From assembly GCF_001895025.1 (NCBI RefSeq), contig NZ_BCXI01000006.1, forward strand, positions 1 to 64,000: 64,000 nucleotides of DNA, written 5' to 3'. Shown here piece by piece: positions 1-64,000 of the stretch (position 1 is its first letter; every line of letters starts with the position of its first letter). The translations under genes and the position numbers were made by a program. Origin of the DNA: Rhodococcus zopfii NBRC 100606 = JCM 9919. Its GTDB lineage: Bacteria; Actinomycetota; Actinomycetes; Mycobacteriales; Mycobacteriaceae. The notes beneath the pieces were generated by a model, which worked only from the letters and a program-made list of their open reading frames with translations, was not told the origin of the DNA and made no database searches.

Positions 1-320
1 GGTTGGTGCCCACGGAGCATTCGTCCGGTTCGATGCGATCGCAGGGGTCGATCACCAAGACCGGGAATGGTCGTGCTCGGCGGCTACTGATCGAGGCGGC
101 GTGGCATCACCGACCTCGGTATCTGCCGGGAGTGACCCTGCGGCGCCGCTGGGACAAGGCGTCTCCGGCGGCGCGGGCTCGTGGACAGCAGGCAAATCGG
201 CGGCTGCACGATCGGTGGGTCGGGTTCGACGTCCGTCGCAAACGCCCCGCGGTGGCCAATACCGCGATCGCTCGCGAACTCGCCGGCTGGTGTTGGTCAT
301 TGGCTGTGCTCGAGACCTGG
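1..320 (+). pseudogene. IS110-family transposase, C-terminal fragment (continues upstream of the window)
   Basis: The frame beginning at base 3 is open from the window edge and encodes a stretch containing QGSITKTGNG, RRLLIEAAWHHRP and ANTAIARELAGWCWSLA. These are typical of the C-terminal (transposase_20, helix-hairpin-helix) half of IS110/IS116/IS902 transposases, which catalyse site-specific insertion by a DEDD plus serine mechanism. Family members are about 400 residues; only roughly the last 100 recognisable residues lie here. After about base 310 the frame stays open to 581 but no longer resembles the family. Whether the element is intact upstream cannot be seen. The start codon is outside the window. 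Confidence 0.75.
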
Positions 321-380
321 AAGAAGCCGATTCCCCGCTGGCGTGTCCGGTCGGCGAGTGTGGTCCTCGACCCGTCGGGC

Positions 381-426
381 GGCAAGGTCGGTTCTCCTCG
401 CTTCGCTGCGGGGACTCCACCTTGCC
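381..426. repeat. Inverted repeat between the two transposase fragments
   Basis: GGCAAGGT (381-388) is the reverse complement of ACCTTGCC (419-426). The intervening bases continue as an imperfect GC-rich stem around TCCTCGC and GCGGGGA. It sits in the junction between the IS110-like and IS1634-like fragments and may be an element end, a terminator or a leftover structure. The sequence alone does not decide this. Confidence 0.35.
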
Positions 427-454
427 CCCGCTCCTTGGTCGACGACCGAGAGGC

Positions 455-613
455 AAGGACCGGATCCGGACCGAGTCCGGAGCCACAGCCGTACAGGTCG
501 CCCGATACGTGGGCGGCCGGCAGGGGATCGTCAAGCACATCGGATCGGCCCACACCGGCGTCGAGCTCGGTCACCAAGTGAGCCAAGTCAGGCGTCGGCC
601 TGTTCGTATCTGA
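455..613 (+). pseudogene. N-terminal transposase remnant (IS1634/IS4-superfamily-like)
   Basis: The frame ending with the stop at 611-613 carries RTESGATAVQVARY and IVKHIGSAHTGVELG. This resembles the conserved N-terminus (RTxSGATAVQ...HIGSAHTxAEL) of DDE transposases annotated IS1634/IS4 in actinobacteria. Only about 50 residues remain, without a start codon at the expected place and without catalytic residues, so it is a relic. It lies on the same strand as the IS110 fragment, pointing to nested or sequential insertions. Confidence 0.55.
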
Positions 614-1013
614 ATTGTTCTGAGTATTCGGCGATTTGAGCGCGCAGCGCCGGCCGGTGACGGGACAGTGCAATGAACTCCATGGTCAGTGCGACGCCGG
701 CGGGAGGCCCAGCACAGACCGGCCGGGCAGCGCACCTACCGGTACGAACCGACATATATGCCTGCGTGGCATCGCCGAACTCCACGCCGACTTCACTCCC
801 GCCGACTGATCACACGGCCGACCGACCACGAAAGGGCACCACCATGGGGATCCTTGGGCGAGGGGCGGGGATCTGCGTCATCCCGTCGACGGCATCGGCA
901 CCCCGGCCGCCGTCAGACCGAGCGGAAGTCCACCGCGACCGCCGAGATCGACGACTGGATGTGCGGCTACTCCGCCGTCATCCCGTCGCGGCGCTGGAAA
1001 CCGTCGGTGGGCA
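614..1013. other. 400-bp stretch without a recognisable gene
   Basis: No frame here resembles a known family. A minus-strand frame ending at 588 encodes a plausible short peptide (MEFIALSRHRPALRAQ...) but is too short to identify. A plus-strand ATG at 844 follows AAAGGG, yet its product is arginine-rich and unconvincing. This is probably decayed DNA between the transposase relics and the Mce-associated gene. Confidence 0.4.
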
Positions 1014-1538
1014 GTGCGCGCTGGGTCTTCGGGCGAGAACCCGGAGGTCGAGGGTCCTGCGGCGGACACCGGCCGCGGACGCATCGGACTTGCGGTGGCT
1101 GCGGTCGTGGCGGTCACCGCCGCCGCAGTCCTCGGATGGAAGTTGCAGCAGGTCAACGCAGTCGACAATGCATCCGCGGCAGCCCTCGATGCGGCACGGC
1201 AGTACGCGGTCGTGCTGACCAGCGTCAGCTCCGACGACCTCGACGCGAATTTCGATGCCGTGCCGGACGGCGCCACCGGCCAGTTCAAGGACATGTACGC
1301 GCAGTCGAGCGAACAACTCCGCCAGCTGCTCGTCGACAACAAGGCGACCGCCGAGGGCGTGGTGATCGAGACCGGCGTCAAATCCGCGACCACGACGAAG
1401 GTCGAGGTGGTGCTGTTCGTCGACCAGACCGTCACCAACACTGTGTCGCCCGAGTCGCGACTCGATCGCAGCCGGGTCGTGATGACGATGGAACTCGTCG
1501 ACGGCCGCTGGCCCGCCTCGGACGTGGTGCTGCCCTGA
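1014..1538 (+). CDS. Mce-associated membrane protein, orphan
   Basis: This 174-residue protein has a short cytoplasmic N-terminus, one transmembrane helix near residues 23-42 (IGLAVAAVVAVTAAAVLGW) and an extracytoplasmic domain. That domain has the signature of Mce-associated proteins: AARQYAVVLTS, FKDMYAQSSEQLRQLL, FVDQTVTN and DRSRVVMTMELVDGRW. Such proteins support Mce lipid importers and are normally encoded after the six mce genes. Here no mce gene precedes it; instead there are transposase relics, so the locus looks like a rearrangement breakpoint. The GTG start at 1014 is the longest option and lacks a clear ribosome site, so the N-terminus may be altered. Confidence 0.75.
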   Translation: MRAGSSGENPEVEGPAADTGRGRIGLAVAAVVAVTAAAVLGWKLQQVNAVDNASAAALDAARQYAVVLTSVSSDDLDANFDAVPDGATGQFKDMYAQSSEQLRQLLVDNKATAEGVVIETGVKSATTTKVEVVLFVDQTVTNTVSPESRLDRSRVVMTMELVDGRWPASDVVLP

Positions 1539-1583
1539 CGCGGTGCCCGGCCCGACCCGTTTCCGGGATGCCGGGTGGAACCG

Positions 1584-2933
1584 TCAGAGGCCGGGGAACG
1601 GGGGCAGCGCGCGGTCGTACAGCCAGGTGTCCCACAGCGACCGCAGCGGTGTGTCGGTGAAACGCGCTGCGAGACCGATGAACTGCTCGGTCGTCACGTT
1701 CGAGTGCCGATGCTCCGCGGTCCAGGTGCGGAGCAGAGCGAAGAACCTGTCGTCGCCCAGATGCCGGCGGAGCGTGTGCAGGGTGAGCGCGCCGCGCTTG
1801 TAGATCCGGTCGTCGAACATGTCCTTCGGCCCCGGATCGCCCAGCAGGATGTCCTGTGGTTTGCGGGCAAGGCCGCGGTGCGCCTCGGCAGCGAGAGCCT
1901 GCGCCGACGGTCCCCCCGAGTTCTCCGCCCACAGCCACTCGGCGTAGCAGGCGAAACCCTCGTGCAGCCAGATGTCCCGCCAGCGCTCGAGAGTCAGGCT
2001 GTTGCCGAACCACTGGTGCGCCAGCTCGTGTGCGACGAGCCGCTCCTCGCGCCTGCGGCCGTCGCAGTGGTTGGCGCCGAATATCGACAGTCCCTGGGCC
2101 TCGAGCGGAATCTCGAGGTCGTCGTCGGTCACCACGACGGTGTAGTGCGCGAACGGATACGGGCCGAACAGGTTCCGGAAGACGTCCATCATCTGCGGTT
2201 GGCGCCCGAAATCGATGTCGAATCCGGCCCGCAGCCGCGGCGGGTGCACCGCGATCAGCGGAACCGGGGACGAGGACACCTTGCGGGCCTCGTAGTGCCC
2301 GATCTGCACGGTCGCCAGGTACGTCGACATCGGTTCGGGCTGCTCGTACACCCACGTCGTCTGGCTGGCCTTCGTGGTTTTCCGCAGCAGGGTGCCGTTC
2401 GCGACGGCATGGAACGGCGAGTCGGTGGTCAGGGTGATCCGGTACGTCGCCTTCGATCCGGGATGGTCGTCGCACGGGAACCACGAGGGGGCACCGTTCG
2501 GCTGGCTGGCGACGAGCGAGCCTTCCTCGAGTTCCTCCCAGCCGACCTCCCCCCACATCGAGTGGCGGGGCGTGGGCGTCCCCGAATAGTTCACGGTGAC
2601 GGTGAGCACCGCGCCCGCCGGAATCTTCTGTGCGGGTGTCACGGTCAGCTTGCCGTCACGGTGCGTGTACTTCGCCGGCCGGGCACCGTTGACCGACACC
2701 TTCGACACTCGCATCGTGTCGACGAGATCGAGCGCGTACTTGCCACGCACGTCCGTTGCGGTGGCGATGATCGTGGCCCGGCCTGCGAGGCGGTTCGACG
2801 CGACCTTGTAGTTCAGCTCCAATTCGTATCGGGACACGCGGTACCCGCGGTTGCCGCTCGTCGGCAGGTACGGGTCGAGCGGACGGTCCGTTCCCACGGG
2901 AGCAACCGGCTTGGCTGCCTTGACGGACTTCAT
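1584..2933 (-). CDS. M1-family zinc metallopeptidase (aminopeptidase N-like)
   Basis: A 449-residue M1 peptidase. It shows the N-terminal beta domain, the substrate-binding exopeptidase-like stretch (MWGEVGW rather than classical GAMEN), the zinc motif HELAHQWFGN and the downstream third ligand in WLHEGFACYAEW. Family members remove N-terminal residues or cut small peptides. It is shorter than full aminopeptidase N (about 850) because the C-terminal helical domain is absent, as in many actinobacterial members. No signal peptide is evident. The ATG at 2933 overlaps the stop of the upstream synthetase as ATGA, so the two are probably translationally coupled. Longer in-frame starts would run into the synthetase and were not used. 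Confidence 0.88.
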   Translation of the reverse strand: MKSVKAAKPVAPVGTDRPLDPYLPTSGNRGYRVSRYELELNYKVASNRLAGRATIIATATDVRGKYALDLVDTMRVSKVSVNGARPAKYTHRDGKLTVTPAQKIPAGAVLTVTVNYSGTPTPRHSMWGEVGWEELEEGSLVASQPNGAPSWFPCDDHPGSKATYRITLTTDSPFHAVANGTLLRKTTKASQTTWVYEQPEPMSTYLATVQIGHYEARKVSSSPVPLIAVHPPRLRAGFDIDFGRQPQMMDVFRNLFGPYPFAHYTVVVTDDDLEIPLEAQGLSIFGANHCDGRRREERLVAHELAHQWFGNSLTLERWRDIWLHEGFACYAEWLWAENSGGPSAQALAAEAHRGLARKPQDILLGDPGPKDMFDDRIYKRGALTLHTLRRHLGDDRFFALLRTWTAEHRHSNVTTEQFIGLAARFTDTPLRSLWDTWLYDRALPPFPGL

Positions 2934-5900
2934 CGCGGCGACCAATCTCCGGGCGTCGTCCACGGGGCGATGGGATTGCCCTGCCAGCGGGTCGATGCGG
3001 GAACGACATCTCCGCGCATCACAAGGGAGGCCGGGCCGACGGTGGCCCCGGCGCCGATGCCCGACGCCGGCAGCGCAACGCACTGCGGCCCGAGGGTGGC
3101 TCCGTTCTCGATCGTCACGGTGTCCATGGACATGATCCGATCATGGAACAGGTGCGTCTGCACCACGCACCCCCGTTCCACCGTCGCGCCGTCCTCGAGC
3201 GTCACCAGATCCGCCTCCGGCAGCCAGTAGCTTTCGCACCACACGCCGCGGCCGATGTGCGCGCCGAGCGCCCGCAGCCACAGATTCATCACGACGGTTC
3301 CCGTCGCGGGGCGCGCGAACCAGGGCGCGGCGACCATCTCGACGAACGTGTCGGACACCTCGTTCCGCCACACGAACGAACTCCACAGCGGATGCTCCAC
3401 GCGGCCGATCCGCCCGACGACCGACCATTTCGCCGCCACCGTGACGATGCACGCGACCGCGCCGGCGATCATGAGGACGACACCGCCGAGCACCAGGGCG
3501 AGCGGATAGCCACCCGCGGCCGCGAGTGCGTTCAACGCGAACAGCACACCGAGCCCGATCCCGAACGTCACCATCATCGGGACGAGCCGGAATGTTTCGA
3601 CGACTCCCCGCGCGACCTTCAGCTTCAGCGGGGGAGCGAACGTGCGGCTCGAATCGGAGTCGCCGGCAGAACGGCGCAATCGGACCGGGGGGCTGCCCAG
3701 CCACGACGAACCGGACTTGGCCTTCGTCGGTGCCGCGGACAGCACCGCGACGAGACCGTGCTTCGGGACCCGGCGTCCAGGCGCGGCCATACCCGAATTG
3801 CCGAGGAACGCGCGTTTGCCGACCTTCGCGTGCGAGATGAACAGCCAGCCGCCACCGAGCTCGTAGGACGCGACCATGGTGTCGTCGGCGAGGAACGCAC
3901 CGTCGGCGACCTTCGTGAACTTGGGGACCATCAGCACGGTCGACGCTTCGACGTCCTTGCCGATGTCGGCGCCGAGCAGCCGCAGCCAGATCGGGGTGAG
4001 CATCGAGGCGTACAGCGGGAACAGGAAGGTGCGTGACGAGTCCATGAGCCGTTCGGTGGCCCAGACCTGCCAGCCGACACGGCTGCGCACCGGGTGCCAG
4101 CCCTCGACCATGCCGATGGACAGCAGCCGCACCGACGCGACCGTGAGCAGCGCGAACACGAACATCGTGAGCACGCCGGCGGCGGGCAGCATCACGAGGG
4201 ACCGGACGACGGCGTCGGGCAGGGTGGCGGTGTCGCTGACCCACCAGCCGATCAGGGCGACGCCCGAACCGATCGCGACGAGGGGCAGCCCGGCGATCAT
4301 CACCGAGCTCGCACCGAACACCGGCACCCATCCCGGCGCGCGGCGCGGCGGTTCGGCGGGCCAGGGATGGGCGGCGCGCCCGACCTTCACGGCGGGCGAG
4401 CCGGCCCACTGCTGTCCGGCCTTGACCCGCCCGAACACTGCCGAGCCCGCTTCGACCACGGCGTTCTTGCCGATCTTGCAGCCGGGATTGAGAGTGGACC
4501 GGGCGCCGACCGAGGCGCCGGCCCCGATCCGGATCGTGCCGATGTGCACCACGTCGCCGTCGACCCAGTGGCCGGACAGGTCGACCTCGGGTTCGATCGA
4601 GCAGCCGTCGCCGAGTTCGAGCATGCCGGTCACCGGGGGCAGGCTGTGCAGATCGACGCCGCGCCCGATCTTCGCGCCGAGCGCCCGGGCGTAGTAGAGC
4701 ATCCACGGCGCACCGGACAGATTCGCCGCGCCGCTCGCCTCGACCAGCCGCAGCGACGTCCACAGCCGGAGATGCACGGAGCCGCCGCGACGGTAGGTGC
4801 CGGGTTTCACCCCGCGCAGCAGCACCCGGGCACCGGCGACCGCGATCGTCATGCGGCCGAGTGGGGTGATGAACAGCAGCACGCCGAGCGCGGTCCACCA
4901 CCACGACAGGGTGACGGTCCACGGCACCGAGACGACGGTCGCGAGCACGTTGTTGAGCACGGCCAGCCACGTCACCCACTGCATGCCGGTCAAGGTGGCC
5001 AGCGGGACGGTCGCGGCGATCTGGGCCAGCTGCGCGGACCGCGGCGTCGGTTCGACCTTGCGCGGAGTGACGGTCTCGGTCGGGGCGAGCTCGTCGAGGT
5101 ACAGGGCGAGCGAACCCAGCCGCGGATGGTCGTACAGCTCCGCGACGGTCATCTCCGGATAGCGTTCGCGAAGGGCTGTCACCAGCTGGGCTGCCGACAG
5201 CGAGCCGCCGCCGAGTTCGAAGAAGTCGTCGTCGAGCCCTTCGACGCGAGCGCCGAGCAGCGACATCCACAGGCTCGCGACCCATTCGGCGGTGGGGTCG
5301 AGTCCGAGTGCTTCGGCGGAGTCCGCGTCGGTGCCGGGCAGCGGCCACGGCAGCGCGGCCCGGTCGACCTTGCCGGACGTGCGGGTGGGGAGTTCGTCGA
5401 CGAGCGCGAGCCGCGGAACCATCGCCGCGGGGAGCTGCTCGGTGAGCAGGTCGCGGGCGGAGGCGACATCGAAGTCCGGGTCGGTGCTGGCGATGTAGCC
5501 GATGAGCATCGCGTGTCCGGCCGCGGTCTTGCGCACGGCGCACGCGCCACCCGCGACGCCCGGCAGGTTCTGCAGGGCGTTGTCGATCTCGCCGAGTTCG
5601 ATGCGCCGCCCGCCGATCTTGACCTGGTCGTCGGCGCGTCCCTGGAAGAGCAGGCCACGACGATCGAGTGTCACCAGGTCGCCGCTGCGGTAGGCGCGCT
5701 CCCAGCCGAGCGTCGGCATCGGCGCGTACTTCTCCGCGTCCTTGGCGGGGTCGAGGTAGCGGGCGAGGCCGACTCCGCCGATGACGAGTTCGCCGGTCGC
5801 GCCCTCTTCGACGGGTACACCGTCGGCGTCGACGACCGCGAGGTCCCAGCCGTCGAGAGGCAGGCCGATGCGGATGGGACCGAGGCCGTCCATCGGGGCG

Positions 5901-6838
5901 GCGCACGCGACGACGGTCGCTTCGGTGGGGCCGTACGTGTTCCACACTTCCCGCTCGGGCACGGCGAGCCGTTCGGCGAGGTCGGGGGGACAGGCCTCCC
6001 CGCCGAAGATGAGCAGCCGCACCGCTTCGAGTGCCTCGGCGGGCCACATCGCCGCGAGCGTCGGCACCGTGGAGACGACGGTGATGTCGCGTGAGACCAG
6101 CCACGGACCCAGATCCATGCCGGAACGCACCAGCGATCGGGGAGCGGGCACCAGGCACGCTCCGTGCCGCCACGCCAGCCACATCTCCTCACAGGACGCG
6201 TCGAACGCCACCGACAGGCCGGCGAGCACCCGGTCTCCGGGTCCGATCGGGTTGTCCTGCAGGAACATCCGCGCTTCGGCGTCGACGAACGCGGCGGCGT
6301 TGCGGTGCGTGACGGCGACGCCCTTCGGGGTGCCCGTCGACCCCGAGGTGAAGATGATCCAGGCGTCGTCGCCGAGCCGTGGTCCGCGCACCTGCGGATC
6401 GGCGGACGCCGGCGCGGTGCCCGGGCCGATCCCCGCCTCCGTGACGATCGCGGTGACGTCCGCCTCCCCGAACACCAGCTCGGCTCGTTCGTCCGGGTCG
6501 TCCGCGTCGACGGGGACGTACGCCGCGCCCGCGGCGAGCACCGACAGGATCGTGATGTACAGGTCCTTGGTACCGGACGGCATGCGCACCCCGACCCGGT
6601 CGCCGGCGCCGACTCCGGCGTCGGTCAGGCGGTAGGCGCCCGCGATGATCTCCTCGGCTAGTTCCGAGTAGCTGAGCGTGACCTTGCCGTCGTCGATCGC
6701 GGGGACGTCGGGATGCGCGTCGGCGGTACTGCGCAGGATGTCGACGAGGGTCCGAGGGGCGGGCGCGAACGACGAACGCAGGTACTCGTCCGGTACTCGA
6801 GCGGGCCGACCCGGATCCGTCGTGGGCTGGACAGACAA
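2930..6838 (-). CDS. Pls/PosA-family nonribosomal peptide synthetase
   Basis: A 1302-residue single-module synthetase. Residues about 30-510 form an AMP-binding adenylation domain with the A3 loop FTSGSTGTPKG (about 163-173) and the YRSGD motif. Residues about 520-610 form a carrier domain with the phosphopantetheine site DDFFELGGGSLS. The rest is the hallmark C-terminal part of Pls-type enzymes: several transmembrane segments alternating with left-handed beta-helix (hexapeptide) tandem domains. In epsilon-poly-L-lysine synthetase this part performs peptide bond formation without a condensation or thioesterase domain. The substrate here is unknown. I chose the TTG at 6838 because GAAGGA lies eight bases upstream and the protein then starts just before the adenylation domain; the open frame extends further to 7186. 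Confidence 0.9.
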   Translation of the reverse strand: MSVQPTTDPGRPARVPDEYLRSSFAPAPRTLVDILRSTADAHPDVPAIDDGKVTLSYSELAEEIIAGAYRLTDAGVGAGDRVGVRMPSGTKDLYITILSVLAAGAAYVPVDADDPDERAELVFGEADVTAIVTEAGIGPGTAPASADPQVRGPRLGDDAWIIFTSGSTGTPKGVAVTHRNAAAFVDAEARMFLQDNPIGPGDRVLAGLSVAFDASCEEMWLAWRHGACLVPAPRSLVRSGMDLGPWLVSRDITVVSTVPTLAAMWPAEALEAVRLLIFGGEACPPDLAERLAVPEREVWNTYGPTEATVVACAAPMDGLGPIRIGLPLDGWDLAVVDADGVPVEEGATGELVIGGVGLARYLDPAKDAEKYAPMPTLGWERAYRSGDLVTLDRRGLLFQGRADDQVKIGGRRIELGEIDNALQNLPGVAGGACAVRKTAAGHAMLIGYIASTDPDFDVASARDLLTEQLPAAMVPRLALVDELPTRTSGKVDRAALPWPLPGTDADSAEALGLDPTAEWVASLWMSLLGARVEGLDDDFFELGGGSLSAAQLVTALRERYPEMTVAELYDHPRLGSLALYLDELAPTETVTPRKVEPTPRSAQLAQIAATVPLATLTGMQWVTWLAVLNNVLATVVSVPWTVTLSWWWTALGVLLFITPLGRMTIAVAGARVLLRGVKPGTYRRGGSVHLRLWTSLRLVEASGAANLSGAPWMLYYARALGAKIGRGVDLHSLPPVTGMLELGDGCSIEPEVDLSGHWVDGDVVHIGTIRIGAGASVGARSTLNPGCKIGKNAVVEAGSAVFGRVKAGQQWAGSPAVKVGRAAHPWPAEPPRRAPGWVPVFGASSVMIAGLPLVAIGSGVALIGWWVSDTATLPDAVVRSLVMLPAAGVLTMFVFALLTVASVRLLSIGMVEGWHPVRSRVGWQVWATERLMDSSRTFLFPLYASMLTPIWLRLLGADIGKDVEASTVLMVPKFTKVADGAFLADDTMVASYELGGGWLFISHAKVGKRAFLGNSGMAAPGRRVPKHGLVAVLSAAPTKAKSGSSWLGSPPVRLRRSAGDSDSSRTFAPPLKLKVARGVVETFRLVPMMVTFGIGLGVLFALNALAAAGGYPLALVLGGVVLMIAGAVACIVTVAAKWSVVGRIGRVEHPLWSSFVWRNEVSDTFVEMVAAPWFARPATGTVVMNLWLRALGAHIGRGVWCESYWLPEADLVTLEDGATVERGCVVQTHLFHDRIMSMDTVTIENGATLGPQCVALPASGIGAGATVGPASLVMRGDVVPASTRWQGNPIAPWTTPGDWSPR

Positions 6839-6997
6839 TCTGCGTGTCCTTCTCTGGTGTCGATGATGCGTTCGGCCGGTTGTCTCACGACCAGGTGGAC
6901 GGCAGGTGAACTCCCTGCCGACCGGACGGTCGCTTCGATCGATTGTCCTCCGGGCCACCGGGTCTTCGCCTGCCGACCGCGCACGGCGTGTTTCGGT

Positions 6998-7032
6998 TTG
7001 ACAACTCCGGCGGCGTGCTGTCATCCTCTTCC
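6998..7032 (+). promoter_or_regulatory. Putative promoter of the SAM-IV controlled gene
   Basis: A perfect -35 hexamer TTGACA (6998-7003) is followed, after 17 bases, by the weak -10 candidate TCATCC (7021-7026). Transcription would begin near 7032, directly before the riboswitch aptamer at 7034. The position supports the assignment; the -10 box is poor. Confidence 0.45.
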
Positions 7033-7033
7033 G

Positions 7034-7115
7034 CAGGTCACGAGTACCAGCATCAAGCCCCGGCTCGCTGGTCGGCAACCCTCCACCGCGGTGGGGTGCT
7101 CCGGGTGACGACCTG
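7034..7115 (+). ncRNA. SAM-IV riboswitch
   Basis: The RNA reads CAGGTCACGAG, then a stem around CCAGC/GCTGG, CAAGCCCCGGC, CGGCAACCCTCC, an ACCGCGGT stem, GGGGTG and CCGGGTGACGACCTG. This order and the invariant blocks (GTCACGAG, CAAGCCCCGG, GGCAACCCTCC, GGTGGGGTG, GGGTGA) match the SAM-IV class known from Actinomycetales, which shares the SAM-I binding core but has a different scaffold. Outer stem P1 pairs CAGGTC (7034-7039) with GACCTG (7110-7115). High S-adenosylmethionine is expected to switch off the downstream aminotransferase at 7219. The class call rests on recognised motifs; a covariance-model search would confirm it. Confidence 0.88.
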
Positions 7116-7192
7116 GCTGCGGATCCGAAAACCGGACGCAGCAAGCGCGGACTCCGCCGGCGATCGAACATCGTCGTGGCGATCACCGACGG

Positions 7193-7213
7193 GTCCCTGA
7201 ACGGACAAGGGAC
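7193..7213 (+). promoter_or_regulatory. Shine-Dalgarno-sequestering hairpin (riboswitch expression platform)
   Basis: GTCCCT (7193-7198) is the exact complement of AGGGAC (7208-7213), with a nine-base loop. The right arm contains the ribosome site AAGGGA, which lies six bases before the ATG at 7219. Formation of this hairpin would block initiation. With no terminator-like U-tract between aptamer and gene, translational control is the simplest reading. How the aptamer couples to this hairpin is inferred, not seen. Confidence 0.6.
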
Positions 7214-7218
7214 TAATC

Positions 7219-8532
7219 ATGACTGTTGCATCGACCGCCACCTGCATCGCGCCCATCGCTCGCGTGTCCGGCTGTGACCTGCAGGTTCCGCTCGTCCAGG
7301 GCGGCACCTGCACGTACGTCAACTTCGACTACGCCGCGAGTGCTCCGGCCCTGGCCGCCGTCACCGACCGCATCGCCGAACTGCTGCCCTTCTACGCCAG
7401 CGTGCACCGCGGTGCCGGCTACGCCTCGCGGGTCACCACCGATGCCTACGAGAAGTGCCGGGCCGTGGTCTCCGGATTCGTCGGTGCCGCCGACGACCAG
7501 GTCGTCGTGTTCACCCGCAACACCACCGATTCGCTGAACCTGCTCGCGACCGCGGTGCCGGGTGAGGTCGTCCTGCTCGACATCGAGCATCACGCGAATC
7601 TGTTGCCGTGGAGGAACTCCCGCATCGTGGAGGCGGCCGACACGGTCGCCGGGACGATCGAGCGGCTCGCCGCGGAACTGCGCCGGGCGCCGGCCGCGCT
7701 GCTCGCGATCACCGGAGCCTCGAACGTCACCGGTGAGCTGCTGCCCATCGGGGAACTGACCGACCTCGCGCACGAGTGCGGGGCGCGCATCCTGGTCGAC
7801 GGCGCGCAGTTGGTGCCGCATCGCCGGATCGACCTCGCCGCAACCGGAGTCGACTATCTCGCGTTCTCCGGCCATAAGACGTACGCGCCGTTCGGTGCCG
7901 GCGTCCTCGTCGGCCGCCGCGACTGGCTCGATGTGGCCGAGCCCTACCTCGCCGGTGGCGGCGCGGTGCGTGAGGTACGCCTGGACCACACCGAATGGGC
8001 CTGCGCCCCTGCGCGTCACGAGGCCGGTTCGCCGAACGTGCTCGGTGCCGCGGCGATCGCGGCGGCCTGCGACGCGCTCGCCGGTTTCGACGCCGACGCG
8101 GTGGCCCGCCACGAAGAGGAGCTGAGCGCGCTGCTGGTCGCGGGTCTGCACGAAATCGACGGGGTCGAACTGCTCCGCCTCTGGGAGGACTCGTGCGATT
8201 CCGTCGGCATCGTCACGTTCACGGTCGCCGGTTACGAACCCGCGGAGATCGCGGCGTACCTGTCTGCCGAGCACGGCATCGGCGTCCGCGACGGACGCTT
8301 CTGCGCGCACCCGTTGCTCGCCCGTGTGGGCCGCGCCGGAGGCGCGGTGCGGGCTTCCCTGGGGCTGGGTAGCTCGTCCGACGACGTCGAGCGTCTGGTC
8401 GGTGCGCTCCGTCGCCTCGTCGAGCACGGCCCGTCCTGGACCTACGCCAAGACCGACGGCCTGTGGGGTCCGTCGCCGGAGACCCGCCCGGGTCTCGCGG
8501 TGGAGGGTGCCGGCGCGTCGGAGTGCGTCTGA
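7219..8532 (+). CDS. SufS-like class V aminotransferase (cysteine desulfurase family)
   Basis: A 437-residue PLP enzyme of fold type I. The PLP lysine is K220 in SGHKTYAPFG, the PLP-phosphate region is FTRNTTDSLN and the active-site HHAN motif is present. A SufS-type catalytic cysteine is in GVRDGRFCAHP (C362). Group II cysteine desulfurases mobilise sulfur from cysteine as persulfide. The SAM-IV riboswitch directly upstream places it in sulfur or methionine metabolism; whether it is a desulfurase, a C-S lyase or another sulfur enzyme is open, as no suf partner is nearby. Apart from the initiator it has no methionine, though it keeps about ten cysteines. ATG 7219 follows AAGGGA at ideal spacing. 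Confidence 0.85.
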   Translation: MTVASTATCIAPIARVSGCDLQVPLVQGGTCTYVNFDYAASAPALAAVTDRIAELLPFYASVHRGAGYASRVTTDAYEKCRAVVSGFVGAADDQVVVFTRNTTDSLNLLATAVPGEVVLLDIEHHANLLPWRNSRIVEAADTVAGTIERLAAELRRAPAALLAITGASNVTGELLPIGELTDLAHECGARILVDGAQLVPHRRIDLAATGVDYLAFSGHKTYAPFGAGVLVGRRDWLDVAEPYLAGGGAVREVRLDHTEWACAPARHEAGSPNVLGAAAIAAACDALAGFDADAVARHEEELSALLVAGLHEIDGVELLRLWEDSCDSVGIVTFTVAGYEPAEIAAYLSAEHGIGVRDGRFCAHPLLARVGRAGGAVRASLGLGSSSDDVERLVGALRRLVEHGPSWTYAKTDGLWGPSPETRPGLAVEGAGASECV

Positions 8533-8577
8533 CCCTCGCGATCGACAATTTCCCACAAGATCGGTAGGGTATTACCC

Positions 8578-8670
8578 ATGGCATCGCAGACCGCATCGAA
8601 CGTCGTCGCACCGTGGTGCCGTCGTCATGTCGATCTGTGCCGCACCGCCTCCGGCATGTGTACGAGCTGA
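8578..8670 (+). CDS. Cysteine-rich leader peptide upstream of the LLM-like gene
   Basis: ATG 8578 opens a 30-codon frame ending in RRHVDLCRTASGMCTS. It closely matches a second leader at 10518-10589 (RRHVDLCRTRSCLCAN) on the other strand. Peptides with the HVDLCR core are widespread before sulfur-assimilation genes of actinobacteria. The ATG lies seven bases after the TANNNT-type box TAGGGT (8565-8570), so the message is probably leaderless. Cysteine codons sit at positions 14, 21 and 28. Ribosome stalling there at low cysteine or low Cys-tRNA would affect expression of the gene at 8735. A weak hairpin (GCCGC 8698-8702 with GCGGC 8713-8717) lies between. Too short for standard gene finders. 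Confidence 0.8.
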   Translation: MASQTASNVVAPWCRRHVDLCRTASGMCTS

Positions 8671-8734
8671 ACGACACCCCCGTCTCCACAGCTCATCGCC
8701 GCGGGATCGCCTGCGGCAGTTCGAAGGAACCCAC

Positions 8735-9322
8735 ATGTCGTACAGCAATGTCGTTCACGCCGTTTCGTCCACCCGCCCGCTGCGTGTCGCCGTCGAACTC
8801 GTCGGCCCGTCCGGCCCGCACTACTGGGCCGATCTCACCGCCGGTCGATCGGGCGAGGATTCGCTCGATCTGAGTGCGTCGCAACCGAATGTCGTGCGGA
8901 TTCGCGCCACCGATCTGCGCGAGACCCGCAAGGCCCGCGATCGCGTCCGCGCCGAACTCGTCGCCGAAGGTCGCGACCCCGACAGCGTCACCGTCCTGGT
9001 CGATCTCGAGGTGGTCGTGGCATCCGAGGCACGTAGCGCCCGAAAGCAATACGCGCAGTTGGACAGTCCGCGCGCGACGGACACCCTCTCGTACGTCGGC
9101 ACCCCACAGGGCCTGGCGGGTCTCATTGCCGACATCCACTCCACACGCGTCGCGGACGGTGTCACCCTCGTTCCGCTGGCGGCGCCGTTCACCGTCGAGC
9201 ACATCGTGGACGGCACGCTTCCGTGGCTCGAGTCCCGCGATCTCGCGGTGACCGCACCGTCCGTCGTGGAAGTGCTGCGCCGCTTCGGAACCGGTGGCCG
9301 AGGGCTTACCCGGGCCTCGTAG
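8735..9322 (+). CDS. Short LLM (luciferase-like) flavin monooxygenase homologue
   Basis: A 195-residue protein. Its region RIRATDLRETRKARDRVRAEL...VTVLVDLEVVVA...YVGTPQGLAGLIADIH...ADGVTLVPL...LPWLESRDL resembles the C-terminal third of luciferase-like monooxygenases of the nitrilotriacetate/DszA/SsuD type, where G-T-P and ADG motifs recur. The N-terminal flavin- and substrate-binding half of these roughly 350-450 residue enzymes is absent, so catalysis is doubtful. It may be a partner or stand-alone regulatory subunit. Its cysteine leader peptide and the nearby leader-controlled flavin reductase suggest sulfur scavenging. It contains no cysteine and only the initiator methionine. ATG 8735 follows GAAGGA. 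Confidence 0.6.
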   Translation: MSYSNVVHAVSSTRPLRVAVELVGPSGPHYWADLTAGRSGEDSLDLSASQPNVVRIRATDLRETRKARDRVRAELVAEGRDPDSVTVLVDLEVVVASEARSARKQYAQLDSPRATDTLSYVGTPQGLAGLIADIHSTRVADGVTLVPLAAPFTVEHIVDGTLPWLESRDLAVTAPSVVEVLRRFGTGGRGLTRAS

Positions 9323-9353
9323 CCTCCTACGTTCCGTCCGGATTCGAAAAGCC

Positions 9354-9389
9354 GAATGGGGCGAGAGAACGGATTCTCTCGCCCCATTC
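9354..9389. terminator. Perfect 16-bp hairpin, bidirectional terminator
   Basis: GAATGGGGCGAGAGAA (9354-9369) pairs perfectly with TTCTCTCGCCCCATTC (9374-9389) across the loop CGGA. It lies between the convergent ends of the LLM-like gene and the winged-helix gene and could serve both. There is no T-tract, as is common in high-GC actinobacteria. Confidence 0.75.
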
Positions 9390-9398
9390 GCCGTGTCG

Positions 9399-9881
9399 TC
9401 AGGCCGAACGCCGGGTCAGAGGTTCGACGATGTGCACGCCGGGATGGGGATCGAAACGGTAACCGGTTCCCCGCACCGTCGTGATGATGGATCCGAATCT
9501 TCCCAGCTTCGTACGGATTCGGGACACGTGTACGTCGACGCTGCGCCCTCGTCGCTGATCGATATCCGTTGCGGCGGGATCGAGTTCCCGCAGTGTCGTC
9601 CGGGACACGACTACGCGAGGTCGCTGGACCAGCCGGGAAAGGATGTCGAATTCGGTGTGGCTGAGCAGAATTCGTGAGTTGTCGAGAATCACGTCGCGGG
9701 CGGGCAGATCGATCACCAAAGGTACCGGTGTGGAGCTCAGCAGCGTGTGCGTGCTCACTCCGGGCACGAGATCCTGTGCGGTTTCGCGCAACGCGTCGGC
9801 GAGCGCGGCGAGATCCGTCGACGAACGCACGCCGGTGTTGGAAAGCTGTACGACCAGTACGAGTTCGGGAGTTGTGGTCAT
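9399..9881 (-). CDS. Orphan winged-helix (OmpR/PhoB-type) DNA-binding protein
   Basis: A 160-residue protein. The C-terminal 85 residues form a trans_reg_C winged helix: [34 protein letters not shown] and TVRGTGYRF. The N-terminal 70 residues do not form a response-regulator receiver (no acidic pocket or phospho-Asp), so it is not a two-component regulator. Its ATG overlaps the flavin reductase stop as ATGA, so it is co-translated with that gene and shares its cysteine leader. It may regulate sulfur genes; the target is unknown. It has no cysteine and no internal methionine. A longer frame reaches 10091, but ATG 9881 fits the coupling. Confidence 0.8.
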
Positions 9882-10441
9882 GGTGTCGTGTCCAATGGTG
9901 TGGGCCGGTGGTAAACGCCGTCGTGGTAGAGCAACGGACCCGCCGGCGACTCGGTATCGGTGATGGCCGTATCGGCGACGAGGCCGACGACCAGAGTGCT
10001 GTCCCCGACCGGGATCAATTGGTGCACAAGAAGACGCAGGCGAACAGGCGTGTCGTGGAGGGCAGGCTCGCCGGTGTCGAGACGACCCCACAGCGAACGG
10101 TCTGCGAAGCGCTCGTCGGCGCTGCGCGCGAAACGCTGTGCCAGATGTCGTTGGTCCTCGCCCAGCAGGTGCACCACGAGCGAGTCCGCCGCGTGCACGG
10201 CGTCGATGCTCGACGATGTGTGAGTGATGTTGAACGACACCAGCGGTGGGTTCAGAGACAGTGAGGAGAACGACGTCGCGGTGAAACCGACCGGGCCGTC
10301 TCCGGAATCGAGCGTGACGATGGTGACGCCTGCCGGGTGGCGGCGCAACGCGGAGCGGTACTCCTCGTTGCCGACGCCCAGGGCGAATTCGGGGGCGGTG
10401 GCGTCGGCGCGGTCGGCGACAGGGGAATGTGAAGTGGGCAT
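9878..10441 (-). CDS. Flavin reductase family protein (FMN reductase-like)
   Basis: A 187-residue protein of the flavin reductase-like domain family: [44 protein letters not shown] flavin loop, and a C-terminal LLYHDGVYH. Family members bind FMN and supply reduced flavin to two-component monooxygenases, such as those that release sulfite from sulfonates. The LLM-like protein on the opposite side of the cluster is the obvious candidate partner. Expression is predicted to depend on the cysteine leader at 10518-10589 and on the hairpin that covers its ribosome site. It contains no cysteine and no internal methionine. ATG 10441 follows AGGGA with five bases between. Confidence 0.85.
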
Positions 10442-10447
10442 TGCCGT

Positions 10448-10488
10448 CCCTGGAGAGGCTGCCCCCGGAAAGAAGCTGGGGGACAGGG
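10448..10488 (-). promoter_or_regulatory. Hairpin covering the ribosome site of the flavin reductase
   Basis: On the minus strand CCCTG (10488-10484) pairs with CAGGG (10452-10448), and inside it CCCCC (10482-10478) pairs with GGGGG (10466-10462). The outer right arm contains the AGGGA ribosome site of the flavin reductase. The structure lies between the cysteine leader and the gene, the position expected for a translational attenuator. Confidence 0.6.
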
Positions 10489-10517
10489 CGAATGATCAGA
10501 TGGAATGAGTGTGGGCG

Positions 10518-10589
10518 TCAGTTCGCACACAGGCACGAGCGGGTACGGCACAGGTCGACATGCCTGCGGCTCCACGCTCGGATAGTCAC
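10518..10589 (-). CDS. Cysteine-rich leader peptide upstream of the flavin reductase
   Basis: GTG 10589 opens a 23-codon frame ending in RRHVDLCRTRSCLCAN, nearly the same core as the leader at 8578-8670. Cysteine codons are at positions 14, 19 and 21. The GTG lies six bases after the -10 box TATAGT (10601-10596), so the transcript very probably starts at or next to the GTG and is leaderless. Leaderless cysteine-codon leaders that attenuate sulfur genes are known in mycobacteria. The controlled operon would be flavin reductase plus winged-helix protein. Confidence 0.82.
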   Translation of the reverse strand: MTIRAWSRRHVDLCRTRSCLCAN

Positions 10590-10595
10590 GGTGAC

Positions 10596-10601
10596 ACTAT
10601 A
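10596..10601 (-). promoter_or_regulatory. -10 box TATAGT of the flavin reductase leader
   Basis: TATAGT on the minus strand fits the actinobacterial SigA -10 pattern TANNNT and sits six bases before the GTG of the leader peptide. No convincing -35 hexamer is present, which is usual for this group. Confidence 0.6.
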
Positions 10602-10635
10602 GTGCAGCACTCCCTGTTCCGGTACCGCAGGTCGG

Positions 10636-11109
10636 TCAGTCCATCTCCACGTCCATGCCGGCGGTGATGCGCAGAAGTTCCCGATAGGTCGTGCGGAACA
10701 TCGTGTTCGGGTGTCCGCCCGCCGCCCACAACTGCGGATGGGCCTCGAGCGCGCGATCGACATAGGTCGGCAGATTGGTGGGATGCCCCAGCGGCGCGAC
10801 ACCGCCGACCGGTTGTGCGGTGACCTCCGACGCCACCTCGGCCGACGCCGGCACCAGGGTTCCCCCGAGGCGCTCGCCGCAACGCCGCGTGTCGACCCGG
10901 TGGGCGCCGGAGACCAGCAGCAGGACCGGTTCGCCGTCGAGCTCGAACACCAGTGACTTCACGATCGCACCGACGTCGACACCCAGCGCCGCGGCCGCCT
11001 GCTCGGCCGTGTGCACCGACTCCGGCTGGGTGAGGATCAAGCCTGGATGGCCGCGCGAGATGAGCGTGTCGGCCACGTGAACGGCGTTCGGATGCAGTGT
11101 CGCGGACAT
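10636..11109 (-). CDS. YbaK/EbsC family aminoacyl-tRNA deacylase
   Basis: A 157-residue protein matching the YbaK/prolyl-tRNA editing domain: TAEQAAAALGVDVGAIVKSLVF with the conserved lysine, a GDRRVD-like loop (SGAHRVDTRRC), and GYxxGGVxPxG as QPVGGVAPLGHPTNLPTYVD. Family members hydrolyse mischarged tRNA, for example Cys-tRNA(Pro). It sits directly upstream of the cysteine leader on the same strand, but its own start at ATG 11109 has no strong ribosome site. Substrate specificity cannot be read from sequence. Confidence 0.85.
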   Translation of the reverse strand: MSATLHPNAVHVADTLISRGHPGLILTQPESVHTAEQAAAALGVDVGAIVKSLVFELDGEPVLLLVSGAHRVDTRRCGERLGGTLVPASAEVASEVTAQPVGGVAPLGHPTNLPTYVDRALEAHPQLWAAGGHPNTMFRTTYRELLRITAGMDVEMD

Positions 11110-11149
11110 GGTTCCAATGTAGGAGCGGACCGGGCCCGCCGCGCGGGGA

Positions 11150-11671
11150 TCAGTAGAGCGGAAAGCCGTCCTCCGGTCCCAGCATGCGTTCGAGGCGGGT
11201 ACGGGTGACCTTCGCCAGCTCGTCGGTGCGGATCTTCCGTTCGGCATCGACGTCGTTGCCGAGACGGTGGACGAGGTCGGCGAGCAGTTCGTCCGGCCCG
11301 CGGCCGCCCGGACACCACAGATAGCGGAATCCGAACCGTTGCTCGTACTCGTGGGCCGACTGCGCGATCGCCGCCATGGTTTGTGGATCCTCGTCCCACA
11401 TCGAGGAGTGGTCGGCGCGTGAATGTGCGCTTCGCGGCCGGCCGCCGACGATCGGATGGCAGTCCAGGGCATCGGCGATTCCCGTCTCGTCCAGCGTCAC
11501 GAGCACCGCGTCGGCGCGGGCGAACAGTTCGGTGTGGCTCGCATAGGGGCGTCCGGCGGCGACCGGGTTCGCCCACCCGAGCGACGCGCAGCACTCGTAC
11601 AGCGCGTGGACGGCGCCGCGGCGACTGAGGGCATTGAACGCACCGAGACCGATTCCCTGATGCAGAAGCAT
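11150..11671 (-). CDS. OHCU decarboxylase-like protein (uraD family)
   Basis: A 173-residue all-helical protein resembling 2-oxo-4-hydroxy-4-carboxy-5-ureidoimidazoline decarboxylase, which converts OHCU to S-allantoin in urate breakdown. Recognisable are the N-terminal FNALS, the catalytic-histidine region DCHPIVG, a YEQRFGFRYLWCPGGRGPDELLADLVHRLGND stretch, and a C-terminal RTDELAKVTRTRLERML. The family's S-R-x-E-Q segment reads SRADHSS, so the conserved Glu-Gln is replaced by Asp-His and activity needs testing. No other urate gene is near. Confidence 0.7.
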   Translation of the reverse strand: MLLHQGIGLGAFNALSRRGAVHALYECCASLGWANPVAAGRPYASHTELFARADAVLVTLDETGIADALDCHPIVGGRPRSAHSRADHSSMWDEDPQTMAAIAQSAHEYEQRFGFRYLWCPGGRGPDELLADLVHRLGNDVDAERKIRTDELAKVTRTRLERMLGPEDGFPLY

Positions 11672-11843
11672 GGCTGCGCTCCTCTCCGAGACGGACCGCC
11701 CCGGGAACCCGGGGCTGCGGTCGGATCAAGCTTCCACCCTGCGCGGGCGTGCTTCCAGAGCTGTGACCGGGAGTTTTCGAGCCTTTAACACCGCTCCGCG
11801 GCGAACGTGACGTGGAGCTCCGTGTGAACGGTCGGCAAAGATA

Positions 11844-11857
11844 TTACTCTCGAGTAA
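11844..11857. promoter_or_regulatory. Inverted repeat TTACTC-TC-GAGTAA at the crotonase start
   Basis: TTACTC (11844-11849) and GAGTAA (11852-11857) form a two-fold symmetric site whose last base is the first base of the ATG. Its size and position suggest an operator, for example of a TetR-type fatty-acid regulator. It does not match the KstR site seen elsewhere in the window. Confidence 0.45.
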
Positions 11858-12687
11858 TGACCGATCATTCCAGCTGGAAAGCATTCACCGTCGAGGTCGA
11901 GGCACACGTCGCCCGCGTGACCCTCGTCGGACCGGGCAAGGGCAACGCGATGGGACCCGACTTCTGGTCCGAGCTGCCCGAACTGTTCGCCGCACTCGAC
12001 ACCGACGACGAGGTGCGCGCCGTCGTCCTCGCCGGCTCCGGCAAGCACTTCTCCTTCGGCCTCGACCTGCCCGCGATGAGCGGCGACATCGGCAAGGTTC
12101 TCGCCGACAAGGCCCTCGCCAAACCGCGCACCGACTTCCACGCGATGGTCAAGCGCATGCAGGCCGCGATCACCGCGGTCGCCGACTGCCGCAAGCCCGT
12201 CGTCGCAGCCGTGCAGGGCTGGTGCATCGGTGGCGGCGTCGACCTGATCACCGCCGCCGACATCCGCTACGCGTCGGCGGACGCCAAGTTCAGCGTCCGC
12301 GAGGTGAAGGTCGGCATGGTCGCCGACGTCGGCAGCCTCGCCCGCCTCCCGCTGATCGTCGGCGACGGCCACACCCGTGAGCTCGCACTCACCGGCAAGG
12401 ACATCGACGCGGCCCGCGCCGAGAAGATCGGACTCGTCAACGACGTGTTCGACGACGCAGAGGCCGCCCTCGCCGCCGCGCACGCGACCGCCGCCGAAAT
12501 CGCAGGCAACCCGCCGCTCGTCGTCCACGGCATCAAGGACGTCCTGGACCACACCCGCTCCCCGCAGGTCGACGACAGCCTCCGCTACGTCGCGGCGTGG
12601 AACGCGGCCTTCCTGCCCTCCGAGGACCTCACCGAGGCCATCTCCGCCGTCTTCGAGAAGCGCCCCCCGAACTTCCGGGGTCGCTGA
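11857..12687 (+). CDS. Enoyl-CoA hydratase/isomerase (crotonase) family protein
   Basis: A 276-residue crotonase. The first oxyanion-hole loop is GSGKHFSFGLDL and the second is GWCIGGGVDLITAADIRYA. Acidic residues follow in FSVREVKVGMVADVGSL, a pattern typical of delta3,5-delta2,4-dienoyl-CoA isomerases, which have the VGMVADVG signature. It probably isomerises or hydrates unsaturated acyl-CoAs in beta-oxidation. An in-frame upstream start at 11812 was rejected because the symmetric site and a TATTAC box lie between it and ATG 11857, giving a near-leaderless start. Confidence 0.85.
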   Translation: MTDHSSWKAFTVEVEAHVARVTLVGPGKGNAMGPDFWSELPELFAALDTDDEVRAVVLAGSGKHFSFGLDLPAMSGDIGKVLADKALAKPRTDFHAMVKRMQAAITAVADCRKPVVAAVQGWCIGGGVDLITAADIRYASADAKFSVREVKVGMVADVGSLARLPLIVGDGHTRELALTGKDIDAARAEKIGLVNDVFDDAEAALAAAHATAAEIAGNPPLVVHGIKDVLDHTRSPQVDDSLRYVAAWNAAFLPSEDLTEAISAVFEKRPPNFRGR

Positions 12688-12688
12688 T

Positions 12689-12760
12689 TTTCGGGCTCGG
12701 CCCGAAACGAGCGAACGGTACATTCCGTCGGGGAGTCCGACGGAATGTACCGTTCGCTCG
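12689..12760. terminator. Tandem perfect hairpins between convergent genes
   Basis: First, TTTCGGGC (12689-12696) pairs with GCCCGAAA (12700-12707). Second, the 24 bases at 12708-12731 pair perfectly with 12737-12760 across a five-base loop. The structure separates the convergent crotonase and pyrophosphatase genes and probably terminates both. Confidence 0.75.
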
Positions 12761-12787
12761 GATAACAGTGGGTTGAAACCGGACGGC

Positions 12788-13279
12788 TCAGTGGCCGCCG
12801 TTCTCCTTCAGACGCGCGATCGACGCCTCGACCTCGGCCTCGGCGTCGGCGCGACCGGTCCAGTCCGCGGCCTCGACGTGCTTGCCCGGCTCGAGATCCT
12901 TGTAGTGCACGAAGAAGTGCTTGATCGCGTCGAGCTCGAACTGCGGGACGTCGGAGATGTCCTGGATGTGATCCCAGCGCGGATCACCGGCCGGCACAGC
13001 GAGGACCTTGTCGTCTCCACCGGCCTCGTCGACCATCTTGAACATGCCGACGGGCCGGGCCTCGACGATGACGCCCGGGAACACCGACTCGGGGAGCAGC
13101 ACCAGGCAGTCCAGCGGATCGCCGTCCTCGCCGAGGGTGTTCTCGATGTAGCCGTAGTCGGCCGGGTAACCGAACGATGTGTAGAGGTAGCGGTCCAGCT
13201 TCACGCGGCCGGTCTCGTGATCGACCTCGTACTTGTTGCGCTGTCCCTTGGGGATCTCGATGGTGACGTCGAACTCCAC
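12788..13279 (-). CDS. ppa: Inorganic pyrophosphatase
   Basis: A 163-residue soluble family I pyrophosphatase that hydrolyses PPi to phosphate and drives biosynthesis. The metal-binding signature [10 protein letters not shown] is present, preceded by [13 protein letters not shown] and [12 protein letters not shown]. Length and sequence are close to mycobacterial Ppa. The GTG at 13279 is chosen because mycobacterial orthologues begin with the same [12 protein letters not shown]-like sequence. It stands divergent from the dacB-like gene, the order seen in mycobacteria. Confidence 0.95.
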
Positions 13280-13446
13280 GCCGGTGTCCTCACTTCGTCG
13301 GTGATTGCCTGTCGCTCCACCTGCCGCGACCGCGGTGATGGTCCGCAGAGAGGATAACGGGCGCGGCGCTACCCTGGTGGACGCAGGTGCCGGACCTACG
13401 AGGGCGGCCACCAGGGCGCGGGAGTCTCGAACGCAGCGGAGGCGTG

Positions 13447-14853
13447 TTGGCGGGTCAGGAGAAGAACAAGAAGCTCGGCGGGCTCGAGGTGCGGCGCCGC
13501 CGCAGCCTCCGAATCCTGATCGGCATCTGGTGCGCCGGGTTCCTCGCACTCGTCGTCGGCGGTACGTTCGCGCTGACCGAGATCACCGGCAGCGACGCCG
13601 AGGCCGCGATCACCCCCGCCCCGGGCCCGGTCACCGCGACCCCGCAGGTAGCTCCCGCCCCCGCCGACGCGCCGGCGCCCGCCGCGGCCGCTCTCGGCGC
13701 GATTCTCGCCACGGCCGTGGCGAACCCCGCGCTCGGCACCCTCACCGGGTCCGTCACCGACACAGCCACCGGCACGGTCCTGTGGTCGCAGGACCCCGAC
13801 CGCCCGATGATCCCGGCGTCGACGACGAAGGTGCTCACCGCCGCGGCGGCGCTGCTGTCGTTGCCGCCCGACCACCGGATCACCACGCGGGTCGTCGAGG
13901 GCAGCCGACCCGGCGAGATCGTGCTGGTCGCGGGCGGCGACCCCACTCTCACCGCCGTTCCGGTCGGTGCGGACGGTTTCTACCCCGGCGCACCGCGCAT
14001 CGCGGATCTCGTTCAGCAGATCCAACGTTCCGGGGCCCTCGTCGACACGGTGCTCGTCGACACCGGCAGCTATATGGGCGATCCGATGGCCGCCGGATGG
14101 ACCCCGTCGGACGTCGAGGGCGGCTATATCGCACCGATCGAACCGGTGATGCTCGACGGCGGCCGGCTGAACCCGCGTGAGGACGAATCGCCGCGCAGCG
14201 CGACGCCCGCCCTCGACGCCGGTCGCGCCCTCGCCGCGGCGCTCGGCGCCGACCCGGCGACCGTCGCCTTCGGGACCGCATCCCCCGGAGCCGCACCGCT
14301 GGCATCGGTGCAGTCCGCGCTTCTGCGCGACCGGCTCCGCCAGATGATGGACCACTCCGACAACGTCCTCGCCGAGACGATCGGCCGCGAGATCGCGGTC
14401 GCGTCGGGCTCCCCGGCGTCGTTCACGGGGGCCGTCGATTCCGTGCTCCGCGCCCTCGCGACCGCCGGTTTCGACGTCGGCGACGTCACCATGCACGACG
14501 TGAGCGGGCTGTCGGTGGACAATCGCATTCCCGCGCGGCTGCTCGATGCGGTGATGGCGTCCGCCGCCGGTGGCGAGCAGGACAGCCTGCGTCCGATGCT
14601 CGACTACCTGCCGGTCGCCGGCGCCACCGGCACCCTCAGCGACCGCTACGCGTCCGCCAACCGCGACGGCGCCGGCTGGGTGCGCGCGAAGACCGGAACC
14701 CTCTCGGAGGCGAGCGGGCTGGTCGGAACCGTCGTCGACGTCGACGGGCGGGTCCTGTCGTTCGCGCTGATGTCCAACGACCGGCTGCCCGGCGAAAGCC
14801 GGCCTGCGCTGGACGCCGTCGCCGCGACCCTCCGGGGATGCGGGTGCCGATGA
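13447..14853 (+). CDS. dacB: D-alanyl-D-alanine carboxypeptidase/endopeptidase (PBP4 family)
   Basis: An S13-family penicillin-binding protein of about 468 residues acting on peptidoglycan outside the membrane. It has a basic N-terminus, a signal anchor (about 24-44), an Ala/Pro-rich linker, then the penicillin-binding motifs S125-T-T-K128, S304-D-N306 and K415-T-G. These cleave the terminal D-Ala or crosslinks. The start is uncertain: GGAGG at 13438-13442 is followed by GTG 13444 and TTG 13447; the latter has more workable spacing. The stop overlaps the next gene as ATGA. Corresponds by position to the mycobacterial Rv3627c-type protein. Confidence 0.9.
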
Positions 14854-15887
14854 GCGACCGCGACCACCCGATCGGGGACGCCATCGACTGGACGTTCGCG
14901 GCCGGCGTCGGCGCGCGACTGGCCCGGCCGGGGCCGGCGATGTCCCGGTACACCGCAGACACCGTGGTGGCCGAACTCGCCGCGGCCGCCGACCGAGCCG
15001 AGCAGCCGGTGCGGGAACTCACCGGCCTCGGCGCCGGGCACGCCGATCCCGCACCCGCCCGGGTCGTGGACCGGACCGGCTGGGTGCAGGCCGCGGCGGT
15101 GTCGATGGCGGACCTGACCGGCGGCGGACAAGGCGGCGGCTCCTGGATGGGGAAACCCGCGGGCATGCAGGCCGGCGCGATGCTCGCGTACCTCTCGTCG
15201 GCGGTTCTCGGCCAGTACGACCCGTTCTCGCGCAGCCTGCTGCTCGTCGCCCCGAACGTCGTCGCGGTGGAACGGGCACTGAAGGTCCCGACCGCGGACT
15301 TTCGCCTGTGGGTGTGCCTGCACGAGGTCACCCATCGGGTGCAGTTCGCGGAGGCGCCGTGGATGGCGGAGCTGATGCGTACCGCCACCGCCGAACTCGG
15401 TGCCGCCGCCGACGAGCCCGTCTCCGAACTGGTGGGCCGCGTCGTCGCCGTCGTCCGCGACCGCCGCGGGAACGACGAGAAGCAGATGTCCGAACGCGGT
15501 GTTCTCGGTCTGCTACGAGCCACCCAGTCCGAAACCCAGCAGCTCGCCCTCGACCGGATGCTCGCGCTCGGCACCCTTCTCGAAGGTCACGCCGATCACG
15601 TCATGGACGCCGTCGGTCCCGGAGTCGTTCCCGCGGTGGGCAGTATCCGGCGCGCCTTCGACAACCGGCGGCGCCGCAGCTCCAATCCCGTGCATCGGGT
15701 GATCCGTGCGCTGCTCGGTGTGGACGCGAAGATGGCGCAGTACGTGCACGGCAAGAAGTTCGTCGACACCGTCGTCGATCGTGTCGGGATGGCCGAGTTC
15801 AACGCCGTGTGGTCCGGGCCCGACGCGATGCCCACGCTCGCCGAGATCGACGATCCGGACGCCTGGATCGCCCGGGTGCTGGGCTGA
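14850..15887 (+). CDS. Zinc-dependent metalloprotease, DUF2342 family
   Basis: A 345-residue protein of the actinobacterial DUF2342 family, sometimes labelled F420-biosynthesis associated. The zinc site is H158-E-V-T-H162 in CLHEVTHRVQF, with a likely third ligand downstream in LEGHADHVMD. No signal peptide. Substrate is unknown. It overlaps the dacB-like gene by ATGA and is followed within five bases by tilS, so it is embedded in a cell-wall and translation operon conserved in mycobacteria (Rv3626c position). Confidence 0.85.
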   Translation: MSDRDHPIGDAIDWTFAAGVGARLARPGPAMSRYTADTVVAELAAAADRAEQPVRELTGLGAGHADPAPARVVDRTGWVQAAAVSMADLTGGGQGGGSWMGKPAGMQAGAMLAYLSSAVLGQYDPFSRSLLLVAPNVVAVERALKVPTADFRLWVCLHEVTHRVQFAEAPWMAELMRTATAELGAAADEPVSELVGRVVAVVRDRRGNDEKQMSERGVLGLLRATQSETQQLALDRMLALGTLLEGHADHVMDAVGPGVVPAVGSIRRAFDNRRRRSSNPVHRVIRALLGVDAKMAQYVHGKKFVDTVVDRVGMAEFNAVWSGPDAMPTLAEIDDPDAWIARVLG

Positions 15888-15892
15888 TCGGG

Positions 15893-16921
15893 GTGGAACG
15901 GGACCCGGCTGCTCGCGGCGCTCGAGGCCGGCGGCTGCTTCCGGAAACCCCCGCGATCCACGAGATCCGGCTGGCGGTGCGCGCGTGGCTGGGCCGCCAC
16001 GGAGCGCGGTCGGTCGCGGTGGCGCTGTCCGGCGGTGCGGACTCGGCCGCGCTCACCGCCGCGGCGGTCGCCGAGGCCGATTCGGTGCGGGCAGTTGTCG
16101 TCGATCACGGGCTGCAGGCGGGATCCGACGTCGTCGCGGCACGGGCCGCGGAGTTCGCCCGTGCGCGCGGATGCGGGTCGGTGCACGTCGTTTCGGTGGA
16201 GGTGACCGGGTCCGGTGGACTCGAGGCCGCCGCACGGGCTGTGCGCTACCGGGCCCTCGACGACACTCGCGACGGTCTGCCGGTGCTGCTCGGACACACC
16301 CTCGACGACCAGGCCGAAACCGTGCTGCTCGGACTGGCCCGGGGCTCCGGGCCCCGCTCGATCCGCGGCATGGCCGATTTCGACGACCCCTGGGGCCGCC
16401 CGCTGCTCGGGGTGCGGCGCTCGATCACGCGTGCGGCGTGCGGTGAACTCGGATACGAGCCCTACGAGGACGCGCACAACAGCGATCCGCGGTTCACGCG
16501 GGTGCGGCTGCGCACCGAAGTGCTGCCGTTGCTCGACGACGTGCTCGGTGGCGGAGTCGCACCGGCCCTGGCCCGGACCGCGGCGCAACTACGCGAGGAC
16601 GGGGAGGTGCTCGACGCAGCCGCCGATCAGGCGCTGGCCGCCGCGCGGGGGGACGGCGCCGGACTGGACGTGGCGTCGCTCGAGCCGGTGCATCCCGCCG
16701 TGCGGCGTCGTGCGCTGCGCCGCTGGCTCGCCGACGAGGGTGCCTCCGCGCCCACGGACCGGACGTTACGGGCCGTCGACGATCTGATCGGACGCTGGCG
16801 CGGCCAGGGGCCGGTGGCGGTCGGGCGGGGGCCGCGGCCGGGGATCAGGTTGGTCGTGTCGCGTCGGCGTGGCAGGCTGGACGTGGTGTTCGTCGACCAG
16901 CAGCGGTGTGCGGACGACTGA
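15893..16921 (+). CDS. tilS: tRNA(Ile)-lysidine synthase
   Basis: A 342-residue PP-loop ATPase that converts C34 of the CAU anticodon of tRNA-Ile2 to lysidine, so the tRNA reads AUA. The nucleotide-binding motif is LSGGADSAAL, followed by VVVDHGLQ, HTLDDQAETVLLGLARGSG and the tRNA-contacting RFTRVRLR segment. GTG 15893 starts five bases after the preceding stop. It is followed by hpt, a pairing conserved in many bacteria. Confidence 0.93.
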   Translation: MERDPAARGARGRRLLPETPAIHEIRLAVRAWLGRHGARSVAVALSGGADSAALTAAAVAEADSVRAVVVDHGLQAGSDVVAARAAEFARARGCGSVHVVSVEVTGSGGLEAAARAVRYRALDDTRDGLPVLLGHTLDDQAETVLLGLARGSGPRSIRGMADFDDPWGRPLLGVRRSITRAACGELGYEPYEDAHNSDPRFTRVRLRTEVLPLLDDVLGGGVAPALARTAAQLREDGEVLDAAADQALAAARGDGAGLDVASLEPVHPAVRRRALRRWLADEGASAPTDRTLRAVDDLIGRWRGQGPVAVGRGPRPGIRLVVSRRRGRLDVVFVDQQRCADD

Positions 16922-16942
16922 CGGAAGGGCAGGAACAACCCG

Positions 16943-17497
16943 GTGTACGAGAGCGACATTGCGTCGGTACTGATTTCCGAGGAGCAGATCAAGGAACGCA
17001 CGGTCGAGCTGGCCGAGTCCATTGCCAAGCGTTACCCGGTGGGTGCGCCCGAGGGCGATCTGCTGCTCATCGGCGTGCTCAAGGGCGCGATCTTCTTCAT
17101 GACCGACTTCGCCCGGGCCATGCCCATCCCGACCCAGATGGAGTTCATGGCGGTCAGCTCGTACGGGTCGTCGACGTCCTCGTCGGGCGTGGTGCGCATC
17201 CTCAAGGACCTCGACAAGGACATCGCGGGCCGTCATGTGCTCATCGTCGAGGACATCATCGACTCCGGGCTCACGCTGTCGTGGCTGATCCGCAACCTGT
17301 CCGCGCGCAACCCCGCGTCGCTCGACGTGGTGACGCTGCTGCGCAAGCCCGAAGCCGTCAAACTCGACGTGCACGTCGCGGACGTCGGCTTCGACATCCC
17401 GGACGAGTTCGTCGTCGGCTACGGCCTCGACTACGACGAGCGGTACCGCGACCTTCCGTACATCGGCACGCTCGACCCGAAGGTCTATTCGAGCTGA
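16943..17497 (+). CDS. hpt: Hypoxanthine-guanine phosphoribosyltransferase
   Basis: A 184-residue purine salvage enzyme that joins hypoxanthine or guanine to PRPP. The PRPP-binding signature [14 protein letters not shown] is complete, the flexible loop SSYGSST is present, and the purine-contacting [18 protein letters not shown] closes the protein. GTG 16943 follows AGGAA. The last 13 bases overlap the convergent kinase gene, leaving no room for a terminator between them. Confidence 0.95.
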
Positions 17498-19485
17498 CGG
17501 GCGTCGGTGCCCGGATGCACCGCAACGGTCCGTCGCAGTGCCGCGAGGTCCTGCTCCATGAGACGGAACATCCAGTACACCAGCACGAATGCGGCGATGC
17601 TGCCGACGGACAGGACCCGCACCGCGAACAACACGCGCGGGATCTCGTAGGCGGTCAGGAACGTCACGCCGGCGACACCGGCGAGCGGAACCGCCGCAGC
17701 GACCGCGAGATAGCGGATGCTGCGGCGGTGCAGGCCTTCGAGTTCACGGGCGTCGGTGGCGTCGGTGGACCCGTGCGGCAGGACCGCCGGATACAGCGAC
17801 CGCACCGTGTAGAAGGCGACGAAGAAAAACGGGTACGCCACGGCGATCGCGCCGCACACCGCCATCGAGGTGACGAAGTGTGTGGCGGCGCGCGTGTCGA
17901 TCTCCCCGGTGATCACGCTCAGCGCGACGGGAAACGCGATGCCGGACGCGATCCACAGGCTCATCACGACGGCCGCGACCCGGTCGCTGAACAGCAGTGC
18001 GTCGTGTCTGGTCCGGGCCAGAGTGACGGCATCGTAGGTACGTCCGCGCCGCAGTCCGCGCGGCACCGTGATCAGCCGACGACCCAGGTACACGATCACC
18101 AGGGCGCCCAGCGGGAACAACGCTGCGTTGGCGACGAGCGAGACGACCTCGAAGTCGTGCCGCGCGTCCGGCGGCAGTTTTTCGATGATCAGCGACGAGT
18201 TGTGCTGGAAGTTGTAGAGGGCCGCCAGTGCGTTGGGGATCCCGATCGCGGCGACCAGGACAGGCACGACGGGACCGCGCAACCGGGCTCGCCAGCTGTC
18301 CGGCGGGGGATCGACGAGGTCGCGGGCACGGTGGTCGAGACACAGGTCGAACTGCTGGGCCAGTTCCGCCCCCGACGACCAGCGATCCGCCGGGGCCGGT
18401 TCGAGGCATTTCGCGAGTACCCGCCGCAATGTCTGCGGGCAATCCGCGGGCAGCCTGCCCATCATGTCCGGGGTGAGGCCGCCCCTCCGGCGCCGGACCA
18501 TCGTTTCGAGCGCCGGGAGGGTGTTCGTGTCGAGGGCTTCCCCTTGCTCGGGATCTCCCGGGCGGACTCCCGCCAGCAGCTCCCACAGCATCACCCCGAG
18601 GGCGTAGATGTCGCTGCGGGTGTCGAGGTCCGCGGCAGTTCCCGGCATTCCCGGATGGCACGCCTCGAGCTGCTCGGGCGACATGTATGCCAGGGAGCCG
18701 CCGAGATAGGCGACGGGGGAGCTGCCCCCCACGGACTCCGCGTAGCTGATGTTGAAATCGGCCAGCTTCGGGACGCCTTCCGCGGTGAGCAGCACGTTCG
18801 CTGGCTTGACGTCCCGGTGCAGCACCCCGCGCCTGTCGGCGTAGGCGAGCGACTCCGCGAGCCGCCGCCCCAGCCACGCCACGGTTTCCGGCCACGTCAG
18901 CGTTTCGAGTTCTCCGCGCACGGTCGATTCCGCTGGCCGGATCTCGCCCTTCTCCGCGAGGGTCTCGTCGATGACGTCGAGCAGCAGGGAACCGTCGCGT
19001 CGCTCCGGCGGTGTGCGCCGCACCCGGTGCAGCACGTGCAGCAGCGTCCCGCCCGGCACGTACTGCATATACAGCAACCGGAGGCCCTGTTCGGGGAGGA
19101 TCCGCTGGTCGAACACGCGGACGATGTAGTCGTGGTCGAGCTGCGCGAGGGTCTGCGCCTCGCTGCCCTGGTCCGGGGAGATCTTCACCGCAACGAGACG
19201 CTGCATCGAGAGCTGCCGGGCCAGGAACACCTTTCCGAAGGCGCCGCGGCCCAGGCTGGTGAGCAGGTCGAAGTCGTCGATCCGGCGGCCGGCCCGCAAT
19301 TCCTCGACGGTGACCGGAACGCCGGGGGTCATCGGATCGGTCACGGCCTCGGCGGCTCGGGTGGGGTCCGCTGCGCGGGTGGGCTCGAACCGGCTCGTCT
19401 CCCCGCCCGTGACCTGTGTGGTCTCGGAGCTGGGCAGCTGGGTCGGTTCGGTACCGGATACGGCATGCGGATCCCGCGTGGCCAT
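17485..19485 (-). CDS. Serine/threonine protein kinase with polytopic membrane C-terminus and DFN motif
   Basis: A 666-residue protein. A Thr/Ser-rich N-terminal tail (1-70) precedes a Hanks-type kinase domain (about 72-385): glycine loop GRGAFG (79-84), catalytic lysine K101, HRDVKPAN (223-230) and SPEQ. The metal-binding motif is DFN (243-245) instead of DFG; the Asp is kept. The C-terminal half has several hydrophobic helices, about five to seven segments, unlike PknB-type kinases with a single pass and PASTA sensors. It could sense a membrane signal. The ATG at 19485 is chosen over a longer frame to 19563 that lacks support. It is convergent with hpt and divergent from ftsH. Confidence 0.88.
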
Positions 19486-19735
19486 GCGAAATGATACCCA
19501 CGCCGACGGGTGTGCCCGCACGTGAAGTCGCAGCGTCGGACGACCGGGGGCGCGGGAACGCACGGCCCGGTCCGGGCGTTGAAGCTTTCGGAGGGTGGAC
19601 TACGCACCGGCGACGATGTATGGGCACGCGGTAACCTTGCGGTGGCCGGATCGTCACCGGTCGACGCACGCTCTTCACCCTGACCACACTGATGACCGCA
19701 CTATCGAAAGGACCGGCCGGCCGGGCCGAACCTGT

Positions 19736-22108
19736 ATGAATCGCAAGGCAGTGTTCCGTAATCTGGCGATAGTGGCCGGCATTCTGTTGGTCATCTACGC
19801 ATTCAGCTACTTCGGGAACGACACGCGTGGATTCACCAAGGTGGACACCTCGGTGGCCATCGCGCAGCTCGACTCGAAGAACGTCTCCAAGGCGCAGATC
19901 GACGACCGCGAACAGCAGGTCCGGTTGTGGTTGAACAGTGGGAACGATTCCACCGAGAACCAGACGCAGATCCTCGCGAAGTACCCGGCCTCGGCGTCGG
20001 AACAGATCTTCGACAAGGTCGCCGCGTCCGGCGCAGCCGAGTTCGACACGGCGGTCACCCAGGAGAGCTGGCTGACGTCGATCCTTCTGTTTGTCGTTCC
20101 GATGATCATCCTGCTCGGCGTGTTCTTCTTCATGATGACCCGCATGCAGGGCGGCGGCCGCGGGGGCATGATGGGCTTCGGCAAGTCCCGAGCCAAGCAG
20201 CTCTCGAAGGACATGCCGAAGACGACGTTCGCGGACGTCGCCGGCGCGAACGAGGCCGTCGAAGAGCTGTACGAGATCAAAGATTTCCTGCAGAACCCGG
20301 CCCGCTATCAGGCGCTCGGCGCGAAGATCCCGAAGGGCGTGCTGCTGTACGGCCCGCCCGGTACCGGCAAGACGCTGCTCGCACGCGCGGTCGCGGGTGA
20401 GGCCGGCGTTCCGTTCTTCACGATCTCCGGTTCCGACTTCGTCGAGATGTTCGTCGGTGTCGGCGCATCCCGGGTGCGCGACCTGTTCGAGCAGGCCAAG
20501 CAGAACAGCCCCTGCATCATCTTCGTCGACGAGATCGACGCGGTCGGCCGCCAGCGTGGCGCCGGTCTCGGCGGCGGTCACGACGAGCGCGAGCAGACTC
20601 TCAACCAGTTGCTCGTCGAGATGGACGGGTTCGGCGACCGGCAGGGCATCATCCTCATCGCCGCGACGAACCGTCCCGACATCCTCGACCCCGCGCTGCT
20701 GCGTCCCGGCCGTTTCGACCGCCAGATCCCGGTGACCAACCCCGACCTCGCCGGTCGACGCGCGATCCTCCAGGTGCATTCCAAGGGCAAGCCGATCGAC
20801 CAGAACGCCGACCTCGAAGGCTTGGCGAAGCGCACGGTCGGGATGTCCGGCGCCGATCTGGCGAACGTCGTCAACGAGGCCGCGCTGCTCACCGCCCGCG
20901 AGAACGGCACGGTGATCACCGAGACGATCCTCGAGGAATCCGTCGACCGCGTCATCGGTGGCCCGCGCCGCAAGAGCCGGATCATCAGCGAACACGAGAA
21001 GAAGATCACCGCCTACCACGAGGGCGGGCACACGCTGGCCGCGTGGGCCATGCCGGACATCGAACCGGTGTACAAGGTGACGATCCTCGCCCGCGGCCGC
21101 ACCGGCGGTCACGCCATGACGGTTCCCGAGGACGACAAGGGCCTGATGACCCGGTCCGAGATGATCGCCCGCCTCGTCATGGCGATGGGTGGCCGCGCGG
21201 CAGAGGAACTGGTGTTCCACGAGCCGACCACCGGCGCGTCGTCCGACATCGACCAGGCCACCAAGATCGCACGGGCGATGGTCACCGAGTACGGCATGAG
21301 CGCGAAGCTCGGTGCGGTCCGCTACGGGCAGGAACAAGGCGACCCGTTCCTCGGCCGGTCGATGGGACAGGCCTCGGACTACTCGCACGAGGTGGCGCGC
21401 GAGATCGACGAGGAAGTCCGCAACCTCATCGAGGCGGCACACACCGAAGCGTGGTCGATCCTCAACGAGCATCGCGACGCGCTGGACCTGCTCGCCGGTG
21501 AGCTCCTCGAACACGAGACCCTCACCCGCAAGGATCTCGAACGCATCCTCGTGTCGGTGGAGAAGCGGCCCCGCATCACCACGTTCAACGAATTCGGCGA
21601 TCGCATCCCCTCGGATCGCCCGCCGATTAAGACCCCCGGCGAGCTCGCCGCCGAACGCGGTGAACCGTGGCCCCCGGAGCCTGCGGTGCCGACCCTGGCC
21701 AAGGGGCCTGTTCCTCCGCAGCAGGTCGTGCCCCAGCCGGTGACGCCGGAGCCGGCGCGGCAGACAGCACCGCAGCAGGCGACCCCGCCGCAGGGTCCGG
21801 CCAACGGCTATCCCGCCCCGCAGCCGGTCCCGGCTTCCGAGCCGATGCCCGGCTTCCCGCAGCCCGGCCAGTACGGCGGCGGGCCGCGGCACGCGACCCG
21901 GCCGGACTACGGCGCTCCCGCCGGATGGTCGGCGCCGGGATGGCCGCCGTCGCAGGAGCCCGAGCAGCCCCGCAGCACCTATCCCGGCTACCCTCAGTGG
22001 ACTCAGCCTGCACGTTCCGCCGACACCGGTGATCGGCAGGACGAGAACCAGCAGGCACCGGAGCCGCCGCCCACGCAGCCCTGGGAAGGGCCGACCGGTC
22101 CGCGCTGA
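19736..22108 (+). CDS. ftsH: ATP-dependent zinc metalloprotease FtsH
   Basis: A 790-residue membrane AAA protease that unfolds and degrades membrane and short-lived proteins. Two transmembrane helices (about 9-25 and 115-135) flank an extracytoplasmic loop. The AAA domain has Walker A GPPGTGKT (206-213), Walker B with [11 protein letters not shown], and the arginine-finger region RPGRFDRQI. The zinc site is H428-E-G-G-H432. The last 150 residues are Pro/Gln-rich and look disordered, as in other mycolate actinobacteria. ATG 19736 starts at the MNRK(A/T)VFRN sequence typical of the group. It leads the folate gene cluster. Confidence 0.96.
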
Positions 22109-22141
22109 AGCTGATTTTTCAACGAGAGTGAGGACGGTCGG

Positions 22142-22792
22142 GTGTCGGTGAATCACCTGGATGGCCCTACGAGATCCGTGACCGCGCCGGACGAGGGTGA
22201 GACGTTGAGCCTGGCGACCGGCCGGGCCTTCGATCAGGCTCGCGCCGAAGCCGCAGTCCGCGAACTGCTCATCGCGGTCGGAGAAGACCCCGACCGGGAA
22301 GGGCTGCTGGACACCCCGGGCCGCGTCGCGCGCGCATACCGCGAAGTGTTCGCCGGGCTGTACACGGATCCGGACGACGTGCTCAACACGACGTTCGACG
22401 AAGGGCATCAGGAACTCGTCCTCGTCCGCGACATCCCGCTGTACTCGACCTGCGAACACCACCTGGTGTCCTTCCACGGAGTCGCACACGTCGGGTACAT
22501 CCCCGGCGCCACCGGGCGCGTCACGGGGCTGTCCAAGCTCGCGCGGCTCGTCGACCTCTACGCGAAGCGCCCGCAGGTGCAGGAACGGCTCACCAGCCAG
22601 ATCGCCGACGCGATGGTTCGCAAGCTCGATCCGCGCGGCGCGATCGTCGTCGTCGAGGCCGAACATCTGTGCATGGCGATGCGCGGCATCCGCAAGCCCG
22701 GTGCCAGCACCACGACGTCGGCGGTGCGCGGGTTGTTCCAGACCAACTCGGCATCCCGCGCCGAAGCCCTGGATCTGATCCTGCGCCGGTGA
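22142..22792 (+). CDS. folE: GTP cyclohydrolase I
   Basis: A 216-residue enzyme that converts GTP to 7,8-dihydroneopterin triphosphate, the first step of folate synthesis. Zinc ligands appear in [12 protein letters not shown] and in EAEHLCM, with the pterin-binding [14 protein letters not shown] motif. The first 30 residues are variable. GTG 22142 follows the ftsH stop by 33 bases. The stop overlaps folP as GTGA, so the fol genes are translationally coupled. Confidence 0.95.
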
Positions 22793-23646
22793 GCACGCTG
22801 CAGAACCTCGAACGCCCGGTCGTCATGGGTGTTCTCAACGTGACCAGCGATTCATTCTCCGACGGTGGTCGCTACCTGGATCGCGACGCGGCGATCGCGC
22901 ACGGACTGCACCTGCGGGCGCTCGGCGTCGACATCGTCGACGTCGGCGGTGAATCGACCCGGCCCGGCGCGCAACGCGTCGACGCCGAGGTCGAGGCAGG
23001 CCGGGTCGTCCCGGTGATCGAGGCGCTCGCCGCCGAAGGCATCGTCACCAGCGTCGATACGATGCGTGCGTCGGTCGCCGCAGCCGCGATCTCGGCGGGC
23101 GTGACGCTCGTCAACGACGTGTCGGGTGGGCGCGCCGACGCGGACATGGCCACGGTCGTGGCGTCCGCCGGCGTGCCGTGGATCCTCATGCACTGGCGGC
23201 CGTCCGGCGGATTCGTCCACGCCGGTGGATCCACCCACTACGACGACGTAGTGCGCGAGGTGCGCGACGAGCTGCTCACCCAGGTGGATGTGGCCGTCGC
23301 CGCGGGAGTGGACCCCCAGAACCTGATCCTCGACCCCGGCCTCGGATTCGTGAAGAAACCGGACCACAACTGGGAATTGCTGCAGCGGCTGCCGGAGCTG
23401 ACCGGGCTCGGATTCCCGGTGCTCATCGGCGCATCCCGCAAGCGTTTCCTCGGTTCGCTGCTCGCCGACTCCGACGGCAACCCCCGCCCGCCCGCGGGAC
23501 GCGAGGTGGCCACCGCGGTGGTGTCGGCGCTCGCCGTCACCCACGGCGCGTGGGGCGTGCGCGTGCACGACGTGCGGGCATCCCTCGACGCGCTCGCGGT
23601 CGCGGGGGCGTGGCAACGTGGCGGAGCGGCAGGAGAATTCGGATGA
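22789..23646 (+). CDS. folP: Dihydropteroate synthase
   Basis: A 285-residue TIM-barrel enzyme that condenses p-aminobenzoate with dihydropterin pyrophosphate; it is the sulfonamide target. Signatures [16 protein letters not shown] and [16 protein letters not shown] are complete, followed by LVNDVSGG and [14 protein letters not shown] 22789 overlaps the folE stop; its own stop overlaps folB as ATGA. Confidence 0.95.
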
Positions 23647-24008
23647 GCGATCGGATCGAACTGCGCGGCCTGCGGGTCCGTGGGAACCACGGGGTGTTCG
23701 AGCACGAGAAGCGCGACGGTCAGGACTTCCTGATCGACCTCGTCGTCTGGACGGATCTCGCGCCCGCGGCGTCGAGCGACGACCTCGACGACACACTCCA
23801 CTACGGGATCCTCGCCGAGCGGGCAGCAGCGATTGTCGCAGGCCCCGGCCGGGACCTGATCGAGACCGTGGCAGGGGAGATCGCCGACGACGTGCTCACC
23901 GACCCGCGGGTCGAGCGCGTCGAGGTCACCGTGCACAAGCCCTCCGCGCCCATCCCGCTGACGTTCGGGGACGTCGCGGTCGTCGTCGACCGGACGCGAC
24001 GGCCATGA
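23643..24008 (+). CDS. folB: Dihydroneopterin aldolase
   Basis: A 121-residue enzyme that cleaves 7,8-dihydroneopterin to 6-hydroxymethyl-dihydropterin and glycolaldehyde. It shows the family pattern [20 protein letters not shown], the catalytic-glutamate region [12 protein letters not shown] and [11 protein letters not shown] with the catalytic lysine. Overlaps both neighbours by ATGA. Confidence 0.94.
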
Positions 24009-24568
24009 GCCGCGCGGTACTGTCCATCGGATCGAACCTGGGGGATCGGCTCGGGCACCTCCGCTCGGTCACCGAGGCGCTGGGCGACCGGATCGTCGCG
24101 GTCTCGCCGGTGTACACCACAGCGCCGTGGGGTGGGGTCGACCAGCAGGATTTCCTCAACGCCGTCGTGGTCGCCGACGACCCGGGGCTCGACAGCAGCG
24201 GCTGGCTGCGACTGGGACAGCAACTCGAGGCCGCCGCCGACCGGGTACGGGTGCAGCGCTGGGGACCGCGCAGTCTCGACGTCGACGTGGTGACGTGTGA
24301 CGAGATCGTCAGCGACGACCCGGAACTGACACTGCCGCATCCGCGGGCGCATCAGCGTGCGTTCGTGCTGGTGCCCTGGCTCGACGTCGCACCGGACGCC
24401 GCGCTCACCGTCGACGGGGAACGCCGGCCGTTGGTGGACTGGCTCGCCGACCTCGGCGACGCCGAACGTGTCGGGGTGCAGCGCACGGATCTCCGGCTGA
24501 CAGACGACCCCGGGCACCGGAACCCCGGACACTGGGATCCCGGACAGCAGGGGGAGAACCGGTGCTGA
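24005..24568 (+). CDS. folK: 6-hydroxymethyl-7,8-dihydropterin pyrophosphokinase
   Basis: A 187-residue HPPK that transfers pyrophosphate from ATP to the pterin, providing the folP substrate. Motifs: [44 protein letters not shown] (metal-binding D-x-D) and [16 protein letters not shown]. The last 25 residues (Pro/Gly/His-rich) are non-conserved and overlap the start of the next gene by seven bases. Confidence 0.94.
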
Positions 24569-25029
24569 AGGCGACACGTGTCCGCGATCTGCTGGCCTTG
24601 GCGGTGCTCGCCGCGATCGTGTCGTGGCTCCTTGTCCGCGTCCTGTACGGGTCGTTGCCGCCGATTCCGGTCTACGCGGGGGCATCGCTGTACCCGGTGG
24701 CGCTGCTCGAAGTCGTGCTGGCCTTCATGATTCGCTCGCGCGTCGGCAAACGGGAGATCGGCGACGGGCCGCGCCAGCTCCATCCGATCACCGCGGCCCG
24801 CGCGGTCGCGCTCGCGAAGGCCTCCGCGCTGGTCGGTTCCGCGGCCGCCGGTGTCTGGGTGGGTTTCCTGTTGTTCCTGTTGCCGCAGCGATCGTTCGTC
24901 CAGGCCGCCTCGGAGGACACGTCCGGTGTGGTGGTCGGGGCGGTCGGCGGGATCGTTCTCGTCGCGGCGGCCCTGTGGCTCGAACACTGCTGCAAGACGC
25001 CCGAGGACCCGGGAGAACCCGCGGCCTGA
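24562..25029 (+). CDS. DUF3180 family membrane protein
   Basis: A 155-residue protein with four predicted transmembrane helices (about 10-28, 38-56, 82-105 and 122-140) and a conserved LHPITAARAVALAKASALVGS stretch of DUF3180. Function unknown. It follows folK with a small overlap, as in mycobacteria (Rv3605c position), so it is likely co-transcribed with the folate genes. Confidence 0.88.
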   Translation: MLKATRVRDLLALAVLAAIVSWLLVRVLYGSLPPIPVYAGASLYPVALLEVVLAFMIRSRVGKREIGDGPRQLHPITAARAVALAKASALVGSAAAGVWVGFLLFLLPQRSFVQAASEDTSGVVVGAVGGIVLVAAALWLEHCCKTPEDPGEPAA

Positions 25030-25084
25030 GGTCGCCGAACGCCGAACCTCGGGGATCACGCTCCGGCGCAGTACCCTGGTCCGC

Positions 25085-25912
25085 ATGGGGACCTCGGGCC
25101 GGGACAGGAACGAACGTCGACAGTGGCGCAGTGCGGGTTCGATGTTCGTCGCCGCGCTTCTCGCCCTCGCGATGATCGCGTCGCTGTTCCTGGTCTTCAG
25201 TCAGAGCGTCCAGTTGTTGCGCGTCGGCGTCGTCGTGGCGTTGTGGGCCGCGACCATCGGGGCGATCGCCATGACGAAGTACCGTCGCGAGTCCGCCCTC
25301 GAGAAGGCGAAGGTCGAGGACCTCAAGACCGTCTACGAATTGCAGCTCGAACGGGAGATTTCGGCGCGGCGCGAGTACGAGCTGACCGTCGAGCAGAAGG
25401 TCCGTTCGCAGCTGAAGGTCGAGGCCGACGAGATGGCCCAGCTCCGTGCGGATCTCGCTGCGCTGCGCCGCAACCTCGAGATGTTGTTCGACGGACGCAT
25501 GCCGGAGGACCGCACCGCGCTGAGTTCCGTCGCGAAGCCGGTTCAGGAGATCGGGGGGCGCGCCGCCTCGTCGCAGGTCAGTGCCCCGCGTCCGGCGGGC
25601 CCGGCGTTCGCATCCCCCGACGACGAACCGCTCACCGCAGAGACGACCGCGGTGATGCCGCAGCAGACCGAGTCGGTGCGGTCCGCGACGCTCGGGACGA
25701 ACCAGGGAACCGAGACGTATCAGGCTTCCCCTTCGGGCGCATCCCACTCCGGCGGATCGAACGATGTGCCCGTCGACGACGATGTCGTACCGGACGGACC
25801 GGCTACCGGACGTCGGGCGCGCAGGCTCCGGGCCGAGGCCGGCGGTGATGAGAGCGGGCTGCAGGGCCGCAGCGTCGCCGAGATCCTCGCGTCGCTGTCC
25901 AGGGAGCGCTGA
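25085..25912 (+). CDS. DUF6779-type membrane protein with coiled coil
   Basis: A 275-residue protein: basic N-terminus, two adjacent transmembrane helices (about 17-40 and 42-62), then a charged coiled coil (about 65-140, ESALEKAKVEDLKTVYELQLEREISAR). A low-complexity Ser/Thr/Pro tail and a short conserved C-terminus (GRSVAEILASL) follow. Found beside the folate and pantothenate genes in mycolate actinobacteria (Rv3604c position). Role unknown; the layout suggests a cytoplasmic scaffold anchored in the membrane. Confidence 0.82.
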   Translation: MGTSGRDRNERRQWRSAGSMFVAALLALAMIASLFLVFSQSVQLLRVGVVVALWAATIGAIAMTKYRRESALEKAKVEDLKTVYELQLEREISARREYELTVEQKVRSQLKVEADEMAQLRADLAALRRNLEMLFDGRMPEDRTALSSVAKPVQEIGGRAASSQVSAPRPAGPAFASPDDEPLTAETTAVMPQQTESVRSATLGTNQGTETYQASPSGASHSGGSNDVPVDDDVVPDGPATGRRARRLRAEAGGDESGLQGRSVAEILASLSRER

Positions 25913-26103
25913 CCGGAGACCCATTCGGCACCGATCGGAGGTCTTCGCTGCAGGTCCGGAGGTCTTCCGGGGGAGTCGCCCACCGTTGCGGTGAGGTGCA
26001 GATCACGTCCGGCACCCGTGGCCGACGCGGATCGCGCCGCGCTATTGTCGGGCAGAACGTCTGGTACCCGCCGAGCGGGACTGGAACGAACGAGAGGACT
26101 CCC

Positions 26104-27039
26104 GTGACTTCCTTCGGGATCACAAACGCGCCTGCGCCCGCACGCCTCACCGTCGGTATCGTGTCCGCCGGTCGTGTGGGCACCGCAATCGGCGCGGCAC
26201 TCGAGAAGGTCGGCCATGTGGTCGTGGCCTGTTCCGCGGTCTCCGACGCGTCCACGCATCGGGCCCGTACCCGCCTGCCCGATTCCGAGATTCTGCCCGT
26301 CGACGTCGTCGCGGGACGCTGCAACCTGCTGATTCTCGCTGTTCCCGACTCGGAACTGGCCGATCTCGTCACCGGCCTCGCCGCGACCGGAGCGGTACCG
26401 CGCGGCACTATCGTCGCCCACACCTCGGGAGCCAACGGCATCGCGGTGATGGCGCCCCTCACCGAACAGGGCGCGGTGCCCCTCGCGATCCACCCGGCCA
26501 TGACGTTCACCGGGCACGAGGAGGACACCGCCCGACTCTCGTCGGCGTGTTTCGGGATCACCGCCGCCGACGACATCGGTTACGCGATCGCCCAGTCGCT
26601 CGTCCTCGAGATCGGCGGCGAACCCGTTCGGGTGCGTGAGGACCTTCGTCCCCTCTATCACGCGGCGCTCGCCCACGGCAGCAATCATCTGGTCACCCTC
26701 GTCGTCGATGCCGTCGCGGCGCTTCGGGTTGCGCTCGAAGGCCAGGAACTGCTCGGCCAGCAGCTCGTCGACGAAGATCCCGGTGGGGTCGCCGAACGGG
26801 TTCTGCAGCCGCTGCTCGTCGCCGCTCTCGACAATGCGTTGCGTCGTGGTCCGTCGGCGTTGACCGGTCCGGTCGCGCGCGGTGACGTCGCCGCGGTCGC
26901 CGCGCATCTGCAGGTGCTCGACGAAGTGGACCCGCGCATCGCCGCAGGCTACCGGGCGCTGTCGCTGCGGTCGGCGCAGCGTGTGGGCTCGAAATCGGAG
27001 CTGATCGAGCTTCTCGAAGGGAATGATCACGGTGAGTGA
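26104..27039 (+). CDS. Rossmann-fold and DUF2520 domain protein
   Basis: A 311-residue protein with an N-terminal NAD(P)-binding Rossmann motif ([16 protein letters not shown]) and a C-terminal DUF2520 helical domain, the architecture of 6-phosphogluconate dehydrogenase-like oxidoreductases. It contains [10 protein letters not shown] and HPAMTFTG motifs of the family. It sits directly before panC and overlaps it, so a role linked to pantothenate or ketopantoate reduction is often suspected; this is inference from context. GTG 26104 is preceded by GAGAGGA. Confidence 0.85.
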
Positions 27040-27970
27040 AATGGGACGGGGCGGGTACGTGCGCGGCGAATTGACCGTGCATCACGATCCCGCGGCCTTG
27101 ACGAAGGTGACCAAGGCGCTGCGGGGCGTCGGACGGACGGTCGCGCTGGTGCCGACCATGGGTGCGCTGCACACGGGGCACCTGGAACTGGTGCGTCAGG
27201 CCAAGCTGACCGGTGCGGTCGTGGTCGTCTCCATCTTCGTCAATCCGCTCCAGTTCGGTGAGAACGAGGACCTCGACGCCTACCCCCGTACCCTCGACGC
27301 GGACCTCGAGCTGCTGCGGGAGGCCGGGGTCGAGCTGGCATTCGTGCCGACCGTGTCGGCCATGTACCCGGATGGGCGTCGCACGATGATCCACCCGGGT
27401 CCGCTCGGTGCGGAACTCGAGGGCGGAAGCCGGCCCACACACTTCGCAGGCATGCTCACGGTTGTGGCGAAGCTCCTTCAGATCGTCGGCCCGAACAACG
27501 CCTACTTCGGTGAGAAGGACTATCAGCAGCTCGCGTTGATCCGGCAGATGGTCGCCGATCTGAATTTCGACGTCCGCATCGTCGGGGTGCCGACGGTACG
27601 GGAGCAGGACGGCCTCGCGTTGTCCTCGAGAAATCGCTACCTCGACGAGGCGCAGCGGGAGACCGCCACCGTGTTGTCGGCCGCCCTCGTCGCGGGGGCG
27701 CATGCCGCGGCCGGTGGCGCCGAAGCGATCCTCGCGGCCGCTCGGGAGGTGCTTGCGTCCGCGCCGGAGATCGAGCTCGACTACCTCGAGGTGCGCGGCG
27801 TGGATCTCGGACAGCCACCCGAGCGCGGCGACGGCCGATTGCTGGTGGCCGCGCGGGTCGGGCCCACCCGGCTCATCGACAACGTCGGGGTGGCGATCGG
27901 TACCGGATTCCTGGAACGCGCGACCGGACCGGTCGACCCTGCCGTCGCCGACGACCTCCTGAACCGCTGA
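27032..27970 (+). CDS. panC: Pantothenate synthetase
   Basis: An enzyme of about 312 residues that ligates pantoate and beta-alanine using ATP. The HIGH-like motif is [12 protein letters not shown], followed by [32 protein letters not shown] and SSRNRYLD. Two starts compete: ATG 27023 is too close to GAAGGG, whereas GTG 27032 is nine bases from it and is preferred. Both overlap the end of the preceding gene. panD follows. Confidence 0.94.
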
Positions 27971-28007
27971 ACACGCAGAACAGAACGACAAGAGCTGAGG
28001 CCAGTAC

Positions 28008-28445
28008 ATGTTTCGCACCATGATGAAGTCGAAGATCCACCGCGCCACGGTTACTCACGCGGACCTGCACTACGTCGGTTCGGTGACCGTCGACCAGGAC
28101 CTGATGGACGCCGCCGACCTGCTCGAGGGCGAGCAGGTGTGCATCGTCGACATCGACAACGGCAACCGCCTCGAGACGTACGTGATCGCGGGCGAGCGTG
28201 GGTCCGGGATCATCGGGATCAACGGTGCCGCAGCACGTCTGGTGAGCCCCGGTGACCTGGTCATCCTCATCGCCTACGGCGTGATGAACGAGCAGGAGTG
28301 CAAGGACTACGATCCGCGCGTGGTGTTCGTCGACGCCGACAACCGCCAGGTGGAGCTCGGCAACGATCCGGCGCACGCGCCGGAGGGGTCGGGTCTGATC
28401 ACCCCGCGCATGCTCGCCACCCTCGACTCCGGTTCGCTGGTGTAG
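28008..28445 (+). CDS. panD: Aspartate 1-decarboxylase proenzyme
   Basis: A 145-residue pyruvoyl enzyme that makes beta-alanine from aspartate. Self-cleavage occurs between G24 and S25 in HYVGSVTVD, generating the pyruvoyl group. Also present: K9, Y58 region and [12 protein letters not shown]. The C-terminal 25 residues extend past the compact barrel, as in mycobacteria, where this tail matters for PanD degradation and pyrazinamide action. Confidence 0.95.
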
Positions 28446-28447
28446 CG

Positions 28448-29284
28448 GTGTTACTCGCCGTCGACGTCCGGAACACGAACATTGTTCTGGGCCTGTTCAC
28501 CGGCAGCGGCTCGCACGCGAAGCTGCTGCAGGACTGGCGAGTTCGCACCGAACCTCGGATGACGGGTGACGAGCTCGCGCTGCTCTTCCGCGGGTTGCTG
28601 GGTGCGGACGTCGACCGGATCACCGCGGTGTCCGCGCTGTCGACGGTGCCGTCTGTTCTCCGCGAATTGCGCGGCATGCTCGGACGGTACTGGTCGGACG
28701 TGCCGCACGTGGTCGTCGAGCCCGGTGTGCGTACCGGTGTGCCGCTGCTCGTGGACAATCCCAAGGAGGTCGGTGCCGACCGGATCGTCAACAGCCTTGC
28801 CGCGCATCACTTCTACGGTGGTCCGTGCATCGTTGTCGATTTCGGCACGTCCACGTGCGTCGATGTGGTCTCCGGCAAGGGCGAATTCCTCGGCGGTGCA
28901 ATCGCGCCCGGCATCGAGATCTCGATGGATGCACTCGCATCGCAGTCCGCGGCCCTGCGGAAGGTCGAGCTGGCACGGCCGCGCGGTGTGGTCGGCAAGA
29001 ACACCGTCGAATGCATGCAGGCCGGTGCGGTTTTCGGATTCGCAGGCATGGTGGACGGTCTGGTGCGCCGTGTGCGCGCCGAGGTTCCCGGGTTCGATCG
29101 CGACGATGTCGCGGTGATCGGCACGGGCGACAGTGCGCCGCTGATCATCCCGGAGTCGACGACGCTCCAGCATCACGAGCCGGATCTGACGCTGGAAGGG
29201 CTGCGTCTGGTGTTCGAGCGGAACCAGGCTCGACGTTCCGCCCGTCCCGGTTCTCACGGTTCCCCTAGTCGCGAATCTGTGTAA
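28448..29284 (+). CDS. coaX: Type III pantothenate kinase
   Basis: A 278-residue ASKHA-fold kinase for the first step of CoA synthesis. The first motif reads DVRNTN, with Arg in place of the usual Gly as in mycobacterial CoaX. The pantothenate-binding [12 protein letters not shown] and phosphate motif [10 protein letters not shown] are present, followed by [14 protein letters not shown] 28448 starts three bases after panD. The C-terminal 20 residues are a variable basic tail. Confidence 0.92.
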
Positions 29285-29295
29285 GAATGGTCGGC

Positions 29296-29337
29296 GTGAT
29301 CCGCTGCATGAGTGCCCAGGAGTGTTGTCGAGGCTGA
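29296..29337 (+). CDS. Cysteine-rich leader peptide upstream of the rhodanese-like gene
   Basis: GTG 29296 opens a 13-codon frame MIRCMSAQECCRG with cysteines at 4, 10 and 11. The tandem TGT TGT codons lie at 29323-29328. It follows the coaX stop by eleven bases and a TAAGAAT-like box by seven, so a leaderless transcript is plausible. It belongs to a different sequence type from the HVDLCR leaders but serves the same apparent purpose. The tandem cysteine codons are part of the left arm of a hairpin that covers the ribosome site of the next gene. Confidence 0.75.
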   Translation: MIRCMSAQECCRG

Positions 29338-29370
29338 CGTCCGCCTCGATCGATAACACATTCCTGGGAG
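29315..29370 (+). promoter_or_regulatory. Cysteine-codon hairpin that sequesters the rhodanese ribosome site
   Basis: CCCAGGA (29315-29321) pairs with TCCTGGG (29362-29368), TGTT (29323-29326) with AACA (29355-29358), and TCGAGGC (29328-29334) with GCCTCGA (29343-29349). The right arm includes GGGAG (29366-29370), the ribosome site of ATG 29378. A ribosome stalled on the cysteine codons would occupy the left arm and free the ribosome site. This gives a simple mechanism for induction at low cysteine. Confidence 0.7.
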
Positions 29371-29377
29371 TTTTCTC

Positions 29378-29839
29378 ATGCGCGCTGCGCTTGCTGTTTC
29401 TGCATCTTTCTCCGCTTCCTCTGCTACGGCTTCCGTCGGCGTGTTGCCGCTGACGACAGAGCGGACCTATCCCACCGAGCTCGCCGCCGCCGTGGCCCGT
29501 GGCGCCGTCGTCGTCGACATCCGTACCAGCGCCGAGCGCACCGTCCAGGGCACCCTTCCGGGCGCTCTCGCGATCGACTCCTCGTTGTTGACGCGGCGCC
29601 TCGACCCGGCCGGGGCCGAGCGGCTGGCTCTCGCTGTCGATCGTGATGTCGAATGGGTCGTCGTGTCCGCGGACGGGCCGCTCGCGCATCGCGCCGTCGC
29701 GGCCCTGCAGGAACTCGGCCTGCGTCGCGCGACCGGCCTCGTCGGCGGGTATGCCGCGATCAAGACGGCCGGCCTCGTCGACGCTGTCACCCGCGCGCAG
29801 CACATCGCGGACGACGTGGCCCGCGTCACGGCGCATTGA
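29378..29839 (+). CDS. Rhodanese-like domain protein lacking the catalytic cysteine
   Basis: A 153-residue single-domain rhodanese fold: AVARGAVVVDIRTSAERTVQG at the N-terminal part, and EWVVVSADGPLAHRAVAAL...LGLRRATGLVGGYAAIK. The active-site loop, normally C-R-x-G-x-R after the fourth strand, reads SADGPLAHR without cysteine; the protein contains no cysteine at all and no internal methionine. It is therefore not a classical sulfurtransferase and may bind or present a ligand instead. The gene sits behind a cysteine-codon leader between coaX and lysS, where mycobacteria have only a tiny gene. The Ala/Ser-rich N-terminus is unusual but not a clear signal peptide. Confidence 0.8.
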   Translation: MRAALAVSASFSASSATASVGVLPLTTERTYPTELAAAVARGAVVVDIRTSAERTVQGTLPGALAIDSSLLTRRLDPAGAERLALAVDRDVEWVVVSADGPLAHRAVAALQELGLRRATGLVGGYAAIKTAGLVDAVTRAQHIADDVARVTAH

Positions 29840-29947
29840 AATTCCGCTCACGATTGGACCGAGCTCCGCTCCCTGTTGCAGCGGGCTCGCTTCGTCGGAG
29901 GAGGTCTGCGGCAGTCGTGCCTGCGGGTTCCGATAGTCTGGTTACCC

Positions 29948-31459
29948 GTGAGTGATGCCAGCGTTCAGCAGTCCGACGACACCCCCGAGCAGATCCGGGT
30001 CCGCCGCGAGAAGCGCGAACGACTCCTGGCGCAGGGCAAGGACGCGTATCCCGTCGTCGTGCCCCGCACCCACACACTTGCAGAGATTCGTGCGAAGTAC
30101 CCCGAACTCGAACCCGACACCGCCACCGGAGAACAGGTCGGTGTCGCCGGCCGGGTGATGTTCTTCCGCAACACCGGCAAGTTGTGCTTCGCGACGCTGC
30201 AGGAGGGCGACGGCACGCAGCTGCAGGTCATGCTGAGTCTGGCCGGTATAGGCGAGGACTCGCTCGCGGCCTGGAAGTCGGATGTGGATCTCGGTGACTT
30301 CGTGTTCGTGCACGGCGAGGTGATCAGTTCCCGTCGCGGTGAGCTGAGCGTCATGGCCGACACCTGGCAGATGGCCGCGAAGTCGTTGCGTCCGATGCCT
30401 GTCGCGCACAAGGAGATGAGCGAGGAGTCGCGGGTCCGGCAGCGGTACGTCGACCTGATCGTGCGCCCGGAGGCTCGTGAGAACGCGCGGATGCGTGTCG
30501 CGGTGGTCCGGGAACTGCGCAATGCGCTCGAGCGCCGGGGCTTCCTCGAGGTCGAGACCCCGATGCTGCAGACGCTGCACGGTGGCGCTGCCGCGCGGCC
30601 GTTCGTCACTCATTCGAATGCGCTCGACATGGATCTGTTCCTGCGTATCGCACCGGAGTTGTTCCTCAAGCGCTGCGTCGTCGGTGGAATCGACAAGGTC
30701 TTCGAGATCAACCGGAATTTCCGCAACGAGGGCGCCGACTCGACGCATTCCCCGGAATTCTCGATGTTGGAAACGTACGAGGCTTACGGGACCTACGACG
30801 ATTCGGCGCGCATGATCCGCGAGATGATCCAGGAAGTTGCTTTCGCGGTGTTCGGGTCGTACGTGGTGACCCTCACCGACGGTACCGAGTACGACCTCGG
30901 CGGCGAATGGAAGACCCTCGAGATGTATCCGTCGTTGTCCGAGGCGATCGGTACCGACGTCACACCGGACACCACGGTCGGGGAGTTGCTGGCGCTCGCG
31001 GAGCGGGTCGGGCTCGAGGTGCCGAAGGACAAGGGATACGGCCACGGCAAGCTCGTGGAGGAATTGTGGGAGCACATGTGCGGCGATCAGCTGTACCAGC
31101 CTACGTTCGTTCGCGACTTCCCGGTCGAGACGTCCCCGCTGACCCGCGATCACCGCACTCAGCGCGGCGTGACCGAGAAGTGGGATCTTTATGTGCGCGG
31201 ATTCGAACTCGCAACCGGATATTCGGAACTGGTGGACCCGGTGATCCAGCGGGAACGTTTCCTCGATCAGGCGCGTCTGGCCGCGGCGGGTGACGACGAG
31301 GCGATGGTGCTGGACGAGGATTTCCTCGCGGCGATGGAACAGGGTATGCCGCCCACGACCGGTACCGGTATGGGAATCGATCGGTTGCTCATGGCACTCA
31401 CCGGACTGGGAATCAGGGAAACCATCCTGTTTCCAATTGTTCGGCCTTCCGCCCGGTAA
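29948..31459 (+). CDS. lysS: Lysyl-tRNA synthetase, class II
   Basis: A 503-residue synthetase with an N-terminal OB-fold anticodon domain (about 60-170) and the class II catalytic core. Motif 2 is in [31 protein letters not shown] and motif 3 in [18 protein letters not shown] 29948 lies eight bases after TAGTCT, so the message may be leaderless. Corresponds in position to mycobacterial lysS (Rv3598c), upstream of lsr2. Confidence 0.95.
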
Positions 31460-31485
31460 TTCCGCGCCCATACGGGGAATCCGTA

Positions 31486-31513
31486 TTGCCATTGTGTAAT
31501 TCGCATGTACTCT
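31486..31513 (+). promoter_or_regulatory. Putative lsr2 promoter
   Basis: TTGCCA (31486-31491) and TACTCT (31508-31513) are spaced by 16 bases and fit a SigA promoter. The region is more AT-rich than its surroundings, which would also suit binding by Lsr2 itself (inference). The transcript would have a leader of about 45 bases containing GAGAGGA. Confidence 0.5.
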
Positions 31514-31565
31514 TGTGCGCGTAGCCGGGGGGCTGAGCGTTTTCATTCGAGAGGATTTGCGGCAC

Positions 31566-31928
31566 ATGGCGAAGAAGGTCACCGTCACGCTGATCGACGA
31601 TGTGGATCAGGAATCGGCGGCGGACGAGACCGTGGAATTCGGGATCGACGGCGTCACCTATGAGATCGATCTGTCCGACGAGAATGCAGCGAAACTGCGC
31701 GAGCAATTCGAATTCTGGGCGGAGCACGCCCGCAAGGTGGGCGGTCGGAAGCGTCCGAAAGCAGTTCCGGCCGCTCCGTCCGGGCGGAAGTCTTCGCGGA
31801 ACGCCACCCCGGATCGGGAGAAGAGCGCCGTCATTCGGGAATGGGCTCGCGAGAACGACTACGCGGTCTCGACGCGCGGACGCATCTCCGCGGAAATTGT
31901 CGAGGCGTACAACGAGGCACACGCATAG
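31566..31928 (+). CDS. lsr2: Lsr2 nucleoid-associated protein
   Basis: A 120-residue H-NS-like protein that binds AT-rich DNA and silences acquired genes. The N-terminal dimerisation domain begins [28 protein letters not shown]; a linker rich in Lys/Ser/Pro follows; the C-terminal DNA-binding domain contains [30 protein letters not shown] with the RGR AT-hook-like motif. ATG 31566 is chosen; an in-frame GTG at 31515 would add residues not found in the family. Confidence 0.96.
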
Positions 31929-31955
31929 GCGGCTGCAGGGCCGAAGCGTACGAGC

Positions 31956-31988
31956 GAGGCGCCACCCGACGTCGTCGGGTGGCGCCTC
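31956..31988. terminator. Perfect 15-bp hairpin after lsr2
   Basis: GAGGCGCCACCCGAC (31956-31970) pairs with GTCGGGTGGCGCCTC (31974-31988) with a three-base loop. It lies 28 bases after the lsr2 stop and is a strong terminator candidate despite the missing T-tract. Confidence 0.75.
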
Positions 31989-32341
31989 GCCGTCTCGGTT
32001 GTCCGGGGTGGGGTGCGCACAGATCGGTGGCAGGTGGGGGCACCGTCGACCGCGCCCGCCCGCAGGCCGCACGCGGACCCCGCCGGGTTGTTCGCTTCAG
32101 GCGTAGAGCTTGCGGAAACGTATGGGCGACGTGCAGCGTTAGCACTCGTGACCGGGTTTCGAAGTTCCGCCGAACGGGGTAGAGGGGAAGCGGGCCGAAA
32201 CCACGGCAACTAGAGTGTCAAGTGGGGTCGTGGAACCTTCGCCGGTTCGACGACGACTCGAGTGCCGGAGCGAAACGCGGCGGCCGGGTCCGGGACAATC
32301 CTCGTACCGGATCCGCCGGCCGGAGAGTGTGAGGGAGTGCG
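31989..32341. other. Upstream region of clpC1
   Basis: This part of the 413-bp lsr2-clpC1 gap holds no gene. A TANNNT-type box TAGAGT at 32211-32216 could start a clpC1 transcript with a leader of about 120 bases. A short inverted repeat GTTC-CGCC-GAAC lies at 32164-32175, upstream of that box. In related bacteria clpC1 is activated by ClgR, but no confident ClgR site was recognised. Confidence 0.5.
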
Positions 32342-34885
32342 ATGTTCGAAAGGTTCACCGATCGCGCGCGGCGCGTCGTCGTCCTGGCTCAGGAAGAGGC
32401 CAGGATGCTCAACCACAACTACATCGGCACGGAGCACATCCTCCTCGGCCTCATCCACGAGGGTGAGGGCGTGGCCGCGAAGTCGCTCGAGTCGTTGGGG
32501 ATCTCGCTCGAAGGCGTGCGTAGCCAGGTCGAGGAGATCATCGGTCAGGGACAGCAGGCGCCGTCCGGGCACATCCCGTTCACGCCCCGTGCCAAGAAGG
32601 TCCTCGAGCTGAGCCTGCGCGAGGCACTGCAGCTCGGACACAACTACATCGGTACCGAGCACATCCTGCTCGGCCTGATCCGCGAGGGTGAGGGCGTCGC
32701 GGCCCAGGTGCTGGTCAAGCTCGGCGCCGACCTCAACCGTGTGCGTCAGCAGGTCATCCAGCTGCTGTCCGGTTACCAGGGCAAGGAACCCCAGGAGACC
32801 GGCACGAGCCGCGGCGAGGCCGGCACCCCGTCGACGTCTCTCGTGCTGGACCAGTTCGGCCGCAACCTTACGCAGGCTGCGCTCGAGGGCAAGCTCGATC
32901 CGGTCATCGGCCGCGCGAAGGAAATCGAGCGGGTCATGCAGGTGCTGTCCCGCCGCACCAAGAACAATCCGGTGCTCATCGGCGAACCCGGTGTCGGTAA
33001 GACCGCCGTCGTCGAAGGCCTCGCACAGGCCATCGTCAACGGTGAGGTCCCCGAGACCCTCAAGGACAAGCAGCTCTACACGCTCGACCTCGGTTCGCTC
33101 GTCGCCGGTTCCCGCTACCGCGGTGACTTCGAGGAACGCCTGAAGAAGGTCCTCAAGGAGATCAACAGCCGCGGCGACATCATCCTGTTCATCGACGAGC
33201 TGCACACGCTGGTCGGTGCGGGTGCCGCGGAGGGTGCGATCGATGCCGCGTCGATCCTCAAGCCGAAGCTTGCCCGCGGTGAGCTGCAGACCATCGGCGC
33301 GACCACCCTCGACGAGTACCGCAAGTACATCGAGAAGGACGCCGCCCTCGAGCGCCGCTTCCAGCCGGTACAGGTCGGTGAGCCGACGGTCGAGCACACC
33401 ATCGAGATCCTCAAGGGGCTGCGCGACCGGTACGAGGCGCATCACCGCGTCTCGATCACCGACAAGGCGCTCGTCGCCGCCGCGACCCTCGCGGACCGGT
33501 ACATCAACGACCGCTTCCTGCCGGACAAGGCCATCGACCTCATCGACGAGGCCGGTGCCCGGATGCGTATCCGCCGGATGACCGCGCCGCCGGACCTGCG
33601 CGAGTTCGACGACCGGATCGCCGACGCTCGTCGCGAGAAGGAATCCGCGATCGACGCGCAGGACTTCGAGAAGGCCGCGAGCCTGCGCGACAAGGAGAAG
33701 CAGCTCGTCGCGCAGCGCGCGGAGCGGGAGAAGCAGTGGCGTGCCGGTGACCTCGATGTCATCGCGGAGGTCGACGAGGAGCAGATCGCCGAGGTCCTCG
33801 CGAACTGGACCGGTATCCCGGTGTTCAAGCTCACCGAGGAGGAGACCACCCGTCTGCTCCGCATGGAGGACGAGCTGCACAAGCGGATCATCGGCCAGGA
33901 GGACGCCGTCAAGGCGGTCGCCCGGGCGATCCGTCGTACCCGTGCCGGCCTGAAGGATCCGAAGCGTCCGTCCGGTTCGTTCATCTTCGCCGGCCCGTCC
34001 GGCGTCGGTAAGACCGAGCTGTCCAAGGCGCTCGCGAACTTCCTGTTCGGTGAGGACGATGCGCTCATCCAGATCGACATGGGCGAGTTCCACGACCGCT
34101 TCACCGCGTCCCGCCTGTTCGGTGCGCCTCCCGGATACGTCGGGTACGAGGAGGGCGGCCAGCTCACCGAGAAGGTGCGCCGCAAGCCGTTCTCCGTCGT
34201 CCTGTTCGACGAGATCGAGAAGGCCCACCAGGAGATCTACAACACGCTCCTGCAGGTCCTCGAGGACGGCCGTCTCACCGACGGTCAGGGTCGCACCGTC
34301 GACTTCAAGAACACGGTGCTGATCTTCACCTCGAACCTGGGCACCGCCGACATCTCGAAGGCCGTCGGCCTCGGCTTCACGGCCGGTTCCGGCGACCAGT
34401 CGAACTACGAGCGGATGAAGAACAAGGTCCACGACGAGCTCAAGAAGCACTTCCGTCCCGAGTTCCTCAACCGTATCGACGACATCATCGTCTTCCACCA
34501 GCTGACTCAGGCGCAGATCATCGAGATGGTCGACCTGATGATCGGCCGGGTCGAGGCGCAGTTGAAGAACAAGGACATGGGCATCGAGCTCACCGAGAAG
34601 GCGAAGGCGCTGCTTGCCAAGCGGGGCTTCGATCCGGTTCTGGGTGCGCGGCCGCTGCGTCGCACTATCCAGCGCGAGATCGAGGACCAGCTTTCCGAGA
34701 AGATCCTCTTCGGTGAGATCGGCCCCGGCCAGATCGTCCTCGTCGACGTCGACGGCTGGGACGGCGAGGGCGCCGGCGAGAACGCGAAGTTCACGTTCAC
34801 GCCGAGCGAGAAGCCGGCCGAGGTGCCGGACACCCCGGCAGTCGCCCTGGCGAAGACCGTGGAGGGCGAGGCGGAAGCCCAGTAG
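32342..34885 (+). CDS. clpC1: ClpC1 AAA+ unfoldase of the Clp protease
   Basis: An 847-residue unfoldase that feeds substrates to ClpP1P2. Two Clp-N repeats are clear (each with [14 protein letters not shown]). First AAA domain: Walker [11 protein letters not shown] and Walker [13 protein letters not shown]-containing middle domain ([23 protein letters not shown]) precedes the second AAA domain with [10 protein letters not shown] and LFDEIEKAH. Residues 1-145 are the site targeted by cyclomarin-type antibiotics in mycobacteria. The C-terminal 40 residues are acidic and Pro-rich. ATG 32342 follows GAGGGAG. Confidence 0.97.
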
Positions 34886-34911
34886 GGCCTCGGCCACGAG
34901 ATCGAGCACGA

Positions 34912-34949
34912 CGAACGGGCGGCACCTTCCGGAAGGTGCCGCCCGTTCG
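34912..34949. terminator. Perfect 19-bp palindrome between clpC1 and the convergent gene
   Basis: The bases 34912-34930 are exactly complementary to 34931-34949 without a loop (centre TTCC/GGAA). It lies between the ends of clpC1 and the TIGR03086 gene and probably terminates transcription from both sides. Confidence 0.75.
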
Positions 34950-34957
34950 CGTTCGTT

Positions 34958-35554
34958 CTAGCCGCGCCAGGGTGCGCTCTCACGCCCGGCCCAATTGACG
35001 AGCCGTTCGGTCGCGCCCGCGTCGTCGGCCGTCGGGACGACCGGACCGAACGGCACGAAGCCGCCGCGGGGAGATTCCGGCAGCGCCTTCTGCATGATCG
35101 CGAGCGCGGCCTCCGCCAGAGCGGAGTCGGCTTCCGACGGCTGCCCCGTCGCGACGGCGAGATCCCAGCCGTGCACGAGAACCTCGTTCAGCGAGACCAG
35201 CATCGCGGCGCGCCCCGGGAACGTGCCCCACGGCGCGACGACGGCCCGGTCGAGCACCGCGTCGTCGTTCCACACCTGCCAGTAGCGGTCGGCGGTGCCG
35301 TCCAGGGTGGCCGGCCAGGCGTCGTCGGCGACACCGGTGATCACCTCGGGTGCGTCGGCCACGCTCTCGCCGAGACCGAGCAGACGCCCGCGCTCGATGG
35401 TCGCGGTGAGGTGGCCCATCAGGGCGCGGACATCGAATTCTGTGCACGGGGTGGGACCGGTGAGCTGATCGGGGGTGACTCCGGCGAACAGATCGTGGGC
35501 CCATGCCAGCGCGGCATGGAAGAGGGGACGGGGATCGGCTGTCGTGGTTGTCAT
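34958..35554 (-). CDS. TIGR03086 family metal-binding protein (DinB/mycothiol-transferase-like)
   Basis: A 198-residue helical-bundle protein. It has the family features LTGPTPCTEFDVRALMGHLTATIERG with the conserved histidine, and NEVLVHGWDLAVATGQ with HGWDLA, a pattern shared with mycothiol-dependent maleylpyruvate isomerase-like proteins. These often act as thiol transferases in mycothiol-producing bacteria; the substrate is unknown. ATG 35554 is 148 bp divergent from the OsmC gene. Confidence 0.82.
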   Translation of the reverse strand: MTTTTADPRPLFHAALAWAHDLFAGVTPDQLTGPTPCTEFDVRALMGHLTATIERGRLLGLGESVADAPEVITGVADDAWPATLDGTADRYWQVWNDDAVLDRAVVAPWGTFPGRAAMLVSLNEVLVHGWDLAVATGQPSEADSALAEAALAIMQKALPESPRGGFVPFGPVVPTADDAGATERLVNWAGRESAPWRG

Positions 35555-35702
35555 GCGACCATCGTCGATCGAATTCAGGACAGATTCGGTCCTATTGCAC
35601 CGTCGGCTTCCGGGGTAATCCGAATCCGGACGCCGATTTCGTTGCCGCAGCGTAGGTTCGGCACCGAAGGCACGGTTCGTATTCGAGTCGAGAGGACGCG
35701 CA

Positions 35703-36140
35703 ATGCCCACACGCACCGCACGCACCGCATGGAACGGTGGCCTCCAGGACGGTTCCGGACAGGTGGAACTGAGCAGCTCGGGGCGCGGCACGTTCGACGT
35801 GTCGTTCCCGAAGCGCGCCGCGGACGACGCCGACGGCACCACCAGCCCCGAGGAACTGATCGCCGCCGCGCACTCGTCGTGCTTCGCGATGCAGTTGTCC
35901 GCGTTGATCGCCGAAGCCGGTGGCACACCGCAGAGCCTGGAGGTGACCGCCGACGTCTCGCTCGGCCCCGATCCGGCCGGCGGATTCCGGCTCACCGGTA
36001 TCACCTTGACCGTGCGCGGCGAGGTCGACGGGCTCGACGCCGCCGGGTTCGCCGAGGCCGCACAAGCCGCGAAGGCCGGATGCCCGGTGAGCAAGGCGCT
36101 GACAGGGGTCGAGATCAGCCTCGACGCCTCGCTGGAGTGA
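35703..36140 (+). CDS. OsmC family peroxiredoxin
   Basis: A 145-residue organic hydroperoxide reductase. The peroxidatic cysteine lies in AAAHSSCFAMQLS and the resolving cysteine in AKAGCPVSKAL, spaced as in OsmC. Length is typical. OsmC proteins detoxify fatty-acid hydroperoxides. The gene opens a small thiol-stress group with the FrnE-like gene downstream and the divergent TIGR03086 gene. Confidence 0.92.
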   Translation: MPTRTARTAWNGGLQDGSGQVELSSSGRGTFDVSFPKRAADDADGTTSPEELIAAAHSSCFAMQLSALIAEAGGTPQSLEVTADVSLGPDPAGGFRLTGITLTVRGEVDGLDAAGFAEAAQAAKAGCPVSKALTGVEISLDASLE

Positions 36141-36186
36141 CCGGCCGGCGGGAACATCGCGGCGCCGGACGCTGTTGCACCGGCAC

Positions 36187-36894
36187 GTGAGCTTCCAAGA
36201 GAACACCGCCCGGATCGAGATCTGGTCCGACATCGCCTGCCCGTGGTGCTACATCGGAAAGCGGCGCTTCGCCCAGGCACTGGACGAATTCGAGCACCGC
36301 GACCGACTGTCCGTGACCTGGCATTCGTACCAGCTGGCCCCGGACACACCGGTGGGCCTGCGGCGCCCCGAGGTCGACGCGCTCGTCGAGATGAAAGGCA
36401 TCCCGGCCGAGCAGGTGCGGCAGATGTTCGCGCACGTCGCGAGCGTCGCAGCGGGGGACGGCCTCGACATCGACTTCGACACCGTGATCGCGGCGAACAC
36501 CTTCGACGCACACCGGCTGCTGCACCTGGCAGGTGAACGACGTGACGCAGTGCTCGAGGCACTGTTCCGCGCGCACTTCGTCGAGGGCGAGATCGTCGAC
36601 GACCGAGACACGCTCGTGCGGATCGCCGCGTCGGCAGGTCTCGACCCCGAGGCGGTCCGTGCCGGGCTCGAGGCGGACGCGGGCGCCGACGCGGTACGTG
36701 CGGACCTGCTCGAAGCCCGCGCGCTGGGCGTGAGCGGTGTGCCGTTCTTCGTCGCGAACCGAGCGGTCGCGGTGTCGGGTGCACAACCGAAGGAGGTGTT
36801 CCTCGCGCTTCTGCAGCGCGCGCTCGAGGACGCCGACACCGCACTCGAAGCGGATCGGGCGGCGGCCTGCGACACCGACGGTTGCACCATCTGA
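36187..36894 (+). CDS. DsbA family oxidoreductase (FrnE-like)
   Basis: A 235-residue thioredoxin-fold protein with an inserted helical domain. The active site is CPWC in SDIACPWCYIGKRRF, the cis-Pro loop is GVSGVPFFV, and NTFDAHRLLHLA is a FrnE/2-hydroxychromene isomerase-like motif. No signal peptide is present, so it acts in the cytoplasm. A C-terminal CDTDGC pair may form a second disulfide, as in FrnE of Deinococcus. GTG 36187 is the chosen start. Confidence 0.88.
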   Translation: MSFQENTARIEIWSDIACPWCYIGKRRFAQALDEFEHRDRLSVTWHSYQLAPDTPVGLRRPEVDALVEMKGIPAEQVRQMFAHVASVAAGDGLDIDFDTVIAANTFDAHRLLHLAGERRDAVLEALFRAHFVEGEIVDDRDTLVRIAASAGLDPEAVRAGLEADAGADAVRADLLEARALGVSGVPFFVANRAVAVSGAQPKEVFLALLQRALEDADTALEADRAAACDTDGCTI

Positions 36895-36912
36895 TCGTCG
36901 CCCACCGACAGG

Positions 36913-36944
36913 ACAGCCGCGCGCGTGAGGACGCGCGCGGCTGT
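36913..36944. terminator. Perfect 14-bp hairpin between convergent genes
   Basis: ACAGCCGCGCGCGT (36913-36926) pairs with ACGCGCGCGGCTGT (36931-36944) around the loop GAGG. It separates the FrnE-like gene from mhuD on the opposite strand. Confidence 0.75.
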
Positions 36945-36966
36945 CGTGTGGTTCAGCGGATGTGGG

Positions 36967-37272
36967 TCAGGACTTCTTGACGTCCAGGACGACCTCGAAT
37001 TCGAGCAACGAGGCACCGGTCGCGACCGGCTTCTTCGCTTCACCGGCGTGGGCGGCACGGGCGTCGCCGTCGCGCCACGCCGCGAACGCCTCCTCGGACT
37101 CCCACTGCGTCACCACGAAGTAGCGGTTCTCGCCCGCGGTGGGGCGCAGCAGCTGGAAACCCAGGAATCCGGGCGACTTGTCCACGGTGCCCGCGCGATT
37201 CGCGAATCGCTTCTCCAGTTCGGGGCCGGCGCCCTCGGGGACCTCGATTGCGTTGATCTTCACGACTGCCAT
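36967..37272 (-). CDS. mhuD: Heme-degrading monooxygenase, MhuD type
   Basis: A 101-residue dimeric ferredoxin-like protein almost collinear with M. tuberculosis MhuD (Rv3592), which degrades heme to mycobilin and releases iron without CO. Key residues are conserved at identical positions: N7, R26, W66 and the heme ligand H75. The motifs KINAIEVPEGAGPELEKRF, GFLGFQLLRP and ATGASLLEFEVVLDV match. ATG 37272 begins at MAVVKINAIEV as expected. The convergent upstream neighbour is a hairpin terminator. Confidence 0.94.
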   Translation of the reverse strand: MAVVKINAIEVPEGAGPELEKRFANRAGTVDKSPGFLGFQLLRPTAGENRYFVVTQWESEEAFAAWRDGDARAAHAGEAKKPVATGASLLEFEVVLDVKKS

Positions 37273-37304
37273 GGCGGCGAGCCTACTCCGCTACCTTGTC
37301 GGGT

Positions 37305-38066
37305 GTGTTGCACGACGAAGGTGGTTCCGGACGACCGATCCTGCTGCTGCACGGGTTGATGGGCAGCGCCCGAACATGGCGGCGACACGTGCCGTGGCTG
37401 CGCGGCCACGGGCACGTCCACACGTTCGACGCCGCCGCCCACGGGCGCCCCGCCCCGGACGAGCTGACCACCGAGGCGTTCGTGGCCGATCTGGCCCGGC
37501 ACCTCGACGACGCCGGGTTCGACGAGCCTCTCGTCGTCATCGGGCATTCGATGGGTGCGCTGCACGCCTGGTGCCTGGCCGCCGCGCATCCGGACCGGGT
37601 CGCTGCTCTCGTCCTCGAGGACATGGCCCCGGACTTCCGTGGCCGCACCGCGGCGGACTGGGCCGCCGTGATCGGCGCGTGGCCGCAGCCGTTCCGCACC
37701 GAGGCCGCCGTCCACGACTATTTCGGGCCGGTCGCCGGGCAGTACTTCCTCGATTCGTTCGATCGGCGTGAGGACGGTTGGTATCTGCACGGCGATGTCG
37801 CGACCTTCCGTGACATTTCCGAGGAGTGGGGCACCCGGCACTTCTGGGACGAATGGCGTGCGGTGCAGGTCCCGGCGCTGCTGGTCGAGGGGGAGTTCAC
37901 GATCACCCCGGAAGGGCAGATGCGGCGCATGCAGGACGAGCGTCCCGGCACCGGTTACGTGCGTGTCGCCGGCGCCGGTCATCTCGTGCACGACGACCGG
38001 CCCGGCGACTACCGGGCCGCGGTCGAGGCCTTCCTCGAAACGCTGGACCGGCCGGGTTCGGCCTGA
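37305..38066 (+). CDS. Alpha/beta hydrolase
   Basis: A protein of about 253 residues with the alpha/beta-hydrolase fold: oxyanion HGLMGSARTW, nucleophile elbow GHSMGALHAW, acid in the VEGEFTI region and catalytic histidine in GAGHLVHDD. The substrate is unknown. Mycobacteria have a hydrolase gene in the same place next to mhuD. Start may be TTG 37296 or GTG 37305. Its 3' end overlaps the convergent mutY by 58 bp. Confidence 0.87.
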   Translation: MLHDEGGSGRPILLLHGLMGSARTWRRHVPWLRGHGHVHTFDAAAHGRPAPDELTTEAFVADLARHLDDAGFDEPLVVIGHSMGALHAWCLAAAHPDRVAALVLEDMAPDFRGRTAADWAAVIGAWPQPFRTEAAVHDYFGPVAGQYFLDSFDRREDGWYLHGDVATFRDISEEWGTRHFWDEWRAVQVPALLVEGEFTITPEGQMRRMQDERPGTGYVRVAGAGHLVHDDRPGDYRAAVEAFLETLDRPGSA

Positions 38067-38947
38067 TCGCCCTCGCCCTCGCCGGCCAGGGCGAACCGCC
38101 CGTCGTCGGTCTGCTCGACGAGCCCGTCGACGAGCAGCGAATGCAGCGCGCGGTCGCGTTGACCCGGGTCGACGAGCCACACCACGTCGAGTGCCGCCCG
38201 CTCGACCGGGACGTCGCTTTCCCGCAGCACCGCCATCAGCTTGCCGCGTACCTGCCGGTCCGTCCCGGCGAACTTCTGCACCTTCTTCGGCGGGCCGTCG
38301 TGGGCGGGACTGCCGGCCCCGAGCCACGCGCAACTCGGCAGCGGACAGCGCCCGCATTCGGGGGAGCGGGCGGTGCAGACGGTCGCACCGAGTTCCATGA
38401 GTGCCGCGGAGAACGTCGCGGCCCGCGACCGGGTGCGCGGCAGCAGGATCTCGACGTCCGCGAGGTCGCGGGTGGTCGACGGATTCCCCGGTTCGGCCCG
38501 GCCGTGCATGGCCCGGGCGACGACGCGCCGCACGTTGGTGTCGACGACCGGCACCCGCTGCCCATATGCGAAACACGCGACCGCCCGCGCGGTGTACGCG
38601 CCGATGCCGGGCAGTCCCAGGAGCGTGTCGACGTCCGCCGGAACCACGTCACCGTGCTCGGCGGCGAGGACCCCGGCACATTCGTGCAGGCGCAGTGCGC
38701 GCCGCGGATAGCCGAGCTTGCCCCAGGCGCGCAGCACATCGGCCTGGCTCGACGCCGCCATCAGCGACGGCACCGGCCAACGCTGCACCCACTGCTCCCA
38801 GATCGGCGCGACCCGAGCCACGGGTGTCTGCTGAAGCATCACTTCCGACATGAGGATCTGCCAGCCGGTGACGTCCTCGCGTCGCCACGGAAGATCCCGC
38901 GCTTCGGCGGTGTACCAGCGCAGCAGTGCGCTCGCATCGACGGCCAT
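38009..38947 (-). CDS. mutY: Adenine DNA glycosylase MutY
   Basis: A 312-residue base-excision enzyme that removes adenine mispaired with 8-oxoguanine. It has the helix-hairpin-helix LLGLPGIGAYTARAV followed by catalytic Asp in VVDTNVRRV, and the [4Fe-4S] cluster cysteines in CTARSPECGRCPLPSC. The C-terminal NUDIX-like recognition domain is reduced, as in actinobacterial MutY. ATG 38947 gives the canonical N-terminus LLRWYTAEARDLPWR. Divergent from the carbonic anhydrase gene. Confidence 0.93.
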   Translation of the reverse strand: MAVDASALLRWYTAEARDLPWRREDVTGWQILMSEVMLQQTPVARVAPIWEQWVQRWPVPSLMAASSQADVLRAWGKLGYPRRALRLHECAGVLAAEHGDVVPADVDTLLGLPGIGAYTARAVACFAYGQRVPVVDTNVRRVVARAMHGRAEPGNPSTTRDLADVEILLPRTRSRAATFSAALMELGATVCTARSPECGRCPLPSCAWLGAGSPAHDGPPKKVQKFAGTDRQVRGKLMAVLRESDVPVERAALDVVWLVDPGQRDRALHSLLVDGLVEQTDDGRFALAGEGEGDQAEPGRSSVSRKASTAAR

Positions 38948-39042
38948 CTCACACGTCCTCCTGTCGGGATGTCGGGGTGTTTTTCCCGGCCGGTAACCCC
39001 ACCGAGCGTTCTGCGTCACGCTTCCGGGTGAATAATGGCGTC

Positions 39043-39660
39043 ATGCCCAATTCGAATCCCATCGCCGCTTGGAAGGCCCTGACCGAGGGTAACGAGCGGT
39101 TCGTGTCCGGTACCCCGCAGCACCCCAGCCAGGGCATCGATCGACGCGCCGAACTCGTCAACGGCCAGTACCCCACCACCGTTCTGTTCGGTTGCGGCGA
39201 CTCCCGCGTGGCCGCAGAGATCATCTTCGACCAGGGTCTGGGCGACATGTTCGTCGTGCGCACCGCCGGTCATGTCATCGACAGCTCGGTCCTCGGTTCC
39301 ATCGAGTACGCCGTGGCAATCCTCGAGGTTCCGTTGATCGTGGTGCTCGGCCACGACAGCTGCGGTGCCGTCGGGGCAACCCTGAAGGCGCTCGACGACG
39401 GCGAGATCCCGTCCGGGTTCATCCGCAGCATCGTCGAGCGGGTGGCCCCGTCCATCCTGATCGGCCGCAGGGAAGGCCTCACCACGGTGGACGAGCTGGA
39501 GGGAGCGCACGTCGTGGAGACCGGAAAGCTCCTCGCCGAGCGTTCGCAGATCATCGCCGAACGAATCGCCGACGGCCGCTGTGCAATCGTGGGCGTGACG
39601 TACAAGCTCAACGACGGCCACGTGCAGCTGCAGGGCCACATCGGCGATATCGGCGCCTGA
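39043..39660 (+). CDS. Beta-carbonic anhydrase
   Basis: A 205-residue zinc enzyme interconverting CO2 and bicarbonate. Zinc ligands: Cys and Asp/Arg dyad in FGCGDSRVAAEIIFD, and His plus Cys in LGHDSCGAVGA. This pattern matches M. tuberculosis CanB (Rv3588c), which has the same neighbours. ATG 39043 lies six bases after an AATAAT box, so the transcript could be leaderless. Confidence 0.94.
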   Translation: MPNSNPIAAWKALTEGNERFVSGTPQHPSQGIDRRAELVNGQYPTTVLFGCGDSRVAAEIIFDQGLGDMFVVRTAGHVIDSSVLGSIEYAVAILEVPLIVVLGHDSCGAVGATLKALDDGEIPSGFIRSIVERVAPSILIGRREGLTTVDELEGAHVVETGKLLAERSQIIAERIADGRCAIVGVTYKLNDGHVQLQGHIGDIGA

Positions 39661-39764
39661 TCGGTTCGGTGCGGTCGCGGTCGGGCATCGTTGTGACGGT
39701 CGACTGACGCGACACGCCGACCTCGGTGTGGCAACGGCCCGAACCTGCACCTACCGTGTGAGGC

Positions 39765-40469
39765 GTGCTTGAACCGAACGGGCCGCTGCCCCCTGAGATC
39801 TACTGGCGCCGCCGCGCGCTCGCCGTCGGTGTCGGCCTGGTCGTACTGGCATTGGTCGTGTGGCTGGTACTGGCACTGACCGGTGGCGGCGACGATCCGG
39901 AGGCGGAGAATACGGCCGCCGAGGTCACGTCGACGACGGCGACCCCGGCGACCACCGCCGCCGACGCCACCGCCGAGGCATCCGCAGCAGGATCCGGCGG
40001 TGGTACGGCGTCGGGGACGGGAACCTCCTCGCCCCAAACCACCGGATCGGGTACGACCGTGGCGCCGGTCGCCGCGGGGCAGTGCCCCGACCAGTCGCTC
40101 GCAGTCCGGGTCACCGCGGATCAGCCGAACTATCGCATCGGCAACGAACCCGCGTTCACCATCGTCATCACCAACATCGGCACCGTCCAGTGCGAGCGTG
40201 ACCTCGGCGCAGGACTGCAGCAGGTGATGGTCTACAGCCTCGACGGGGCGACACGCTTGTGGTCGAACACCGACTGCTTCCCGGAGTCGACCGCCGACGT
40301 GCGCACGCTCGCGCCGGGCGACCAAGCGGCGTTTTCGGTGAAGTGGTCCGGCACCACGTCGGCCCCCGGCTGCCAGCAGCCGCGCGAGCCGGTCGGTCCG
40401 GGCGCGTACAGCGTCGTCGGTCAGCTCGGCGGGCTGCGGAGCACCCCGGAACCGTTCAACATCGCCTGA
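39765..40469 (+). CDS. Membrane-anchored extracytoplasmic protein (Rv3587c-like)
   Basis: A 234-residue protein with a basic N-terminus (YWRRR), one transmembrane helix (about 19-40), a long Thr/Ala/Ser/Gly-rich linker (45-110) and a C-terminal beta-sandwich-like domain with four cysteines (AGQCPDQSL, VQCERD, TDCFPES, APGCQQP). It probably sits at the cell surface. Between carbonic anhydrase and disA, where M. tuberculosis has Rv3587c. Function unknown. Confidence 0.8.
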   Translation: MLEPNGPLPPEIYWRRRALAVGVGLVVLALVVWLVLALTGGGDDPEAENTAAEVTSTTATPATTAADATAEASAAGSGGGTASGTGTSSPQTTGSGTTVAPVAAGQCPDQSLAVRVTADQPNYRIGNEPAFTIVITNIGTVQCERDLGAGLQQVMVYSLDGATRLWSNTDCFPESTADVRTLAPGDQAAFSVKWSGTTSAPGCQQPREPVGPGAYSVVGQLGGLRSTPEPFNIA

Positions 40470-40478
40470 TCGCGGTTC

Positions 40479-41561
40479 TCAGTCGAAGGGACCGTTGATG
40501 GATGCCTCCGCGAGGCGCGAGAGTCCTTCGCGGATGTACCGGGCCCACAGGGCGCCGATGCCGTCGACGGACTGAATGTCCGCGGCGGTCGCCGCGAGCA
40601 GGCCCTGCAGTGTCCCGAACGATCCGACCAACCGGTGGATCTGTGCGGTCTGCAGCCGCGGCACCCGGTGCAGGACCCGGTATCCGCGTGGGCTCATCGC
40701 CGTGTCGAGCGCCTCGATCGTCCCCGGATATCCGAAGGCGCGTGCCAGGACGGTCAGATCCAGCAGGTCGACGTCGGTCAGCCGGCCGAGCACCTCGAGG
40801 GTGTGTTCGACGTCGGTGGACGACGGCGACTCGATTCCGGCGAGATAGTCGCGGACGATGAGCTGCCGCGCGAGCTGGTTGTCGCCGACGAGTTCCTCGA
40901 GCTGCAGCGCGAGCTGGCGGCCGTCGGTGCCGAGTTCGAGCACGTCCTGTTCGATCTCCACCGATACGCGATGCATCATCTCGAGCCGCTGGGCGACGGT
41001 CAGCGCGTCGCGCAGCGTCACGAAGTCCTCGATCTCCACGACGGACAGCTGGCGGGTGACCTCGTCCAGCCGGGCCTTGTACCGCTCGAGCGTCGCGACC
41101 GCCTGATTGGCGCGCGACAGGATCGTCGCGGAATCGTTGATGACGTGCCGGTGTCCGGCCACGTACACACTCACGATGCTCATCGACTGGCTCACCGACA
41201 CCACCGGGTAGCCGGTTTCGATCGCGGTGCGTTCGGCCGCGCGGTGCCGGGTCCCGGACTCGACGGTCGGGATGCGGTGGTCCGGCACCAATTGCACGTT
41301 GGCGCGCACGATGCGGCTTCCGTCGGTGGAGACGACCACGGCGCCGTCCATCTTCGACAGTTCGCGCAGCCGGGTCGGCGCGAACTCGACGTCGAGTTCG
41401 AAACCGCCGTCGCACAAGGCCTCGACCCGCTCGTCGAAACCGAGGACGATCAGGCCGCCGGTCCGGCCGCGCAGGATCCGTTCGAGCCCGTCGCGCAATG
41501 CCGTGCCGGGGGCCAGGCGGGCGATCGTGTCGCGCAACGTCGCGGACGACACGTCGGTCAT
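40479..41561 (-). CDS. disA: Diadenylate cyclase DisA
   Basis: A 360-residue enzyme that makes cyclic di-AMP from two ATP and scans DNA. The N-terminal DAC domain has the catalytic DGA motif in SKMDGAVVV and RHRAA in [11 protein letters not shown] helical spine follows, and a C-terminal helix-hairpin-helix domain ([16 protein letters not shown]) binds branched DNA. Its 3' end is nine bases from the convergent gene. In mycobacteria disA directly follows radA; here two genes lie between. Confidence 0.95.
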
Positions 41562-41657
41562 ACCTTGCTCCTCCCTTGTCCGGCCGATGCGGCGGCAATC
41601 ACATTTGCACGGTCTACCCGGCGGAGGCAGCCGAACGCGGAACTACATTACTTCGTC

Positions 41658-42218
41658 ATGAGTGGTACTTGGACGTTGCCCGATGACCTCGTTCTCCCGG
41701 AGATCCCCGAGAACCATCCCCGGCCGGGCGAGACGCTGCCGCAGCACTGGAGCAAGTGCTTCGGATGCGGTGACGACCAGCCGAGCGGGATGAAGATGCA
41801 CTGCACGGTCGGGGACGGGCTCGAGGTGCACGGCCGGCTCGACGTCGCCACCCACTACCAGGGCGGACCGGGCTTCATCCACGGCGGCATCCTGACCACC
41901 GCGTTCGACGAGGTTCAGGGCATGGCGTGCATGGTGCTGCAGCGTCCGGTCGTCACCGGCCACCTCCAGGTCGATTTCGCGCGACCGATTCCGCTCGGAT
42001 CGGTGCTCGAGTTCCGTGCCCGACTGGACGGTACGGTGCGCCGCAAGGTGTACACGAGTGCGGAGGCGCGCATCGTCGACGGGCCGATGGCCGATCCCGA
42101 CGTGGTCGTCGCAACTTCCCGGGGGTTGTTCCTCACGGTCGACTTCGAGCACTTCGAGCAGGCCAAGGAGTTCGTCGACGGCGTCCCGGCCTCGCCGCAC
42201 GGCACGTCGTCGGTGTAG
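41658..42218 (+). CDS. PaaI-type thioesterase (hotdog fold)
   Basis: A 186-residue hotdog-fold protein. CFGCGDDQPSGMKMHC is followed by the hotdog core FIHGGILTTAFDEVQGMACMV with the conserved HGG...DE motif, and VDFARPIPLGSVLEF. It likely hydrolyses acyl-CoA thioesters; substrate unknown. It is inserted, opposite in strand, between disA and dinB. A TACATT box eight bases before ATG 41658 suggests a leaderless transcript. Confidence 0.85.
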   Translation: MSGTWTLPDDLVLPEIPENHPRPGETLPQHWSKCFGCGDDQPSGMKMHCTVGDGLEVHGRLDVATHYQGGPGFIHGGILTTAFDEVQGMACMVLQRPVVTGHLQVDFARPIPLGSVLEFRARLDGTVRRKVYTSAEARIVDGPMADPDVVVATSRGLFLTVDFEHFEQAKEFVDGVPASPHGTSSV

Positions 42219-42225
42219 GGCCCGG

Positions 42226-43479
42226 TCAATCGGGTAGGAGCGGCACGCCGGGACGGTGATCGCGGCCGAGGAGCGTCGCGGACGTCACGGACCCGGATCC
42301 GAATCGGTTGCGGAGATCGTCGAGCACCGCGTCGAGGGCGTGCCGGTCGATCGGCCGGTGGGTGACCACCTCGCCCGTCGGTGCGGCCACCCCGCTGTGC
42401 TGCTCGACGATGTCCTCGAACGGCAGCTCGAGCTGTTCGGTGTCCTCGTCGTCGAGGTTGGTGACCGCGACTCCGACGAGGGTCAGTCCACGAGCGTCGA
42501 TGAGCGGCCACGCGGTGAACAGCAACCCGAGAGCGGTGTCCCGGACGGTGTCGGTGCGCGCGGTCGCGACCGGCAGCGTGTGTGAGCGCGTGATGCGTGT
42601 GTAGTCGGCGAACCGCAGCCGCAGCACGACCGTGCGGCCGAGCCGATCCGCCGCCCGCATTCGGCGGGTGACCTTCTCGACGAGCAGCACGAGGGTCGCG
42701 GCCACGGACTCCGGACTGTGGTAGCCGCGTCCGAGGGCGTGCTGGGCGCCCAACGAGCGGCGTCGCCGGCGGGACCGGACGGGGCGAGGATCGAACCCGC
42801 GGGCCAGCGCGTGCAGATGGCGGCCGGTCGCCTTCCCGAGCAGGGACACCAGGTCGGTTTCGCTGTGACTCGCGACGTCGGCGACGCGGCGGATGCCGTG
42901 GGCGTGCAGGGTCGCGGCGGTGACCTTGCCGACACCCCACAGGCGTTCGACGGGCAGCGGATGCAGGAACTGCAGTTCGCCGTCCGGGGGCACGAGCAGC
43001 AGTCCGTCCGGTTTCGCGACGCCGCTGGCGACCTTCGCGAGGAACTTGGTGCGCGCGACCCCGACGGTGATCGGCAACCCGACCTGCTCGGCGACCTCGC
43101 GGCGCAACCGGCTCGCGATGTCCAGCGGGGTGCCCGCGATCCGACGCAATCCGCCGACGTCCAGGAACGCCTCGTCGATGGAGATGCCCTCGACGAGCGG
43201 ACTGGTCCGGTCGAAGACGGCGAACACGTCGCGGCTCGCGCGGCTGTAGGCATCCATGCGCGGCGGCACCGAGATCACCCCCGGGCACAGCGCGCGGGCG
43301 GCTCGTCCGGGCATCGCCGTCTTTATCCCGTACGACTTCGCCTCGTAGCTCGCGGCGAGCACGACCCCGCCGCCCACGACGACCGGCCGGCCCCGCAGCC
43401 ACGGGTCGTCGCGCTGCTCCACCGACGCGTAGAACGCGTCGAGGTCGGCATGCAGGATCGTCGCGTCGGACACGAACAT
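42226..43479 (-). CDS. dinB: DNA polymerase IV (Y family)
   Basis: A 417-residue translesion polymerase. Catalytic motifs ILHADLDAFYASVEQRD and GISIDEAFLDV are intact, followed by the helix-hairpin-helix thumb (LWGVGKVTAATLHAHGI) and little-finger domain. The clamp-binding peptide is QLELPF. Start ATG 43479 lies inside a LexA-type box (43473-43486), arguing for SOS control and a leaderless or very short-leader transcript. Translated upstream extension to 43548 was rejected for that reason. It lies between radA and disA, placing three DNA-damage genes together. Confidence 0.92.
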   Translation of the reverse strand: MFVSDATILHADLDAFYASVEQRDDPWLRGRPVVVGGGVVLAASYEAKSYGIKTAMPGRAARALCPGVISVPPRMDAYSRASRDVFAVFDRTSPLVEGISIDEAFLDVGGLRRIAGTPLDIASRLRREVAEQVGLPITVGVARTKFLAKVASGVAKPDGLLLVPPDGELQFLHPLPVERLWGVGKVTAATLHAHGIRRVADVASHSETDLVSLLGKATGRHLHALARGFDPRPVRSRRRRRSLGAQHALGRGYHSPESVAATLVLLVEKVTRRMRAADRLGRTVVLRLRFADYTRITRSHTLPVATARTDTVRDTALGLLFTAWPLIDARGLTLVGVAVTNLDDEDTEQLELPFEDIVEQHSGVAAPTGEVVTHRPIDRHALDAVLDDLRNRFGSGSVTSATLLGRDHRPGVPLLPD

Positions 43480-43486
43480 ATGTTCG
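43473..43486. promoter_or_regulatory. LexA (SOS) box overlapping the dinB start
   Basis: CGAACATATGTTCG is a perfect palindrome of the actinobacterial SOS box pattern CGAAC-N4-GTTCG. The dinB ATG (43479-43477) lies within it, so LexA bound here would block initiation of transcription or entry of polymerase. Confidence 0.8.
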
Positions 43487-43563
43487 CATCCGCCCCCGAC
43501 AGGGCGAGGAATCTTCACCCGGTCCGACCGAAGATTGGTTCCCGTCACCCGGCGGAGGCGGGT

Positions 43564-44952
43564 CTAGTTCCGCAGCGCCGCGAGCGCCTGCCCGACGTTG
43601 CCCACCTCGGTGGCCTTCACCGACCGTGGCACACCGTCGGTGTCGCGGGGGACCAGTGCGCGGGTGAACCCGAGCCGACCGGCCTCGGCGAGACGTCGCC
43701 CCACACCGGACACGCGGCGGACCTCACCGGCGAGGCCGACCTCGCCGAGCAGCACCGTGCCCGCGGGCAGCGGCTGTTCCCGCACCGCCGACGCGACCGC
43801 GAGTGCGAGCGCGAGGTCCGCGGACGGGTCGGTGATCCGCATGCCGCCGACCGTCGACGCGTACACGTCGGACTTGCCCAGCGGGATCCGGCAGTGACGT
43901 TCCAGCACCGCGAGGACCATCGCCACCCGCGCCGAGTCGAGCCCGCTGACCGCTCGCCGCGGCGACGGATTGTTCGTCGGAACCACGAGCGCCTGCAGCT
44001 CGCCGAGCAGCGGACGTTTGCCGTCCATGGTCACGGTGATCGCGGTTCCGGCGACCTCGTCGGTGCGGTGCTGAAGGAACAGGCCTGAGGGGTCGCTGAC
44101 TCCGGCGATGCCGTCCTCGGACAGTTCGAAGCAGCCGACCTCGTCGGCGGCCCCGAAACGGTTCTTGACGCCGCGCACCATGCGCAGCGTCGAATGCTTG
44201 TCGCCCTCGAAGTGCAGCACGACGTCGACGAGATGTTCGAGCGACCGCGGCCCGGCGACCGCGCCGTCCTTGGTGACGTGACCGATCAGCAGCACCGGGA
44301 CGCCGCTGGCCTTGGCGAGCGAGGTCAGGGCGCTGGTGACGGCACGAACCTGGGTGACGCCCCCGGAAACGCCGTCGACGTCGGCGGCGAGCATGGTCTG
44401 AACGGAGTCGACGACCAGCAGCGTCGGCTTCACCTGCTCGACGTGACCGAAGATCGTCGCGAGATCGGATTCGGCGGCGAGGAACACCCGCTCGTGCACC
44501 GAGCCGGTGCGATCGGCGCGCAGCCGCACCTGACCGGCGGATTCCTCCCCGGTGACATACAACGAGCGGTCCTCGGAACTGCGTTGTGCCCAGCGGTGCA
44601 CGACCTCGAGCAGCAGCGTGGATTTGCCGACGCCGGGCTCGCCGGCGAGCAGTACGACCGACCCCGGCACCACACCGCCGCCGAGCACCCGGTCCAGCTC
44701 GGAGATCCCGGTCGGCTTGGCATGCGTGGCTTTGCCGTCGACAAGCGTCAGCGGCGTGGCGGGTGTGGTGGGCAGGACCGCGGCGGCACCGGCCCGCGCC
44801 AGCGATGTTCCCGGGCGCGCGGCGACCGCGGCGGGAACGGCCGCTGTCTCGTCCATCGATCCCCAGGTGCCGCACTCGGGACAACGCCCCACCCACTTCG
44901 CAACGGTGTGTGCGCAGTCGCTGCATCGGTAGATCGATTTCGTCTTGGCCAC
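43564..44952 (-). CDS. radA: DNA repair protein RadA
   Basis: A 462-residue RecA-like helicase that promotes branch migration in recombination. N-terminal C4 zinc finger (YRCSDCAH...GRCPECGTW), Walker [12 protein letters not shown], the RadA-specific KNRFG motif ([15 protein letters not shown]) and a C-terminal Lon-like domain ([17 protein letters not shown]). GTG 44952 gives [11 protein letters not shown], the usual family start; an ATG at 44982 is an alternative. Confidence 0.94.
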
Positions 44953-45001
44953 GCGCTGCAGGATAGAGGCGTGGACCGACATCGGTGTTCCACCGAAAGG
45001 G

Positions 45002-45037
45002 ACGGGGCCGGGCGAGCATGTGCTCGCCCGGCCCCGT
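45002..45037. terminator. Perfect 17-bp hairpin between lpqE and radA
   Basis: ACGGGGCCGGGCGAGCA (45002-45018) pairs with TGCTCGCCCGGCCCCGT (45021-45037) with a two-base loop. It lies 19 bases after the lpqE stop on the minus strand, upstream of radA, and should terminate lpqE. Confidence 0.72.
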
Positions 45038-45055
45038 GCCGGTTGGAGAGGGAGG

Positions 45056-45688
45056 TCAGTGGCCCTCGGCGACCACGGGAGACTTGTCGGACTCGTGCCG
45101 CTCGAGCACCGGGCCCGCGTCGACGGGAACGCTGATGGTCACGTCGCCGGCCTCGGCGAACGTGAAGGTGACCGGGATGGTCAGGCCGGGGCGGACACCC
45201 TCCTTCAGGCCGGTCAGCTCGACGGCCACAGGAACCGAGGTGTCGGGCTCCTCCTCGTCACCGGCCGGCTTCGGGGACTCGTCGACGACGAGTTCCTGGG
45301 CCTCGGCCGCTTCGGCGGGCGGAAGACCTGCGACGACGGAGCCGCCCGCGGGGATCGTGAGGGCGTCGGCGCCGGTCGCGGCGGCCGCGAAATCGGTGGA
45401 GATGCCGGTCAGCGTGTCCGCGGTGTACGGGTCGAGATTGACGATGCTGAAGCCGAGAGCCGCCTTGCCGCCGGGCTCGAGGGAGAACTCCTCGGAGTTC
45501 GGGTAGATCACGTGCACGTTGCGCAGCGCGATCTGGCCGACGTTGCCGCCGTTGCCGTTGATAGCCGCGACCTGGGTGGCGGTCTGGCTGATCTGCCCGG
45601 CGCCGCATGCGGACAGCGTGAGCGCTGCCCCGGCGGCCAGGGCGAGAGCAGTCGCGACTCGGCGAGTCGGCGCGTTCAGAGCAGTCAC
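45056..45688 (-). CDS. lpqE: Lipoprotein LpqE-like
   Basis: A 210-residue secreted lipoprotein. Signal peptide with lipobox LTLSAC (cysteine near residue 28), followed by a beta-rich domain with [18 protein letters not shown] and [17 protein letters not shown], and an acidic linker (GDEEEPDTS). This resembles mycobacterial LpqE, encoded next to radA and carD. Function unknown; outer-surface location is inferred from the lipobox. GTG 45688 follows GGAGGA. Confidence 0.87.
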
Positions 45689-45947
45689 GGGTTGTCCTCC
45701 ACTCGAGTAAGGCTCGCAATCCACTAGGGAGAGTAGTAGTTGCGGGCGGCGCAGTCTTCGCCGGGGGCGTTCTCGCGGCCCGTGGGTGGGACGGCGACGC
45801 GTGTGCGCCCTGCGGGGATCATGATATTGGCGTCCTGTGGTGGAAGTCACGGGATGCACGTAACCGGTTGCATGTCAAGCCCTACGCGCATGCGTCTGTG
45901 CCCCTGACCTGCATCGTTGATGAGAGTCGCGTGTGGTCGCGTGTTAA

Positions 45948-46466
<519 letters not shown>

Positions 46467-46469
46467 GGC

Positions 46470-47225
46470 GTGGCAGCAGCGAACACCGAAAAACAGCAGT
46501 TGAACGATCGCAGCGGGCCGGTCGTCGGGATCATTCCGGCGGCCGGCCGCGGCGTACGTCTGGGGGAATCGCTTCCCAAGGCGTTCGTCGAACTCGACGG
46601 CCGCACGATGCTCGACCGTGCGGTGCACACAATGATCGATTCCGGCACGGTCGACCGTGTCGTGATCGTCGTTCCTCCCGAACTGGCCGGGACCCCCGCC
46701 GACGAGCTCGTCGGGACGGGCCCGGCCGGACGCGTCACGGTGGTCGCCGGTGGTGCGGAGCGTGCCGACTCGGTGCGGGCCGGCCTCGACGCCGCGGGCG
46801 ACGCCCGGTTCGTGCTCGTGCACGATGCGGCGCGGGCCCTGACCCCGCCGGACCTGTGCGCGCGCGTCACCTGGGCGCTGCGAGACGGGAAGGACGCGGT
46901 GATTCCGGTTCTGCCGGTCGCCGACACCATCAAGAGCATCGACACCGACGGGCAGGTCACCGGAACGCCGGACCGCGCCACCTTGCGTGCGGTACAGACT
47001 CCGCAGGGTTTCGACGTCGCACTGCTGCGCCGGGCGAACGGCGACGCCGGTGACGCCACCGACGATGCGGGCCTCGTCGAACGCCTCGGCGAGCCGGTGC
47101 ACACCGTCGCCGGTGACCCGCTGGCCTTCAAGATAACGACGCCGTTGGACCTGGTCCTGGCGCGAGCGCTGCTCGCGTCGGGGACCGCAGCCCGCGAATC
47201 GGCCGAACGAGAACAGGAGCGTTAG
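46470..47225 (+). CDS. ispD: 2-C-methyl-D-erythritol 4-phosphate cytidylyltransferase
   Basis: A 251-residue enzyme of the MEP isoprenoid pathway. CTP-binding signature [19 protein letters not shown], and [27 protein letters not shown] and ITTPLDL motifs are present. GTG 46470 starts three bases after carD. The C-terminal Arg/Glu tail is variable. ispF follows at once. Confidence 0.94.
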
Positions 47226-47229
47226 CACC

Positions 47230-47706
47230 GTGCGAGTCGGTATCGGATCCGACGTCCACCCCGTCGAGGCAGGGAAACCGTGCTGGATCGCGGGTCTGCT
47301 GTTCGAGGGGACCGACGGATGCTCGGGGCATTCGGACGGCGACGTCGCAGCTCACGCGCTGTGCGATGCGCTGCTGTCCGCGGCGGGCCTCGGCGATCTC
47401 GGCGCAGTTTTCGGCACGGACCGGCCGGAGATGGCCGGGGCGAGCGGTGCGTCGATGCTCACCGAGGTCCGGCGACTGCTCGACGTGAACGGATTCGCGA
47501 TCGGGAACGCCGCGGTGCAGGTCATCGGGAACCGCCCGAAGATCGGACCGCGCCGCGACGAGGCGCAGCGGGTGCTGTCCGAGCTGCTCGGCGCCCCGGT
47601 GTCGGTGTCGGCGACCACCACCGATGGGCTCGGTCTCACCGGCCGCGGCGAGGGTGTGGCGGCGATCGCGACTGCTCTGGTCCTGTCCCCCGAATCGGAA
47701 CGGTAG
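47230..47706 (+). CDS. ispF: 2-C-methyl-D-erythritol 2,4-cyclodiphosphate synthase
   Basis: A 158-residue trimeric enzyme that cyclises CDP-ME2P with loss of CMP. Metal ligands lie in [18 protein letters not shown] (Asp and His) and [17 protein letters not shown] (His); the [10 protein letters not shown] and [14 protein letters not shown] motifs are typical. GTG start four bases after the ispD stop. Confidence 0.95.
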
Positions 47707-47717
47707 GATCGCTGGTC

Positions 47718-49112
47718 GTGACCCTGCGCCTTTTCGACACCGAAACGCGGGCCGTGCGGGATTTCGTTCCGCTGGTCCCCGGCCATGCTTCGGTGTACCT
47801 GTGTGGCGCCACCGTGCAGGGCGAACCCCATATCGGACACGTACGCAGCGGCGTCGCGTTCGACGTACTGCGTCGGTGGCTCTCCGCGCAAGGCCTGGAC
47901 GTCGCTTTTGTGAGAAATGTCACAGATATCGACGACAAGATCCTGCGCAAGGCCGCCGAAGCGGGCCGCCCCTGGTGGGAATGGAAGTCGACGTACGAGC
48001 GTGCCTTCAACCGCGCCTACGACGCCCTCGGTGTGCTGCCGCCGTCCGTGGAGCCCCGCGCGACCGGCCACATCACCCAGATGATCGAACTCATGCAGCG
48101 GCTCATCGATGCGGGCCACGCCTACGCGGCCGACGGCAACGTCTATTTCGACGTGCTCAGCTACGCGCAGTACGGCGCGCTGTCCGGCCACAAGCTCGAC
48201 GACGTCCACCAGGGTGAGACCGCCGGCCTCGGCAAGCGTGACCCCCGCGATTTCACGATGTGGAAGGCCGAGAAGCCCGGCGAACCGGCCTGGCCCACCC
48301 CGTGGGGCCGCGGCCGGCCCGGCTGGCACCTCGAGTGCTCGGCGATGGCCGGCTACTACCTCGGTGAGTCCTTCGACATCCACTGCGGCGGCATGGACCT
48401 GGTCTTCCCGCACCACGAGAACGAGGTCGCGCAGGCCAAGGCCGCGGGCGACGGCTTCGCGCGGTACTGGCTGCACAACGGCTGGGTCACCATGGGCGGC
48501 GAGAAGATGTCCAAGTCGCTCGGCAACGTGCTGTCGATCCCGAACGTCCTCACGCACGTCCGCCCGCAGGAGCTTCGGTACTACCTGGGCAGTGCCCACT
48601 ACCGTTCGATGCTCGAGTACTCCGATGCGGCGCTGCAGGAAGCGGCCGCCGCCTACCGGGGGCTCGAATCGTTCGTGCTCAAGACCCGTGACCGCGCAGG
48701 CGACGTCCCGATCGGAACCTGGACCGAAGCGTTCGCCGCGGCCCTCGACGACGATCTGGGTGTGCCGAAGGCGCTCGCCGAGATCCACGGCCGGCGCAGC
48801 GACGGCAACAAGGCGCTCGACGCGGGCGACCTCGACACCGCCGTGCACATCGCCGGCCAGGTCCGCGCGATGCTCGGCATCCTCGGTCTCGACCCGCTCG
48901 ACCCGCACTGGCAGGGACAGTCCCGCGACGAATCGTCGGCGCTCGCCGCACTCGACGTGCTCGTCGCCGCCGAACTCGAACGGCGGCAGGTCGCGCGCGC
49001 GGAGAAGAACTGGGCGGTCGCAGACGAGGTACGCGACCGCATGGCGAAGGCGGGCATCGAAGTGACCGATACGCCGAACGGACCCGAGTGGTCCTTGAAA
49101 GCAGGGCAGTGA
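47718..49112 (+). CDS. cysS: Cysteinyl-tRNA synthetase
   Basis: A 464-residue class I synthetase. HIGH motif in [19 protein letters not shown], zinc ligands in [17 protein letters not shown] and HHENE, and KMSKS in [11 protein letters not shown]. Charges tRNA-Cys; the product is the sensor molecule for the cysteine leader peptides in this window. A TAGGAT box lies eight bases before GTG 47718 (at 47704-47709), so an internal leaderless promoter is possible. Its stop overlaps the rlmB start as TGATG. Confidence 0.95.
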
Positions 49113-50083
49113 TGGCTGGCAATTCTCAGCGCCGCGGTGCGATCCGCAAGGGCGGAAGCAAGAAGGGACAGGTCGTCGGGTCCGGCGGCCAGCGACGTCG
49201 TGGTCTCGAGGGTCGCGGTGCGACCCCGAAGGCGGAGGACCGGCCGTACCATCCCGCTGCCCGGCGCGCGCGTGCCGTTGCGAACACCGACCAGCGCACC
49301 GGTGGTGGCGGGGGTCGGCGACCGGCGGGACGGAAGCCCGAGGACGGTCCGGAGATGGTGCTCGGCCGCAACCCGGTCGTCGAGTGCCTGCGTGCCGGTG
49401 TGCCCGCGAACGCGCTGTATGTCGCGATCGGCGCCGAGTCCGACGAGCGGCTCAAGGAGGCCGTCCAGCGCGCCGCCGAGACGGGGATCTCGATCCTCGA
49501 GGTGCAGCGCAGCGAACTCGACCGGCTCACCGCGAACGGCATGCACCAGGGCATCGGTCTTCAGGTGCCGCCGTACCGGTACGCACACCCGGACGATCTG
49601 CTCGCCTCCGCGCGCGACAATCACGAGCGGCCGCTGCTGGTGGCGCTCGACAACATCACCGACCCTCGTAACCTCGGCGCCGTCATCCGCTCGGTCGCCG
49701 CGTTCGGTGGTCACGGGGTGGTGATCCCGCAGCGTCGCAGCGCGGCGGTGTCCGCCGTCGCGTGGCGAACCAGCGCCGGTGCCGCGGCGCGGCTTCCCGT
49801 CGCGCGGGCCACGAACCTGACGCGCACGCTCAAGGACTGGCAGTCCCAGGGTGTGCGGGTCGTCGGCCTCGACGCGGGTGGAGACACGAGCCTCGACGAC
49901 TTCGACGGCACCGATCCGGTCGTGATCGTCGTCGGTTCCGAAGGCAAGGGCCTGTCGCGTCTCGTCCGCGAGACGTGTGATTCGATCCTGTCGATTCCGA
50001 TGGCCGGCGACGTCGAGTCGCTGAACGCGTCGGTGGCGGCGGGCGTCGTCCTCGCCGACATCGCGCGCCAGCGCCGCGGGTAG
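49112..50083 (+). CDS. rlmB: 23S rRNA 2'-O-ribose methyltransferase (TrmH/RlmB family)
   Basis: A 323-residue SPOUT methyltransferase. A basic, Gly/Arg-rich N-terminal extension (1-80) is followed by an L7Ae-like substrate domain ([23 protein letters not shown]). The knotted SPOUT domain has [29 protein letters not shown] and [21 protein letters not shown]. It likely methylates G2251-equivalent of 23S rRNA. ATG 49112 overlaps the cysS stop; the in-frame start at 49088 is rejected. Confidence 0.9.
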
Positions 50084-50110
50084 CCGAGCACCTCTGCCGG
50101 TTCCCCGGGG

Positions 50111-50974
50111 TCACCGCAAGCGACGGAACTGCACGCGGTGTCCCGGCCGTAGCTGCGCCGCGATGTGTACGTCGTCGGGTTCGACGACGGCGATCACCGG
50201 ATAGTCGCCGACTGCGGGATGGTCCGCGAGCAGCAGGATCGGATGCCCGTCTCGGGGCACCTGGATTGCCCCCGCGACCGTGGCCTCGCCTGGGAACCTG
50301 TCGTGGCCGGCCCGGTGCAGCGGTCCCGGCCCGTGCAGACGGATACCGGCGCGATCGAGTTCGGGTGTCACGGACCAGATTTCCCGGGTCAGCGCTTCGG
50401 TCGCCCCGGCGGTGAACCACTGTTCCTGGGGCCCGCGACGCACCCGCAGCACGGCCGGGTCGGGAATCTCGGCCGGCGGAGGGATCTGCACTTCCACCGG
50501 TAGCTCCGCGGCGAGTCCGCCCACGAGCAGCCGGTCCCCGGGGTGCACCGGCGCCGGGCCGATGCCGGACAGCGTGTCGGTGGCGCGGCTGCCGAGCACC
50601 TCCGGCACATCGATGCCGCCGCGCACCGCCACATAGGTGCGCAGTCCTTCCGAGGGGGCGCCGAGCGTCAGGACATCGCCGTCGTCGAGGCACAGCATCG
50701 CGTAGTCACCCTGCGGCCGGCCGTTCACCGCGACCGCGACGCGGGCGCCGGTGACCGCGACGATCGTCGGCCCGACGCTGCGGACCTCGAGCCCGCCGAC
50801 GGTCACCTCGAGGGTTGCGGCGGCCGGATCGTTGCCGACAAGTCGGTTCGCCGCGTCGTGCGAGGTGCGATCCACCGCACCGGATTCGGAGACCCCGGTC
50901 TCGGCATCGCCGGCGCGCCCACGATCCTGGACTGTGGTCAGAGCCCCGCTGCGAACGATCTCGAGCCATGCCAT
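50111..50974 (-). CDS. Biotin-dependent carboxyltransferase-like / 5-oxoprolinase subunit C (PxpC/KipA family)
   Basis: A 287-residue KipA/PxpC-type protein: VQDRGRAGDAETGVSESGAVDR at the start, AGIRLHGPGPLHRAGHDRFPGEATVAGAIQVPRDGHPILLLADHPAVGDYPVIAVV near the end. In Escherichia coli PxpABC hydrolyses 5-oxoproline, with PxpC paired to PxpB (KipI). No pxpB or pxpA homologue is present beside it; instead a fused 5-oxoprolinase lies upstream on the same strand. ATG 50974 is used. Confidence 0.85.
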   Translation of the reverse strand: MAWLEIVRSGALTTVQDRGRAGDAETGVSESGAVDRTSHDAANRLVGNDPAAATLEVTVGGLEVRSVGPTIVAVTGARVAVAVNGRPQGDYAMLCLDDGDVLTLGAPSEGLRTYVAVRGGIDVPEVLGSRATDTLSGIGPAPVHPGDRLLVGGLAAELPVEVQIPPPAEIPDPAVLRVRRGPQEQWFTAGATEALTREIWSVTPELDRAGIRLHGPGPLHRAGHDRFPGEATVAGAIQVPRDGHPILLLADHPAVGDYPVIAVVEPDDVHIAAQLRPGHRVQFRRLR

Positions 50975-51091
50975 GCCGAAATTCTCGCGCACACGGCCGC
51001 CCGGTGCCCGGGGTTCGCGGACCCAGAACGGAATCGTCGCTGGACTCGGTCATCCGGGCCGGGTGGCGCGCCGGCCAACGAACGCTGCGTG

Positions 51092-54000
51092 TCAGGGCCG
51101 GCCGTACCCTCCTCCGCCCGGAGTTTCCACGATCAGCACGTCGCCCGGCCCGACGTCCACCGAATCGCACCCGGCCATCTCGGTCACCGAGCCGTCGGAG
51201 CGTTCGACCCGGTTCGTGCCGAGCGATCCCGGCTCACCGCCGGCCATGCCGTACGGCGGAACACGCCGATGACCGGACAGGGTGCTCACGGTCATCGGTT
51301 CGAGGAACCGGATCCGCCGGGTGCCGCCGTCACCGCCGTGCCAGCGACCTCCGCCGCCGCTGCCCGCGCGGATCGAGAACTCCTCGAGCAGCACCGGCAG
51401 CCGCCATTCGAAGACCTCGGGGTCGGTGAGCCGCGAGTTCGTCATGTGCGTCTGGACCACCGAGGTGCCGTGGAATCCGTCGCCCGCGCCGGACCCGGAG
51501 CCGAGCGTCTCGTAGTACTGGTGCCGCGCGTTGCCGAACGTGACGTTGTTCATCGTGCCGGCGCCTTCGGCCTGTACCCGCAGCGCCGCGTACAGCGCAC
51601 CGGTCACGGCCTGCGACGTCTCGACATTCCCCGCGACCACGGCGGCCGGGTATTCGGGTGCGAGCATCGATCCGTCCGGGATGACGATGTGCAGCGGGCG
51701 CAGGCACCCGTCGTTGAGCGGGATGTCGTCAGCGACGAGCGTACGGAACACGTACAGCACGGCGGCGCGGGCCACCGACGACGGCGCGTTGAAGTTCGTC
51801 GGCAACTGCGCGGATGTGCCCGTGAAATCGATTGTCGCCGAGCGATCGTCGCGGTCGACGGTGACGCGGACCTCGATCACCGCACCCGAATCCGTCTCGT
51901 ACCGGTAGTGCCCGTCTTCGAGCCGGTCGACGACGCGCCGCACCTCCTCCTCGGCGTTGTCCTGCACGTGCCGCATGTACGCCTCCACGACGTCGAGCCC
52001 GAAGTGCTCGATCATCCGGCCGACCTCGGCGACGCCGCGCGCGTTCGCGGCGACCTGGGCGCGCAGGTCCGCGAGGTTCGTGTCGGGATTGCGTGACGGA
52101 TATCGCCCGGAGGTGAGCAGCTCCCGCGTCTCGTCGGTGCGGAAGGTACCGTCCTCGACGAGCAGCCAGTTGTCGAACAGCACGCCCTCCTCGCGGATGT
52201 CGCGGCTGCCTGCCGGCATGGAACCCGGTGTCAGGCCGCCGATCTCGGCGTGATGCCCGCGCGACGCGACGTGGAACAGGATGGTGTCGGTGCCGGCCCC
52301 GAACACCGGGGTGATGACGGTGACGTCCGGCAGGTGGGTGCCGCCGTGGTACGGATCGTTGACGGCGTAGACGTCGCCCGGCTTCATCGCGCCCGCACGC
52401 CGCCGCACGACCTCCTGGACGCTGGTACCCATCGACCCCAGATGCACCGGGATGTGCGGGGCGTTCGCGATGAGGTTGCCGTCCGGATCGAACAGTGCAC
52501 ACGAGAAGTCCAGTCGCTCTTTGATGTTGACGGACTGGGCGGTCGATTCGAGCGTGGTGCCCATCTGCTCGGCGATCGACATGAACAGGTTGTTGAAGAT
52601 CTCGAGCAGCACCGGATCGGCCTCGGTCCCGACGTCCGCTCCCGCGAGTGCCTCGAGCCGTTCGAGCACCAGGTGACCGTGCTCGGATATTACTGCGTGC
52701 CAACCATTCTCGACGACCGTGGTGGACAGGTCCTCGGCGACGATCGCGGGCCCGGCGACCTCGGTGCCGGGCGTCAGGTGCTCGCGCCGGTACAGCGGAA
52801 CCTCCCGCCACACACCGTCGACGAACATCCGCACGGCGACGGGAACCTCGCCGTCCGGGTCGCCGACGCCGAGACCGGTCAGATCGGGACGGCGGGTCCG
52901 GCCGATGGCCTCGACCGCGACCGCGTCGACGATCAGCGGCCGGTCCATGAGGAACGAATACGTCCGCCGGTGCACCGCCTCGAATGCCGCGGTCATGGTC
53001 TCCGGGTCGGCCAGTGGCACCGGCACCGACGTGTCGGTCCCGTCGTAGCGCAGATGCGCGGACCGGGCCACGACGATCCGGTCGTCGGGGATGTCCTCGT
53101 CGCGCAACTCCGTACGGGCGTCGGCCTCGAGCTCGGCGGCGACATCGTGCAGCCGCGGCATCGCCTCGTCCGACAGTGCGACGACGACGGACTGCTCGCG
53201 CATCGCGGCGGTGTCGGCCAGACCCATGCCGAGGGCGGAGAGCACCCCGGCCAGCGGCGGCACCAGCACAGTGCGGATGCCGAGCACATCGGCGACCGCG
53301 CAGGCATGCTGACCACCCGCCCCGCCGAAGGTGGTCAGCGCGTATTCGGTGACGTCGTGACCCTTCTGCACCGAGATCTTCTTCACCGCGTTGGCCATGT
53401 TCGCGACCGCGATCTGCAGGAATCCCTCGGCGACCTGCTCGGGGGAACGGTCGTCGCCGGTGGCGGTGCGGATCTCCGCAGCCAGGTCGGTGAACAGGGC
53501 ACGCACGGTGTCGGCGTCGAGCGGCCGGTCGCCGTCCGGTCCGAACACGTGCGGGAAGTGCTCGGGCTGGACGCGGCCGAGCATCACGTTGGCGTCGGTG
53601 ACGGCCAGCGGCCCACCGTTGCGATAGGACGCCGGGCCGGGATCGGCGCCCGCGGAATCTGGCCCGACCCGGTATCGGCTGCCGTCGAAGTGCAGGATCG
53701 ATCCGCCCCCGGCGGCGACGGTGTGGATGTCCATCATCGGTGCGCGCAGCCGCACACCCGCGACGACGGTGTCGAACACCCGCTCGTACGCCCCGGCGAA
53801 GTGCGACACATCGGTGGACGTGCCGCCCATGTCGAAGCCGACGACCTTCCCGAACCCGGCGATCTCCGACATCCGGGTCATGCCGACGATGCCGCCGGCG
53901 GGACCGGACAGGATGGCGTCCTTGCCGCGGAAGTGCTGTGCCTCGGTCAGGCCGCCGTTGGACTGCATGAACATCAGCCGCACCCCGGGCAGTTGCTCGG

Positions 54001-54715
54001 CCACCCGGTCGACGTAGCCGCGCAGCACCGGCGACAGGTAGGCGTCGACGACGGCGGTGTCGCCGCGCGGCACCACCTTCATCAGGGGGCTGGCGACCGC
54101 GGACAGCGAGATCTGACCGAACCCGATCGTCTCGGCGAGTTCCCCGACGGCACGTTCGTGCTCGGGATACAGGTGGCTGTGCATGCACACCACCGCGACC
54201 GAGTCGATGCCGTCGGCATGCGCCTGACGCAACGCCGGTTCCAGCGCGTCGAGGTCCGGTGTCCGTAACACGGTCCCGTCGGCGCGGACCCGTTCGTCGA
54301 TCTCGATGACCCGCTCGTACAGCAATTCGGGCAGCACGATGTTGCGGTCGAAGATGCGCGGCCGGTTCTGGTAGCCGATGCGCAGGGCGTCGCGGAAACC
54401 GGCGGTGATCACCAGGGCCGTGCGCACACCCTTGCGCTCGAGCAGTGCGTTCGTCGCGACGGTGGTGCCCATGCGGACCTGTTCGACGAGATCGGCGCCG
54501 ACGGGCGCGTCGTCGGGCACGCCGAGCAGCGTGCGGATACCGGCCACGGCCGCGTCACGGTAGCGGGACGGGTTCTCCGACAGAAGCTTGTGGGTGACCA
54601 GCGTGCCGTCGGGGCGCCGACCGACGACGTCGGTGAAGGTGCCGCCACGGTCGATCCAGAATTCCCACCGCCCGGTCCCCGGGTTCTGCGTGTCTGCCGT
54701 GTCCGCCGTCGCCAT
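51092..54715 (-). CDS. Fused hydantoinase/5-oxoprolinase (HyuA-HyuB)
   Basis: A 1207-residue protein resembling eukaryotic-type ATP-dependent 5-oxoprolinase or N-methylhydantoinase. The N-terminal HyuA half (about 15-690) starts with the actin-like [13 protein letters not shown] and contains TNALLERKG and [11 protein letters not shown]. The C-terminal HyuB half (about 695-1207) contains [27 protein letters not shown] and [14 protein letters not shown]. Predicted to open 5-oxoproline or a related cyclic amide with ATP. The ATG at 54715 places the actin-like motif about 20 residues from the start. Substrate is uncertain. Confidence 0.9.
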
Positions 54716-54764
54716 GACAGGAAGGGTATCGATCGACCCGATCGGACCCGCCCCGGTGCGTGCG

Positions 54765-55649
54765 TCAGTGTGCGGCGACCGCGCGTCCGGAGCCGCGACG
54801 TTGCCGCGCCGATCCGACGAACCGGCACACCAGGTAGATGACGAACGCGATCGCGGTGATGAAACTCGAGACGGGCACGCCCGGTGCGAGGGCCAGCAGG
54901 ATGCCGCCGACCGCGGCGAGTTCGGCGAACACCACGGCCAGGACGGTCGCGACGAGCGGGCTGCCGGCCACCCGCGCCGCCGCAGCGGCGGGTGTGATGA
55001 GCAGGGCCATCACCAGCAGCGCTCCGACGATCTGCACACCGAGCGCGGCGGTGATGCCGACCAGCACCGCGAACACGATCGACAGTGCGCGGACCGGGAC
55101 GCCGCGCGCGGCGGCGACCTCGGGGTCGGTGCTCGCGAACAGCAGCGGCCGGTAGATGAAGACCAGCGTGCCGACGACGACCGCGCCGCACGCGGCCAGG
55201 ACGGCGATGCCGGTGCCGCCGGGCGCGACAATCTGGCCGGTGAGCAGCGAGAACGCGGCGCCGGTGCGGCCGTCGTAGGCCCACAGCAGCAGGACGGCCA
55301 GGCCCAGCCCGAACGCCATGACCACGCCGATCACCGAGTCGCGTTCGCGGGCGCGGGTCCCGAGAATACCGAACAGGATCGCCGCGACGACGGCGCCGAA
55401 GACCGCGCCGATGCCGACGGAGACACCGACGAGCAGCGCCGCGGCCGCACCCGTGAGCGACAGTTCGGACGTGCCGTGCACCGAGAACGCCATCTGCCGG
55501 CTCACGATCAGCGGCCCGATGATGCCCGCCAGCAGACCGAGGATCGCGCCGGCGAGCAGCGCCTGCTGCACGAAATCGTATTGCAGCAGCTCCACGGTGG
55601 CCTGCCAGTCGAACATGCGGCCCATCGCGTCCGTGAATTTGCTGCTCAT
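54765..55649 (-). CDS. Zinc/manganese ABC transporter permease
   Basis: A 294-residue ABC-3 family permease with about eight transmembrane helices. The family sequence [24 protein letters not shown] and the [24 protein letters not shown] stretch are clear. Overlaps the ATPase gene by ATGA. The C-terminal tail is basic. ZnuB-like role in zinc import is supported by the adjacent substrate-binding protein. Confidence 0.9.
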
Positions 55650-56533
55650 GCGTGATCCTCGTGATGGTCGTGATGAACGCCCTCACCGGGACGCAGTCCG
55701 CCCGCGCTGCCGAGCGCATCGATGGCGTCGCCGGTGCCGACGACCACCAGGCGGCCGCGCACCTCCAGCACCTCGACGTCGGTGCGGTACAGCTCGGACA
55801 GCACCTCCGAGGTCATCACCTCGGTGGGGGTGCCGATGCGGAACTGTCCGTCGACGAGATAGAGAACACGGTCGACGAGCGGCAGGATCGGGTTGATCTC
55901 GTGGGTGACGAACAGTACCGCGGTGTCGTGGTCGCGGCGCCGCCGGTCGATGAGCGCGGACACCAGGTGCTGGTTCGCGATGTCGAGACTGAGCAGCGGT
56001 TCGTCGCACAGGAGAACCCGCGGGTCGCCGACGAGAGCCTGCGCGATGCGCAGCCGTTGCTGTTCACCGCCGGACAGAGAACCGATCGGGGCGTTCGCGT
56101 AGGACTCGGCACCGACCTGCGCGATCGCGGCGTCCACGGCAGTGCGCCGCGTCTTCCAGAATCGGACTCCGGTGCCCCACCGGTGCCCGTCGACACCCAG
56201 GCCGACGAGGTCGCGTCCGCGCAACGGCACGCCTTCGTCGAGCGACTTCTGCTGCGGCACGTATCCCACGTGTGCGTTCCCCGTCTTCGCCGGGGAACCG
56301 GCGATGGTGGCGGTTCCGCCGCTGAGCGGGAGCTGGCCGAGCAGCACCTTGAGCAGCGACGACTTACCGGCACCGTTGGGGCCGAGCACAGCGACGAACT
56401 CGCCGGGCCGGACCGTCAGGTCCAGGTCCGCCCACAGCGTGCGGTCACCGAATGCCAGCCGGGCATTGCGGAGCTCGACGGCGGCGTGTTCGGGTTCGAC
56501 GGCGGGAGAGCTGTCGGGGATGTGTGTGCTCAC
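55646..56533 (-). CDS. Zinc/manganese ABC transporter ATP-binding protein
   Basis: A 295-residue ABC ATPase: Walker A GPNGAGKSSLL, Q-loop VPQQ, signature LSGGEQQRLRIAQAL and Walker B VLLCDEPLLSLD, with H-loop VTHE. The C-terminus ends with a His/Asp-rich metal-binding patch (VHHDHHEDH), fitting a zinc system. GTG 56533 is chosen by homology of the N-terminal domain start. Confidence 0.9.
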   Translation of the reverse strand: MSTHIPDSSPAVEPEHAAVELRNARLAFGDRTLWADLDLTVRPGEFVAVLGPNGAGKSSLLKVLLGQLPLSGGTATIAGSPAKTGNAHVGYVPQQKSLDEGVPLRGRDLVGLGVDGHRWGTGVRFWKTRRTAVDAAIAQVGAESYANAPIGSLSGGEQQRLRIAQALVGDPRVLLCDEPLLSLDIANQHLVSALIDRRRRDHDTAVLFVTHEINPILPLVDRVLYLVDGQFRIGTPTEVMTSEVLSELYRTDVEVLEVRGRLVVVGTGDAIDALGSAGGLRPGEGVHHDHHEDHA

Positions 56534-56580
56534 CGGACTCCGGTTCTCGAGCGGGTGGTCAGGGTTCTCGGGCGGGTGGA

Positions 56581-57678
56581 TCAGGCGGGGGCGCCGAGGG
56601 CAGCGGCCAGATCGTCGACGGTGCCGGTCTGCCACTGGACGTAGTCGAGGCCCTCGGGAAGCGTCTCGGACACCTCCACCACGGGGATGCCGGCCTGTTC
56701 CGCGGCGCTGCGCATCTCGCGGCTCACCTTGTCCTCGGTCTGCGGGTTGTAGATCAGCACCCGGACCTGCTTGTCGAGCAGCAGCTGGCGGGTCGCAGCG
56801 ATCGACGCGGGGGAGGGGTCGGTGCCGTTCTCGACGGCGTTGGTGAAGTCGGTGGGGGTGACGTCGTTCAGCGCCGCCGCGAGGACCAGGTAGTGCGCGA
56901 TCGGCTCGGTCTGGGCGATCGGTGCCTGCGGGTGCGCGGCCGCGACCGCGGCGGTGCGATCGGAGACCTCGTGCAGCCGCGCGTGGAAGGCGGTCGCATT
57001 GGCGCGGTAGACGTCCGCGCCCTCGGGGTCGAGTTCCGCGAGGCGGTCGGCGACGGTATGCGCGACGGCGTCGGCGGTCGCCAGGTCGTACCAGACGTGC
57101 TCGTTGATGCCGCCGTGGTCGTGGCCCTCGTGGCCATCCCCGCTGTGACTGTCCTCGGCGTGGCTGTCTTCTTCGTGACCGCCGTCGTGGGTCGCTTCGG
57201 CCTCGTCGTGCGCCTCGGCTCCGGCATCGACGGTCGCCTCGGCTCCGGCATCGACGGTCGCCTCGGCTCCGTGATCGTGCCCGGCGTGCAGGTCGCTGCT
57301 CTCGCCGGACTCGAACAGGGCGAAGGCATCGACGGTCGCGGCAGCGGTGTTCGTGGATTCGAGGATGTCGTCGACGAACTGGTCGTAGCCACCACCGTTG
57401 TAGACGACGAGCGAGGCATCGCTGATCGCGGCGGCGTCGGCCGGGCTGGCCTCGTAGGAATGGGGGTCCGCGGACGGCTCGTTGATCAGGGACCGGACCT
57501 GGAGGCGGTCGCCGGCGACCGCCTGCGCGACCGAACCCCACACGTTCGTCGACGCGACGACCGTGATCCCGTCCGAATCCGAGTCGGCGGCGGAACCGCA
57601 TGCGGTCAGGGTCAGCGCGGCGGCGCAGGCAAGGGCTGCGGCGGCGGTTGCGGCACGCGTGCGTGGGGACAGTCGCAC
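56581..57678 (-). CDS. Zinc ABC transporter substrate-binding lipoprotein (ZnuA-like)
   Basis: A 365-residue cluster A-I metal-binding lipoprotein. Signal peptide with lipobox LTLTAC; zinc ligands expected in EPSADPHSYEASP, NEHVWYDL, and the later EPIAHYLV region. A long His/Asp/Glu-rich loop (about residues 130-190) includes tandem GAEATVDA repeats and HSGDGHEGHDHGG, a ZnuA hallmark for capturing zinc. GTG 57678 follows AAGGA with six bases between. The following genes of the transporter overlap or abut, forming one operon. Confidence 0.92.
   Translation of the reverse strand: MRLSPRTRAATAAAALACAAALTLTACGSAADSDSDGITVVASTNVWGSVAQAVAGDRLQVRSLINEPSADPHSYEASPADAAAISDASLVVYNGGGYDQFVDDILESTNTAAATVDAFALFESGESSDLHAGHDHGAEATVDAGAEATVDAGAEAHDEAEATHDGGHEEDSHAEDSHSGDGHEGHDHGGINEHVWYDLATADAVAHTVADRLAELDPEGADVYRANATAFHARLHEVSDRTAAVAAAHPQAPIAQTEPIAHYLVLAAALNDVTPTDFTNAVENGTDPSPASIAATRQLLLDKQVRVLIYNPQTEDKVSREMRSAAEQAGIPVVEVSETLPEGLDYVQWQTGTVDDLAAALGAPA
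57215..57275 (-). repeat. Tandem repeat in the His-rich loop of the zinc-binding protein
   Basis: A 24-base unit containing CGGCTCCGGCATCGACGGTC occurs twice in tandem with a third, diverged copy, encoding GAEATVDA-type units. The repeats keep the frame, so the loop can vary in length between strains by slippage. Confidence 0.7.
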
Positions 57679-57732
57679 TGGATCCTTCTCCTGGATTCGA
57701 CGTCGGGCGTGTCCGTGAGCAGGCAACCCTAA

Positions 57733-57755
57733 CGTTATTGGAAACCGTTACCGTT
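57733..57755. promoter_or_regulatory. Candidate Zur-type operator upstream of the zinc transporter
   Basis: TTATTGGAAACCGTTACCGTT contains an imperfect dyad GGAAAC-CG-TTACC and resembles the TNNTGNAAA...TTTNCANNA style of actinobacterial Zur boxes. It lies 55 bases before the GTG of the substrate-binding gene and 80 bases before the divergent LacI gene. The match is by eye and incomplete. Confidence 0.4.
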
Positions 57756-57833
57756 CTACTTTAGCGGACCCGGAGGGGACTTCCGACCCGACCCGGGTGG
57801 CCGTGACAGGTGACACACCGATACGGTCCGTGC

Positions 57834-58940
57834 ATGCCCCGGTCCCGACAGCCGCGCCGCCAGGCCACTCTGGCGTCGATCGCGGCCGAGCTGAAGATCT
57901 CGCGGACCACGGTTTCCAATGCTTACAACCGGCCCGACCAACTGTCCGCGGAACTGCGCGAACGCGTCTTCGAGGTCGCCAAGCGCCGCGGCTATCCCGG
58001 GCCCGACCCGATGGCGCGGTCACTGCGGACCCGCAAGGCGGGAACCGTCGGTGTCCTGCTCACCGAGGCGCTGAGCTACTCGTTCCGTGACCCCGCGGCG
58101 ATGAGTTTCCTGTCGGGACTGTCCGAGGCCTGCGAGGTCGCCGGGCAGGGATTGCTTCTGGTCCCGGCCGGGCCGGGCCGCGACGACGAAGAGGCCGCGC
58201 AGGTCGTGCACCGGTCCTCCGTCGACGGATTCGTCGTCTACTCGGTCCCCGACGGGGACCCCTATCTCGCGGCCGTGCTCGAACGGCACCTGCCGATCGT
58301 GGTATGCGATCAGCCGCGCGGTATCTCCACCGCACCGCTCGTCGGCATCGACGACCGCGGTGCGATGCGCCGCCTCGCCGAATATCTGATCGGATTGGGA
58401 CACAAGCGGATCGGCGTCGTGTGCATGCGGCTCGGGCGCGATCGCCACAACGGTGTCGTCGACGCTGCGCGACTCCGCGCCGACCGGTTCCACGTGCAGC
58501 AGGAGCGGATCCGCGGTGTGCAGGAGGCGATGAGGGCCGCCGGGCTCGACCCCGCCGAACTCACCGTCGTCGAGCGGTATGCGCACACCGCCGACGACGG
58601 TGCCGCCGGTGCCGCCCAGGCGATGACGGCCGATCCGCGGATCACCGCGCTCATGTGCACCACCGACGTTCTCGCGCTCGGTGCTCTCGCGTGGGCGCAC
58701 AACTCCGGGCTCGATGTGCCCGGGCACCTGTCGATCACCGGCTTCGACGGCATCGACGAGGCGCTGCGCGAGGGGCTGACCACGATCCGGCAGCCGCAGA
58801 AGGAGAAGGGTCGCCGCACCGGCGAGCTGCTGCTCGCGGCGCCGTCGCACTCCGGGTTCGGTCAGTTCGAAACGCTGAAGACCGAACTGCTCCCGGGCCG
58901 CACCGCCGGCCCGGCCGAGAGTCTTTGGGTCGCTGAATAG
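57834..58940 (+). CDS. LacI-family transcriptional regulator
   Basis: A 368-residue repressor. The N-terminal helix-turn-helix TLASIAAELKISRTTVSNAYNRPDQLS is followed by the hinge and a periplasmic-binding-like sensor domain (VGVLLTEALSYSF, VGIDDRGAMRRLAEYLIGLGHKRIGVV). Probably senses a sugar. The convergent gene is the trehalose phosphatase/GH15 fusion, so trehalose or glucose metabolism is a possible target; this is inferred only from adjacency. ATG 57834 chosen. Confidence 0.88.
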   Translation: MPRSRQPRRQATLASIAAELKISRTTVSNAYNRPDQLSAELRERVFEVAKRRGYPGPDPMARSLRTRKAGTVGVLLTEALSYSFRDPAAMSFLSGLSEACEVAGQGLLLVPAGPGRDDEEAAQVVHRSSVDGFVVYSVPDGDPYLAAVLERHLPIVVCDQPRGISTAPLVGIDDRGAMRRLAEYLIGLGHKRIGVVCMRLGRDRHNGVVDAARLRADRFHVQQERIRGVQEAMRAAGLDPAELTVVERYAHTADDGAAGAAQAMTADPRITALMCTTDVLALGALAWAHNSGLDVPGHLSITGFDGIDEALREGLTTIRQPQKEKGRRTGELLLAAPSHSGFGQFETLKTELLPGRTAGPAESLWVAE

Positions 58941-58968
58941 TCCGCGATCAGGATTCGCCGACGAAAAA

Positions 58969-59002
58969 GACACACGCGCACGTCCTGGCATGCGCGTGTG
59001 TC
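58969..59002. terminator. Perfect 12-bp hairpin between convergent genes
   Basis: GACACACGCGCA (58969-58980) pairs with TGCGCGTGTGTC (58991-59002) around a ten-base loop, preceded by an A-run (reading leftwards a T-run) at 58964-58968. It separates the LacI gene from the convergent fusion gene and can act on both. Confidence 0.72.
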
Positions 59003-59017
59003 AGTTCGGTGTGCAGA

Positions 59018-61576
59018 TCAGATCGACTGTCCCGACAGCAACTGCGCGCAGCGCAGCAGCCCGATGTGGCTGTACGCCTGCGGATGGTTGCCGAGTGCGC
59101 GCTCGGCGACCGGGTCGTACTCCTCGCTGAGCAGGCCGGTCGGGCCGGCCGCCGCCACGAGCTGCGCGAACAGCGCCTCCGCCTGAGGCCGGGCGCCGAC
59201 GAGGAGATACGCCCCGACGAGCCACGCGGCGCACAGGTGGAAACCGCCCTCGGTGCCGGGCAGGCCGTCCTCGTGCCGGTACCGGTACACCGTCGATCCG
59301 CTGCGCAGTTCGGCCTCGGTCGCGACGACGGTGGCGTGGAACCGCTCGTCGCTCGGGTCGATCAGTCCCGACAGGCCGACGAACAGCGTCGCGGCGTCGA
59401 GGTCGGTGCCGTCGTAGGCCGCGGTGTAGGAGCGGACGTCCTCGTTCCAGCCCTTCTCCCGCACCTCGTCGGCGATCTCGTCCCGAAGCTCGGCCCAGCC
59501 CTCACCGGCGGGCCGCCCGAACTTCGTGGCCAAGGTCAGGGCCCGTTCGACGGTGAGCCACCCCATCACCTTCGAGTACACGTGATGCCGTGGGTTGTCG
59601 CGGATCTCCCAGATGCCGTGATCCGGTTCGAACCAGCGACGCTCGACGGCGGTGACCATCGCGCACACCAGGTCCCAGTCGCGGTCGGTCAGCGCGTCGG
59701 CGTGCGGGACGCCGCGTTCCTCGCGCCGATGTGCGAGCGCCGAGATCAGGTCGACGATCGGGCCGAACACGTCGAGCTGCACCTGCTGGTTGGCGGCGTT
59801 GCCGACCCGCACCGGCCGGGACCCGGCGTAGCCGGGCAAGGTGTCGAGTACGGCCTCGGGCGGAAGCGGGCCGCCGGCAAGTGAATACAGCGGGTGTAGT
59901 CGTTCCGGCCCGGGAATCGTCTCGAGGACGCGATGCACCCAGTCCAGGTAGGCCTCGGCCTCGGCGAGCGAGCCGACGCTGACCAGCGCGTGGGCGGTGA
60001 GCGCGGCGTCGCGGAGCCAGCAGTAGCGGTAGTCCCAGTTGCGGACGCCGCCGATCTCCTCGGGCAGCGACGTTGTCACCGCGGCCAGGATCGAGCCGGT
60101 CGGCTCGTGGACCAGGCCGCGCAGGGTGAGTGCCGACCGCTTGATGAGGTCCGGTTTGAGCGGTGGCAGCTCGAGTTCCGCGGCCCACTGCCACCAGTAC
60201 GCCTCCGCCTCCGCGCGACGTTCCACCTCCGACACCGGATGGGGGCTCAGATCTTCTGTACCACAACGGAGTTCGAGAATGATGTCGTTCTCCGACGGGT
60301 CCACCTCCGCGTGTGCGGTCTGCTGCGCTCCGTCGGTGGTGATGTTCCACCGCACACCGGGGGAGCGCAGCACGTACGGCTCGTTCAGGCCGAGCACCCG
60401 CAAGCCGTCGTCGCAGGCCTCGAGGGTGACCTGCCCCTGACCGAACTCGGGCCGCGGCGCGAAGGTCACGACCGCCTTCGCGGTGCCGGTGATGACACGC
60501 GTCAGATCGGTACGGCTCGGTTCGACGTCGTGCGGTAGGTAGTCGATGACCGCCAGGCTCGCCCAGCGCGTCACCACGGTCATGGTGGAGTCGACGTACC
60601 GCTGGCTCAGCGGCAGGGCTTCGCGCAGCGGGCCGATCGTGAAGTGACCGGCGGCGTCACCGCCGAGCAGGTGCGCGAACACCGCGGCCGAGTCCGGCTC
60701 CGGATGACACAACCACGAGACGGTGCCGTCCGGGGTGATCAGTGCCTTCGACCGGGGACTCGCGAGCATCGTGAGACGTTCGATGCGCGGGGCGTCCGCG
60801 CCGGACAGCCAGGTGCGGCGCTGCTCGAGCAGGAACGCCAGGGCCGCGGCGACCTCCTCGGTGCTCTCCACGCGGAACTCGGCGTCCGTCTCGCCGTCGC
60901 CGACCTTGACCCCGACGTCCGGTCCGTGCAGCGACCGGAAGGCCTTCTCGTCGGTGACATCGTCGCCGAAGAACACCGCGGCGCTCGCGGATTCCTGGTG
61001 CCGGATGATGTCGAGCGCGCGACCCTTGTCGGTCGGTACGACGGACAACTCGATCACGGCCTTGCCCTCGGTGACCTGGACGCCGGGCAGGCGCGCGAGG
61101 TCGCTGCGGACGGTGGCCAGGGCGAGCTCCGCGTCGTCTTCGGTGGCGTTGCGCACGTGCAGGGCCGCGCTGGCCGGCTTGATCTCGACGTGCACACCGG
61201 CGTAGAGCCGGACGACGCCGTCGAGTCCGGCGACGATGTCGCGCAGCAACTGCTTGGCGTCGGTGTCGACGGCGTGCACGAATCCGATGTCGAACTCGGA
61301 GCCGTGGCTGCCGACCAGCTGGACCTCCGCGGGCAGCCGCGACAGTGCGGCCAGGTCCTTGAGGGCGCGGCCGGAGATGACCGCGGCCGACGTCGACGGC
61401 AGGCTCGCGAGCGCGCGCAGGGCACGCACCGATTCGGCGTGCGGGAACGCCTTGTCTGGATCGGCGACGATGGGCGCGACCGTTCCGTCGTAGTCCGACG
61501 CCACGAGCAGCCGCGGGGATCGCGCGACCGTGACGAGTGCGCGACGCAGGTCGATCGGGAGGTCTTGGGCGCTCAT
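59018..61576 (-). CDS. Trehalose-phosphatase/glycoside hydrolase family 15 fusion protein
   Basis: An 852-residue two-domain protein. The N-terminal HAD domain (about 1-250) has D28-Y-D30-GT, SGR and GDDVTDEKAF, as in OtsB, which removes phosphate from trehalose 6-phosphate. The C-terminal domain (about 265-850) is GH15, with WDYRYCWLRDAALTAHAL and HPQAYSHIGL; in mycobacteria related GH15 enzymes are trehalases. The two activities in one chain would make and then cleave trehalose, or use different substrates, so the design is puzzling. ATG 61576 is chosen; no otsA is nearby. Confidence 0.88.
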   Translation of the reverse strand: MSAQDLPIDLRRALVTVARSPRLLVASDYDGTVAPIVADPDKAFPHAESVRALRALASLPSTSAAVISGRALKDLAALSRLPAEVQLVGSHGSEFDIGFVHAVDTDAKQLLRDIVAGLDGVVRLYAGVHVEIKPASAALHVRNATEDDAELALATVRSDLARLPGVQVTEGKAVIELSVVPTDKGRALDIIRHQESASAAVFFGDDVTDEKAFRSLHGPDVGVKVGDGETDAEFRVESTEEVAAALAFLLEQRRTWLSGADAPRIERLTMLASPRSKALITPDGTVSWLCHPEPDSAAVFAHLLGGDAAGHFTIGPLREALPLSQRYVDSTMTVVTRWASLAVIDYLPHDVEPSRTDLTRVITGTAKAVVTFAPRPEFGQGQVTLEACDDGLRVLGLNEPYVLRSPGVRWNITTDGAQQTAHAEVDPSENDIILELRCGTEDLSPHPVSEVERRAEAEAYWWQWAAELELPPLKPDLIKRSALTLRGLVHEPTGSILAAVTTSLPEEIGGVRNWDYRYCWLRDAALTAHALVSVGSLAEAEAYLDWVHRVLETIPGPERLHPLYSLAGGPLPPEAVLDTLPGYAGSRPVRVGNAANQQVQLDVFGPIVDLISALAHRREERGVPHADALTDRDWDLVCAMVTAVERRWFEPDHGIWEIRDNPRHHVYSKVMGWLTVERALTLATKFGRPAGEGWAELRDEIADEVREKGWNEDVRSYTAAYDGTDLDAATLFVGLSGLIDPSDERFHATVVATEAELRSGSTVYRYRHEDGLPGTEGGFHLCAAWLVGAYLLVGARPQAEALFAQLVAAAGPTGLLSEEYDPVAERALGNHPQAYSHIGLLRCAQLLSGQSI

Positions 61577-61666
61577 TCTTCCCACGGTAGGGGAATAGGT
61601 CCCGCCCGTCGCTCCGGATGCCCGGTTCGGGACGTGTTCCCGGTTACAGGTTCGTTCGCCGGGCGC

Positions 61667-62329
61667 TCAGGCGCCGACGACGGGCGCCGAGGCGGGACGC
61701 AGGGAGCCGTCGCCGAGCAGCAATTCGACGGTGAGCTCGAGCCGGCGGGCGACGTCCGTCGCGGACGAGCGGCGGGTCAGCCACGCCACGAGATTCGACA
61801 GCCACACGTCGCTGATGACGCGCGCGACGGCCAGCTCCTCCTCGCTCGGCTCGCCCTCGTTCATGGCGCGGGCGAACAACCGGTCCATGAGCTTGCCGAC
61901 CCGGTCGACCTCGGCGGCGGCGGAGGCGTCCGCGAACATGAACGCGCGGGTCATCGCTTCGGTGAGCAAAGGGTCGCGCTGCATGGCACGGGTGATGAGG
62001 CTGAGAATCAGGTTCATGCGTTCGAGCGGGGTGTGGCCCGGCGGGATCTTGCCCTTGCTGTCGATACGTGCGAATTCCCGGCCGAGCGCGGACACCAGCA
62101 GGTGCACCTTGGACGGGAAGTACCGGTAGAGCGTGCCGACCGCGACGTCGGCGCGCTCGGCGACCGCGCGCATCTGGACGGCCTCGTATCCCCCCTTGGA
62201 CGCGAGCGCCAGGGTTGCGTCGAGAATCCGCTTGCGGCGCTCCTTCTGGGCATTGGAACTGAGGTCGTCCTCGGTGAGCGCGGACAGGGTTCCGTTTCCG
62301 CTCGACCGCGAGCTGGACGGTGTCGTCAT
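61667..62329 (-). CDS. kstR: TetR-family cholesterol catabolism repressor KstR
   Basis: A 220-residue TetR regulator. The N-terminal HTH domain (QKERRKRILDATLALASKGGYEAVQMRAVAERADVAVGTLYRYFPSK) and the overall sequence resemble mycobacterial KstR (Rv3574), which represses sterol catabolism and is released by 3-oxo-cholestenoyl-CoA. The next, divergent gene is fadE34, as in M. tuberculosis, and a perfect KstR operator lies between. The gene is thus likely self-regulated. Confidence 0.93.
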   Translation of the reverse strand: MTTPSSSRSSGNGTLSALTEDDLSSNAQKERRKRILDATLALASKGGYEAVQMRAVAERADVAVGTLYRYFPSKVHLLVSALGREFARIDSKGKIPPGHTPLERMNLILSLITRAMQRDPLLTEAMTRAFMFADASAAAEVDRVGKLMDRLFARAMNEGEPSEEELAVARVISDVWLSNLVAWLTRRSSATDVARRLELTVELLLGDGSLRPASAPVVGA

Positions 62330-62377
62330 GGATTGGACTTCTTTCCCTCACACCTTGACTCTGAACCGGTGTCATAT

Positions 62378-62391
62378 TAGAACACGTTCTA
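62378..62391. promoter_or_regulatory. KstR operator
   Basis: TAGAACACGTTCTA is a perfect palindrome matching the KstR consensus TNNAACNNGTTNNA. It lies 49 bp before the kstR ATG and 38 bp before the fadE34 GTG, so it can control both divergent genes. Confidence 0.9.
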
Positions 62392-62428
62392 GACGTTGAT
62401 GTCATTTTTCGAAAGGCGGAGATCCGCT

Positions 62429-64000
62429 GTGAGTATCGCCACCACCGAAGAACAGCGGGCTGTCCAGGCCTCCGTGCGTGCTTGGGCGCGCGCCGCGGCA
62501 CCGATAGAGAAACTACGCCATCAGCCAGCGGAAATGTGGCAACCCGGATGGGCTTCGCTCGCCGAGCTCGGATTGTTCGGGGTGGCCGTTCCCGAATCCT
62601 CCGGTGGGCTCGGTGCCACCGCGGTCGATCTGGCCGTGATGCTCGAGCAGGCCGCGCACGAACTGGCACCGGGACCCGTTCTCACGACCGCGCTGGCCGC
62701 GCTCGTGTTCGGTTCCGGCGGCGATTCCGCCGCGAAGACCGCCGCTGTGCTGAGCGAGGGCACGCTGCCCGCGGCCGCCGCGCTCGATCTCGCGGTCGAT
62801 GCCACCGAGACCACCGAGGGCCTCGCCCTCAGCGGCGATGCCGGACCGGCGGTCGCCGCGGAACCCGGGGTCGCAGTCCTCGTGCGCGTCGCCGGCGACG
62901 ACGGTGACGCTGCATCCGGCGGTGAGGAGCGCTGGGCGCTCGTCGACGCCGACAGCCCCGGTCTCCGGCTCGAGCCCCTCGACACCCTCGACAAGTCCCG
63001 CGCACTGGCGCGGGTCCGGCTCGACTCGGTCGCGGTCACCGCAGACCGTGTCGTGACCGTGCGCGCGGGCCTGGTCCGCGACCTGGTCGCGACGCTCGCC
63101 GCCGCCGAACTCGCCGGGATCGCCGGCTGGGCGCTGACCACCGCCGTCGAGTACGCGAAAATCCGCGAACAGTTCGGCAAGCCGATCGGCGCGTTCCAGG
63201 CCGTCAAGCACCTGTGTGCCGAGATGCTGTGCCGCACAGAGAAGATCCGCGCCGCCGCATGGGACGCGGCCTCCGCCGTCGACGCCGCGCCGGACGAGCT
63301 GCCCATCGCTGCGGCCGTCGCGACCGCCGTCGCGCTCGACGCCGCGGTGCAGACCGCCAAGGACGCCATCCAGGTGCTCGGCGGTATCGGATTCACGTGG
63401 GAACACGACGCCCACCTGTACCTGCGTCGCGCCGTCACCACCCGTCAGCTGCTCGGCGGATCCACGTTCTGGCGTGCGCGGGTCACCGCGCTGACCCGCG
63501 CCGGTGTGCGACGTCACCTGGGTGTCGACCTGTCCGAGTTCGACGACGACCGCGCCCGCATCCGCGCCGAAATCGCCTCGTTTGCAGGGCTTTCCGGGCC
63601 GGAGCGCCGCAACGCCTTCGCCGAGTCCGGCTACCTCGCGCCGCACTGGCCCGCCCCGTACGGCCGTGGTGCCCGTGCCGCCGAGCAGATCCTCATCGAC
63701 GAGGAACTCGCCGCGGCCGGTGTGGATCGGCCCGATCTGGTGATCGGCTGGTGGGCGGTGCCCACGATCCTCGAGCACGGCACTCCCGAACAGATCGAAC
63801 GGTTCGTGATGCCGACGCTGCGCGGCGATGTCGTGTGGTGTCAGCTGTTCTCCGAGCCCGGCGCCGGCTCCGATCTCGCGGCGTTGCGCACGACCGCCGA
63901 GAAGGTCGACGGCGGCTGGACACTGCAGGGGCAGAAGGTGTGGACGTCACTCGCGCAGGTCGCGGACTGGGCGATCTGCCTGGCCCGCACCGACCGCGAC
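62429..64000 (+). CDS. fadE34: Acyl-CoA dehydrogenase FadE34-like (partial at window end)
   Basis: At least 524 residues are encoded before the window ends; the frame is still open. The first half is a divergent acyl-CoA dehydrogenase domain (PESSGGLGATAVDLAVML, EYAKIREQFGKPIGAFQAVKH, QVLGGIGFTWEHDAHLYLRR), and a second such domain begins near residue 370 (WPAPYGRGARAAEQILIDEEL, QLFSEPGAGSDLAALRTTA). A double-length dehydrogenase next to kstR is characteristic of FadE34 (ChsE3), acting in cholesterol side-chain degradation. GTG 62429 lies after AGGCGGAG. Confidence 0.93.
   Translation, partial: MSIATTEEQRAVQASVRAWARAAAPIEKLRHQPAEMWQPGWASLAELGLFGVAVPESSGGLGATAVDLAVMLEQAAHELAPGPVLTTALAALVFGSGGDSAAKTAAVLSEGTLPAAAALDLAVDATETTEGLALSGDAGPAVAAEPGVAVLVRVAGDDGDAASGGEERWALVDADSPGLRLEPLDTLDKSRALARVRLDSVAVTADRVVTVRAGLVRDLVATLAAAELAGIAGWALTTAVEYAKIREQFGKPIGAFQAVKHLCAEMLCRTEKIRAAAWDAASAVDAAPDELPIAAAVATAVALDAAVQTAKDAIQVLGGIGFTWEHDAHLYLRRAVTTRQLLGGSTFWRARVTALTRAGVRRHLGVDLSEFDDDRARIRAEIASFAGLSGPERRNAFAESGYLAPHWPAPYGRGARAAEQILIDEELAAAGVDRPDLVIGWWAVPTILEHGTPEQIERFVMPTLRGDVVWCQLFSEPGAGSDLAALRTTAEKVDGGWTLQGQKVWTSLAQVADWAICLARTDRD

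Follow-up and report, generated by a model that had tools for sequence, protein, structure and literature searches.

Methionine avoidance and sulfur-poor proteins behind cysteine leaders and a SAM-IV riboswitch in Rhodococcus zopfii

The window, i.e. the whole stretch of 64,000 nucleotides that was analysed, opens contig NZ_BCXI01000006.1 of Rhodococcus zopfii and carries the following genes and RNA elements:

7036..7153, plus strand: SAM-IV riboswitch aptamer (RF00634; cmscan 106.6 bits, gathering score 38)
7219..8532, plus strand: SufS-like cysteine desulfurase / aminotransferase class V, 437 aa, ten Cys, no internal Met (counts, families, family alignment)
8578..8670, plus strand: cysteine leader A, MASQTASNVVAPWCRRHVDLCRTASGMCTS and stop (NF042934, 28 bits, cut-off 27)
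8735..9322, plus strand: LLM-like protein, 195 aa, no Cys, no internal Met (TIGR03860, E 6e-15)
9399..9881, minus strand: winged-helix (Trans_reg_C) protein, 160 aa, no Cys, no internal Met (PF00486, E 6.5e-16)
9878..10441, minus strand: flavin reductase, 187 aa, no Cys, no internal Met (PF01613, E 5e-33)
10518..10589, minus strand: cysteine leader B, (V/M)TIRAWSRRHVDLCRTRSCLCAN and stop (NF042934, 30 bits, cut-off 27)
11150..11671, minus strand: uraD-like neighbour, four Cys, three internal Met (residue counts)
29287..29337, plus strand: short polycysteine leader, MVGVIRCMSAQECCRG and stop (kept across genus genomes)
29378..29839, plus strand: rhodanese-like protein, 153 aa, no Cys, no internal Met (PF00581, E 6.5e-7)

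The aptamer covers the whole SAM-IV model (positions 1-116 of 116), and SAM-IV was found in 18/18 genus genomes. The gene behind it encodes a relative of SufS-type cysteine desulfurases, from the same sequence family and with the same catalytic Cys and adjoining motif; unlike them, the window protein is Met-free and Cys-rich and scores below the curated SufS cut-off (TIGR01979, 290.6 versus 475.1 bits), so that it is not filed as SufS. The likeness of the LLM-like protein to NtaA/DmoA-type monooxygenases is confined to part of the TIGR03860 profile (55.1 bits, far under the cut-off of 279.7 for a full-length member), and its AlphaFold model is too poor to use (mean pLDDT 44.8). Lacking any Cys in 18/18 genomes, the rhodanese-like protein has no catalytic Cys; it counts as a domain match only, not as an active sulfurtransferase.

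Leaders A and B both reach the curated cut-off of 27 bits of NCBIfam NF042934 (cis_reg_atten leader peptide), with profile matches at 8614-8661 and 10527-10580; in the genome search, they scored 27.2 (A, with neighbours in frame) and 27.9 bits (B). By sequence, 64 nt separate the stop of leader A from its gene, and 76 nt that of leader B. Leader A is present at 21/21 LLM-like loci, one of which has Gly replacing the first core Cys, and leader B precedes the gene for the flavin reductase or the winged-helix protein in 11/21 relatives; the polycysteine leader before the rhodanese-like gene ends in QECCRG in 18/18 genus genomes. In mycobacteria, polycysteine leader sORFs are described as Cys-responsive attenuators of downstream genes (PMC9094748, on Canestrari 2020). 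The leaders here resemble them in their Cys codons, and A and B match the Ms5788A leader family (NF042933) at 18.2 and 20.9 bits, below its cut-off of 45; they differ in that the RHVDL leaders precede the LLM-like gene and the flavin reductase/winged-helix pair. The composition of the genes behind the mycobacterial leaders is unmentioned in the available part of PMC9094748.

For the RNA of the rhodanese leader (fold z -4.4), base-pairing with both the Shine-Dalgarno sequence and the initiation codon of the rhodanese-like gene is predicted. Compensatory changes were found in 0/33 predicted pairs of this hairpin, the sequence being too conserved for covariation support. Leader A folds slightly better than its shuffles (z -2.0) and leader B no better (z -0.3); thus, folding proves no mechanism for either.

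The sulfur-poor composition of the window proteins is real. Indeed, recounting confirmed the absence of Cys and internal Met that the original prediction had reported for the LLM-like, flavin reductase, winged-helix and rhodanese-like proteins, as well as the ten Cys and missing internal Met of the SAM-IV gene product and the several Cys and Met of the uraD-like neighbour. Its estimate of about 690 residues, with more than ten sulfur amino acids expected, becomes 695 aa with 14.3 expected from the genome's own frequencies of Cys (0.657%) and internal Met (1.406%) over 599 called genes in 712,562 bp. The corresponding Poisson probability of zero sulfur residues beyond the starts (6e-7) is post hoc, since the original prediction had picked the four proteins, and one single short Cys/Met-free protein is not rare: of 99 other proteins of 140-209 aa from this genome, four likewise contain neither Cys nor internal Met. 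It is the conservation of the composition in relatives that excludes chance. Orthologue counts were made on tblastn-anchored frames, because the gene caller had missed the window winged-helix gene and trimmed some starts. Among LLM-like relatives (48-93% identity), Cys is absent in 21/21 and Met in 19/21; the rhodanese-like protein lacks Cys in 18/18 and Met in 12/18 genomes, window included; and the winged-helix protein is free of both at 11/14 loci, window included and one truncated. The flavin reductase is less strict, with 3/12 relatives Cys/Met-free. Across Rhodococcus, orthologues keep this low content, most loosely in the flavin reductase. The window copy of the latter lies below both the background and 7/9 of its own-genome paralogues, as a sulfur-sparing protein should; the seven countable ones all hold 2-6 Cys, the gene caller having missed the other two.

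Behind the SAM-IV element, the pattern is different, and the counts support an almost absolute avoidance of Met together with Cys above background. The 47 homologues of the desulfurase-like family, all with SAM-IV at their loci (47/47), contain 2 internal Met and 371 Cys in 20,387 aa (Cys 1.82%), and in 19 representatives at 80% identity the total is still 136 Cys against 2 Met. Apart from two near-invariant columns (46/47 and 47/47 members), the Cys positions are labile. The catalytic Cys (RFCAHP in the window protein), which we take to be at the position of the catalytic Cys in the SufS motif, is kept in 47/47 members and in 5/5 homologues without SAM-IV. Outside SAM-IV loci, the closest readable homologue (44% identity) has three Cys and seven Met, and four SufS-type controls, at whose loci no SAM-IV was found, have 5-8 Met. 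In a genus alignment of 16 orthologues, Met occurs in 0/33 hydrophobic-variable columns, versus 7-40% of such columns in the 11 testable families outside the locus. The above-background Cys of this family is a separate observation, which sparing does not explain.

The class-wide comparison of genes behind Cys leaders with their neighbours revealed a depletion, mainly in Met (0.622% versus 1.284%; lower in 51/58 loci, p 9e-9). The 60 class loci were hand-picked from roughly 160 listed places, mostly one per genome, and two of them were dropped for want of a called operon gene. Across the leader operons as a whole, Cys is barely reduced (0.672 versus 0.719, 38/58 loci, p 0.053); it is lower behind leaders with at least two Cys codons (0.473 versus 0.712, 32/41 loci, p 7e-5) and higher behind single-Cys leaders (0.941 versus 0.736, lower in 6/17), probably because putative sulfite and APS reductases are among the genes that the latter precede. 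SseA-type operons are particularly poor in Met (0.136%, lower in 26/26 loci), and the five own-genome leader loci follow the same trend (Met 0.606 versus 1.475, lower in 5/5); behind the own leader on contig C15, the genes are not clearly depleted (Cys and Met 3 and 2, 2 and 4, 0 and 1, 2 and 5, 1 and 5). A bias due to membrane proteins was rejected, as restricting the comparison to soluble proteins leaves the Met result unchanged and makes that for Cys clearer (lower in 46/55 and 42/55 loci, respectively).

Could these trends simply reflect chance, common descent or structural limits on these families? Single short Cys/Met-free proteins do occur, and orthologues are not independent observations. 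However, the trend persists across 46 leader versus 466 background protein clusters (Met p 1.6e-6, Cys p 0.049), relatives in the same families have normal content (such as the MetY-related enzymes not downstream of SAM-IV, at about 35% identity, in this genome and three relatives, with 2-3 Cys and 6-8 Met in 5/5), and the hydrophobic positions of the genus desulfurase-like alignment vary freely, never to Met. Conservation and the cluster test thus lead us to reject chance, and we regard this whole explanation as very improbable. No more credible is an avoidance of oxidizable residues, in which flavin monooxygenases and their partners, leaking reactive oxygen, would have lost Met and Cys to resist oxidation. 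Many depleted proteins do match flavin monooxygenase or reductase families, but the countable flavin reductase paralogues of this genome keep their Cys, SseA-type sulfurtransferases, MetY and the winged-helix protein are equally Met-poor without flavin, and the desulfurase-like family retains many Cys.

According to the original prediction, composition is matched to each individual RNA regulator, a Cys leader entailing no Cys and a SAM riboswitch no Met. This claim is partly supported. In its favour, the desulfurase-like family is joined by a second SAM-IV target, an unrelated protein of about 130 residues that is Met-free in 7/7 sequences with 2.47% Cys (no Pfam family was found for two examples, nor an NCBIfam family for the one tested). 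Met does not exceed 0.52% in the first gene at any of 30 SAM-IV loci, taken one per genome for their best scores and thus not a random sample (one gene, at L302, is incomplete and six extend beyond the stretch examined). Genes behind Cys leaders are Cys-free in the window and in relatives, and the monooxygenases of two operons with tandem SAM riboswitch and Cys leader (L136 and L080, the latter's leader being below cut-off) lack Cys and Met alike, although elsewhere in these operons some Met is retained. Against it, metX, found at 9/11 SAM-IV loci examined for it, has normal Met (1.61%, nine sequences), and SAM-IV-linked MetY has hardly any of either amino acid (0-1 Cys and 0-3 Met in 13/13 aligned stretches). 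Moreover, Met falls more than the sensed Cys behind Cys leaders, and SAM-IV targets form only six families, with p 0.035 for Met and 0.71 for Cys against background. As a general rule, strict matching is thereby rejected by metX, MetY and the weak Cys effect, and it is unlikely to hold in the form first proposed.

Conversely, starvation-induced proteins might lose sulfur whatever their regulator, the Cys-rich desulfurase being an accident of chemistry or history. Of the ten most depleted genes in our own-genome sample, nine belong to monooxygenase/ABC operons (contigs C35, C29, C10 and C19), in a sample where 20/34 stretches were chosen for leaders, SAM-IV, or monooxygenase or flavin reductase matches (the 259 genes of the remaining stretches average 0.650% Cys and 1.543% Met). 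The operons on C35 and C10 are as depleted as leader-linked ones, with no NF042934 match among those listed (of 240 candidates, 150 were scored), no Rfam riboswitch reaching the gathering score and, upstream of the C35 operon, no Cys leader seen by eye; these operons count against regulator matching too, and the leader as sole cause of depletion is rejected. General sparing would also account for MetY, nearly free of both amino acids though SAM-IV senses SAM only, and the sparing published for R. qingshengii covers, in the available part of PMC8557817, proteins without stated RNA regulators. It fits poorly, however, with 47 desulfurase homologues that are nearly Met-free while holding most of their Cys at labile positions, and with the same split in the unrelated second target. 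We consider it possible but doubtful as the sole explanation. An amino-acid-resolved sparing, in which the metabolite sensed by the switch predicts the sulfur amino acid that is avoided, is proposed with similar reserve. SAM-sensing genes would lose Met while retaining or even gaining Cys, Cys-sensing ones would lose both, Met being derived from Cys, genes under tandem control would have neither, and the desulfurase would turn Cys sulfur towards Met at times when SAM alone is short.

The explanation that we favour, and hold to be rather probable, is a sulfur-limitation regulon whose proteins were selected for low sulfur content, Cys being spared only where Cys itself is short. In these soil bacteria, the proteins almost without sulfur amino acids are probably those needed when sulfur is short, as their low content would allow their synthesis to continue through such a scarcity. 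In this strain, RHVDL-type and polycysteine leader peptides would act as cysteine-supply attenuators, and low S-adenosylmethionine would open the SAM-IV-controlled gene. A shortage of Cys would also be one of Met, made from Cys sulfur, which may explain why Cys-leader genes avoid both; the desulfurase-like enzyme may avoid Met only because it would be needed at low SAM while Cys can still be present, perhaps passing Cys sulfur towards homocysteine through MetY. That MetY behind SAM-IV avoids Cys as well is not predicted by this last argument.

Should Met-only avoidance hold up, the composition of a protein would record the starvation under which its gene was selected. Sequence alone could then separate Cys-limited from SAM-limited genes and reveal unrecognized regulon members, such as the SAM-IV-linked protein of about 130 residues, and the idea of cognate bias would be tied to single cis-acting RNAs instead of entire pathways. 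Low cognate bias was reportedly treated earlier by Alves and Savageau, in 2005.

Sulfur sparing with Cys and Met counts is already published for Rhodococcus: under sulfate starvation, R. qingshengii IGTS8 has abundant proteins in which per-protein counts of Cys and Met are low or zero, a starvation-linked response like that considered here and in the same genus (PMC8557817, 2021). Its MetY, induced by sulfur limitation, has no Cys and one Met, and two rhodanese-family proteins, not necessarily orthologues of the window protein, were lower, not higher, in sulfate-free culture (PMC8557817), which counts against the regulon proposed here. The terms riboswitch, leader peptide, attenuation and sORF do not occur in the main text of PMC8557817, nor does its available part hold a case of Met-only avoidance. 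Low cognate bias, whereby enzymes required during the lack of an amino acid are themselves poorer in it, was defined for biosynthetic pathways (Fasani and Savageau, PMC4209129), and riboswitches are not mentioned in the available part of that article. Over genomes, this bias was significant for Cys and not for Met (0.1, P 0.2; PMC4209129); among the RNA-regulated genes described here, by contrast, Met avoidance is the stronger effect.

Four short proteins of the window contain neither Cys nor Met apart from the start residue, and a fifth, the desulfurase-like protein, keeps its Cys and lacks internal Met. The Cys and Met counts in the original prediction proved correct for all five proteins when recounted.

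Sulfur-poor proteins of the window and neighbouring cysteine leaders
7219-8532 (+), desulfurase-like protein (SufS-like/aminotransferase class V), 437 residues, 10 Cys, no internal Met
8578-8670 (+), cysteine leader A, reaching the NCBIfam NF042934 cut-off
8735-9322 (+), LLM-like protein, no Cys, no Met beyond the start
9399-9881 (-), winged-helix protein, no Cys, no Met beyond the start
9878-10441 (-), flavin reductase, no Cys, no Met beyond the start
10518-10589 (-), cysteine leader B, reaching the NCBIfam NF042934 cut-off
29287-29337, short leader MVGVIRCMSAQECCRG, upstream of the rhodanese-like gene
29378-29839 (+), rhodanese-like protein, no Cys, no Met beyond the start

The background composition (Cys 0.657%, internal Met 1.406%) was taken from 599 called genes on 712,562 bases, approximately 11% of this 6.3 Mb genome, 20 of the 34 stretches being chosen and not random. 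In the 695 residues of the four proteins, 14.3 sulfur residues are expected, and the Poisson probability of finding none is 6e-7, a post hoc figure. Singly, short proteins free of Cys and Met are not exceptional (4/99 other proteins of 140-209 residues in the same genome). Judged from the sequences, it is conservation that carries the weight against chance. Indeed, the 21 named loci related to the window's LLM-like gene (20 Rhodococcus, one of them metagenome-assembled, and one Antrihabitans; 48-93% identity) encode proteins that are Cys-free in 21/21 cases and Met-free in 19/21, with leader A upstream in all 21, one having Gly in place of the first Cys of the core. All 18 genus genomes, window included, encode a rhodanese-like protein without Cys, which lacks Met as well in 12/18, and its leader ends with QECCRG in all 18. 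The winged-helix protein lacks both amino acids at 11 of 14 loci (one of these truncated). The flavin reductase is lean yet looser, as 3 of 12 relatives are free of both; in six Rhodococcus relatives (L313, L315, L317, L320, L321 and L322) it occurs without detectable leader B, and two of these six copies have 3 and 4 Met. Seven of the nine other flavin reductases of the genome could be counted, all with 2-6 Cys. The sulfur-poor composition is real, conserved and not a product of chance.

The LLM-like protein (195 aa) matches the NtaA/DmoA monooxygenase profile over part of the profile only. In the rhodanese-like protein, Ser stands at the expected active-site position, and, as Cys is absent in 18/18 genomes, there is no catalytic Cys.

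Of 118 genomes taken from the class, 75 contain leaders of family NF042934. Sixty leader loci were hand-picked from the class list, and for the 58 that yielded an operon, Met amounts to 0.622% versus 1.284% in neighbouring genes (lower in 51/58, p = 9e-9), and Cys to 0.672% versus 0.719% (lower in 38/58, p = 0.053). Behind leaders with at least two Cys codons, both are reduced (Met: 0.455% versus 1.316%, lower in 37/41 loci; Cys: 0.473% versus 0.712%, lower in 32/41), whereas behind leaders with one Cys codon Met is reduced (0.848% versus 1.201%, lower in 14/17) and Cys is lower in only 6/17 (0.941% versus 0.736%). SseA-type operons reach 0.136% Met, below their neighbours in 26/26 cases. When soluble proteins only are considered, Met is lower in 46/55 loci and Cys in 42/55; comparison of 46 leader with 466 background protein clusters gives p = 1.6e-6 for Met and p = 0.049 for Cys. 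Therefore, leader-linked genes are sulfur-poor, Met being depleted more than the Cys that the leader reads.

The desulfurase-like gene, placed behind a SAM-IV riboswitch scoring 106.6 bits in the window, gives the strongest single result. In the 20,387 residues of its product and 46 homologues (about 45-95% identity), internal Met occurs twice and Cys 371 times; when thinned at 80% identity, the set comprises 19 representatives with 2 Met and 136 Cys. The catalytic Cys (47/47) and C284 (46/47) are the two near-invariant Cys positions, and the remaining ones come and go, so that Cys is tolerated rather than required. Among 16 genus orthologues, Met occupies none of the 437 columns past the start; hydrophobic-variable columns hold Met in 0/33 cases in this alignment, versus 7-40% in 11 testable families outside the locus. 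SAM-IV lies at 47/47 desulfurase-like loci (window, genus genomes, other Rhodococcus, Antrihabitans, class genome G053, Nocardia, Nonomuraea and an order-wide set), the order-wide loci having been retrieved through SAM-IV itself and hence selected for having it. Other orders contain at least 17 homologues with 50% or higher identity, of which one (G053, read as L136) is counted here. The nearest readable homologue without SAM-IV, a single close control from a Methylobacterium plasmid (44% identity), has 3 Cys and 7 Met, and four SufS-type controls from loci without SAM-IV have 5-8 Met. Avoidance of Met alone is strong in this SAM-IV desulfurase-like family, a pattern not met in the literature searched.

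The other SAM-IV targets share no single trend.

Riboswitch-linked or sulfur-poor loci outside the window
L252, 10128-10520 (-), 119-136-residue protein behind a third SAM-IV
L248, 9981-10382 (-), the same protein
L083 (R. zopfii), just below 9713 (-), the same protein
L136 (class genome G053), 1956-2418, two SAM-IV aptamers back to back
L080 (R. zopfii contig C29), 9848-10022 (-), SAM riboswitch (RF00162)
L239 (contig C35), 10027-19813 (+), strongly sulfur-poor operon
L246 (contig C10), 11664-19364 (+), strongly sulfur-poor operon

At the 30 best-scoring SAM-IV loci of the order, one per genome, the first gene (18 desulfurase-like, 11 MetY-like, one SfnG-type monooxygenase) has at most 0.52% Met. 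The 119-136-residue protein is Met-free in 7/7 cases with 2.47% Cys, and gave no Pfam match in two examples and no NCBIfam match in the one tested. MetY behind SAM-IV is nearly free of both amino acids (0-1 Cys and 0-3 Met in 13/13 aligned stretches, two partial); MetY-related enzymes at ~35% identity, none downstream of SAM-IV, have 2-3 Cys and 6-8 Met in 5/5. Rhodococcus metX behind SAM-IV has ordinary Met (1.61%; 5-7 in 9/9), and a fourth SAM-IV precedes the gene of a 152-residue protein with one Cys and one Met in 2/2 genomes. Six SAM-IV families taken together are low in Met (p = 0.035) but not in Cys (p = 0.71). In L136, one aptamer precedes a Met-free desulfurase-like gene; the other is followed directly by a Cys leader and a monooxygenase operon, the first two proteins of which contain neither Cys nor Met, an arrangement that reads as putative tandem SAM and Cys control. 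In L080, the SAM riboswitch is directly upstream of a Cys leader, which scores below its cut-off, and of an ABC/monooxygenase operon with three genes (382, 456 and 361 or 368 aa by start called) without Cys and Met.

In the R. zopfii sample, nine of the ten genes with the strongest depletion belong to monooxygenase/ABC-transporter operons on contigs C35, C29, C10 and C19. For C35 and C10, there was no leader among the matches listed and no riboswitch at gathering score; sulfur sparing thus seems not to need such RNA. The idea that these proteins lack the very amino acid sensed by their own RNA switch is half correct: sulfur sparing is a general phenomenon, in part already published, but metX and MetY break the match between composition and individual regulator.

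Selection during sulfur limitation would be the cause of this composition. As Cys shortage implies Met shortage, both would be avoided behind Cys leaders; a lack of SAM does not necessarily entail a lack of Cys, so that the desulfurase-like protein would avoid Met alone. As a guess from shared SAM-IV control, this enzyme might feed Cys sulfur to MetY. Leaders A and B are assigned by profile and would act as their mycobacterial precedent does (Canestrari 2020, as cited in PMC9094748). For the rhodanese-like gene, RNA of the polycysteine leader upstream is predicted to fold into a hairpin with the gene's Shine-Dalgarno and start codon (z -4.4), and a ribosome held at the two Cys codons of this leader would keep the gene open. 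The hairpin pairs are conserved with no compensatory change, so that this mechanism is a model, not proof.

A sulfur-sparing response with Cys and Met counts is described in R. qingshengii (PMC8557817), in a main text containing neither 'riboswitch' nor 'leader peptide'. The same source reports two rhodanese-family proteins as lower in sulfate-free culture, which would not fit a starvation role if either is the orthologue of the window's protein. Low cognate bias is the wider concept, in which Cys pathways are reported to show bias and Met pathways not (PMC4209129). Composition matched to individual RNA regulators was found in no paper of the literature searched, in which subscription journals are poorly covered.

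Adjoining the sulfur locus, 2930-6838 (-) encodes a large NRPS-like protein with AMP-binding, acyl-carrier and acyltransferase-repeat matches (11 Cys and 32 Met in 1302 residues). Near an SseA-type operon of the same genome, the actinobacterial sRNA Ms_IGR-5 (RF02471) lies at 5688-5905 (+) of locus L079.
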